33,048 bases of DNA from a virus. The notes under the pieces were generated by a model. The model did not search any database. It was not told the DNA's origin and saw only the letters and a program-made list of their open reading frames with translations. The stretch spans positions 1 to 33,048 of the IMG/VR virus record IMGVR_UViG_3300047373_000219; one strand, written 5' to 3'. Positions 1 through 33,048 of this stretch are shown piece by piece (positions within the stretch are counted from its first letter, which is position 1; every line of letters begins with the position of its first letter). A program made the translations under genes and the position numbers.

Positions 1-619
1 TAGCCTGTGCATTGCTTGTACCTTCAATGGCTAAAAAACATCCTAGCTTAACAATTAGATTTGCTTCGTTTGCAGTTGTTGTTCCGTCTAAGTGAAGCGC
101 AGTAAACGTTGTGCTACCCGTTGCATCCGTAGCTACGGTAAATTCAATATCCCCCGGACTCGTTTCTGTAACGTCTATTCCCGTTACGCCTGTCTTTAGA
201 TTTGCTCCCGTAGATGTCAGCTCAATCCTGCCTTGGGTTGCTGTTGCTCCGTCAGCATAAACGTTCACAGCAGTTCCGTTACGGAACTCGGTGTAAAGTG
301 TAGTTAGTCTTGTGTCGGCTATATACTTGCTTGTTGCTGTGTCGTATGATAAAACGATGTTGTCAGCAGGTGTACTTGCGTTTACATCATCTATATCATT
401 CATTTCAAGAACTACAACACCCGTTGCCCCATTGACAGAATCCACCGCACCACCACCACCACCACCTACTGCAGTCGCTAAGTCACTTATCGTTATCTTC
501 TTGTTCGTTCCGTCGGCTGACATTGTATTGTCGCTCACGTCGATGATGTGCATCTCGTCCGTGCTCGCTACGTCTGCTCCCGCTAATGCGGTTAAATCTG
601 TAATCTTTTTTGTCGCCAT
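1..619 (-). CDS. Tail fibre protein, N-terminal part (continues across the window edge)
   Basis: This is the first 206 codons of a tail fibre that runs off the left edge without a stop. It begins MATKKITDLTALAGADV, a typical start for Bacteroidota phage fibres, followed by a VDVSD-like stretch and a polyglycine hinge near residues 50-55. The rest is Thr/Ser/Ala-rich and low in complexity, as in beta-rich fibre shafts. One base remains after the last full codon. Joined to the two bases at the right edge it makes ACT (Thr), and the frame then continues into the fibre segment at 33048-32336. The joined protein would be 443 residues. The ATG lies 51 bases after the connector gene, so it probably belongs to the portal and connector transcript. 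The function is inferred from composition, start sequence and position. Confidence 0.75.
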   Translation of the reverse strand, partial: MATKKITDLTALAGADVASTDEMHIIDVSDNTMSADGTNKKITISDLATAVGGGGGGAVDSVNGATGVVVLEMNDIDDVNASTPADNIVLSYDTATSKYIADTRLTTLYTEFRNGTAVNVYADGATATQGRIELTSTGANLKTGVTGIDVTETSPGDIEFTVATDATGSTTFTALHLDGTTTANEANLIVKLGCFLAIEGTSNAQA

Positions 620-670
620 TTGATTCGAGGTATTTCTCTAACCTGTGTATGTTAGCCTTCTTACGTTTGT

Positions 671-1246
671 TCATGCAAGCCCTAGTAGTCCTCTCAAGAG
701 CCTCTCAGCGTTCCTCGGGTAAGTGTAATCTACATTCAAACCTTGGGTGTAGTTACGCCCGTCAGGTGATACATCAGAGCCTGTGTTCTGTGTGTACTCA
801 GGGTAAACGCCTGTGTTGTTGCACAGGTACTCGATGAGCCGTTCCTTGTACCATGATGCGATGTCATTAGCGCTGTTCAAGATAGGTCGGATGTCTTCAG
901 CCGTTGCTGTCTGTGATTGCTCACTCCCCATCGCGACTACGCTGTTATTGACGAATCGCAAGCGTAGGTTCGGCACTACTTCATAAAAAGAGAACTGAAC
1001 AAGACAGGGAACGATGTAAGTGTCTAGCAATGTCTTGTAGTGAGAGTTACCTGCATCTGTAATCGTGCCATCCGCCACAAGGGTCTTAATCTTATCATAC
1101 AGCTTAGTCCCTAGAACGGGGTGAATCTCTTTCTCTTGCGCTGTCACGATGCAAGGGTACATGATGTTGTCATCCACGTTGTCATTTAACGCGGTGTCTG
1201 CCTTGACCCTGTTGGGGCTCGTGAGTATTGTTGTTGTGCTGCTCAT
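671..1246 (-). CDS. Head-tail connector / head completion protein
   Basis: This 191-residue protein follows the portal with an ATGA overlap. Its N-terminal half has an ILTSPN segment and then an IxxAQEKEIHPVLGTKLYDK helix pattern. That pattern is common in the small head-tail adaptor proteins of Bacteroidota phages (DUF6712-like) and resembles gp6/gp15-type connectors. The C-terminus is rich in Tyr, Asn and Arg (YTYPRNAERLLRGLLG). Such proteins form a ring under the portal and close the filled head. The position between portal and fibre supports this role. The family assignment is from memory of the pattern, and a different neck protein remains possible. Confidence 0.6.
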   Translation of the reverse strand: MSSTTTILTSPNRVKADTALNDNVDDNIMYPCIVTAQEKEIHPVLGTKLYDKIKTLVADGTITDAGNSHYKTLLDTYIVPCLVQFSFYEVVPNLRLRFVNNSVVAMGSEQSQTATAEDIRPILNSANDIASWYKERLIEYLCNNTGVYPEYTQNTGSDVSPDGRNYTQGLNVDYTYPRNAERLLRGLLGLA

Positions 1247-3189
1247 TTCGCGTCAGATGGTAAGTTAGGGTTATTCGGTGAGAAGCCTTTATGCTTCATG
1301 TCATTAGGTAGTTTAGCAACTTCAGGAGCGTTCTTCTTGATGCGGTATGGACCTCTTTCGGCAGGGTCGATTTCGTTAATCATCTTCTGCGCCTGTTTAC
1401 GGCTGATTCGCTCGTCGTCTTTCTTTAGGTAAGTCAGACGCATCCAATAATGATGACAGCGTGGACCACCTTTGAACTTCCAAACTGAGTAGGTGTTCTT
1501 GCCTCCCTCTCCGAAGCCTGCATTGACCACTCGTTTGCCTGCCTTCAAGATGTCTTCCTTCTTGTAGACCTTAGCTGCTTCTACCATCTTCTTGCAGAAC
1601 TCTCGTGAGCCTGCCTTCTTCCCTTGATTAATCTTCAGGGGAGCGTACTGATAGCGCACCTTGAAGAGAGGCGTGTCATCTTTGGACTCTCCATCGTAGC
1701 CTCCTGAAACGACCTTAGCGAATGTGTGTAGGTTGTCACGCACATCTTCTAGTTCATAGTCTACCTTCCTTTCGTCAACCAATTCATAGCCGTCCATTTC
1801 AAGGGGGCTTCCTGCGTCTATCAGACCATCCGCTACCCCGTCAACCACGTCAGATGAGAAAGTTGCTTCAGCGGGCTCTGAAGTGCCTTCAGGGAGAAAC
1901 ATCTCCCTTGCTGCCTCTTCGGTAAAGCCAAGCATCGCCACGAGAAGCTGAATGCCTTGCGGCTTGCTCAACTCACCTAGCTCTACTTTAGACACGATGT
2001 CAAGTGCTGCAGATATTTGAATACCTGTGTAGCTACGCTCTACCTCTCCTGTGTCTACATCATCATTGACAGACAGCCCGAGGAAGTCAGCAGGCTTCAG
2101 AGGAACGAAGTACAGGTCAAGCGAAACGCCCAATGTGCTGAACACAGGTTGTAGTCCTTGAAGCAGAATCTCTTGCATAGGAACAACTACTGAGTGATGG
2201 AACAAAGAGTAGCTGTCTCTGAGTTCATCTGCGTTGTTACCGAATCCTGAGCCGTCACCTCTGATGCCAAACAGCAACGGGCTAGTGACGCGATGACCCG
2301 ACAACACCTTGCCGTTCACCTCACTTGACAGGTACTCATACATACCATCTGTTCCGTTGTTTTGAACGGGTGTAAACGTAGGGGCGTTCTCTGCTCCGTC
2401 ATTGAATGTAATCAAGACTTTACCTGCACCTTCTGCACCACCAAACTTGTCATTGACTTTCGCCTCTATCATACGCTGCTCTTCGTCAGTCGGTATGCCT
2501 TGATTGAAGCTAATCAGCATCGAAGGGAACATGCCGTTCTTGATGTTGTTCAGATGGAAGTTCTGAATCTGTTGGTCGAGTTCTACATAGCCCGTGCTTC
2601 CGATGTAGTCAGGAAGTCCGTAGTAGTGAAACGAAGGTGCGTACCGCTTAATCTGCAAGATGCGAGAAGCCTCTGCTCTATCCTCTAAACAGAACTTCTT
2701 GTACACTAGGGGCTGCTCCCTTCTCTTCGTCCAATCATTCTTGTAATACCATAGCGGTATATCTCCATCTGAATCTGCAATGCCTGCTCTCAAACAGCGC
2801 ACAGGAACGTGTCTCATCTCGACTATCCGTGTGCGTGAACGATTCCATATAGTATTAACGTAGCATTGACCGTACAGCTTCAGGTCAAGAGCGAGCTTCT
2901 TTAGGATGTCCTTCTCACTACGAGAGATTAACGAGGTTAACTTTACCCATTGCTCTTTAGAGTCGTCATTAGCGTCTTTGTTCTTTGCGTCAAGACCCTC
3001 CCCGTATATCATCTCTCCGACCCCATTCACGATAGCCCCGTGAATGCTACTGCCGAGGTAAAGCTGTTCTAGGTATGTCCCGTACTCGTCTGCTTGTCCA
3101 TATTCCACATAGTCCTTCCCTTGCTTCTCTTCAAAAACGGGTACGTCATGGATAGGTAAATCGAATAGGCTGAATTTCACTTCACTCAT
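1243..3189 (-). CDS. Portal protein with a C-terminal extension
   Basis: At 648 residues this is the portal, the dodecameric channel at the capsid vertex through which DNA is packaged. The portal core covers roughly residues 30-440 and includes a YGQCYVNTIWNR stretch, a VPVRCLR segment, and the SPLLFGIRG and NADELRDSYSLFHHSVV region typical of Bacteroidota phage portals. After an acidic linker (about 440-500) comes an extra domain of about 150 residues with REFCKKM, VNAGFGEGG and GGPRCHHYWMR motifs, which recurs at the end of portals or proteases in this phage group. It overlaps its neighbours by 4 bases on each side. The portal lies about 13 kb downstream of the terminase instead of next to it. 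Confidence 0.85.
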   Translation of the reverse strand: MSEVKFSLFDLPIHDVPVFEEKQGKDYVEYGQADEYGTYLEQLYLGSSIHGAIVNGVGEMIYGEGLDAKNKDANDDSKEQWVKLTSLISRSEKDILKKLALDLKLYGQCYVNTIWNRSRTRIVEMRHVPVRCLRAGIADSDGDIPLWYYKNDWTKRREQPLVYKKFCLEDRAEASRILQIKRYAPSFHYYGLPDYIGSTGYVELDQQIQNFHLNNIKNGMFPSMLISFNQGIPTDEEQRMIEAKVNDKFGGAEGAGKVLITFNDGAENAPTFTPVQNNGTDGMYEYLSSEVNGKVLSGHRVTSPLLFGIRGDGSGFGNNADELRDSYSLFHHSVVVPMQEILLQGLQPVFSTLGVSLDLYFVPLKPADFLGLSVNDDVDTGEVERSYTGIQISAALDIVSKVELGELSKPQGIQLLVAMLGFTEEAAREMFLPEGTSEPAEATFSSDVVDGVADGLIDAGSPLEMDGYELVDERKVDYELEDVRDNLHTFAKVVSGGYDGESKDDTPLFKVRYQYAPLKINQGKKAGSREFCKKMVEAAKVYKKEDILKAGKRVVNAGFGEGGKNTYSVWKFKGGPRCHHYWMRLTYLKKDDERISRKQAQKMINEIDPAERGPYRIKKNAPEVAKLPNDMKHKGFSPNNPNLPSDAK

Positions 3190-3596
3190 TGCTCGTATGC
3201 TTTGTAAGTTTGGGGTATGGTGTAGTCTTTGATTTCCCTGTATCCTTCTTCGCCCGTCACACGTGAGAGGTGAGCGTAGCAGGTCATGTGGGTTAATAGC
3301 GTGTCTCCTAGTCCGTCATCGGCTCGAACCAACACCTCATAAAACCCTGCGGGATACTCAGGGTTCTCTAATTTCACGATACCTGAAGAAAGGTTTTCGG
3401 CTCCCACATTGATGAAGATAGTTCCCGTCAACACTCGGTCATTCCAAGAGATAGCCTGTAGTTGAACGGCTTTAACCTGCCTCGTAGCTTCGCTCGTCAG
3501 AACGATTTCCCATGTGTAGCTAGAAAGTTCCAAGTCACGAGGTACTATTCCAAGCGACAGAGAGAGGGTGTTTGTTCCTTGGGTTAACACTATCAT
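3186..3596 (-). CDS. Hypothetical virion-region protein
   Basis: This 136-residue protein is not recognised. The chosen start is the ATG at 3596; the frame also opens upstream with a TTG at 3605, which is less likely. The sequence alternates polar and hydrophobic residues (LSLSLGIVPRD, WEIVLTSEATRQV), suggesting an all-beta fold. It overlaps the portal start by 4 bases and comes just after a terminator that follows the tail-tube gene. It is therefore either expressed by read-through or from an unseen promoter. A small head or neck accessory protein is the most natural guess from position alone. Confidence 0.6.
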   Translation of the reverse strand: MIVLTQGTNTLSLSLGIVPRDLELSSYTWEIVLTSEATRQVKAVQLQAISWNDRVLTGTIFINVGAENLSSGIVKLENPEYPAGFYEVLVRADDGLGDTLLTHMTCYAHLSRVTGEEGYREIKDYTIPQTYKAYEQ

Positions 3597-3628
3597 GCTT
3601 ATCAATATGAAGGTACAAATAACGTGAC

Positions 3629-3653
3629 AAAAAAAGGGACACCGAAGTGTCCC
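3629..3653 (-). terminator. Rho-independent terminator after the tail-tube gene
   Basis: Read on the minus strand, a 7-bp perfect stem (GGGACAC with GTGTCCC) closes on a TTCG tetraloop and is followed by seven T residues. It lies 28 bases after the tail-tube stop and before the portal group. It should end or reduce transcription after the abundant capsid and tail-tube messages. Confidence 0.85.
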
Positions 3654-3680
3654 CTTTCCTAATCCAACCCCTAATCAAAT

Positions 3681-4244
3681 CTATGATGGGTTCGTAACAG
3701 TAAACGAGGCTGTTCCTGTGACTGCATCGAACGGATAATCAGCTTCAGATGAATCAGCAGAAGCGATGACCTGCTGAGGGAATACGCTCTCCTCTGCTGT
3801 GATAGTCAAGGTGTAACCGCTAAGGTCAGTACGAGCCGTTCCAATGGACATCGTAGAAGCCTCTACAACACAACCATTAGCCAAGCCCATGCAGTAAACC
3901 TTATCGTTAGCGTCCATCACGTACACAAAGGTGCGTGTCTGAATCACCTTCTGCAACTCTACTGAGTCTGCAGATGTCAGTTTATGCAAGACAACCTCTA
4001 AGGTCGCTTTGTAGTTGGCGCTCCCTGCAACTTCGTTGCTTACCTCCACCGTCATTCCTGACGAGTTAGGACGAACATCATAGCGGAAGACTGTTTGAGC
4101 ATCGTCGATGCCTGTGAGTTCTCCTGCTGCAATAGTCATCCCCGCAAAAAAGGTAGGGTCAAAATCACTGAGATAGATAGCCTTGACACCCCCTACGGAA
4201 TCCTTACAGGCTAAGCCTCTTGCGCTAGTTAGTGTACAAGCCAT
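3681..4244 (-). CDS. Major tail tube protein (putative)
   Basis: This 187-residue protein lies directly after the capsid gene and before a strong terminator, as expected for a highly expressed virion protein. It starts MACTLTSARGLACKDSVGG and contains alternating beta strands with a YKATLEVVLHKLT centre. It ends in a segment that reads like the sheet-forming C-terminus of tail-tube or Ig-like virion proteins. Proteins of this form (CxLTxGxxxxCxDxxGG near the N-terminus) are usual tail-tube subunits in Bacteroidota siphoviruses, where they stack around the tape measure. The assignment rests on that N-terminal pattern, size and position. Confidence 0.65.
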   Translation of the reverse strand: MACTLTSARGLACKDSVGGVKAIYLSDFDPTFFAGMTIAAGELTGIDDAQTVFRYDVRPNSSGMTVEVSNEVAGSANYKATLEVVLHKLTSADSVELQKVIQTRTFVYVMDANDKVYCMGLANGCVVEASTMSIGTARTDLSGYTLTITAEESVFPQQVIASADSSEADYPFDAVTGTASFTVTNPS

Positions 4245-4250
4245 CTGTTA

Positions 4251-5249
4251 TCAAGTGAAGTTGAATCCGACAACACCGTCAGTAGGTACACCTACTTGAA
4301 CGCCTGCTGCGAAGTTCATGGTTACAACAACTGAATCCTTGCCGTCATACTGATACGTAGGAATCAAATCTGCAGACGTATCACCTGTATAGTTGTTCGT
4401 TCCAACAACAACGTTTTCAGGGTATGTGAATACCATGACGTCTTTGTCATTCGGGATGCCGTATGTTGGGTACACAGGGTAGCCCAAGTAAGTCACACCT
4501 GAGAACGCTTGGTCAGTACCCTTCATGTTCACACCTTGGTCAGAACCTGCTTCAGCGAGAGCCTGCAAGTAGAAACCGAACGCCTCGTAAGAGCAATAGA
4601 ATCCTGCTCCGGGGCGTTGGAACAAAGCAGGGTTAGCTGCTGCTGCGTCATAAACGAGAGCGAAGATGTCCAAGATATTACCCTTAGCCCATGCGGTTGC
4701 TCCTGTGTCAGCTTCAACGAAACCTGCCATCGCAGATGCGTCGATTCCGTCTTCGTCAATCGTGCCGTCATTAGACAACAACCCTAATCCCCAAATCGAA
4801 GTGTCAGGGTCAGGGTTAGCATCACCTACCCACATGAGGCGCTCTAATTGCTCACCTGCCTTTGCGGCTACTGTGGCGAGAAGGAAGTCAGAGAACGCAG
4901 GCGGCAAATCGCCGTTACGCCGCATATTGCCTTGAGCAGCTACCCATGTAGGGAAGATTGTCTTGCGGCAAATGACCTCGTAAACTTGACAATCGTTCAA
5001 CGTCAACACCTGCTCAGAGAGGCTAGTGTTTGAACCATCAGAAGGCGAGCAAGATGCTGCCTGAATCGGGTTCGTCGAAACGATGTTATTGATTACTGCT
5101 TTTCGTGTTACCCCTTCAATGAGTCGGGCACGACCTTTAGCGATTGTGTCAGCGCCATTGATGGCTGCTGTGACGTAAGGCATCGCCAAGTCACCTGCAT
5201 AAGTGTTGGCTTGGACGTCGATGTCGAAGTTATACTTCTTCTGTGACAT
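4251..5249 (-). CDS. Major capsid protein
   Basis: This 332-residue protein is the likely HK97-fold shell subunit. It begins MSQKKYNFDIDVQANTYAG, has a long central helix region (PAFSDFLLATVAAKAGEQLE, about residues 118-137) and a C-terminal half rich in beta strands and Gly. It contains LGYPVYPTYGIPND and VVVGTNNYTGDTSAD segments, which look like the P-domain and A-domain of capsid proteins. It follows the acidic scaffold-like gene by 5 bases and precedes the tail tube by 6. Protease, scaffold, capsid is the usual head-gene order, which supports the call. The candidate promoter at 8.1 kb would be its main source of transcription. Confidence 0.85.
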   Translation of the reverse strand: MSQKKYNFDIDVQANTYAGDLAMPYVTAAINGADTIAKGRARLIEGVTRKAVINNIVSTNPIQAASCSPSDGSNTSLSEQVLTLNDCQVYEVICRKTIFPTWVAAQGNMRRNGDLPPAFSDFLLATVAAKAGEQLERLMWVGDANPDPDTSIWGLGLLSNDGTIDEDGIDASAMAGFVEADTGATAWAKGNILDIFALVYDAAAANPALFQRPGAGFYCSYEAFGFYLQALAEAGSDQGVNMKGTDQAFSGVTYLGYPVYPTYGIPNDKDVMVFTYPENVVVGTNNYTGDTSADLIPTYQYDGKDSVVVTMNFAAGVQVGVPTDGVVGFNFT

Positions 5250-5254
5250 GGTTA

Positions 5255-5929
5255 TCAGTTAAAATTAAGAATATCGTTCAATGCTTTCTCCGTTGGGTTA
5301 ACGAACGCAGCAGTAGTACGTTTAGCTGCTGAAAGTTCTGTAGGTGCAGGAGTCACCTTAACGCCCTCGGTTGCGGGAAGGTCTTCTACCTTCTCTACTC
5401 GTGAGAGCAATGCTGAGAAGCCTTCGCTCAGTTGTTGAGCCAAAGCCGTGAAATCTTCTTGAGTAACGAAGTTGACCTCGGGTGCTTCTTCAGCAACCGC
5501 CTCTTCGCTCATCTCTTCCTTCTTCTTGCCGTATCCCATCTGCTCTACCACAGCGATTACTTTCTCTGCGATGTCATCTTCAAGACCAATCTCTTTGAGT
5601 TTGTCTTTCATGCCCATCTCTTCCTTCTCCTCTTCTTCGAAATCCTCTTTCTCTTGGTCTACCTGCATCTCATCGGTGTTGTCATCACCCATAGCTGAGA
5701 GACGCCCGTCTTCTACCTTGATGATTGTGCCATCTTCGAGTGTGTACTCTCCTGCTTGAAGTTCCTCAGTCTGACCCTCTTCGGTCATGACGAATAGTTC
5801 GGCTCCCATGCTCATCTCGTCAGCTTCGGTAACGACCATACGTCCGTCATCTAACTTGGCTTCTGCGTAGAACTTACGCATCTGAGGAAGGTTAAGCATC
5901 TCCCTGATTTTTAGAATTGTGTTACTCAT
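5255..5929 (-). CDS. Scaffolding protein-like acidic protein
   Basis: This 224-residue protein is highly acidic in its middle (a run of Asp and Glu at about residues 85-108) and has predicted coiled-coil segments before and after. The part at 155-185 (FTALAQQLSEGFSALLSRVEK) is strongly helical. The N-terminal 80 residues look like a small beta domain that ends in TLEDGTIIKVEDGRL, a pattern common in proteins encoded just before the capsid of Bacteroidota phages. Scaffolds template the procapsid and are then cleaved or released. Position between protease and capsid supports this. It could also be a decoration or capsid-assembly chaperone. Confidence 0.65.
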   Translation of the reverse strand: MSNTILKIREMLNLPQMRKFYAEAKLDDGRMVVTEADEMSMGAELFVMTEEGQTEELQAGEYTLEDGTIIKVEDGRLSAMGDDNTDEMQVDQEKEDFEEEEKEEMGMKDKLKEIGLEDDIAEKVIAVVEQMGYGKKKEEMSEEAVAEEAPEVNFVTQEDFTALAQQLSEGFSALLSRVEKVEDLPATEGVKVTPAPTELSAAKRTTAAFVNPTEKALNDILNFN

Positions 5930-5981
5930 AATATCTGCAGTTATTACACCCTTACATAGAACGGGCGCTTAGTTGTTTCTT

Positions 5982-6821
5982 TTACTGTGCTTCACGCCAT
6001 TCCCATCGGGGTAACTCATGTGAGCCTGACATGTGGAAACGCCCGAACCAACCGCCTAAACGAGGCGTGTTGAAACCTTTCTCAGTCGCCCATCCTGCGA
6101 ACCTATCGCCAAGCATTTTATAGCTACCTAACCTCAAGTGATGAACGCTCTCTTGATAGGCTTGCAAATCTTGATTGACCCTATCGACTGATGTCGGCAC
6201 ATACCACTTCTGATGTGTATGCCCTCTTACTATTACAGATGCGTCAGGGAACTGCGCGCTATCAAGGTCTACCTCCAACACGCCCTTACTGCGCTTTGCG
6301 TTTCCCCCGTATCCGTGATGATAATGCACTAAACTTGACCTACGTGCATTCCCGTCATTCTTCATCAGGTGGAACTTCAAGTACCCTGCATAACCACCAA
6401 CGTGAATGTCATGCTTATCGTGCCTCAGAAGGGAAGCGAGGCGGTCAAGAGGAGATGTGTGCAAACGTTTCTCAATACTCGTTTCATGATTGCCTCTCCC
6501 TAAGAACCGAACGTGCGGATGCTTCTTCAAGAACTCGTAGCTGTCGTCAATGACATTGTCGAGGTAGGTGATGCTCTTGTACTCAGGTCGCAAGTCGCTA
6601 TATGTTCCTCTTGGGTCATACTTGCCCTGCATTAGGTCGAACCAATCACCGAACACGAACACATCCGCGCCAATCGACTTAGCTTCATTCAAGTGTTTGA
6701 TTAAGCGAGGTCGGTCACACTTCATGCTGTCGTAGTGAACATCAGAGATAAAGAGAACGTTGTGTTCCCTACCTTCTTTCTCTACCCGAAAATTAGTCCT
6801 ACTCTTTTGCCTGATAATCAT
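5982..6821 (-). CDS. Calcineurin-like metallophosphoesterase
   Basis: This 279-residue enzyme shows all five metallophosphoesterase motifs in order: SDVH (Asp27, His29), GDWFD (Asp59), GRGNHE (Asn111, His112), a YHHG segment (about His168-169) and GHTH (200-203). These residues bind two metal ions and cleave phosphomono- or diesters. The spacing resembles the LpxH/MPE-like branch. It overlaps the protease gene by 4 bases and precedes the scaffold, so it sits inside the head module. The substrate cannot be read from the sequence: a nucleic-acid nuclease, a cyclic-nucleotide or signal phosphodiesterase, or a phosphatase linked to DNA modification are all possible. Confidence 0.85.
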   Translation of the reverse strand: MIIRQKSRTNFRVEKEGREHNVLFISDVHYDSMKCDRPRLIKHLNEAKSIGADVFVFGDWFDLMQGKYDPRGTYSDLRPEYKSITYLDNVIDDSYEFLKKHPHVRFLGRGNHETSIEKRLHTSPLDRLASLLRHDKHDIHVGGYAGYLKFHLMKNDGNARRSSLVHYHHGYGGNAKRSKGVLEVDLDSAQFPDASVIVRGHTHQKWYVPTSVDRVNQDLQAYQESVHHLRLGSYKMLGDRFAGWATEKGFNTPRLGGWFGRFHMSGSHELPRWEWREAQ

Positions 6822-8005
6822 TCTATCTTGTCTAGTTCTTTCAGTTTACCCCTACTCCAATTAAGTGCGGCTTTACCTCCCCACAACAGGTAGCTAATCG
6901 TTCCGCAAGCTGAGGTATCGCCCTCGTCATAATCATCAGCAGCACGGCTGAGGTAGCTGTACATTCTACCAATCGTTTCCTCACTAATCGCTTCGCCTGC
7001 TGCTAACTGCTGCGCTCGAACTTTACCTGTTTGGGTTGCACACTTGTTTCCGTTCTTCTCGTTTAACTCTATGCCTCGCTTCGCATTGTTGCGAACACCT
7101 TCGCCATAGTCGCTGAAAGACTCTAGCTCTACTGCCTCTGCTTTGATAGGGACGCAGTTGGGGACACGCTTGCCGTTCTTCTCTTTGAAGCCAATCATCT
7201 CGTAACCTTCCCAACAAGGTGTGTCCTTTAGCTTCGTTGGATACTCGCTGTGACTCTCACACGGCATATACAGAACCTCATCTTCAAAGTCCATCTCATG
7301 ATGCCCCACACATTGCAAGAACAACTCTCCATATAGTTCGGCTTCCTCTGCTGTCGCAAACACAGGTTGTCCTTCGATTAGGAACAGAGGGTTCATCTCT
7401 TCAAGAACGATGCTCTGTAATTGCCTTAGCTGCTCAGGGTCATCAGGACAGTTAGGGCACGGCTTCCTGTCTTGCTTGCTTGCGTTGATGAGAGAGTCTA
7501 CGAAGAACCCTTCAATACTGAACCCACGAACGTCTTTGTCTTTCACCTGTCCCCACACCTTCTCGTTGTTCACCCTTACTGAGAGCATCCATGTTCCAAC
7601 AGGAAGTTTGAAGTTGTAGAGTGCGCTCTTGTCAGCTTTCTCGTCTTCAATTATCCATGACTCCACAGCCGTGACATCACCGATTTCGAAGTCATGCTCG
7701 TAAGTCGCCTCGTTGGTTTTCATGTCACGCATATACTTATCTGCAATCAGCCGAATCGTTTCTGCGCTGAAGAACACCTCATATTCTTCACCTGTAAATT
7801 CATCCACACGCAGTATCTTCTTGTCAGGAATCAACGCAGGACCAACCAACAATCTCTTGTCATCTTCTGCCTGCGCAAGTATGTACTGAGTGTGGTTGTT
7901 GAAGTAGACAAAGTTCTCTTCGATGGCAGGAAATTTGACCAAGGAAACTGCCTGAATACCTGCGTCTTCAAGTGCGTCGTCGAGTAATAATTCTACTAAT
8001 TTCAT
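6818..8005 (-). CDS. Prohead protease, XkdF-type, with C-terminal domain
   Basis: This 395-residue protein has an N-terminal domain (about 1-175) with LVGPALIPDKKI, a TYEHD segment, VESWIIED, LPVGTWMLSVRV and VRGFSIEGFF. These are the conserved blocks of the XkdF-like family of putative phage serine proteases that mature the procapsid. A linker with a PCPNCPDD cluster follows. The C-terminal 90 residues (from GVRNNAKRGIELNEK to WGGKAALNWSRGKL) form a small domain often attached to head proteins in this phage group. Its start is 43 bases downstream of a repeated promoter-like element, making it the first gene of the head module. Confidence 0.75.
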   Translation of the reverse strand: MKLVELLLDDALEDAGIQAVSLVKFPAIEENFVYFNNHTQYILAQAEDDKRLLVGPALIPDKKILRVDEFTGEEYEVFFSAETIRLIADKYMRDMKTNEATYEHDFEIGDVTAVESWIIEDEKADKSALYNFKLPVGTWMLSVRVNNEKVWGQVKDKDVRGFSIEGFFVDSLINASKQDRKPCPNCPDDPEQLRQLQSIVLEEMNPLFLIEGQPVFATAEEAELYGELFLQCVGHHEMDFEDEVLYMPCESHSEYPTKLKDTPCWEGYEMIGFKEKNGKRVPNCVPIKAEAVELESFSDYGEGVRNNAKRGIELNEKNGNKCATQTGKVRAQQLAAGEAISEETIGRMYSYLSRAADDYDEGDTSACGTISYLLWGGKAALNWSRGKLKELDKIE

Positions 8006-8048
8006 GGAAATCTCTATTTAATCCTGAAGGGTGTTTTCGCTAGCGAGA

Positions 8049-8137
8049 ATGAATTTAGCCTATATCTGTAACGCTCTTGTTCAAAGAAAGATGAACGTTA
8101 AAATTCCTAGCGGGGGTACTCAGAGAGAGGCAGTTTT
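8049..8137 (-). promoter_or_regulatory. Promoter-like repeat Y upstream of the head module
   Basis: This element fills most of the gap between the tape measure and protease genes. Reading the minus strand, it has a CTCTCTCT tract, GCTAGG, TTTTAACGTTC, CTTTGAACAA, CGTTAC and then a TAAATTC box at 8057-8051. The block from TAGGA to CGTTAC matches the copy at 22.4 kb at about 36 of 43 positions. The TTTG and TAAATT pair resembles the Bacteroidota -33/-7 promoter, though the gap of about 24 is long. A second palindrome-like TTCTCGCTAGCGA lies just downstream. Confidence 0.55.
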
Positions 8138-9964
8138 TCATAGTTGGCTGCGGTGTGAAAGTGCAGCATCGAGCTGCTGTTGTGAGGTGATTTCTTGGCT
8201 TACAACATACGCTCTCATCGGCTCTTCCGCCTGCCTGTTTTCAAGCGTGGGTGTCGTGTCAGCGACAGGCAAATTATCAGGCACAAGCGCACGTGTCATC
8301 TGTGGCGATTCGGCGCTTCCTGATGTTGTTGAATTGAACTGCTGTTGTTTGATTGTTGCAATCTGAGCAGCACCCATCAGAGCAGCCGTTGCGCTTGCGG
8401 CAAAACCTGCAGGTGTCGGACCAAGTCCAACAGGTGGCGCAGCCAAAGCACCAATAATGGCACTTGCCATGCTCATTAACGCTCCACTAATCTGCAACTT
8501 CTTGCTTCGCTCGAAGGCTTGTCGCTGTGCTTCTTCGGTTGCCTCTTCTCCTGCTTGATTCTGAGTTTGCATGAAGGACATAAAGGCTTGCCCGACTTGC
8601 AACGCTTGTTGGACTCCTTTGACTCTTGCTGCTCGCTTCTTGTCTTCTGCATCTTTCGTATCCTGTACTTCCTTGTCTAAATACTTCTTTGTTATCGCTG
8701 CAACTTCTGCTTGTTGCCTCTCAACTAAGCCTGCCGTTTCTTGACCTGCGAGGGTTAACGTATCGAACAGCTTGTCATACTTGGCGTTAACCGCGTCGAT
8801 TTCGTTGTCCTGTGCGCTTTGAACGGCTTGCAGGTAAAGTTGATAAGCATCCTCCTGTTGCTTGAGGAGTGCCTGCTCTTCATCCGACAGCTTCTGCGCT
8901 TCCGCTGCTGCTTGGTTACGGATGATGTTCAGCTTGTTGTTGATGGTCGTCTGACGTTCGGCTGACTCTTCTCTGATATTAATAAGAGCAACTTCTAACT
9001 CTGTGAGGCGCTCCATGTCTTCTTCGGTGTTCTCACCGAGAGCCATCGTCTGTTTGTGTATGCGGAGTTCCTCTGCTGCCACCCGTTGCCTCTCAGCCAT
9101 TAACGACTGCTCAATATCAATCGCTGCTTGCGCTGCAACGAGGCGGTCTTCCAAGGTAGCGTTAAGGTCTTCCGCTATCATGTTGTATTCCTTGAACTGC
9201 GCTCTGCCTTCAGCGAACTCAACACGTAGCTTCCTTTGGTCTTTCCTGAGTTGAATCGAAGCCTTGGCAAGGTCACTTGCTGCGGTGGCATTCGCTTTTA
9301 TTCTCTTGGTTGTTTCCCCTACACTCTCAGCAACATTCTTGAACGTATCTACAACTGCTTCTCCAACGTCTTTCAAGATGTTAGCTTCATTGAAGAAAAT
9401 CTCTGATGCTGATGACGCATCTTCCATCGCACCTTCAAAGTCGCGCTCAAACACCTTCTTGACTGCGCTACCAAGAAGTCCAAACATCTGTATTACCGCA
9501 TTGACTTTGTCTGTAACGTATTGCTTGAGTGCAGAGCCGAAGTCTATCAGCGCCTGCTTCGGGTTAGAGAACGCATTGAAGATACTCTCCCCTAAAGCTA
9601 TCGCGTTGTCTGTCAAAACCTGCGTCACCCCTTTCAGCACAGACATTGCCACCTCTAGCTTCTCTGCTCCTCGCTGCGTTTGTGTAAAGTAAGCGATAAG
9701 CGAACCAACCGCCACGACTAACGCACCAACGCCCGTGCTTATCATGGCTGCTCTAAAACCCTTCATCCCCATGATGACCCCCTTAACCCCCTTGACCATA
9801 TTCTTGAAGCCCGACACAGCTCCACCCGTCATCTTGTCGAGCGCACCTGTCGCAGCATCGACGTTACCCTCAAGACCCTTGGTAGCGTCATCCACCTTGT
9901 CGATAGACTTAGTGGCTTGTTCCGTTCCCGTTACTGTGAGGTTAACCTTGACTTCTGTTGACAT
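8138..9964 (-). CDS. Tail tape measure protein
   Basis: This 608-residue protein combines features of a tape measure: an N-terminal region rich in Ala, Gly, Lys and Val, a hydrophobic segment at about 74-93 (MISTGVGALVVAVGSLIAYF), long helical coiled-coil stretches at about 225-350 and 360-430, and a second Ala/Gly-rich hydrophobic region near 490-540. Tape measures set tail length and leave with the DNA. At about 1.5 angstroms per residue this predicts a short tail of around 90 nm. It begins inside the end of a 63-residue gene and follows the tail hub. A promoter-like element lies directly downstream. Confidence 0.8.
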   Translation of the reverse strand: MSTEVKVNLTVTGTEQATKSIDKVDDATKGLEGNVDAATGALDKMTGGAVSGFKNMVKGVKGVIMGMKGFRAAMISTGVGALVVAVGSLIAYFTQTQRGAEKLEVAMSVLKGVTQVLTDNAIALGESIFNAFSNPKQALIDFGSALKQYVTDKVNAVIQMFGLLGSAVKKVFERDFEGAMEDASSASEIFFNEANILKDVGEAVVDTFKNVAESVGETTKRIKANATAASDLAKASIQLRKDQRKLRVEFAEGRAQFKEYNMIAEDLNATLEDRLVAAQAAIDIEQSLMAERQRVAAEELRIHKQTMALGENTEEDMERLTELEVALINIREESAERQTTINNKLNIIRNQAAAEAQKLSDEEQALLKQQEDAYQLYLQAVQSAQDNEIDAVNAKYDKLFDTLTLAGQETAGLVERQQAEVAAITKKYLDKEVQDTKDAEDKKRAARVKGVQQALQVGQAFMSFMQTQNQAGEEATEEAQRQAFERSKKLQISGALMSMASAIIGALAAPPVGLGPTPAGFAASATAALMGAAQIATIKQQQFNSTTSGSAESPQMTRALVPDNLPVADTTPTLENRQAEEPMRAYVVSQEITSQQQLDAALSHRSQL

Positions 9965-10133
9965 ACTGCTTGATTCCTAAGTTGACTTTCTTGAAGAACT
10001 TCTTCCACCCTGTGTGTTCATAGTAACCATAGAAGTGAAGGTCATCTGTTGTCTTGCACTCTTGAACATGAGAGCCGACGCGTATCACTTCGGGTATCTT
10101 CTTTGCGAACTCGCTTATCCTTCTGTTATACAT
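9942..10133 (-). CDS. Small hypothetical tail-region protein
   Basis: This 63-residue basic protein starts at an ATG that overlaps the end of the tail-hub gene by 19 bases and ends 23 bases into the tape measure gene. Its sequence (IRVGSHVQECKTTDDLHFYGYY, then KKFFKKVNLGIKQYV) looks like real protein and not a shadow, since the neighbouring frames are closed by their own genes only at its edges. No family is recognised. Its position suggests a small tail assembly or baseplate component. Confidence 0.55.
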   Translation of the reverse strand: MYNRRISEFAKKIPEVIRVGSHVQECKTTDDLHFYGYYEHTGWKKFFKKVNLGIKQYVNRSQG

Positions 10134-13075
10134 ACTAAGCCGTTTTCAGTTTCGATTAGTTGATGGTCTTCAGTCACGATTGCATCCTGTATCATGCGCG
10201 CTCCTCCGAGGTCTGTAACGAGCATCGTCACCTGCGCTGTCCATGTGGTTATCGTGTCAGCTAAGCCCGTTGCTTTGATTTCAAGTGTACTCTGAATACC
10301 TGAGTAATCTCCCTCTCCTGCGACTGCTGATAGTGTGATGGTAGGTAGTGATGCCCTGCTTGATGTCTTGTACTCATATACCGTTTCGTCTGTTTGATTC
10401 CTGACCAATCCTGACGTAGTATGTGTGGCGACGAACACCTTTCGAGTCACGCAGTAATCTCCAATAGGGTCTACTGTCCCTGCAATGTCTGTTCCAATCA
10501 CCTCTACCTCTATCGTAGATTGAGCCATCCTAGGTAGGATGATTCCACTCGTTGACCTTCCATACGGATTCAACGACACCGCCGCCGTGCTGTTAGACAC
10601 GCCTTGCAAGATGTAGTGCTGTTCTTGGACTGTACTGAAGAAAGAAGAGCGAGAGGTCATGCCCTTTGTTCCCAAGGCGTAAGGGAAACGTGTTCCTCCT
10701 GCTGAGGACTTTTCGATAGCCGTAGTTGGCGGAACTACTATTGGCTTAACGCTGTCCCCTGTGGAAGTCGATGAGGGTGCTGACGTGCCTCCGAAGCCCC
10801 CTGAGTCTGTCCCTCCTGTATCGCTGAAATTCCACCAACATTGCCCGTTGGAAAACTGATAGCCTGCTGCGCGACAGCAGTCCTCGTTCGCGCTCACACT
10901 CGCACCTGAAGAGTCCACCCACGATGTCGTTCCATCTGCGTTGAAAGAATCTATGCTGTCTTCACACTCTTGGTCAAAGGTGATGTGCGTTACACTAGAC
11001 TGAACAACCTTCAACAACTCTGCCGTACAAGTGCCTCCCTTAGCAACGTTCAAACCACGCACAGACAAGAGCCTGTATTCCGTGTTCTTAATTGTAATGG
11101 TATCAGCAAAACTCAGGTTATAAACGTCACTTGTGTTCAGCACGAGGCTACAAGTCATGAGCCGTGCCTCTTTAGAGTATATCTCTCTCAAGTAAGCCGA
11201 CCAATACTTCTCAACTAAACCTGTGGAGAAAGTGCTTCCTATTACCGCTGAGCTAAACCTGTAATTATCTCTCCAAAGCACACTCGATGTGTCACTCCCA
11301 ACAACCCTGTCTGAGAAGGGGCTAAAGTGAGGGTAAGAGGTGTGCGCTGTATTACCGATATAGAAGGTGTGCCCTATGCTGTGCAGCCCGTTGTAAAACA
11401 ATAAACGGGGCTTGTGGTTGACAGGTTCTGCCACGCCATCTTTCATGCCGTATAGCATCGGTATCGCAACGTTTGTCAACCCTTGGTTGGCAGGGTCTAC
11501 TGAAGGAATAGGAAGCATACCTGTAGCGCCCATCATGCTGTCGGTATCAGAAGCGCCTGTCGCAAACGCATCTTCTGTCAAGTAGGTATAGGTTCCAAGA
11601 ACCCCTCCTATCCTTGTGTTGTACCATTGATTGACGTGGTCTTCATCTATGCCGTCTGAGTAGACGAGGTCTTTAACTTTCAGCTCTGTCGTCGGCTTAA
11701 CCTGTAATGATTGACTATGGTCTACTTTAGCCGTCCAATCACGATTCGTTCCTGAGAGCAGGTAGTCATTCAGAGGCTCTATCTGCAAGACGTCAGGCTC
11801 GTTATTCTTACTCACTATCGCGAGGTTGAACCTCTTAGCGATTTCTTTGAGCCAATCAGCAGCCTTCACATTAGGAAGAGCCGATGACGTGTTTATAGCG
11901 GCAAAAGAAGACGGAGCATTATATTCGACGAAGCGCAAGAAGGTCTGCACTCCGCCCACAACACTAAGGTTAGTTCCGCCCAACACGTGTACCTGAACAG
12001 CCTCTCCGTTATCAATGAAGATGTTGTTCACAGAGAAGGTCATTACACCCCCTGCAGCAGGTACGATGTATGATTGCTGATGAACCTCATTGGTAGCCCT
12101 AGTCACCATGACATCCACATAACCCTGTGTGCTACCTGCGTTGGCGAACTGAAGTGAAACATTAAAGGTTGCGTTCATCTGCGCAGGAGCGACGAAATCA
12201 CCCGTAGTCATGAAGCCGTCAGGGTCATAGAAGTCGTCGCCTGTGATGTTCAAGAAAGGGACGTAATGAAACGTTGTTGCGTCAGAAATATCTATGTTCG
12301 AGGTGCTGTACCTCTTCGCTCCATACAGAGGTCGGGTAATCGGGTTTACAGCCTGCGTGTTGTACGTCATGTACAAACTCTCGAAATCACTCGTACTAAG
12401 GAAGGTGGATTCAATTGTCTTTCCTCCATATTGAACAACCTTGTCAATCATATGCTTCACCTGCATCGCAGGCTTAAAATGATATGCCCTGACGTAGTTG
12501 GGAGCAGCGACCCCATCAGCAACGCCCTCATCATAGAAGAGCCTGTTCCCGTCAGAGTTCCCATAATCAATATAAGGGAATACAATCAGTCCTGCTCCAA
12601 CCGAACCTGCGCTTACGTCATTAGTGAGTGTCCATGAGTCAATCACTTTAGAAGGGCTCGGAACAACGTCATAGTCAGCGTCGAAAATGTCTCCTAGTGC
12701 GATGTCTGCAAGACGGCTGAACAAGTCGCCTGCACCCCCTACAACAGACACCTGAAACGTTCTGCTCTTCGTGCTGTGTCCAAGCATCTGAAGGAAGCCC
12801 TCCATCACAAGCGCCCCGTCATCCAATATGTTACATCTCGTCCTTACCCTTGCATCGAACGTTCCATCAGCTATATTAGCGTCATAGTAATGAGAAAAGA
12901 ACGCGCTGTTCTTCTGTGTGTCGGGTACGGTGAACGTAGTGCTGTAAGTGCTGCTTCGGGTGAATGGTTCAGCAGGGTTTGCGAACTCCATCTGAAGGGT
13001 CACAGCCGTTGCTTCAGTCACATCCAAGAACGTTGGCGTATCAGAGCCTTGAGAGTATGCTACTAATTGAATCAT
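10115..13075 (-). CDS. Large tail hub / baseplate protein
   Basis: At 986 residues this is the longest gene. The N-terminus (LDVTEATAVTLQMEF then FTVPDTQKNSAFFSHYYDAN) and the block SAYLREIYSKEARLMTCSLVLNTSDVYNLSFADTITI near residue 650 are features of the large tail protein found after the gp10-like genes in Bacteroidota siphoviruses. That protein probably acts as the hub that caps the tube. The later part has a Ser/Gly/Thr-rich linker (about 755-785) and a beta-rich C-terminal portion that may contact the fibre or the cell surface. It overlaps the upstream gene by 4 bases. The hub role is inferred from pattern and position, not from a catalytic motif. Confidence 0.65.
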   Translation of the reverse strand: MIQLVAYSQGSDTPTFLDVTEATAVTLQMEFANPAEPFTRSSTYSTTFTVPDTQKNSAFFSHYYDANIADGTFDARVRTRCNILDDGALVMEGFLQMLGHSTKSRTFQVSVVGGAGDLFSRLADIALGDIFDADYDVVPSPSKVIDSWTLTNDVSAGSVGAGLIVFPYIDYGNSDGNRLFYDEGVADGVAAPNYVRAYHFKPAMQVKHMIDKVVQYGGKTIESTFLSTSDFESLYMTYNTQAVNPITRPLYGAKRYSTSNIDISDATTFHYVPFLNITGDDFYDPDGFMTTGDFVAPAQMNATFNVSLQFANAGSTQGYVDVMVTRATNEVHQQSYIVPAAGGVMTFSVNNIFIDNGEAVQVHVLGGTNLSVVGGVQTFLRFVEYNAPSSFAAINTSSALPNVKAADWLKEIAKRFNLAIVSKNNEPDVLQIEPLNDYLLSGTNRDWTAKVDHSQSLQVKPTTELKVKDLVYSDGIDEDHVNQWYNTRIGGVLGTYTYLTEDAFATGASDTDSMMGATGMLPIPSVDPANQGLTNVAIPMLYGMKDGVAEPVNHKPRLLFYNGLHSIGHTFYIGNTAHTSYPHFSPFSDRVVGSDTSSVLWRDNYRFSSAVIGSTFSTGLVEKYWSAYLREIYSKEARLMTCSLVLNTSDVYNLSFADTITIKNTEYRLLSVRGLNVAKGGTCTAELLKVVQSSVTHITFDQECEDSIDSFNADGTTSWVDSSGASVSANEDCCRAAGYQFSNGQCWWNFSDTGGTDSGGFGGTSAPSSTSTGDSVKPIVVPPTTAIEKSSAGGTRFPYALGTKGMTSRSSFFSTVQEQHYILQGVSNSTAAVSLNPYGRSTSGIILPRMAQSTIEVEVIGTDIAGTVDPIGDYCVTRKVFVATHTTSGLVRNQTDETVYEYKTSSRASLPTITLSAVAGEGDYSGIQSTLEIKATGLADTITTWTAQVTMLVTDLGGARMIQDAIVTEDHQLIETENGLVCITEG

Positions 13076-14451
13076 CGGACTACGTTCTTCTTGCTGCTTT
13101 CGATGGTGAAAGAATAACGAATCAGCTTGTCATTCCGACTCGTCTTCTCGACGTAACTCGTTTGCCTTATCTGAACATTCTCAATAGTCGTTTGGAGGGT
13201 GATATTCTCGTCTTGGTCTATGCGGTGTATGAGGGGAGAGGTGACGAGGCTTTCTATTAGAGCGTTGTCTTCTTCCTTTATCCAATCGGTGTTAATCTCG
13301 ACCACCTGTGTGTTGCTCACTCGGTGATTCGTTTTGCCTCCCGTGTATCCCATGTTTCTCACATAGGCTGCATCTTCGTTCCAATTACCTGAATCTTGCT
13401 CAAACTGCTGTCGTGTAACCTCCATGTTCACAACCCTCTTCTTGCGGAAGCTGTAGTAGTCCCATCCTCCTGCTCGATTGACCCAAGCGAGGCGAACAGG
13501 CAAGCCGTTGTAGCAGTCGTTGTCCTGTATGATGTACCTGTGCTTTCCTGACACTTCAGTTAGCCCGTTCATGAAGGTGATGTCATAGTATAGAACATCA
13601 TCTGCAGCTAAGGCTACTTTGAGGTTCGTGCCTGTAAGCCATGATGTGAAGTTCCTCGGACCGACTCCTACATTCACCCACATCTGCTCGTCTGATGAAA
13701 CGCCACCTGCTGACACACCGATGTTCGTTTCAACATCTATTGTATCGTTGGTGATAGTCCCGTCTCTCTTGACACCTCTGACCTTGATGTCTTCCCACAA
13801 CGAATCTACGTCTCTGTTACCCCCACTGTTGTTCGCATACCAAGCGCTAAGAACAGCGTAATCGTTCAAGGTCGCGTAGTTGATGAAGTACCTCGTGCCT
13901 GCTGCGTCACCTGACGTAAGACCCGTTTGGAATGGCGCTTCTGTAAGTGCTGACTTCGTGATAGCATCCATCTGCCAATTAGCTATCTCAAGATTGCGCA
14001 GATAGGTCGTTGTCGAGCGTGTGTTGTGTGCTTGGTCACCTGCGAAGAGAGCGAACAGGAAGTAGTGCGTTTCAAGGTAGCTGATGGTTGGTGCTACGTT
14101 CGCACTTGATGCTACGCTCTTACCTACACGAACTGTCGCCTGTCTGATAGGCGTTTGTCCTGACTGAGCGAGAACGCCATCAGGGTCTATCTGATGAACC
14201 GAGTCATTGTTGAGTCCATCCACGCAGTACGCAAGGAAGTCATCACATATCCGTGACACGTCAATCGTTGCCGTTCCTGCCGCGTTCGGTGGCAGCTTAA
14301 TCACAGCCCTAACCGCGCCATCTATCGTTACCTCAGCAACGTACCTGTACTTCGCTCCTGTGTAAGCTGAATCCTTGAGCCGAAACACGATAGGGTATTG
14401 TGTGCTGTGAACGTCTGTCGTCGTTGGTGATTGCTCTACTGAATATGCCAT
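13072..14451 (-). CDS. Tail structural protein (distal-tail-like)
   Basis: This 459-residue protein begins MAYSVEQSPTTTDVHSTQYP, a start commonly seen in an uncharacterised virion protein of Bacteroidota phages. It reads as mostly beta structure, with a central YYDITFMNGLTEVSGKHRY segment and a GWDYYSFRKKRVVNMEV segment. It lies between the gp10-like protein and the large hub, 2 bases after the former and overlapping the latter by 4. A distal tail or baseplate ring is the most likely role given that position. No enzymatic motif is visible. Confidence 0.6.
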   Translation of the reverse strand: MAYSVEQSPTTTDVHSTQYPIVFRLKDSAYTGAKYRYVAEVTIDGAVRAVIKLPPNAAGTATIDVSRICDDFLAYCVDGLNNDSVHQIDPDGVLAQSGQTPIRQATVRVGKSVASSANVAPTISYLETHYFLFALFAGDQAHNTRSTTTYLRNLEIANWQMDAITKSALTEAPFQTGLTSGDAAGTRYFINYATLNDYAVLSAWYANNSGGNRDVDSLWEDIKVRGVKRDGTITNDTIDVETNIGVSAGGVSSDEQMWVNVGVGPRNFTSWLTGTNLKVALAADDVLYYDITFMNGLTEVSGKHRYIIQDNDCYNGLPVRLAWVNRAGGWDYYSFRKKRVVNMEVTRQQFEQDSGNWNEDAAYVRNMGYTGGKTNHRVSNTQVVEINTDWIKEEDNALIESLVTSPLIHRIDQDENITLQTTIENVQIRQTSYVEKTSRNDKLIRYSFTIESSKKNVVR

Positions 14452-14453
14452 GA

Positions 14454-15035
14454 TTACTCTGCTTGGTTGTCGTCTATGTATTTAGCTATCGCTTCCCCGA
14501 AGTCCTCAGCGTATGCCGTAGCGATGGAGTTAGCGTATTTCGCCTCTATCCGCTTCCCTGTGTCTGACAGGAAGAACGTTGGCTTGATACCCCTGCTGAA
14601 GATTGCATTCTGTATGGCGTAAGCAAGTCCATCTCCCTGCTTGAAACGCCCCTTAGAATCTCTATTCTTGATACCCCGTTGCTTCATCCAATCTTTGATG
14701 ACATTCAGAGGAGGCTTCTTGTCCTTGAATCGAAAGGGTGTACCGCCTGATGGATTCTCTCCTTGCCTCGCATACGGGCTTGTGTGAGCGCCCCGCACGC
14801 CCCCGTCCACGAACTGCCAATAATTCAACCTAGGTGTGATGTCTGCGATTAGTTGCCCGTTCTCTTGCGTGATGATGGTCTTCATAGAACGTGTCAGAGC
14901 GCCTGTGCTGTTCTTGTCTTCTCGCCTCAGCTTCGCCTGCGCATTCCTTCGCCATAACCTCATTACGCGCTTCATCTCCGCTTCGAGTTTGACCCACTCA
15001 ATCTGTATGCCATCAATAGTCGTCGTGATAGCCAT
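14454..15035 (-). CDS. HK97 gp10-like tail completion protein
   Basis: This 193-residue basic protein has a helical N-terminus (EAEMKRVMRLWRRNAQAKLR) and the pattern DKNSTGALTRSMKTIITQENGQLIADITPRL with YWQFVDGGVRG. That is the usual signature of gp10-like proteins that join tail and head (substrate-binding beta region followed by a FVDxGRxG-type turn). The C-terminal half includes KPTFFLSDTGKRIEAKY. It starts at the stop of the preceding gene with a 1-base overlap. The family call is from pattern recognition. Confidence 0.7.
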   Translation of the reverse strand: MAITTTIDGIQIEWVKLEAEMKRVMRLWRRNAQAKLRREDKNSTGALTRSMKTIITQENGQLIADITPRLNYWQFVDGGVRGAHTSPYARQGENPSGGTPFRFKDKKPPLNVIKDWMKQRGIKNRDSKGRFKQGDGLAYAIQNAIFSRGIKPTFFLSDTGKRIEAKYANSIATAYAEDFGEAIAKYIDDNQAE

Positions 15036-15493
15036 CAGTCAGGAACTAAGCAAAGGTTGTTGAGGCTGTCAAAGGTGAGGGTCACCTGTCCTTGCCAACC
15101 CACGAGCATGCTGTCCAACTTGACCACAAACGAGTCTGCGTCCACAGGAAGAGAGAGCGTTCCTCTGCTCACGAAATTGCTTTCAGAGTCATGGTGCTTC
15201 AAGAAGGCGATTACGTCCTTGAAGATGTAGAGCATATTGCTCAGTACGTTAGCTCGTGAATCGAGGTCAGGTGGTTGCATCGTGCCAACGAGAATATCGA
15301 AGTCAAGAGCCACAGAACCTTCGTCCAAGCTGACCCCCATGCAGGTAACGTGTAACAACGGGTGCTTGTCTGCTGACAGCTTAGCGATGTCTGCTTCGTC
15401 CATCGGACCGAACTGATAGGCATTAATCTGCTTGTGCGAGGTAGCGAACGTTTCTAATGCCTTGGCTATCGTGAACAGGTTGGTTTCAGTCAT
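15035..15493 (-). CDS. Tail terminator-like / minor tail protein
   Basis: This 152-residue protein carries the segments AKALETFATSHKQINAYQFG, YPLLHV-like KHPLLHVTCMG, and ALDFDILVGTMQPPDLDSRANVLSNMLYIF. Small proteins with a helix, a central sheet and this length next to a gp10-like gene are usually tail terminators that cap the tail tube. Its ATG overlaps, as ATGA, the stop of the frame-shifted extension of the upstream gene at 15490. That supports the idea that the shifted frame is translated. Role inferred from position and pattern. Confidence 0.6.
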   Translation of the reverse strand: MTETNLFTIAKALETFATSHKQINAYQFGPMDEADIAKLSADKHPLLHVTCMGVSLDEGSVALDFDILVGTMQPPDLDSRANVLSNMLYIFKDVIAFLKHHDSESNFVSRGTLSLPVDADSFVVKLDSMLVGWQGQVTLTFDSLNNLCLVPD

Positions 15494-16193
15494 AGGATGT
15501 CCTTGTTTCTCTTAGCTATATCTAAGTCCAATTCGTAGCACAAGAACGTGAACGCTTCCCTAACTCCTACCTCAGTAACCTCTTCAATCTTGAGAAGATT
15601 CCCCCCTGCAAGATGGTAGATTGTTGTGTACCAACCCCACTTAGCTGTGATGGGGCTTGCGTCTCCTTCTTCTCCTCCTCCAAAGAGCGGGCTAAACTCA
15701 TCGAGAAGCCTATCCCTAAACGCAAAAAAAAAGCAAGCACTCCAAACACAACGTCCATTCGCATATCCTGATACGCTTCCTTGCTGCGGTCAGGGTCGTA
15801 GGAATGAACTGAGTAACGCTCTCCGTGCCTCTCTTTAACTTTCGGATAGAGTATGGACATGGCGCTAGGCAGGTTGGAGAAGATGTCAGAGCATGCCGTT
15901 TCAAGGTCGATGTACTCACCTAACGAAAGGGAGTCAAGATTAGGATGTAGCCCGTACTCTTCTCCTCTGAGTTCTGTCCACTTAACAAGGGGGTATTCCT
16001 CTGCGTCTGTTCGCTCTAATGCAACCAACACATCCATGATGCGTTCAAGGCTGTCCACATCGAGTCGTTTCACTACGCTCTCTTCTATGCCGAGAAGAGC
16101 TGATATTTGAGCTATCTCACCCTCCGCTAAGTGAAAGGCTTCGAAGGTCTTCACGGTAATGTCAGCAGGCGAGGTGGGTACTGTGAGTTTCAT
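15490..16193 (-). CDS. Conserved phage protein made by a probable -1 frameshift (208 aa unshifted, 234 aa shifted)
   Basis: The ATG at 16193 overlaps the terminase stop as ATGA. The zero frame gives 208 residues and stops at 15567, but its last 50 residues look like non-coding sequence. A T9 run at 15732-15724 lies at codons for Ala-Phe-Phe. If the ribosome slips back one base there, reading continues as FAFRDRLLDEFSPLFGGG, then AKWGWYTTIYHLAGGNLLKI, ending at 15490. That ending overlaps the next ATG. The shifted C-terminus has a normal protein composition and a W-W-TIY-LAGG pattern seen in Bacteroidota phage proteins near the terminase. By analogy with lambda G/GT it could be a tail assembly chaperone. 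A homopolymer sequencing error would look the same. Confidence 0.7.
15724..15732 (-). promoter_or_regulatory. Slippery T9 run, candidate frameshift site
   Basis: On the minus strand the sequence is GCT followed by T9 and GCG. It contains a perfect TTT TTTT slip site. A -1 slip joins a protein-like frame upstream to a protein-like frame downstream. No clear downstream pseudoknot was identified by eye. Confidence 0.55.
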
Positions 16194-17350
16194 CTGATTG
16201 CGTATTGTCCTGAGAAGTTCTTCGTTAGCTTGTTCAGGCAAACATAACGCACAGCGTCGATAGCGTGGTCATACCCGTTCTGCTCAGGCTGATTCAAGGT
16301 ACGCCCGTTCTTGTCTTGTATCCACTTGTAGTTACGCAGTTCTTTGATGAGGTTGGTGCTTGTCGGGGTTACCCTCAGCCTGTGTCTCTTCATCACGTCT
16401 ATGCCGATGCGAACGCTGTCAGCGCCCTTCTTGCTTGGCTTACAATTCAGCCCATGACGGAAGAGTTCCTCGATGCTCTTTGGCTCACTTGAGTCAGCGA
16501 TGATTTCAGTCCTGTCACCCTCCGCAATATGCTTGCGAATCTCAATCACGAGGTCAGGGTTCGTTAAGCCCGTTCTGTACAGCAGTTCGTGCATCCACAG
16601 GTCATGTCCTTTCGCGTACACAGCGATGAGAGCAGACGGGTCATTCGTGTATCCCCAATCCAAGCCATAGGCAACAAGCCTTGCTCCTTCAGGGACTTCC
16701 TCTTCCTCCCATTTCGTGAAGATGGTAGTCATGCTCACACCCCGTTCCCCCAAGCCAAAGACACGCCAATAATTGTCATCTGTCTCCTTGAGGCGTTCTA
16801 TCTCGTCCACTACCTCTTGGCTTAGGTAAGGGTTGTCCTTATATGTAGTCTTGAAGAACTCTGAATCATCCCTTGGCAGGAGGTGGTCGTATATCCAAGA
16901 GAACTCGTCTGAAGGGTTGTAATCTATGATAGCCTTGTGAGTCGTTCTGAGGATTAGCTGACGCCAATCTTCTAACGTGAGTTCGTTTGCCTCATTGATG
17001 AATAGAACGTTCCTCTTCCTACCCCTGATTTTCTGCGGTTGGTCTACGCTGATGAACTCAAAGAGATTACCGAAAAGGAAGTAGGTGTTGTCGCTCTTGT
17101 TGTGCTTAGTCACGTCATACCAATCTTGGCTCTCAAGGATACTCAGGAAGTCCCTCAGGACGGATGCTCTGAGTGAGGGAAAGGTCTTCCTAACCACAGT
17201 AATAGTCCACCTCGCATCTTGGTTGTAGAAGCAGAACTCGCATAGCGCTTGGATGATGCTGTATGTCTTGCCACTACGTGTGCCTCCCTGATGAATCTGT
17301 ATCTTGGCTCGGCTCTCCTTGACGTTATAGTATGTGGTGGGTTGCTTCAC
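16190..17350 (-). CDS. terL: Terminase large subunit
   Basis: This 386-residue motor protein shows the ATPase and nuclease motifs of terminases: Walker A GGTRSGKT (22-29), Walker B NVLFINEAN (114-122, with catalytic Glu120), and the RNase H-like nuclease acids in YGLDWGY (Asp231), IIADSSEPKS (Asp286) and GYDHAIDAVRY (Asp361 and Asp365). It cuts concatemeric DNA and drives it through the portal. It overlaps the small subunit and the next gene by ATGA junctions. The length is near the short end for the family but all motifs are present. Confidence 0.93.
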   Translation of the reverse strand: MKQPTTYYNVKESRAKIQIHQGGTRSGKTYSIIQALCEFCFYNQDARWTITVVRKTFPSLRASVLRDFLSILESQDWYDVTKHNKSDNTYFLFGNLFEFISVDQPQKIRGRKRNVLFINEANELTLEDWRQLILRTTHKAIIDYNPSDEFSWIYDHLLPRDDSEFFKTTYKDNPYLSQEVVDEIERLKETDDNYWRVFGLGERGVSMTTIFTKWEEEEVPEGARLVAYGLDWGYTNDPSALIAVYAKGHDLWMHELLYRTGLTNPDLVIEIRKHIAEGDRTEIIADSSEPKSIEELFRHGLNCKPSKKGADSVRIGIDVMKRHRLRVTPTSTNLIKELRNYKWIQDKNGRTLNQPEQNGYDHAIDAVRYVCLNKLTKNFSGQYAIR

Positions 17351-17709
17351 TTCTGTTCCTTCAGCACTTGGTCAAACCACGTTGGTTCTCTTAGCGCGTT
17401 TCCTCCTGTGGTGATGTCTGTTGTTTCCACGTAGCCTCGCTTCTTGCCCTTAGTCTTGAGGTAGAAGATAGTGGCTGATGGGTTACCCTCTTGGATTAGC
17501 TTATGCAAGTTGCTCTCAGCGAAATCTACAGCTACATCAGACAGCTCTTGAACGGCTGCTGCGTATAACGGGTCTTCTTTAATCCATCGGTAGTGTGTGT
17601 CCCTGCTCACCTTAGCGGCTTTGCATGCGGTAGTGACAACACCGAGTGATGCTTCAAGTGCTTCTAAGAGCCTCTTTTTTACTGTGTCCGATATGTCAGG
17701 CTTTGTCAT
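17347..17709 (-). CDS. terS: Terminase small subunit
   Basis: This 120-residue protein has an N-terminal helix-turn-helix (VTTACKAAKVSRDTHYRWIKEDP, roughly residues 24-47) followed by a helical region and FYLKTKGKKRGYVE. That is the common form of small terminase subunits, which bind the packaging site and recruit the large subunit. It sits directly before terL with a 4-base overlap and begins 14 bases before the end of the dioxygenase gene, linking packaging to the DNA modification genes in one transcript. Confidence 0.85.
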   Translation of the reverse strand: MTKPDISDTVKKRLLEALEASLGVVTTACKAAKVSRDTHYRWIKEDPLYAAAVQELSDVAVDFAESNLHKLIQEGNPSATIFYLKTKGKKRGYVETTDITTGGNALREPTWFDQVLKEQK

Positions 17710-18517
17710 TGAGGAATGCTTTGATTGAATAGAAGATGAGGCTGTTCCTGTACCCTCCTTCTGCGTGTTCTTTGATGGGTGTTACGCCATGCATATTCTT
17801 CCATGCGGGATAGACGAGGAGGCTGTTGTCAGGTTGCTCAAACGTTGCTCCATACTCAGGTACATTGAGGCATCCTCCTTCGCTGTTTGCTCTCTTGGTG
17901 TAGATGATGTTTAGGCTACCCACGATGTTACGTGAGTCTCTGTGATAGGGTGCGCTTATATTATAGTTGGAGATGCTGCTCGTGAAGTACTTGCCGTATC
18001 GCCACTTGTCTTCAACGTCTTTGATTGCGTTCATCTGTGTTCCATAGAGGTCAGGGGCTAATTGTTTGATGAGGAGCATTCCTATCTGTGAGCATCCCAT
18101 CATTGCTTTCATGAAGGTTTTTGCTTTAGGCTCTGTGTGTGCGCTGCTGTACCCGTTAAACATTCTTCTTAGGCGAGGGTTCTTCGGTACTGAGCCGAGT
18201 ATCGTGCTGTACTGACTGCACCCTCCGTCCATAGCCCGAAACTTACTGAGGGGAATGCCTGCCTCATTGGCTGCATCTATCGCTTGCTGCCTGTCTAAAA
18301 ACTGCTTAGGGACTCTGTCGCTCCTAAACTCTTTGTTGGCGATGCTCAGAAGCTGTGTCAGCTTTTTGTCATATTTAGATATGTCACGAATGTACATACC
18401 GATGGGTTTCCCTTCCTCTGTGAGGAGACAGTCATCGAATACGTTAGGCTCAATGAAAGGACAGTCCTTGCCCATCTCTTTATCGTGTTCTACTTGGTGG
18501 AGTTCGAGTGTTCGCAT
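17696..18517 (-). CDS. TET/JBP-family 2-oxoglutarate/Fe(II) dioxygenase, predicted thymine hydroxylase
   Basis: The C-terminal half of this 273-residue protein carries the double-stranded beta-helix motifs of the TET/JBP family. The HxD motif is His192 and Asp194 in SAPYHRDSRN, followed by VGSLNIIY and GGCLNVPEYGATF. The distal iron ligand is His243 (NMHGVTP) and the 2-oxoglutarate-binding Arg257 lies in GGYRNSLIFY. JBP enzymes turn thymine in DNA into 5-hydroxymethyluracil and TET enzymes oxidise 5-methylcytosine. No cytosine methyltransferase or pyrimidine hydroxymethylase was seen in the window, so thymine is the likelier substrate. Residues 1-100 are not recognised. The gene overlaps the kinase gene by 28 bases and terS by 14. 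Confidence 0.85.
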   Translation of the reverse strand: MRTLELHQVEHDKEMGKDCPFIEPNVFDDCLLTEEGKPIGMYIRDISKYDKKLTQLLSIANKEFRSDRVPKQFLDRQQAIDAANEAGIPLSKFRAMDGGCSQYSTILGSVPKNPRLRRMFNGYSSAHTEPKAKTFMKAMMGCSQIGMLLIKQLAPDLYGTQMNAIKDVEDKWRYGKYFTSSISNYNISAPYHRDSRNIVGSLNIIYTKRANSEGGCLNVPEYGATFEQPDNSLLVYPAWKNMHGVTPIKEHAEGGYRNSLIFYSIKAFLNDKA

Positions 18518-19998
18518 AGAAGCATTTTAAGGTGGTTTAGAGCAACTGAAGAGTTCTTTGCTATCGTGTGCTTAGGCAGGTTGCTTACACGTGTTGTGAT
18601 GCTCTTTAAATGGCGCTCAGACTGATTCGAGCCTCGCTTGTTCCGACCCTCTGCGCCATCACCTTCTATATTGATGATGACAGGGTCTGCCTTTGCGATG
18701 AACTTGCTATTGCTGAAGCGGTCTCCTTCGAACACGGCTAACTTGCCTTTCTTCTCTATGTATGCAAGCATCTTGTTGAGGTCTGTCATCACGCTCATGC
18801 TCAGGCGGTCACTCCCTTCGAAGGTGCTGCCGTCATACTTGCCGACTACAATCCAATCATCGTTCTCATGGAAGTTAAACTTGCCTAATTTAAACGCCTT
18901 GTCGTCAGGTGTCAGTAGCTGCTTCATCGTCCATGTCTTTCCCACTCCACAGCAGCCCGTTATCAGTACGCACTTCCTGTGCCACGGCTTACTGCTCACC
19001 TTGAATCCTTCTTCTTCCATCATGATTACCTCTCCTGTGTGTCGATAGTGGTTCTGCTTTTCCTTACATAGACCCTTGTCAAGAGGGTTGTCTTCTTGTC
19101 TGAGGTGTTTGGGTAGTGCCCACTTCCTTGCCTTCCAAAACAAGCTGAGGTCTTCATCAGGGTATAGCCGTTCTGCCTTCCTGATGCGGTCATGGAACAT
19201 GTCATTGTAAACGTTAGGGTATCGCCTGTTGACCCTGTGCCATCCTTTGTAACAGCATAGGGTCGTTTCGAGGGTGAAGTAGCTGACATCAGGGTGGTCG
19301 ATTCGCTCCTTGGCTTCAGCTAAGAGGTCTTTCCCTGCCTGCTCAAGCCACCCTAAGTGTTCTGTGTAATCCACCTTGTCCTGCTTCCACCAATCGAGGT
19401 CATCCCTACCCATGACCTTGCATAGTCCGTTACGATGGCTCTTGCTGCCTGAGATGTCATCGAGGAATAGTTGGTCGCAGTCAAGCTGAAGTCCTGTTAG
19501 CCTCAAGTATTCTAAGTAGCTGAAGGTGCTGAGTCTTCCGAAGGTTTCAAAGCGATTGATTACCTGCTCCCACACCTGTCTGAAGTTGTGATGCTCATCA
19601 CCGTCACACAAGTCCGTAAAGTATGTACGTTGTGATTGTCCCTGCAAGGCATTCAGGTAACTCTTAACCGCATGAACGAACTTGGTTCTAGTGTACCGCC
19701 TGTCAGTATCGAAGGGAAGCTGAGTCCTATTCTCTTCGTACCACTCCTCAAGTATCTTGATGTTGATTTGCTCAAGGTTCGGGAACTCCTTCCATATCAT
19801 GTAGGTGGTAATCGGGTGCTGCGTACATCCGTTAATGAACGCAAACCACAGCCTCTGTTCGTCATGCATTCTCAGCGTATCGAACAGGTAAGGGAAAACA
19901 TAATAAACCGCACCTGCGTGTCCTCTGTTACGGAGGTGATACTCGTAAAACTTGAGGAACGTTTCACGCCTATGTTCAGGTAATCTGTAATCTACCAT
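18490..19998 (-). CDS. 5-hydroxymethyl-dU DNA kinase-like protein: helical domain plus P-loop kinase
   Basis: Starting at the ATG that overlaps the PLP gene stop by 7 bases gives 502 residues. An N-terminal helical domain (about 1-290) opens with RRETFLKFYEYHLRNRGHAG and FPYLFDTLRM. This resembles the glycosylase-related helical family once called alpha-glutamyl/putrescinyl thymine pyrophosphorylase clade 2 and later 5-hmdU DNA kinase helical domain. The C-terminal domain has Walker A GCCGVGKT (348-355), a GKYDGSTFEGSDRLS loop and a Walker B-like LAVFEGDRF (420-428). Such proteins are thought to phosphorylate hydroxymethyluracil in DNA so that the position can be displaced. The family name is from memory. 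The kinase half is certain, the substrate is inferred from the neighbouring dioxygenase. Confidence 0.72.
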   Translation of the reverse strand: MVDYRLPEHRRETFLKFYEYHLRNRGHAGAVYYVFPYLFDTLRMHDEQRLWFAFINGCTQHPITTYMIWKEFPNLEQINIKILEEWYEENRTQLPFDTDRRYTRTKFVHAVKSYLNALQGQSQRTYFTDLCDGDEHHNFRQVWEQVINRFETFGRLSTFSYLEYLRLTGLQLDCDQLFLDDISGSKSHRNGLCKVMGRDDLDWWKQDKVDYTEHLGWLEQAGKDLLAEAKERIDHPDVSYFTLETTLCCYKGWHRVNRRYPNVYNDMFHDRIRKAERLYPDEDLSLFWKARKWALPKHLRQEDNPLDKGLCKEKQNHYRHTGEVIMMEEEGFKVSSKPWHRKCVLITGCCGVGKTWTMKQLLTPDDKAFKLGKFNFHENDDWIVVGKYDGSTFEGSDRLSMSVMTDLNKMLAYIEKKGKLAVFEGDRFSNSKFIAKADPVIINIEGDGAEGRNKRGSNQSERHLKSITTRVSNLPKHTIAKNSSVALNHLKMLLCEHSNSTK

Positions 19999-20924
19999 TT
20001 GATGTCGCTCCCTACTATCCAAAACAGGGTGTTCATGTTCATGTAATGTTGAAGGTTCTGCTTCATGTATCTGATGCACTTACCCTCATAACGCGGATGG
20101 AACTCGATAGTGTCTATCCTCTCTCTAAATTCATCGGTGTACTTGCAGAACCCTGTGCCATTCAGGTCGTGATGCTCTATCTCATACTGATAGTCTTGCT
20201 CTCCCTTGAAGTTGAACAGACCTCTGATGTCGATGTCTACAACCTTACACAGCTTGAAGAGCCGTTCATAGACGTACTCTATGTTCTTGCTACCGATGTT
20301 TCCAATACCCAACAGCACGATGCGTTCAAGGTTAGGACGCGGATGCTGTACTAAGCCATACAAGATGCTCGTGATACTGTTGCATGAACCGCAAGGGACG
20401 ATTAGTGTCGTCACATGGTCAGGTATGTTTACTGACTGAAGCGAGCCTACACGATGAAACGCCTCTATGTCTCCCCAATAGTTCTTCTTTGAGTCTAAGG
20501 TGATGTTCGTTTCGAGGTACTTGAAGCCTTCCCACTTCTCGGCACTCTTCTTAGCGATTGCGCCACAAGCTGCTGCGTACCCTACCTTGCTCCTCGATAT
20601 AGTCGCTCCTTCCTCGTGAGCCATCCTCAGGTACTTGTGCTTCATTGGGTCAGCGACACCCGTAACTACATAGCAATGGATGTTGTAGTGATTACATATC
20701 GCTGCGATGAATATGTGCTGCGGTGACTGACTGACTGAGCCTGATGAAACGCCTGTACATCCATCTTCTCTCACCCACTTGTCAACGAGGTATATGCATT
20801 GCCTCAGTTTAGCCCCGTTGATACTTCCGTAACCTCGTGGCGCGAACTTGTCATCTCGTTTGAAGAGCATTCCTCCATGCTCCTCTACGGGCATCACCTC
20901 ATTGAGCAGATTCCCCCACCGCAT
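19992..20924 (-). CDS. Fold-type II PLP-dependent enzyme (ACC deaminase / tryptophan synthase beta-like)
   Basis: This 310-residue protein begins with the fold-type II pattern LFKRDDKFAPRGYGSINGAKLRQCIYLV, in which Lys39 would hold pyridoxal phosphate. It continues with a VSSGSVSQSPQHIFIAAICN segment corresponding to the Ser/Asn-rich cofactor loop, and LIVPCGSCNSITSILYGL (about 174-191) as the phosphate-binding loop. ACC deaminase, cysteine desulfhydrase and TrpB share this layout. The usual GGN before the lysine is altered to NGA. It lies between ParB-like and kinase genes, overlapping both, so a role in adding an amino-acid-derived group to modified thymine is inferred. An ordinary amino-acid metabolic role is less likely here. 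Confidence 0.75.
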   Translation of the reverse strand: MRWGNLLNEVMPVEEHGGMLFKRDDKFAPRGYGSINGAKLRQCIYLVDKWVREDGCTGVSSGSVSQSPQHIFIAAICNHYNIHCYVVTGVADPMKHKYLRMAHEEGATISRSKVGYAAACGAIAKKSAEKWEGFKYLETNITLDSKKNYWGDIEAFHRVGSLQSVNIPDHVTTLIVPCGSCNSITSILYGLVQHPRPNLERIVLLGIGNIGSKNIEYVYERLFKLCKVVDIDIRGLFNFKGEQDYQYEIEHHDLNGTGFCKYTDEFRERIDTIEFHPRYEGKCIRYMKQNLQHYMNMNTLFWIVGSDIKW

Positions 20925-21486
20925 TCCTTAATAGTTCAAGTACGGCAGTAGCCACATCAAAACCTTCTTCTTTAGCGACCTTGATTAGGTTGTATGCCTC
21001 ATCAAAGTCAGCTAACAGGAAGTTAATCTGTATGGCTTTCGTCGTTGCGTCTACAATCTCATCAACACGCTCGTCTAATCCTGAGAACTCTTCCGTGTCA
21101 AGTATGCTGTAATCAACATCTACCTCGGGTGTCCATACATGAAGACCCCACTCACGAAGCTGTACTGCATCCCAAGTATTGCCTAACATATCCCAATCCC
21201 AACTACCTGACGAGATATTGTCTTTGATGATGAACTCTTTCTTCTGCTCATCGGTTAAACCTTTAGCTACTTGAACGGGGACTTCTTTGTAGCCTATCTC
21301 TGTCAATGCGCGTAGCCTCATGTTACCGCCTAACAGCATGAAGTCTTCATCTACTGTTAGTGGTCTGAGTTCAATCATCCAAGGAGCGTCGATTAGTGAC
21401 TGCTTCAGTTCACCGAACTTCTCTTCTGTAATTACCCGTGGGTTTTCGGGATTAGGCTTGACCTTACTTAGTGCTATCTTCTTCAT
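20899..21486 (-). CDS. ParB-like nuclease-domain protein
   Basis: This 195-residue protein has the ParB/Srx fold pattern at residues 1-95: KIALSKVKPNPENPRVI, LRPLTVDEDFMLLGGNMRLRAL and IGYKEVPV, where GGNMRLRA corresponds to the GxRR box. Then follow a conserved EFIIKDNISSGSWDWDML segment and an acidic C-terminus. Phage proteins of this type often lie next to DNA methylases or base-modification genes and bind or act on nucleotides or DNA; they are not partition proteins. It overlaps the PLP gene by 26 bases and may guide or assist the modification pathway. Confidence 0.75.
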   Translation of the reverse strand: MKKIALSKVKPNPENPRVITEEKFGELKQSLIDAPWMIELRPLTVDEDFMLLGGNMRLRALTEIGYKEVPVQVAKGLTDEQKKEFIIKDNISSGSWDWDMLGNTWDAVQLREWGLHVWTPEVDVDYSILDTEEFSGLDERVDEIVDATTKAIQINFLLADFDEAYNLIKVAKEEGFDVATAVLELLRNAVGESAQ

Positions 21487-21865
21487 CGCAGAATAGGTAT
21501 ATTTTATCTAATGCTTTCTTTACTGTCTTGAGGCAGGAGCCACAGCCTGAAACGTTCTCATTCTTGCCTGTCATCTCATAGTATAGGTTACCCATCGCCT
21601 TCGCGTTTCTTGCGGGAACTTCACCAAACTCTTGGTCACGAAACGGTAGCACATACTCTTCATATCTCGCCTTCTGATTGTCGTTGAATTTCGTTAATGA
21701 AGGGAATATGCGGTTAAGCGCTTTCCTGCGCTCATCACATCCGCAGTCCTCTCCAAACACAGCCTTAACTGCTGCTTTGATGCCTGTGGCTTCTGTGAAC
21801 TTCTCAATCTTGTCTCCTAGTCCTTTCGGCTCAGGCTTCTTCTTTGTACTTTTCTTTGATGGCAT
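21464..21865 (-). CDS. Hypothetical protein with CxC and CxxC motifs
   Basis: This 133-residue basic protein starts with a Lys-rich tail (KKSTKKKPEPKGLGDKIEKF) and has two cysteine pairs, GEDCGCDERRKALN (about 40-53) and SGCGSCLKTVK (about 106-116). These could bind a metal or form a redox centre. It is a recurring unnamed gene of Bacteroidota phages, usually found near the ParB-like gene. It overlaps the sigma-like gene by 35 bases and the ParB-like gene by 23, so it is part of the same operon. Function unknown. Confidence 0.65.
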   Translation of the reverse strand: MPSKKSTKKKPEPKGLGDKIEKFTEATGIKAAVKAVFGEDCGCDERRKALNRIFPSLTKFNDNQKARYEEYVLPFRDQEFGEVPARNAKAMGNLYYEMTGKNENVSGCGSCLKTVKKALDKIYLFCDEEDSTK

Positions 21866-22364
21866 TGCGCGTGTGTTTTATGGATTTGTAAAGTGTCGTT
21901 CTGCTGATGCCCGTTTCCTTCGCCAAGGTGTTCAAGCTATGTTCATGCTCATAATATATGAGAGTACACATCCTCTCAAAGTATGGCATGTCTGCCAACT
22001 GCTCATCGACGAAGGTATGCAAACTTTCTTTAGTATGCATCTCATCCCACTCTTCATCTGTCATCTCATGCATCCAAGACTTCACACTTTCTTGAGCGCG
22101 ATTGTTAGTCTGAATCTTCTTGCGATATGTGTAATGATAAGGTGATGTGCTGCTGTTATATTGGTTCATCATGACACGTGCGCACCAATACCTCATCTGC
22201 TTTTTTGCAATGAGATTCTCCATACGAACAGGGTCTGCTTCGAGGAGAATCACGCAGGTGATTTGACACAATTCTTCATGGTCGGGGTATCGGTTCTTCG
22301 TGATGGTTTTGCTCATCTCCATCAGCACAGAATAGTTGCGTTCAAGGTATTGATTCACAGTCAC
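21831..22364 (-). CDS. Sigma factor-like / HTH transcription regulator
   Basis: This protein of about 177 residues has a helical N-terminus (NQYLERNYSVLMEMSKTITK, then HEELCQITCVILLE), an MMNQYNSSTSPYHYTYRKK central segment, and a C-terminal helix-turn-helix (NTLAKETGISRTTLYKSIKHTRNAI) like sigma-70 region 4. Similar proteins are widespread in Bacteroidota phages and probably switch transcription to late promoters. No upstream ATG exists: the frame opens at a TTG (22385), with GTG codons at 22373, 22364 and 22358. The GTG at 22364 is chosen because TVNQYL is a common start in relatives. It lies next to a promoter-like repeat on the opposite strand. Confidence 0.65.
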   Translation of the reverse strand: MTVNQYLERNYSVLMEMSKTITKNRYPDHEELCQITCVILLEADPVRMENLIAKKQMRYWCARVMMNQYNSSTSPYHYTYRKKIQTNNRAQESVKSWMHEMTDEEWDEMHTKESLHTFVDEQLADMPYFERMCTLIYYEHEHSLNTLAKETGISRTTLYKSIKHTRNAIKEKYKEEA

Positions 22365-22382
22365 AACGCGCACAAGGTACGA

Positions 22383-22475
22383 CAAAAAATGTGGCTCTCT
22401 GAGGCTAGCCTATGTAGGAGTTTTAACGTTCGTTTCTCTTTGAACAACTCCGTTACCAAAACAGGTAAAATTGCT
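22383..22475 (+). promoter_or_regulatory. Promoter-like repeat X, facing away from the genes
   Basis: This occupies the 122-base gap between the NinG-like and sigma-like genes and reads on the plus strand. It has an A6 tract, GGCTCTCT, GGCTAGCCTA, TAGGAGTTTTAACGTTC, CTTTGAACAA, CGTTACC and a TAAAATTG box at 22466-22473. It matches element C (30.6 kb) and element Y (8.1 kb), but both of those read on the minus strand. No plus-strand gene follows, so it would make antisense RNA over the NinG gene or serve as a protein-binding site. Confidence 0.5.
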
Positions 22476-22507
22476 GAGAAGGGAGAAAAAGTGGCTTCAC
22501 GTTAATT

Positions 22508-22915
22508 CTACCATTCTGCCAAAAGTGCCTTGTTTTTAACCCTGATTTCAGCCAAGATTGACAGCAGTTCATCGTCTGAAAACTTGACTGTCTGATTGCT
22601 TTTCGCAAGCACAGAATCGGCTGTCCCTTCTCCATAATCTTGGTCAAGCCTTTTGCCAAATTTATACTGCTGTCCTCCGTTCACCATGTTGCATTTCTTG
22701 CATTGCGGTTTGACATTCATCTTATCCCATCGGGTGCTGTACTTGGCTCTTGTTTGGAAGTGACCTGCATCACACTTCTTCCAATGTCGTCGCTCACCAC
22801 ACGTGTAACATCTGATGTTGCCATAATCGTCAGCAGAGGACAGGCGAACCCATATTGAGAACTCCTTGTCCAATGCTGCGACTATCTTGCTTCGGGTGTT
22901 TAATCCTCTCGCCAT
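22508..22915 (-). CDS. NinG/Rap-like recombination nuclease
   Basis: This 135-residue protein resembles lambda NinG (Rap), a structure-specific endonuclease that cuts recombination intermediates. It has a zinc-binding HNH-like core with CYTCG (Cys36, Cys39), KKCDAGHF (Cys48, His52) and VKPQCKKCN (Cys72, Cys75). The C-terminus is helical. It overlaps the preceding gene by 16 bases, at the end of the replication group. Its presence suggests the phage resolves branched DNA made during recombination-dependent replication. Confidence 0.8.
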   Translation of the reverse strand: MARGLNTRSKIVAALDKEFSIWVRLSSADDYGNIRCYTCGERRHWKKCDAGHFQTRAKYSTRWDKMNVKPQCKKCNMVNGGQQYKFGKRLDQDYGEGTADSVLAKSNQTVKFSDDELLSILAEIRVKNKALLAEW

Positions 22916-23478
22916 CCTTCAATGTCTTTCATATCTTGCTCTGTCAACGCGATGGGCTTGAACGCCTCTCGTGCCAACTTCTCTGAAGTCCTGTCTTCCC
23001 ATGAACGGGGTACTTGAACCTCATGACTACGCTCTAACATCGGTGCGCGGACTTCACCCTCGTATTTACGGAACGCCTCCATCAGGTCACGGGTCAGGAA
23101 AGAGCCATACAGGTCAGGCAATATCTTTCCTCTACTGAGTTGCCTGAACACGTAAGCTATCTCTTCCATCTTGAGTGTCGGGAACTCTTCTATGATTGCA
23201 TCACACGCATCTGTGAGTTGCTCGGTTTCATATAGCGAACGCTTTTCTCCTATGGCTTGAACGCACTCTGCTAATCGCGTGGCTAACCATGCCTTGACAA
23301 CGCTCGGGTTAACCCTTAGTGCTGTCTTTATATTAGTGCCTTCCTCCCATGCTTTCTTGGGAGTCATGTTCCGCATAATCTCTTTGTACTCAATGCTGAG
23401 TAGCCCAAGACTTGAGGCTGTCAACGTCGTAACTCGGTTTTGCTCCCTGTTTGTCAGGGAAGATTCCTGTCCATCCAT
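22900..23478 (-). CDS. DUF6633-like replication-associated protein
   Basis: This 192-residue helical protein resembles an unnamed family (DUF6633-like) found beside replication initiators in Bacteroidota phages. The centre has the pattern IIEEFPTLKMEEIAYVFRQLSRGK followed by DLYGSFLTRDLMEAFRKYE. It begins at an ATG within the end of the initiator gene, an overlap of 89 bases. A shorter start at 23376 would avoid the overlap, but the residues before it fit the family. A helicase-loader or accessory role is plausible from position; there is no ATPase motif. Confidence 0.65.
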   Translation of the reverse strand: MDGQESSLTNREQNRVTTLTASSLGLLSIEYKEIMRNMTPKKAWEEGTNIKTALRVNPSVVKAWLATRLAECVQAIGEKRSLYETEQLTDACDAIIEEFPTLKMEEIAYVFRQLSRGKILPDLYGSFLTRDLMEAFRKYEGEVRAPMLERSHEVQVPRSWEDRTSEKLAREAFKPIALTEQDMKDIEGWRED

Positions 23479-24115
23479 TTCCTATTGATTTGTCGATTAA
23501 TGATATTGCTATGCTCACGTCACCGCGACACGCTTTGCTAAGTACGTTACCAAGTTTCTTTTGCGCAAGCGGAGTCATGCTCTTACCCAAGGACTTCCTA
23601 TGCTGCACGAACTCACTCCATGCCTTCTTAAACTCTTCATCATCTTGGAAGGGAAGGTTTTCATAACTGAGTTCTTTACTGAGTTCCTTACTTGTGTTCT
23701 TTACTTGGTAATGGTCTTGGCGAACGGCAACTTGCATTTTGTCATTCACCAAACTCGATTTGGCGGTATCACCTGATGCACCTTGCTGTCTGCTCATCTC
23801 ATACACTCTCGCTACCTCAGGAGCAATAGAGTACCATCTCGTGCGGTCTGTAGCCATGCGGTTAAACTCACCCACGATGATTGCTTCAGCACTCTCTAAA
23901 TTCCTCAGGACTCTTCTGATTTGGTCAGCACTCCAAAAGGGGAAGAACTGCCTGAAGGTTGTAGCGCTGTTGTATGTCCAATAGCGACCCTCACGAAAGT
24001 TCTCTCCATGCACTTCGTTGTGATGACACCAATAGGCGAGGTGGTGGAGCATGATAGCCCCATCCACCCCGTACCTACAAGCTATGTCTGAATTGAAATA
24101 GTAGTCCCTCTTCAT
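23390..24115 (-). CDS. Phage replication initiator / replisome organiser (DnaD-like)
   Basis: This 241-residue protein has an N-terminal winged-helix-like domain (about 1-105: DIACRYGVDGAIMLHHLAYWCHHN, WTYNSATTFRQFFPFWSADQIRRVLRNLE). The C-terminal half ends with ISLIDKSIGNGWTGIFP, a pattern typical of phage replisome organisers. Such proteins bind the origin and load the host helicase. It overlaps the small HTH gene as ATGA. No phage helicase or polymerase was seen, so it must hand over to the host replisome. Confidence 0.75.
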   Translation of the reverse strand: MKRDYYFNSDIACRYGVDGAIMLHHLAYWCHHNEVHGENFREGRYWTYNSATTFRQFFPFWSADQIRRVLRNLESAEAIIVGEFNRMATDRTRWYSIAPEVARVYEMSRQQGASGDTAKSSLVNDKMQVAVRQDHYQVKNTSKELSKELSYENLPFQDDEEFKKAWSEFVQHRKSLGKSMTPLAQKKLGNVLSKACRGDVSIAISLIDKSIGNGWTGIFPDKQGAKPSYDVDSLKSWATQH

Positions 24116-24342
24116 TTCCTCATCTCTTTGAGTATCTCCCTCTGCTGATTGACAATGGCTTCTACTAAGGTCATCATCTCGTCAGGTGATTTCAGCCTGA
24201 GTGAGGGAACGTGCTTTAGAAGCCCTTCAGGGTTCTTGTTAACCCAATTCTGAATGGTCATAGTAGTGACACCCAAGTCCTCAGCGAGGATACGCTGAGA
24301 ACCATAGGTGTGTACTATCCACTTCTTGAGCGGCTTATCCAT
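24112..24342 (-). CDS. Small helix-turn-helix DNA-binding protein
   Basis: This 76-residue protein has a clear helix-turn-helix at about residues 14-36 (SQRILAEDLGVTTMTIQNWVNK), similar to Cro/YdaS-like repressors. A basic tail and a helix follow. It overlaps the upstream gene by 8 bases and the initiator by 4. It could control early transcription or assist replication initiation. With no integrase or large repressor nearby it is unlikely to govern lysogeny. Confidence 0.7.
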   Translation of the reverse strand: MDKPLKKWIVHTYGSQRILAEDLGVTTMTIQNWVNKNPEGLLKHVPSLRLKSPDEMMTLVEAIVNQQREILKEMRK

Positions 24343-24790
24343 GTCCGTTTTCCTTCGTGTACTCCACTAACTCTTCTCGCATACGTATGAGCGACTTAGC
24401 GTACTCTTTCAACTCAGGAATATCTACTGCCTCCTTGTTCGGGTGACAGGTGTTGATGAAGGAAATAGCTGAGTTGATAGCCCATTGAGAACCGATGCGC
24501 TGTTGAGTAGCATCGTTGCCTCGCTGCTGATAACGAGGAGCGCCACCGCTTCCTCCTCCTCGCTCTGACAACGGCTTATCTAATGACATCATAGGGTTGC
24601 CCATCTTGTCATCCCACTCCTTCTTCACGACTACCGTCATGCCTTCCTTCCATCGCTCAGGACTCTTCATTGTGACTTGCCTACTACGCCCGTCTTCCAA
24701 AGCGACCTCTACGACCCAACAGGGTTCTCCCTGATGATTAGTGTACTCCCTAACAGGTTGTACTTGTGTGATTTTTAGTTCTGTCTCCAT
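24335..24790 (-). CDS. Putative single-stranded DNA-binding protein
   Basis: This 151-residue protein has a possible OB-fold N-terminal half (ITQVQPVREYTNHQGEPCWV, EGMTVVVKKEW) and a Gly-rich linker (SERGGGSGGAPRYQQRG). The helix after it, QQRIGSQWAINSAISFI, resembles the second half of phage proteins annotated as SSB-like. It lies at the head of the replication gene cluster. An SSB role is inferred from the OB-like pattern, the linker and position; the usual acidic C-terminal tip of SSB is missing. Confidence 0.5.
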   Translation of the reverse strand: METELKITQVQPVREYTNHQGEPCWVVEVALEDGRSRQVTMKSPERWKEGMTVVVKKEWDDKMGNPMMSLDKPLSERGGGSGGAPRYQQRGNDATQQRIGSQWAINSAISFINTCHPNKEAVDIPELKEYAKSLIRMREELVEYTKENGHG

Positions 24791-24796
24791 AACTGA

Positions 24797-25123
24797 TTAT
24801 TTGTGGCTTGTTTTTTTAGACCAAGCGAGCCACGTTTCGATTGGTTCTATTAATGTATATCCGTAATTCGTGTTCTTCCAATAAGCCTTCACGTCATCTA
24901 TCGGCTCAAAGCTAATGAAGTGAACCCACTCACTCGTGCCGAACGCCTCGTAGCCTACTGCACAGGTGATGCCGTCTGCTATCATCTTCTCCACAGATGA
25001 TGTGTTCTCAATAGCTTCTTCTGAAACGGGTATGCTCATCGGAGTCTTATTGAACACGATGGCTCCTGATGATTTAGGAGAGCCGTAGTACTTTCCTGCT
25101 GTGTAGTCGTCGTAATGGCTCAT
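24797..25123 (-). CDS. Hypothetical protein
   Basis: This 108-residue protein is not recognised. It has no membrane segment and reads as a small soluble mixed alpha/beta protein (GITCAVGYEAFGTSEWVHFISFEPI). Its ATG overlaps the stop of a 51-residue gene, and its stop lies 6 bases before the SSB-like gene. It belongs to the early operon by position. No function is proposed. Confidence 0.6.
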   Translation of the reverse strand: MSHYDDYTAGKYYGSPKSSGAIVFNKTPMSIPVSEEAIENTSSVEKMIADGITCAVGYEAFGTSEWVHFISFEPIDDVKAYWKNTNYGYTLIEPIETWLAWSKKTSHK

Positions 25124-25275
25124 AGCTTCTCTAATTGTTCAAGACAATACTCTACTTCCCACTTCACCGTGATTAGCCGACCACGTAGTCGCTCCTTCGG
25201 GTCGTCGTATGGATGTGCCTGAGAGGAGTTCTCGCTAGGCAAGGTTGCCTCCTCGTTGTTCTCGCTACGCTCCAT
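25120..25275 (-). CDS. Small hypothetical protein (51 aa)
   Basis: This gene starts at an ATG directly after the TAA of the upstream gene (TAAATG) and ends with TGA inside the ATG of the next one. The product is hydrophilic, acidic in the first half and helical at the end (VKWEVEYCLEQLEKL). Such tight junctions on both sides strongly support translation. It carries one copy of a 16-base repeat also found at 28.05 kb. Function unknown. Confidence 0.6.
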   Translation of the reverse strand: MERSENNEEATLPSENSSQAHPYDDPKERLRGRLITVKWEVEYCLEQLEKL

Positions 25276-25497
25276 TTAGCGAAGGTCTTGAAGGTTCTTT
25301 CTCGCTCCTCTCTCGTCCTCAGGGAATAATCCGATGACGGGGTCAGTTCCAAACCAATTATCAATGTAGCGTAGTGCGCCATATCCATCTTTGGCTATCT
25401 GTGAGAAGTAGACATCTCTGCCGTAGGTCTGTTCCATGTGATTATCGTAGTCATCTACGATTCGTTTCAAAGTCATTAGGGCGTGTTCCTTAGTCAT
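25276..25497 (-). CDS. Hypothetical protein (73 aa)
   Basis: This small soluble protein of unknown function starts MTKEHALMTLKRIVDDYDNH and ends in an acidic/basic tail (PEDERGARKNLQDLR). Its aromatic centre (YGALRYIDNWFGTDP) suggests a folded mixed structure. It overlaps the upstream gene by 8 bases and directly abuts the 51-residue gene. Early-operon member by position; family unknown. Confidence 0.55.
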   Translation of the reverse strand: MTKEHALMTLKRIVDDYDNHMEQTYGRDVYFSQIAKDGYGALRYIDNWFGTDPVIGLFPEDERGARKNLQDLR

Positions 25498-25786
25498 CTT
25501 GATTAGGGTTTATATTAACGTATCTCTGTCGGTCTGTATCACTCATGTAATGCACTTGGTCGGGTCGTGCCCACTTGTCCATGTCATACCTCTTGCCTGC
25601 AGGAGGAGCGACTATCAGGCGGACATCCATCACGAACAACTCTGTATCTACCTCTACCTCATCCACCTGCTCTCCATACTTCTCGTCAGGTCGGGTAGTC
25701 AACTCGATGTTAGTGATAGTGGCAACGTTTGCGATGCCTGCTCTCGGAGTGTACCACACGGGGTCGCCTACTCTATACTTCTTCAT
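25490..25786 (-). CDS. Hypothetical protein (98 aa)
   Basis: This acidic protein begins KKYRVGDPVWYTPRAGIANVATITNIEL, a pattern like a small SH3-type barrel that occurs in many phage accessory proteins. The rest is hydrophilic, with DVRLIVAPPAGKRYD in the middle. It overlaps the upstream gene by 14 bases and the downstream one by 8. No function is assigned. Confidence 0.6.
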   Translation of the reverse strand: MKKYRVGDPVWYTPRAGIANVATITNIELTTRPDEKYGEQVDEVEVDTELFVMDVRLIVAPPAGKRYDMDKWARPDQVHYMSDTDRQRYVNINPNQDD

Positions 25787-26156
25787 CGAACAGAGTCTTT
25801 ATAGCATCTACGCTTGATTCTTTGCTCGCCAACTCTTGACGTCTCTCTGCCCACCTGACAGCTTGACCCCACATATCATGAAGGTCGGTCAACTCTTGCG
25901 TCTCTAATCGAAACAACTTCAGGGTCTGTTGCATATCAAACAGGTTCTTCCACATCTGCCTGCAGAAGCGCAGCTCATCTTTAATGATAGGCTGAGCATG
26001 GAGATGTTCGAGGTGTCCTTGTATCACGTAGGTGAGAGTGTTGCTCACCTTTGCTCGTTTGTAATCACCGAGGTCAGTTACGCCTCGGTTGAAGGCTGAC
26101 AGCTTATCATTAGTTACACGCGCTGCCTCGTGTATAGGGTTGTGAGAGAAATTCAT
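25773..26156 (-). CDS. Hypothetical helical protein (127 aa)
   Basis: This protein reads as almost entirely alpha-helical, with long amphipathic runs (HAQPIIKDELRFCRQMWKNL and MQQTLKLFRLETQELTDLHD) and no membrane segment. Its ATG overlaps the upstream stop as ATGA. No family is recognised. A protein-protein interaction role in early takeover is possible but not shown. Confidence 0.55.
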   Translation of the reverse strand: MNFSHNPIHEAARVTNDKLSAFNRGVTDLGDYKRAKVSNTLTYVIQGHLEHLHAQPIIKDELRFCRQMWKNLFDMQQTLKLFRLETQELTDLHDMWGQAVRWAERRQELASKESSVDAIKTLFDEEV

Positions 26157-26431
26157 CGCTTCTTGTATTTAGCGGTTAAAGATTGGATTTTATTTAGGGC
26201 AATACGAGCCTCATACATTGCGGCTCTAACGTCAGCAGAATCTGACAGCATAGAGTACAACCTTCTGTACTCAGGCATAGCGTCAGGGTGATTAGGGAGA
26301 GCATCAGCCTTTAGCTGCGTCTGAGCGGCATCTCTCTCTAAGGTATTCGTGGTGCGATACAACTCAACTGTCATAGACACAGCCTCATCATATGCTAGGG
26401 AAAGGGTCTGTTCAGGAAGAGGCTTACGCAT
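26153..26431 (-). CDS. Hypothetical helical protein (92 aa)
   Basis: The ATG at 26431 overlaps the upstream stop by 8 bases and is preferred over a GTG at 26485 that would add 18 very basic residues. The product is mostly helical (YDEAVSMTVELYRTTNTLER, ADVRAAMYEARIALNKIQ) with a basic tail (TAKYKKR). Function unknown. Confidence 0.55.
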   Translation of the reverse strand: MRKPLPEQTLSLAYDEAVSMTVELYRTTNTLERDAAQTQLKADALPNHPDAMPEYRRLYSMLSDSADVRAAMYEARIALNKIQSLTAKYKKR

Positions 26432-26849
26432 GACCCTGTGTTTTAACGTCCTCAGATGCCGTCTCTTGAACCTTCGTGGTTTCACTTAGGTGAGCGCCTA
26501 AGTTATTTGCTAACCACTCTGAGTACGTACCCTCGATGTCCTCATAGTCATCCATGCGGTACTCTAACTCATCTTCACCAATATACACATCGACCTCCTT
26601 ACAGACGGACACCTCTGTGTCTTCAATAGATATGTCAATATCTACCTCTCGATTCCATGAGGATTCTGACACAGCCTTCTCAGCATGGACACGGGCTTGC
26701 TTGTAACCTGCCTCGTATGCTCTAGCAATAAACGCGGCATTAGCCTCTCCGAGGTCAGCCATCTGCGTTAAGTGTTCTTCAAGAGTCAGTATAGACTGCT
26801 CTTGTGATTTCATGATGGCGCTTGCCATCTCTCTAATAGTATTCTCCAT
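26424..26849 (-). CDS. Hypothetical acidic protein (141 aa)
   Basis: This acidic protein has a helical first half (ENTIREMASAIMKSQEQSIL, AYEAGYKQARVHAEKAV) and a strongly acidic centre (VDIDISIEDTEVSVCKEVDV and GEDELEYRMDDYEDIEG). Such charge could mimic nucleic acid or bind a basic partner; this is only a suggestion. The gene follows a hammerhead ribozyme, and self-cleavage would leave its message with a 29-base leader. Confidence 0.55.
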   Translation of the reverse strand: MENTIREMASAIMKSQEQSILTLEEHLTQMADLGEANAAFIARAYEAGYKQARVHAEKAVSESSWNREVDIDISIEDTEVSVCKEVDVYIGEDELEYRMDDYEDIEGTYSEWLANNLGAHLSETTKVQETASEDVKTQGHA

Positions 26850-26872
26850 TTGATTTGTTGTTTAGGAGGTTA

Positions 26873-26925
26873 GACATAGACGGGGCATAACCCCGTTTCG
26901 ACCTGTGAGGTCTCATCAGTATGCC
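26873..26925 (-). ncRNA. Type I hammerhead ribozyme 1
   Basis: Reading the minus strand, the core CTGATGA is at 26919-26913. Stem II is GACCT/AGGTC with a CAC loop, then comes GAAA (26899-26896). Stem III is CGGGG/CCCCG with a TTATG loop, followed by the cleavage triplet GTC (26881-26879). Stem I pairs GGCATA (26925-26920) with TATGTC (26878-26873) and is open to the rest of the transcript, giving type I topology. All conserved core bases are present. It begins directly after the TAA of the 145-residue gene, and cleavage leaves a 29-base leader before the next ATG. Confidence 0.9.
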
Positions 26926-27363
26926 TTAGCTATTCAGCTTGTTCCAATCTCTGTTGAACTCCTTCATGGTTTTCTGAAGTAGCTCTTGTTCTTTCTCTAC
27001 TTCAAGAACCTTCAGTACAACAGCAGTCATGATAGGCTCAAACAACTTTGCTGTATGCTCCCAATCTTCACTAGCAGAACGGCATATGCTTCTGAGACGA
27101 TTGTAGAGGTTAGTCTCTTTTGGGTACATGAACCGCTCTAGCTTGTCAGCTAAGTCAGCAAAGAAGCGGCTCATCTCGTAATCCTCATAGCCGTTCATCA
27201 CGTTACCGCCTCCGTTGTTGTAGATGTCATAGGAGAACCTGCCTATGGCGCGGATAGCCTCGCCATGTCTAGTTGATGCTTCTCCTGATGCGGGTACGTG
27301 CTTGTCCCATAGGCGGTCATATTCTGCCTGTAACTCTCCTGTTCCATTAAAGTAACTCTTCAT
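26926..27363 (-). CDS. Hypothetical protein (145 aa) flanked by two hammerhead ribozymes
   Basis: This helical protein has several amphipathic stretches (MSRFFADLADKLERFMYPKE, EPIMTAVVLKVLEVEKEQEL) and no recognised domain or membrane segment. It is the only gene between the two hammerhead ribozymes, which both read in its direction. Self-cleavage at 27393/27392 and at 26879/26878 would release a 514-base RNA carrying this one gene. The ends would be a 5'-hydroxyl and a 2',3'-cyclic phosphate, which are substrates for RNA ligases. Function unknown. Confidence 0.6.
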   Translation of the reverse strand: MKSYFNGTGELQAEYDRLWDKHVPASGEASTRHGEAIRAIGRFSYDIYNNGGGNVMNGYEDYEMSRFFADLADKLERFMYPKETNLYNRLRSICRSASEDWEHTAKLFEPIMTAVVLKVLEVEKEQELLQKTMKEFNRDWNKLNS

Positions 27364-27386
27364 GATTGTGTGATTTAGATTTGTTT

Positions 27387-27439
27387 GACACAGACGCCCT
27401 CTAGGAGCGTTTCGGCTATTGAAGCCTCATCAGTATGTC
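27387..27439 (-). ncRNA. Type I hammerhead ribozyme 2
   Basis: The same layout as ribozyme 1 with different stem sequences: CTGATGA at 27433-27427, stem II GGCT/AGCC with loop TCAAT, GAAA at 27413-27410, stem III CGCTC/GGGCG (one G-U pair) with loop CTAGA, GTC at 27395-27393, and stem I GACATA (27439-27434) with TGTGTC (27392-27387). Stems II and III keep pairing although the bases changed between the two copies, which is covariation. It starts directly after a TAA stop and its cut lies 29 bases before the next ATG, exactly as in copy 1. Confidence 0.9.
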
Positions 27440-27739
27440 TTATGCCCACACCTTCTTGACTAGCATGATGTGACGGTCTTGTAGGTACTTCTCTCCCTTG
27501 CAAACTTCACCGCTAGGGAGGATAACTTCTTTGATTCGTAGGGCATCAAACAACCCGTCTTCTCCGCCCCATTGCATATGCACGGCTGTGATGAAGGTGT
27601 TCTGAGGAGTGGTGATGTAAACATTCCACTCGCCTAGAGTCTCGTTAAAGCAGTAGTCAGACACGCTAATGCTGTAACCCTTAGAACGTAGGGTGTAGAG
27701 CAGTTGAGAAGCGGTAGGGTAGGTAGTAGGAGTAGTCAT
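27440..27739 (-). CDS. Hypothetical protein (99 aa)
   Basis: This soluble protein of unknown family has an N-terminal TASQLLYTLRSKGYSISVSD and beta-rich remainder (EWNVYITTPQNTFITAVHMQ, RHIMLVKKVW). The stop abuts the 5' strand of hammerhead ribozyme 2, so its message would end in the ribozyme after cleavage. It follows a 40-residue gene by 25 bases in the transcript from promoter B. No function is assigned. Confidence 0.6.
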   Translation of the reverse strand: MTTPTTYPTASQLLYTLRSKGYSISVSDYCFNETLGEWNVYITTPQNTFITAVHMQWGGEDGLFDALRIKEVILPSGEVCKGEKYLQDRHIMLVKKVWA

Positions 27740-27764
27740 GGCGGTAGGTATTAAAGTAAGAGGA

Positions 27765-27887
27765 TTATTTGACGATTTCGATAGTCTCCATAGTCGCTAC
27801 ATCGACCATGTGTGTGAAGCCTGTGATTTCACATATGAAGGGATGTACGCCTTCGGTAGGGAAACTAGGGTTGAGAGGAGAGTTCAT
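27765..27887 (-). CDS. Small hypothetical protein (40 aa)
   Basis: The frame from the ATG at 27887 to TAA at 27765 encodes a 40-residue protein with a natural composition (TEGVHPFICEITGFTHMVDV). It lies 58 bases downstream of the candidate promoter B and 25 bases before the next gene, in the same direction. Its codons look usable and no other minus-strand frame explains the interval. No family recognised; translation is inferred. Confidence 0.45.
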   Translation of the reverse strand: MNSPLNPSFPTEGVHPFICEITGFTHMVDVATMETIEIVK

Positions 27888-27944
27888 GAGAGAGAGGATT
27901 TAAAATTAGATACCGCTAAGATGGGAGTGTCATTATCATAAATC

Positions 27945-28012
27945 CAAATTTATTTTTGGTTTTTTTTTGAAACGCTACGGGGACTAGGGAGAGAGAGCCG
28001 AATTTTTTTTGG
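27945..28012 (-). promoter_or_regulatory. Early promoter candidate B
   Basis: Minus-strand order: A8 tract, GGCTCTCTCTCCCTAG, GTAGCGTTTC at 27978-27969, 16 bases, then TAAATTTG at 27952-27945. The final box matches the Bacteroidota -7 consensus TAnnTTTG. The same order and identical spacing occur in element A. It faces the 40-residue gene and the ribozyme-bearing part of the early operon. Confidence 0.65.
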
Positions 28013-28143
28013 TTAACAATGACGATTAGGGGCTACGCGCTGAAGGAGTTCTCGCTAGGGAGAAGCAACGATTAGGTCTTTCCTAACGCTGCGCCTAGCG
28101 ATGCCCCAAGGAGGCTCTGAGAGCTTCCCTGAGGCAGCGAGGC
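28013..28143 (-). other. Structured intergenic region after the ArdC-like gene
   Basis: Nothing coding is seen. The stretch holds a hairpin (TTAGG/CCTAA with loop TCTTT at 28069-28088), an imperfect palindrome around 28112-28126 (GGCTCTGAGAGCTT), several CTAGCG/CGCTAGG repeats and one copy of a 16-base repeat shared with 25.2 kb (28044-28059). It could hold the replication origin or a weak terminator. Confidence 0.3.
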
Positions 28144-29043
28144 TCATCCTGCCATATAAGCCTGTGAGGACTCGATTATGCGGTCTACTGCCTTACTCGC
28201 TTGTGATGCTGCATACACTATCAGCTTAGGGTCATCAGTCAGGGCACTAGCCCATCCATTGATGTAAGCCTGTGAGGACTCTTGGTCGAAGTCAATGTCC
28301 CATAGGCTACTGAGCATCTGCGCTCCCATCTCAGCTACTAACTCCTCCTTGCTGTAAGCCTCTTTGCCAAACTCTGTGTCCATCTCAAAACGCTTTAGGC
28401 GCTTAGGATGACCTGTGCTGTGGATAGCCTCGTGAATGAACGTGTGGTCGTAGGCAGCCTGACTCACAAAGCTGTCTCTAGGTGGCATCATGATAGCATC
28501 CTTGCTTGGGCTATAAGCAGCCTTGTCTCCCACTATAGTAAAGATGCTCTCTCGTGTGCAGTAGGCATCCAATAGTGAAGGTTCTAAGGTAGCGTTAGCC
28601 TCACTTGAGTACTTAGCCTCAAGACCCTCGCATTGCTCAAGGTTGAACACATAGTAGACACGCATTGACCAACCCTCAGAGGCATCAGCCTTACGGATGC
28701 CTGCCTTCTGAAGCTGTGCTGCTGAGTACCACTTGTCTTTGTGGCAGTAGCTAACATTCCAAAAGACAATACCCGTAGCCTGCGCGCCCTTCTTGACAGA
28801 GCCTCCACACGCCTCTGCTTGCTTGTAGGTGACCCACTCATTTCGTGAGTAGCCATGTGCCCACATCTCAGCATTGAGGAGGAAGGTGTTGATGCCCTTG
28901 TATGCTTTACCTGTGCTGTGGTTAACAGGTGCGTAGATGTTGCCGTCTACGGTAAAGGGTCGGAAGTACTTGAGCCCTTGCTCCTTGAGTCCTGCTATCA
29001 CACGCTCTGTGACAACCTCGTAGATGTTCTTTTTAGTATTCAT
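28144..29043 (-). CDS. ArdC-like anti-restriction protein (ssDNA-binding domain plus zincin)
   Basis: Starting at the ATG that shares TAATG with the upstream stop gives 299 residues. The N-terminal part (about 1-140: YFRPFTVDGNIYAPVNHSTG, YKGINTFLLN, WVTYKQAEACGGSVKKGAQA) matches the ArdC single-stranded DNA-binding domain. The C-terminal part has a zincin motif HEAIHSTGH (His204, His208) with Glu238 as the likely third ligand in EELVAEMGAQ. ArdC proteins shield incoming DNA from type I/II restriction; the peptidase role is unclear. As one of the first early genes, it would protect the genome before new modified DNA is made. Confidence 0.85.
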   Translation of the reverse strand: MNTKKNIYEVVTERVIAGLKEQGLKYFRPFTVDGNIYAPVNHSTGKAYKGINTFLLNAEMWAHGYSRNEWVTYKQAEACGGSVKKGAQATGIVFWNVSYCHKDKWYSAAQLQKAGIRKADASEGWSMRVYYVFNLEQCEGLEAKYSSEANATLEPSLLDAYCTRESIFTIVGDKAAYSPSKDAIMMPPRDSFVSQAAYDHTFIHEAIHSTGHPKRLKRFEMDTEFGKEAYSKEELVAEMGAQMLSSLWDIDFDQESSQAYINGWASALTDDPKLIVYAASQASKAVDRIIESSQAYMAG

Positions 29044-29276
29044 TATCCTAAGTTGTAATTTGAAATCTCGCCACAGATGACATTCTCTCCGTGAATCTCC
29101 ATATAGGGATATGACGTTGCCTCGGCACATCTCTTCAAGAACATAACTACTTGATACTCGCTGAGGTGAAGTGCCTTGGAAGCGTATTTAACTTGAGTGA
29201 ATGAAGGAGCGTTAAGTAGGACAGGGAGGGTTTCTCCTGAGGAGATGGACACGTAGATGTTGTAGTAGGTTTCCAT
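29043..29276 (-). CDS. Hypothetical protein (77 aa)
   Basis: This small protein is not recognised. It starts METYYNIYVSISSGETLPVL and is mixed in structure, with a helix (SKALHLSEYQVVMFLKRCAE) in the middle. The stop overlaps the ArdC-like start (TAATG), so the two are translationally coupled. The leader before the ATG is A-rich without a Shine-Dalgarno-like sequence. Confidence 0.55.
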   Translation of the reverse strand: METYYNIYVSISSGETLPVLLNAPSFTQVKYASKALHLSEYQVVMFLKRCAEATSYPYMEIHGENVICGEISNYNLG

Positions 29277-29308
29277 GATAGATAGATTAGATGTTTGACG
29301 GATATGAA

Positions 29309-29569
29309 TTAGGCTGCGAGTAAGTACTCAAGGTTTGACACAACGTTGTTAGCAATGTAAGTCTCAAGGCTACGGAGGTCGTCACCCTCGTAAGAATCGA
29401 CGAACAGGTCACCTCCTGCGGAATGGAAGATGTCAACAGACCAAAAGCGCGGAGCATCCATGGAGAGTTCCTTGCGGACTAACCAACACTCGCAGTTGAA
29501 CTTCTCACCGTTAACGATGAATGATTGAGTAGTGTAGTACTTAGCAGGAGAAGGAGTAGAGATAGACAT
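29309..29569 (-). CDS. First early gene: hypothetical protein (86 aa)
   Basis: The start chosen is the ATG at 29569 (MSISTPSPAKYYTTQSF); an upstream GTG at 29602 would add 11 residues inside the leader. The product has a beta-rich centre (NCECWLVRKELSMDAPRFWS) and a C-terminal helix (LETYIANNVVSNLEYLLA). It is the first gene behind promoter A and so probably among the earliest expressed. The leader includes GTCAAACAAAT, also present before the gene at 27363. No function recognised. Confidence 0.6.
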   Translation of the reverse strand: MSISTPSPAKYYTTQSFIVNGEKFNCECWLVRKELSMDAPRFWSVDIFHSAGGDLFVDSYEGDDLRSLETYIANNVVSNLEYLLAA

Positions 29570-29630
29570 GGTAGTAGAGATTTGAAATTTGTTTGACCCC
29601 ACGAAGGTCGGGCTTTCTTTTCTTCAAATC

Positions 29631-29700
29631 CAAATTTATTTTGCATCTTTCTTGGAGACGCTACCTCAGCTAGGCGCAGAGAGGCAAATTTTTTTTGACG
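29631..29700 (-). promoter_or_regulatory. Early promoter candidate A
   Basis: Minus-strand order: A8 tract (29696-29689), GCCTCTCTGCGCCTAG, GTAGCGTCTC at 29664-29655, 16 bases, then TAAATTTG at 29638-29631, followed by GATTT. Element B has the same parts with identical spacing. It lies directly after the lysis terminator and faces the first early gene. Confidence 0.65.
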
Positions 29701-29714
29701 TATTCTTACAAACC

Positions 29715-29745
29715 AAAAAAGCCCTACCCCGCTAGGGATAAGGCT
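29715..29745 (-). terminator. Rho-independent terminator of the lysis operon
   Basis: On the minus strand an 11-bp stem (AGCCTTATCCC with GGGGTAGGGCT, two G-T pairs) closes on a TAGC loop and is followed by six T residues counting the last stem base. It would end transcription of the fibre and lysis genes before promoter A begins the early operon. Confidence 0.85.
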
Positions 29746-29907
29746 TCTCCGTGTCGTCAAACAATCCAAACCAAACCATGAAGTCTAATTGGAATACGGG
29801 GCTAAGGTAGGCTGAAGTTTCCCTGTCTCCAAATCTGAAGCAGGAAAACGTTAACTACTAATCGCTCACACATATGAGCGCGCAGGCATCCGCGCGTAAC
29901 TAATGGT

Positions 29908-30108
29908 CTATTCCTTCGCCTTCTTCTTCTTAGCTTGTTTAGCTGCTTGTCGCTTCTTGCGCTTGTCAGCTACGATAGCGTTAATGAGAACATCAAGCCA
30001 TCCAAAGACTCTGTTGTCAGCTTGCGTAGGAGTGAGGTTGACCACGACCTTAATGAACGCCATTAGTCCGAGCAGTATCTCCGCCCAATAGTTTGTGAGT
30101 ATATCCAT
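29908..30108 (-). CDS. Holin-like small membrane protein
   Basis: The ATG at 30108, 4 bases after the amidase stop, gives 66 residues. One hydrophobic segment (WAEILLGLMAFIKVVVNL, about 8-25) is followed by a short amphipathic stretch and a strongly basic tail (KKRQAAKQAKKKKAKE). Small proteins with a membrane helix and Lys-rich C-terminus next to an endolysin usually act as holins, which open the inner membrane to release the amidase. The holin role rests on this structure and position. Confidence 0.6.
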   Translation of the reverse strand: MDILTNYWAEILLGLMAFIKVVVNLTPTQADNRVFGWLDVLINAIVADKRKKRQAAKQAKKKKAKE

Positions 30109-30112
30109 GTTG

Positions 30113-30529
30113 CTAAAGTAAGTAATCAAATTTAGACCGCACATCGAAGCACGGACAAGCCTTCTTGCTGAACTCGTTGTGCCCATGCAAGTTCATCTCG
30201 CCAAACAGACACCGCAGGCTCAACACGATGTCTTCAAATGAGGTGACCTGAGCAGGTGTCATTGTGTCTTTGGGGTGACCTTGGTTGCTCAAGCCTCCGA
30301 TGTAACACACCCCGATGCTGTCGTTGTGACCCTTGGTGTGCGCACCTTGCATTTCAAGAGAACGCCCCTGCTCAATCGTGCCGTCTGTCTTGATGACAAA
30401 GTGATACCCGATGTCCAACCAACCATTGCCGTCAACGTGCCATCTCTTGATTGTTTTTGCGTCCAAGAACGGGTCAACTTTTGTGGCAGAACAGTGAAGA
30501 ATTATACGCTTCGAGGCTAGTGATTTCAT
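30113..30529 (-). CDS. Endolysin: T7 lysozyme-like N-acetylmuramoyl-L-alanine amidase
   Basis: This 138-residue enzyme aligns well with T7 lysozyme along its length. It has LHCSATK (zinc ligand His12), GWLDIGYHFVIKTDGTIEQGR (catalytic-site Tyr42), GAHTKGHNDSIGVCYIGG, and HGHNEFSKKACPCFD (zinc ligands His117 and Cys125, Lys123). Amidase_2 enzymes cut the bond between muramic acid and the stem peptide. There is no signal peptide, so release depends on a holin. The gene lies behind promoter-like element C, so it may have its own late promoter. Confidence 0.92.
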   Translation of the reverse strand: MKSLASKRIILHCSATKVDPFLDAKTIKRWHVDGNGWLDIGYHFVIKTDGTIEQGRSLEMQGAHTKGHNDSIGVCYIGGLSNQGHPKDTMTPAQVTSFEDIVLSLRCLFGEMNLHGHNEFSKKACPCFDVRSKFDYLL

Positions 30530-30559
30530 GACTTAACGATTTAACGCTGAAGGTAGTTT

Positions 30560-30668
30560 TTTTGCCGTTTCAGCAACTTTAGTGGTTTCGGTAACGTTGG
30601 TGTTCATTAACAGAAGATATTAAAAAACCCTAGCTAGGCTAGCCGTGGAGAGGCGATTTTTTTGTCAC
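30560..30668 (-). promoter_or_regulatory. Promoter-like repeat C upstream of the lysis genes
   Basis: Minus-strand order: A7 tract, CGCCTCTCC, GGCTAGCCTAGCTAGG with a T6 run, GAACACC, CGTTACC, then TAAAGTTG at 30581-30574 and TTGCTGA. It aligns without gaps with element X at 22.4 kb from GGCTAGCCTA through the TAAA box. The CTAGC/GCTAG stem before the T run could also act as a weak terminator for the preceding gene. Confidence 0.55.
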
Positions 30669-30883
30669 TCGATGCCCTGCCTCGCAAGCAGAATTTTCAG
30701 CTCATTGACCCCTTCGACCAACTTCTCAAGTGTGTTTTGGATGTCTGATTCTCGTCTCTCAAGATTGATGATTCTTGACTTCAAGATTGTGACTTCTTGA
30801 TTGAGTTTTGTCCATGCTGCCACACCTGTTGACAGCAACACAACACCCTCAATAATCATGCTGACAATATGCGTGTCCATCAT
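30665..30883 (-). CDS. Membrane-anchored coiled-coil protein
   Basis: This 72-residue protein has an N-terminal hydrophobic segment (SMIIEGVVLLSTGVAAW, about 8-24) followed by a long heptad-like helix (about 27-65, LNQEVTILKSRIINLERRES and NTLEKLVEGVNELKILLAR). It overlaps the upstream gene by 4 bases and lies before the lysis promoter. The form resembles holin-associated or XhlA-like proteins in reverse topology. A lysis accessory or tail-associated role is possible. Confidence 0.6.
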   Translation of the reverse strand: MMDTHIVSMIIEGVVLLSTGVAAWTKLNQEVTILKSRIINLERRESDIQNTLEKLVEGVNELKILLARQGIE

Positions 30884-31137
30884 GGCTTTATTCCGTACTC
30901 CCCAACAGGGATTGTAATTGTTTCTGTTCCTGTTGCCGTTACGTACGTCCTAGTTTGTGGGATAGTTATCACCCAAGTGCTATACGTAGCAAAATAAACC
31001 CCGTCAACTTCTTCGCATTCATCTAACGATTCTTGGTCGTATCCCCAAGCCATAAACGGTACTGCGCTATCCGTCCATGTCACAGAAAAATCTGTGTCTT
31101 CATTAACTTCTACTCTATATGTTCCTTCTAAGACCAT
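30880..31137 (-). CDS. Hypothetical tail-fibre-associated protein (85 aa)
   Basis: This acidic, Thr-rich protein reads as all-beta (YRVEVNEDTDFSVTWTDSAV, WVITIPQTRTYVTATGTETI), like small tail decoration or fibre proteins. It overlaps the RCC1-like gene by 10 bases and the coiled-coil gene by 4, so it is made from the fibre transcript. No family recognised. Confidence 0.5.
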   Translation of the reverse strand: MVLEGTYRVEVNEDTDFSVTWTDSAVPFMAWGYDQESLDECEEVDGVYFATYSTWVITIPQTRTYVTATGTETITIPVGEYGIKP

Positions 31138-32333
31138 GATACTACCATTAAAGTTTCTCCAATTGAACCCGCGCTAGGTGTTCCTGAATTTGTTAGTGCT
31201 GACCAAGTGCCATTTGTTATCGCGTTATTAGTCAAACTTTGTATTTGTCCGACAAAATTACTCCCGCCAATATGCATACTACCTGACTTGATACCGACAC
31301 CTCCATAACGACTACCCGACGAATCGGACGCAGTTCCAAAGAATGCTGTCCAACCCGTACCTGCGCCCGTAAGTATGTTTAGCTGATTTGTTGCGGATGT
31401 TTGGCTTGCTGTACTGTTGTCGGGTCTGCCATAGCCATTTCCGTAACCTGCAAAGCGAATGCTCCCATTGGTAGTTACAGCAAATAGGCTGTATCTAGAA
31501 TGGTGATGCGTAGAAACTACGTCTGTAATTGCTGTGTTTACTGCTGTAAATCCATTTACATCGCTCTGTGAAGTGCTTTGGAATCCCGCGTGTGGACCAG
31601 AGTTTTGACCTGTGAAATATATTTGCCCACCGATAACCGCTGACGAATCAAAGTTACCCGCGCCTACCCATGTTACACCAGTCAATAAATTGTCTTCTCT
31701 AGTCAAGACTGTAGTGTAACCTGAAGTCGTGCCTTGTGCCGTTGCGTAATTGCCATTTTGACCACACGTATATACCTCACCCGTTGAAGTTCTTAAAACT
31801 GTATTCGCTTCACCTAATGCACATTGCGCCCATGTCAAAGAGTTGTTAGATAAAACCCAATCACTTATGGTGCCTGAAGCCCCTTGCCCCTTTTGGTATT
31901 TATTGTTCCTTCCTAGGAAATAATAATCTCCTCCTTTAATAGCTCCAAAACATTGTCTTCCTGAACTTATATCAGTCCAATCTGTGTCCGTACCATACTG
32001 ATGCCATTCACCATCTGCATTAGCCACTGAAATAGCATTAGTCCAATACGCTCTATCTACTGCGCAGAACCACAAAGTACCGTCCGACTTAATACCCCAA
32101 ACTGTCCCATAATCTGCACTTGCGGACAATTTCGTGAAGGAATGGCTGCTGTAGGAGCGTTTGTCATACTCATAATTTATTGTCGGATAGAAAGGGATGC
32201 TCTTAGTAAATGCAACCATAGTCCCTGCACCCGTTAAAACAGGGTCAGGTGAAACGCCTCCTCCTCCTTGAGTAGTGAAAAAACCATCTACGTTGTCTAT
32301 GTCCGCTGTTGGGACTCCTGAAATTTCTGCCAT
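31128..32333 (-). CDS. RCC1-like beta-propeller tail protein
   Basis: This 401-residue protein contains at least six degenerate RCC1-type repeats, each with a GS/DG turn and a hydrophobic strand: VWGIKSDGTLWFCA, GAIKGGDYYFLGRNNKY, VLRTSTGEVYTCGQNGNY, AVIGGQIYFTGQNSG, FAVTTNGSIRFAGYGNGYG and VGIKSGSMHIGGSNFVG. These predict a propeller of six or seven blades. It begins 2 bases after the fibre stop and ends in a short tail. RCC1 repeats bind proteins or surfaces in other systems, so a receptor-binding fibre tip is a reasonable inference. Confidence 0.75.
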   Translation of the reverse strand: MAEISGVPTADIDNVDGFFTTQGGGGVSPDPVLTGAGTMVAFTKSIPFYPTINYEYDKRSYSSHSFTKLSASADYGTVWGIKSDGTLWFCAVDRAYWTNAISVANADGEWHQYGTDTDWTDISSGRQCFGAIKGGDYYFLGRNNKYQKGQGASGTISDWVLSNNSLTWAQCALGEANTVLRTSTGEVYTCGQNGNYATAQGTTSGYTTVLTREDNLLTGVTWVGAGNFDSSAVIGGQIYFTGQNSGPHAGFQSTSQSDVNGFTAVNTAITDVVSTHHHSRYSLFAVTTNGSIRFAGYGNGYGRPDNSTASQTSATNQLNILTGAGTGWTAFFGTASDSSGSRYGGVGIKSGSMHIGGSNFVGQIQSLTNNAITNGTWSALTNSGTPSAGSIGETLMVVSWS

Positions 32334-32335
32334 GA

Positions 32336-33048
32336 TTAACTAATTTGTACCCAATCTTGAGACGGGTTGAAATAAACTAATTCTTCTCCACCTTGTCCTG
32401 TTCCTATGTAATGACCTACTACCCTTGAATAATAATTTGCCGTTGTTGGTGCTGTAGCACTAAACGCACCACTTGCCCCAATCCACAAAGGACTACCTGC
32501 TGTTGCTCCGCTAATGGAAGCAGATGCATCTACCATGCCTTGCAATACGCACACACCGCTGCCCGTGTGAAAACCTAAAAACTTCTTGCTGTTTGCGTTG
32601 CTCGTGTCAGCTAAGGCATCACCCATAATGTCTACGACTTTATTAGATGCAACACTTACGCTAGAATTCATCGTGGTGTTTTGCCCCGTGTTTAATTCGT
32701 CCTCTTCGTATTTCGTTGTCAGGTTATTAAGCGATGTTTTGTCTGCCGCGCTCATAGAACCTGCCGCACTTGTAGTAGCTGCTGTGATACCGATTACAGG
32801 TGTCGTGCCTCCCGTGCTTGTAATAGGTGCAGTTCCGCTTACTGACGTTACACCTTGCGGAAGCGTTTGAAGCGCACCTGTTCCGTCGATATATTGTGCT
32901 GATGTGCCACCTACTGAAAGCGCAAGCGTTCCTGAAGTCGTAATCGGTGAACCGCTAATAGAGAATGCACTTGGAACAGTCATCGCTACCGATGTAACTG
33001 TGCCTCCTGTTAAATCAGAAGTCAAGGCTAAAGTGCCTGACGTAGCAG
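32336..33048 (-). CDS. Tail fibre protein, C-terminal part (begins across the window edge)
   Basis: The frame is open from the right edge to a stop at 32336 and no ATG precedes it. It opens ATSGTLALTSDLTGGTVTSVAM, a repeat type (TVTSVAxTVPSAFSISGSP) common in phage fibres. Then follow TVTSV- and GITAA-rich beta segments, AADKTSLNNLTT, and a Ser/Ala-rich end with WIGASGAFSATAP and NYYSRVVGHYIG. It continues in frame from the N-terminal part at 619-1 if the ends are joined. The RCC1-like gene follows after 2 bases. Confidence 0.75.
   Translation of the reverse strand, partial: ATSGTLALTSDLTGGTVTSVAMTVPSAFSISGSPITTSGTLALSVGGTSAQYIDGTGALQTLPQGVTSVSGTAPITSTGGTTPVIGITAATTSAAGSMSAADKTSLNNLTTKYEEDELNTGQNTTMNSSVSVASNKVVDIMGDALADTSNANSKKFLGFHTGSGVCVLQGMVDASASISGATAGSPLWIGASGAFSATAPTTANYYSRVVGHYIGTGQGGEELVYFNPSQDWVQIS

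Follow-up and report, generated by a model that had tools for sequence, protein, structure and literature searches.

Hammerhead ribozymes in phage genomes

What hammerhead ribozymes do for bacteria and phages is an acknowledged open question (PMC6155905). The closest described systems are in prophages: in the main article of Perreault et al. (2011; PMC3088659), hammerheads are reported flanking single genes, with clusters including a triple hammerhead around ardA in Agrobacterium and others in Clostridium scindens and Azorhizobium, processing into gene-length mRNAs is proposed, and cleavage is shown for several. According to the same article, the tandem hammerheads of the Agrobacterium ardA cluster cleave both in vitro and in E. 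coli; 4 of 18 consensus hammerheads were inactive in vitro; and the hammerhead of the haloviruses HF1/HF2 lies 13 nt before the start of an early helicase gene, with a transcript 5' end within 3 nt of the cut.

The window analyzed here is the whole of IMG/VR virus record IMGVR_UViG_3300047373_000219 (33,048 bases, classed linear). It carries two hammerheads on the same strand, one on either side of a single gene in a phage genome, and so belongs to this already published kind. Both are probably active type I ribozymes that process a polycistronic phage transcript at gene boundaries.

Two type I hammerheads around one gene

The genes considered around the two ribozymes are all on the minus strand: a 99-aa ORF (27440..27739) upstream of ribozyme A (HHR-A), a 145-aa ORF (26926..27363) between the ribozymes, and a 141-aa ORF (26424..26849) downstream of ribozyme B (HHR-B). 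The two ribozyme-bearing gaps are 76 nt each (27439-27364 and 26925-26850). A complete hammerhead core with three pairing stems had been read from the letters of both gaps, and a descriptor scan agrees. HHR-A (27387..27439, minus strand) has stem I at 27439-27434 paired with 27392-27387 (GACATA/TGTGTC), the core CTGATGA at 27433-27427, stem II at 27426-27414 (GGCT-TCAAT-AGCC), GAAA at 27413-27410, stem III at 27409-27395 (CGCTC-CTAGA-GGGCG), and T27394 and C27393 of the GTC triplet. HHR-B (26873..26925, minus strand) has the same layout with different stems: stem I at 26925-26920 with 26878-26873 (GGCATA/TATGTC), CTGATGA at 26919-26913, stem II at 26912-26900 (GACC-TCACA-GGTC), GAAA at 26899-26896, stem III at 26895-26881 (CGGGG-TTATG-CCCCG), and T26880 and C26879 of GTC. 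The type I core (CUGANGA, GAAA, and UH at the cleavage site) is exact in both, and both have the type I topology, with stems II and III closed and stem I open. Folded in isolation, each gives a three-way junction as its minimum free energy (MFE) structure (z = -2.57 for HHR-B); with longer flanks, competing folds appear for HHR-A. The stem-checking descriptor finds just these two elements in the whole window, and none in 300 Markov-1 randomized windows.

By established hammerhead chemistry, cleavage is predicted after C17 of the GTC triplet, between 27393 and 27392 in HHR-A and between 26879 and 26878 in HHR-B (both minus strand). Each element begins right after a stop codon, the TAA of the upstream gene directly abutting stem I, and each predicted cut is exactly 29 nt before the next ATG, both as originally described. 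The leader that would remain on the 145-aa mRNA (27364..27392, minus strand) begins UGUGUCAAAC and has weak structure when folded alone (-2 kcal/mol); its AAAC tail is conserved in relatives. The one remaining on the 141-aa mRNA (26850..26878, minus strand) begins UAUGUCUAAC and is structure-free by folding. The coordinates also bear out the predicted release of a 514-nt RNA (27392-26879) containing the 145-codon ORF.

Rfam and covariance models

The expectation that the Rfam type I model should hit both elements fails at gathering thresholds, where Rfam finds neither. At relaxed E-values, Hammerhead_1 (RF00163, gathering threshold 34 bits) gives a sub-threshold 21.8 bits for HHR-B and no match for HHR-A, and RAGATH-1-hammerhead (RF03152, threshold 56.3) gives 25.8 and 22.7 bits for the two elements. 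Twenty loci with some 30 such elements likewise have no Rfam gathering match, nor does Rfam 15 at gathering threshold find a hammerhead in the genomes of Bcep176 and PaP3, published hammerheads notwithstanding; the variant cores of these last escaped both Rfam and the descriptor. The missing match is therefore a matter of low threshold sensitivity, and is neither counter-evidence nor proof of a new class; the RF00163 cut-off belongs to the database and does not define the ribozyme biochemically.

Searching IMG/VR by sequence patterns yielded 163 unique hammerhead elements on 145 contigs, the two in the window and some contigs from genomes being counted in; many phage hammerheads are evidently missed at Rfam gathering thresholds. 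A covariance model was built from 60 non-redundant phage hammerheads, none of them from the window, which align with few gaps. With this model, HHR-A scores 68.1 bits (E 1.9e-16) and HHR-B 59.0 bits (E 5.8e-14), and the next best place in the window 9.7. Among the 60 relatives, pairing holds in 98.2% of cells, both partners vary in 14 of the 16 pairs, and all three stems covary (covariation 0.754, vs. 0.162 in shuffled and at most 0.093 in slid alignments).

Core conservation

Searches with altered cores suggest that inactive forms are not retained. The intact-core pattern has at least 119 viral matches; its G5A dead-core version has none; and the version with G at the cleavage position (G17) has three, two of which are by inspection intact hammerheads in another register (TA^TGGC, stem I GCCA/TGGC), while the stems of the third do not pair. 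With no G5A match and no true G17 case against at least 119 intact ones, natural copies, judged by their sequences, keep a working core.

Leader length and the AA tail

Leader lengths were examined in 64 non-redundant elements selected neither on tail nor on ATG, the tail-selected pattern being a source of bias in the full element set. The first ATG is 24-31 nt past the cut in 39 of the 64 and 19-35 nt past it in 48, with a mode of 25-26; about a quarter of these non-selected elements break the rule. A Shine-Dalgarno-like leader is found in 21 of the 48 and is missing from 27, with equal spacing in both. Over all elements, tail-selected ones included, the best 8-nt window for the cut-to-ATG distance (25-32 nt) takes in 65%, compared to 30% in the best such window for the stop-to-ATG distance in the same ribozyme gaps, and at most 7.9% in any 8-nt window for those 60-300 nt gaps of the same loci that have no ribozyme. 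The spacing constraint therefore acts on the cut, not on the gap. A rule that ties the spacing to the cut and holds whether or not there is a Shine-Dalgarno sequence is a functional signature pointing to the making of mRNA 5' ends, and is directly testable. In one group of phages, which have as many as four consecutive hammerheads (loci L101, L105, L118, and L144), the post-cut leaders share the Shine-Dalgarno-bearing sequence AACTGCTAGGAG, with the same spacing of 25-28 nt.

Next to stem I, adenines are found at +7 and +8 in 41 and 44 of 48 elements, anchored to the ribozyme and not to the ATG. This AA tail is associated with a UNNNN loop II (37:5 vs. 6:16; Fisher 1.6e-6, kinship ignored), and is likely a tertiary-contact partner of that loop. 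HHR-A matches the pattern exactly (UCAAU, AAAC); in HHR-B, loop II is UCACA and stem I can be extended by one pair before AAC; its AA lies one base further out.

Proposed processing

From anatomy, covariation, core conservation, and the leader-length rule, all of them computed, we infer cleavage in the cell, a processing purpose, and an effect on stability and translation. That such hammerheads cut a polycistronic message into defined units, as originally predicted, is well supported by the first three of these and by more than 100 relatives. The ribozyme, which starts at the upstream stop codon, would fold once the ribosome has cleared it, and cleavage would follow transcription, 25-30 nt ahead of the next start codon (29 in the window). 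The 3' end of the upstream mRNA would keep the hairpins of the ribozyme and bear a 2',3'-cyclic phosphate; the downstream mRNA would start with a short, little-structured 5'-OH leader, fixed in length and carrying a host-type initiation signal. Decay that depends on a 5' monophosphate acts poorly on 5'-OH ends. The stability and translation of adjacent genes could thereby be uncoupled. The leader may be just long enough to fit an initiating 30S subunit beside stem I.

More generally, and tentatively, phages of several host groups might share a standard gene-boundary module in which a hammerhead that overlaps the stop codon upstream makes an mRNA 5' end 25-30 nt before the next start, providing every gene, independently of promoters, with a short 5'-OH leader whose length is set by the room that a 30S subunit needs beside the ribozyme, with loop II docking on the AA tail. 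Against the processing reading, homologs of the 145-aa gene manage without a ribozyme, so that this gene does not in general need processing; also against it are type I hammerheads in Pelagibacter phages, which have no 25-30 nt leader and stand ahead of a long non-coding stretch, as well as the elements that break the leader rule, the terL relatives in whose compared fragments there is no such element, and the published consensus hammerheads that were inactive in vitro.

Upstream stop codons

The stop codons of upstream genes cluster at a few offsets in the element: 0/+1, the stem I boundary; +6, a TAA within stem I; +10, the core's TGA; and +20, a TAA in loop II. The footprint of a terminating ribosome reaches about 12-15 nt downstream. 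Stem I and the core would thus lie under a ribosome that stands at the stop codon, and cleavage probably has to wait for its release. A stronger version, which seems unlikely, would make this a translation-gated switch: the terminating ribosome blocks folding, so that cleavage signals a poorly translated upstream gene and adjusts the relative amounts of the two proteins. The fixed positions of the stop codons, and a footprint coinciding with stem I plus core, are as such a switch would have them, but the overlap would also be expected in compact phage genomes, the ribosome may merely delay a constitutive cleavage, and no sensor domain is seen.

A possible circular product

The pair could conceivably free the 514-nt RNA for circularization in the manner of retrozymes and viroid-like RNAs, with either the ribozyme running in reverse or an RtcB-type ligase of the host closing the circle. 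The suggestion that the ends would suit ligation into a circle stands as far as the chemistry goes, in that it is true of any hammerhead product; little else supports circles here. In the window, GGCAUA, the 5' strand of stem I in HHR-B, can pair at 6/6 positions with UGUGUC, with which the released RNA would begin. Within contigs, stem I is fully interchangeable in 25 of 54 tandem pairs, a larger share than among random pairs (16%), but a shared stem I within one phage is also expected from duplication, and 14 of the 54 pairs match at four positions or fewer, so that stem I cannot re-form properly. While 52 of the 145 contigs have two or more hammerheads, 93 have a single one within the stretch examined. 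The enclosed 145-aa gene has homologs without ribozymes, and a hunt for circles from clustered hammerheads, as given in the main article of Perreault et al. (PMC3088659), was negative. No RtcB was found among the window proteins scanned with Pfam, a subset of the ORFs. Circularization is possible in the window, though quite improbable as the explanation of the pair, and is not a trait of the family.

Flanking genes

The 145-aa protein has no PHROG match and no significant Pfam match, and a search of IMG/VR proteins returned nothing; weak homologs were found only inside the collected hammerhead loci, in L007 (30%) and L029 (37%). Neither has an adjacent ribozyme: in both, the homolog overlaps or abuts the preceding gene, as in operons of overlapping genes, and the hammerhead on each contig is some 2.6 kb away. 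The window's neighboring genes include NinG, ParB, and, upstream in the same cluster, an ArdC-like antirestriction gene (28144..29130, minus strand; PHROG 7245, E 1.2e-59; Pfam ArdcN and MPTase-PolyVal). The genes flanking the relatives are diverse, and where they are named, among the first 25 PHROG families listed, they are non-structural: RNA polymerase, DNA ligase, ArdA, ArdC, MazG, and ATPases. With such neighbors on both counts, the label "early gene" for the 145-aa gene is plausible. Phages related to that of the window by terL (43-65% identity) have neither the ribozymes nor these genes in the fragments compared. The flanking genes being diverse, the 145-aa homologs ribozyme-free, and the terL relatives without either, the ribozyme goes with gene boundaries and not with one gene.

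A distribution of this kind might also be left by selfish or neutral cassettes, spreading among phage gene boundaries and tolerated there, with cleavage of no benefit. Flanking genes vary, one gene family occurs both with and without a ribozyme, and sister phages have none, all as cassettes would have it; but a G5A core is never seen, covariation is strong, and leader length is constrained by the cut and not by the gap, all of which argue for selection on cleavage and make idle cassettes very improbable. That the pair is a chance or dead hammerhead-like sequence, for which the unmet Rfam gathering thresholds might speak, is hardly credible given zero elements in 300 randomized windows, E-values of 1.9e-16 and 5.8e-14 against a model built without them, and two copies in one operon, both at gene boundaries and with identical 29-nt leaders.

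Some further features of the neighborhood may be recorded. Two of the collected loci, L012 (6664-6719, directly before the gene) and L039 (6749-6797), have a hammerhead a short way ahead of an ArdC-like antirestriction gene, a placement that echoes the published hammerhead-ardA association. In the window, a 404-nt non-coding gap (27740-28143) separates the ArdC-like gene from the ribozyme operon; within it, a TAnnTTTG box at 27952 (minus strand, also readable on the plus) is a candidate -7 element of a Bacteroidota-type promoter, one of 16 such boxes in the window. Scans of the cluster for sigma-70 promoters and terminators gave nothing above shuffled sequences. Elsewhere, 17696-20924 is likely a thymine-hypermodification cluster, comprising a Tet/JBP oxygenase (17696-18517), a protein (18490-20079) that resembles ADDT amino acid:DNA transferases and weakly matches AAA/P-loop, and a weak match to a PALP-type PLP enzyme (19992-20924), adjoining a ParB-N protein (20899-21486).

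Host and cultured relatives

A Shine-Dalgarno-like motif precedes only 5 of 36 window genes, while there is an A at -12 in 29 of the 36 and at -13 in 22. In Flavobacterium johnsoniae, adenines at -12, -13, -6, and -3 are positive determinants, and A enrichment around -12/-13 is characteristic of Bacteroidetes (PMC6847099). The scarcity of Shine-Dalgarno motifs and the A-rich -12/-13 positions together make a Bacteroidota host likely for the window phage, on the evidence of its start regions.

By blastn, the window region matches nothing among cultured phages; relatives were found only by the ribozyme itself. A contig labelled Flammeovirgaceae has two elements, and the single element of Flavobacterium phage elemoC (E 1.1e-13) would leave a 28-nt leader before gene 41; elemoA and elemoB match the same stretch by blastn. 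As a cultured phage with the same arrangement, elemoC offers a laboratory system. Among other Bacteroidota genomes, 0 of 394 had an element under strict filters of low sensitivity. The Pelagibacter phages HTVC131P (L183, 2658-2724), Jormungand (L185, about 5997-6057), and HTVC019P (L186, 2948-3012) have type I hammerheads before a long non-coding stretch, beyond which lie MarR, integrase, and RNA polymerase genes. For two of these phages, UUUUGC AUG would be the first bases of the RNA after the cut. Pattern matches in Prevotella, Poribacteria, and Neomarinimicrobiota genomes were rejected, having no model support, as were the matches in Streptomyces phages (R4 and others), which cover stem II/III only; a check of one of these phages, R4, showed no full ribozyme.

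Comparison with known systems

Retrozymes and viroid-like circular RNAs resemble the window in that tandem hammerheads free a unit-length RNA, here as a prediction; unlike theirs, the unit in the window codes for a protein and is no retroelement, and in the family stem I is often not interchangeable. Of the Rfam families, Hammerhead_1 (RF00163) has the same type I topology and core as the window elements, which score below its 34 bits. RAGATH-1-hammerhead (RF03152) shares the core and the open stem I and gives both elements their best Rfam score, but this is far under 56.3, and the upstream hairpin of that family aligns poorly. The hammerhead of HF1/HF2 (HHphage) also stands just upstream of a viral gene, an early one in those viruses; it differs in its 13 nt to the start codon, its altered core with insertions, and its archaeal host.

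The nearest likeness is to the prophage clusters of Perreault et al. (2011): the window hammerheads are in tandem, one gene apart, in a phage operon and near antirestriction genes. Unlike those clusters, they are of a compact type I form, with a 6-bp open stem I, a UNNNN loop II, and an AA tail. In the subfamily to which they belong, there is a fixed distance from cut to ATG and an overlap with the upstream stop codon; neither seems to be described in the main article (PMC3088659) or in the literature searched, and within that scope the leader rule of 25-30 nt is the new part of the present description.
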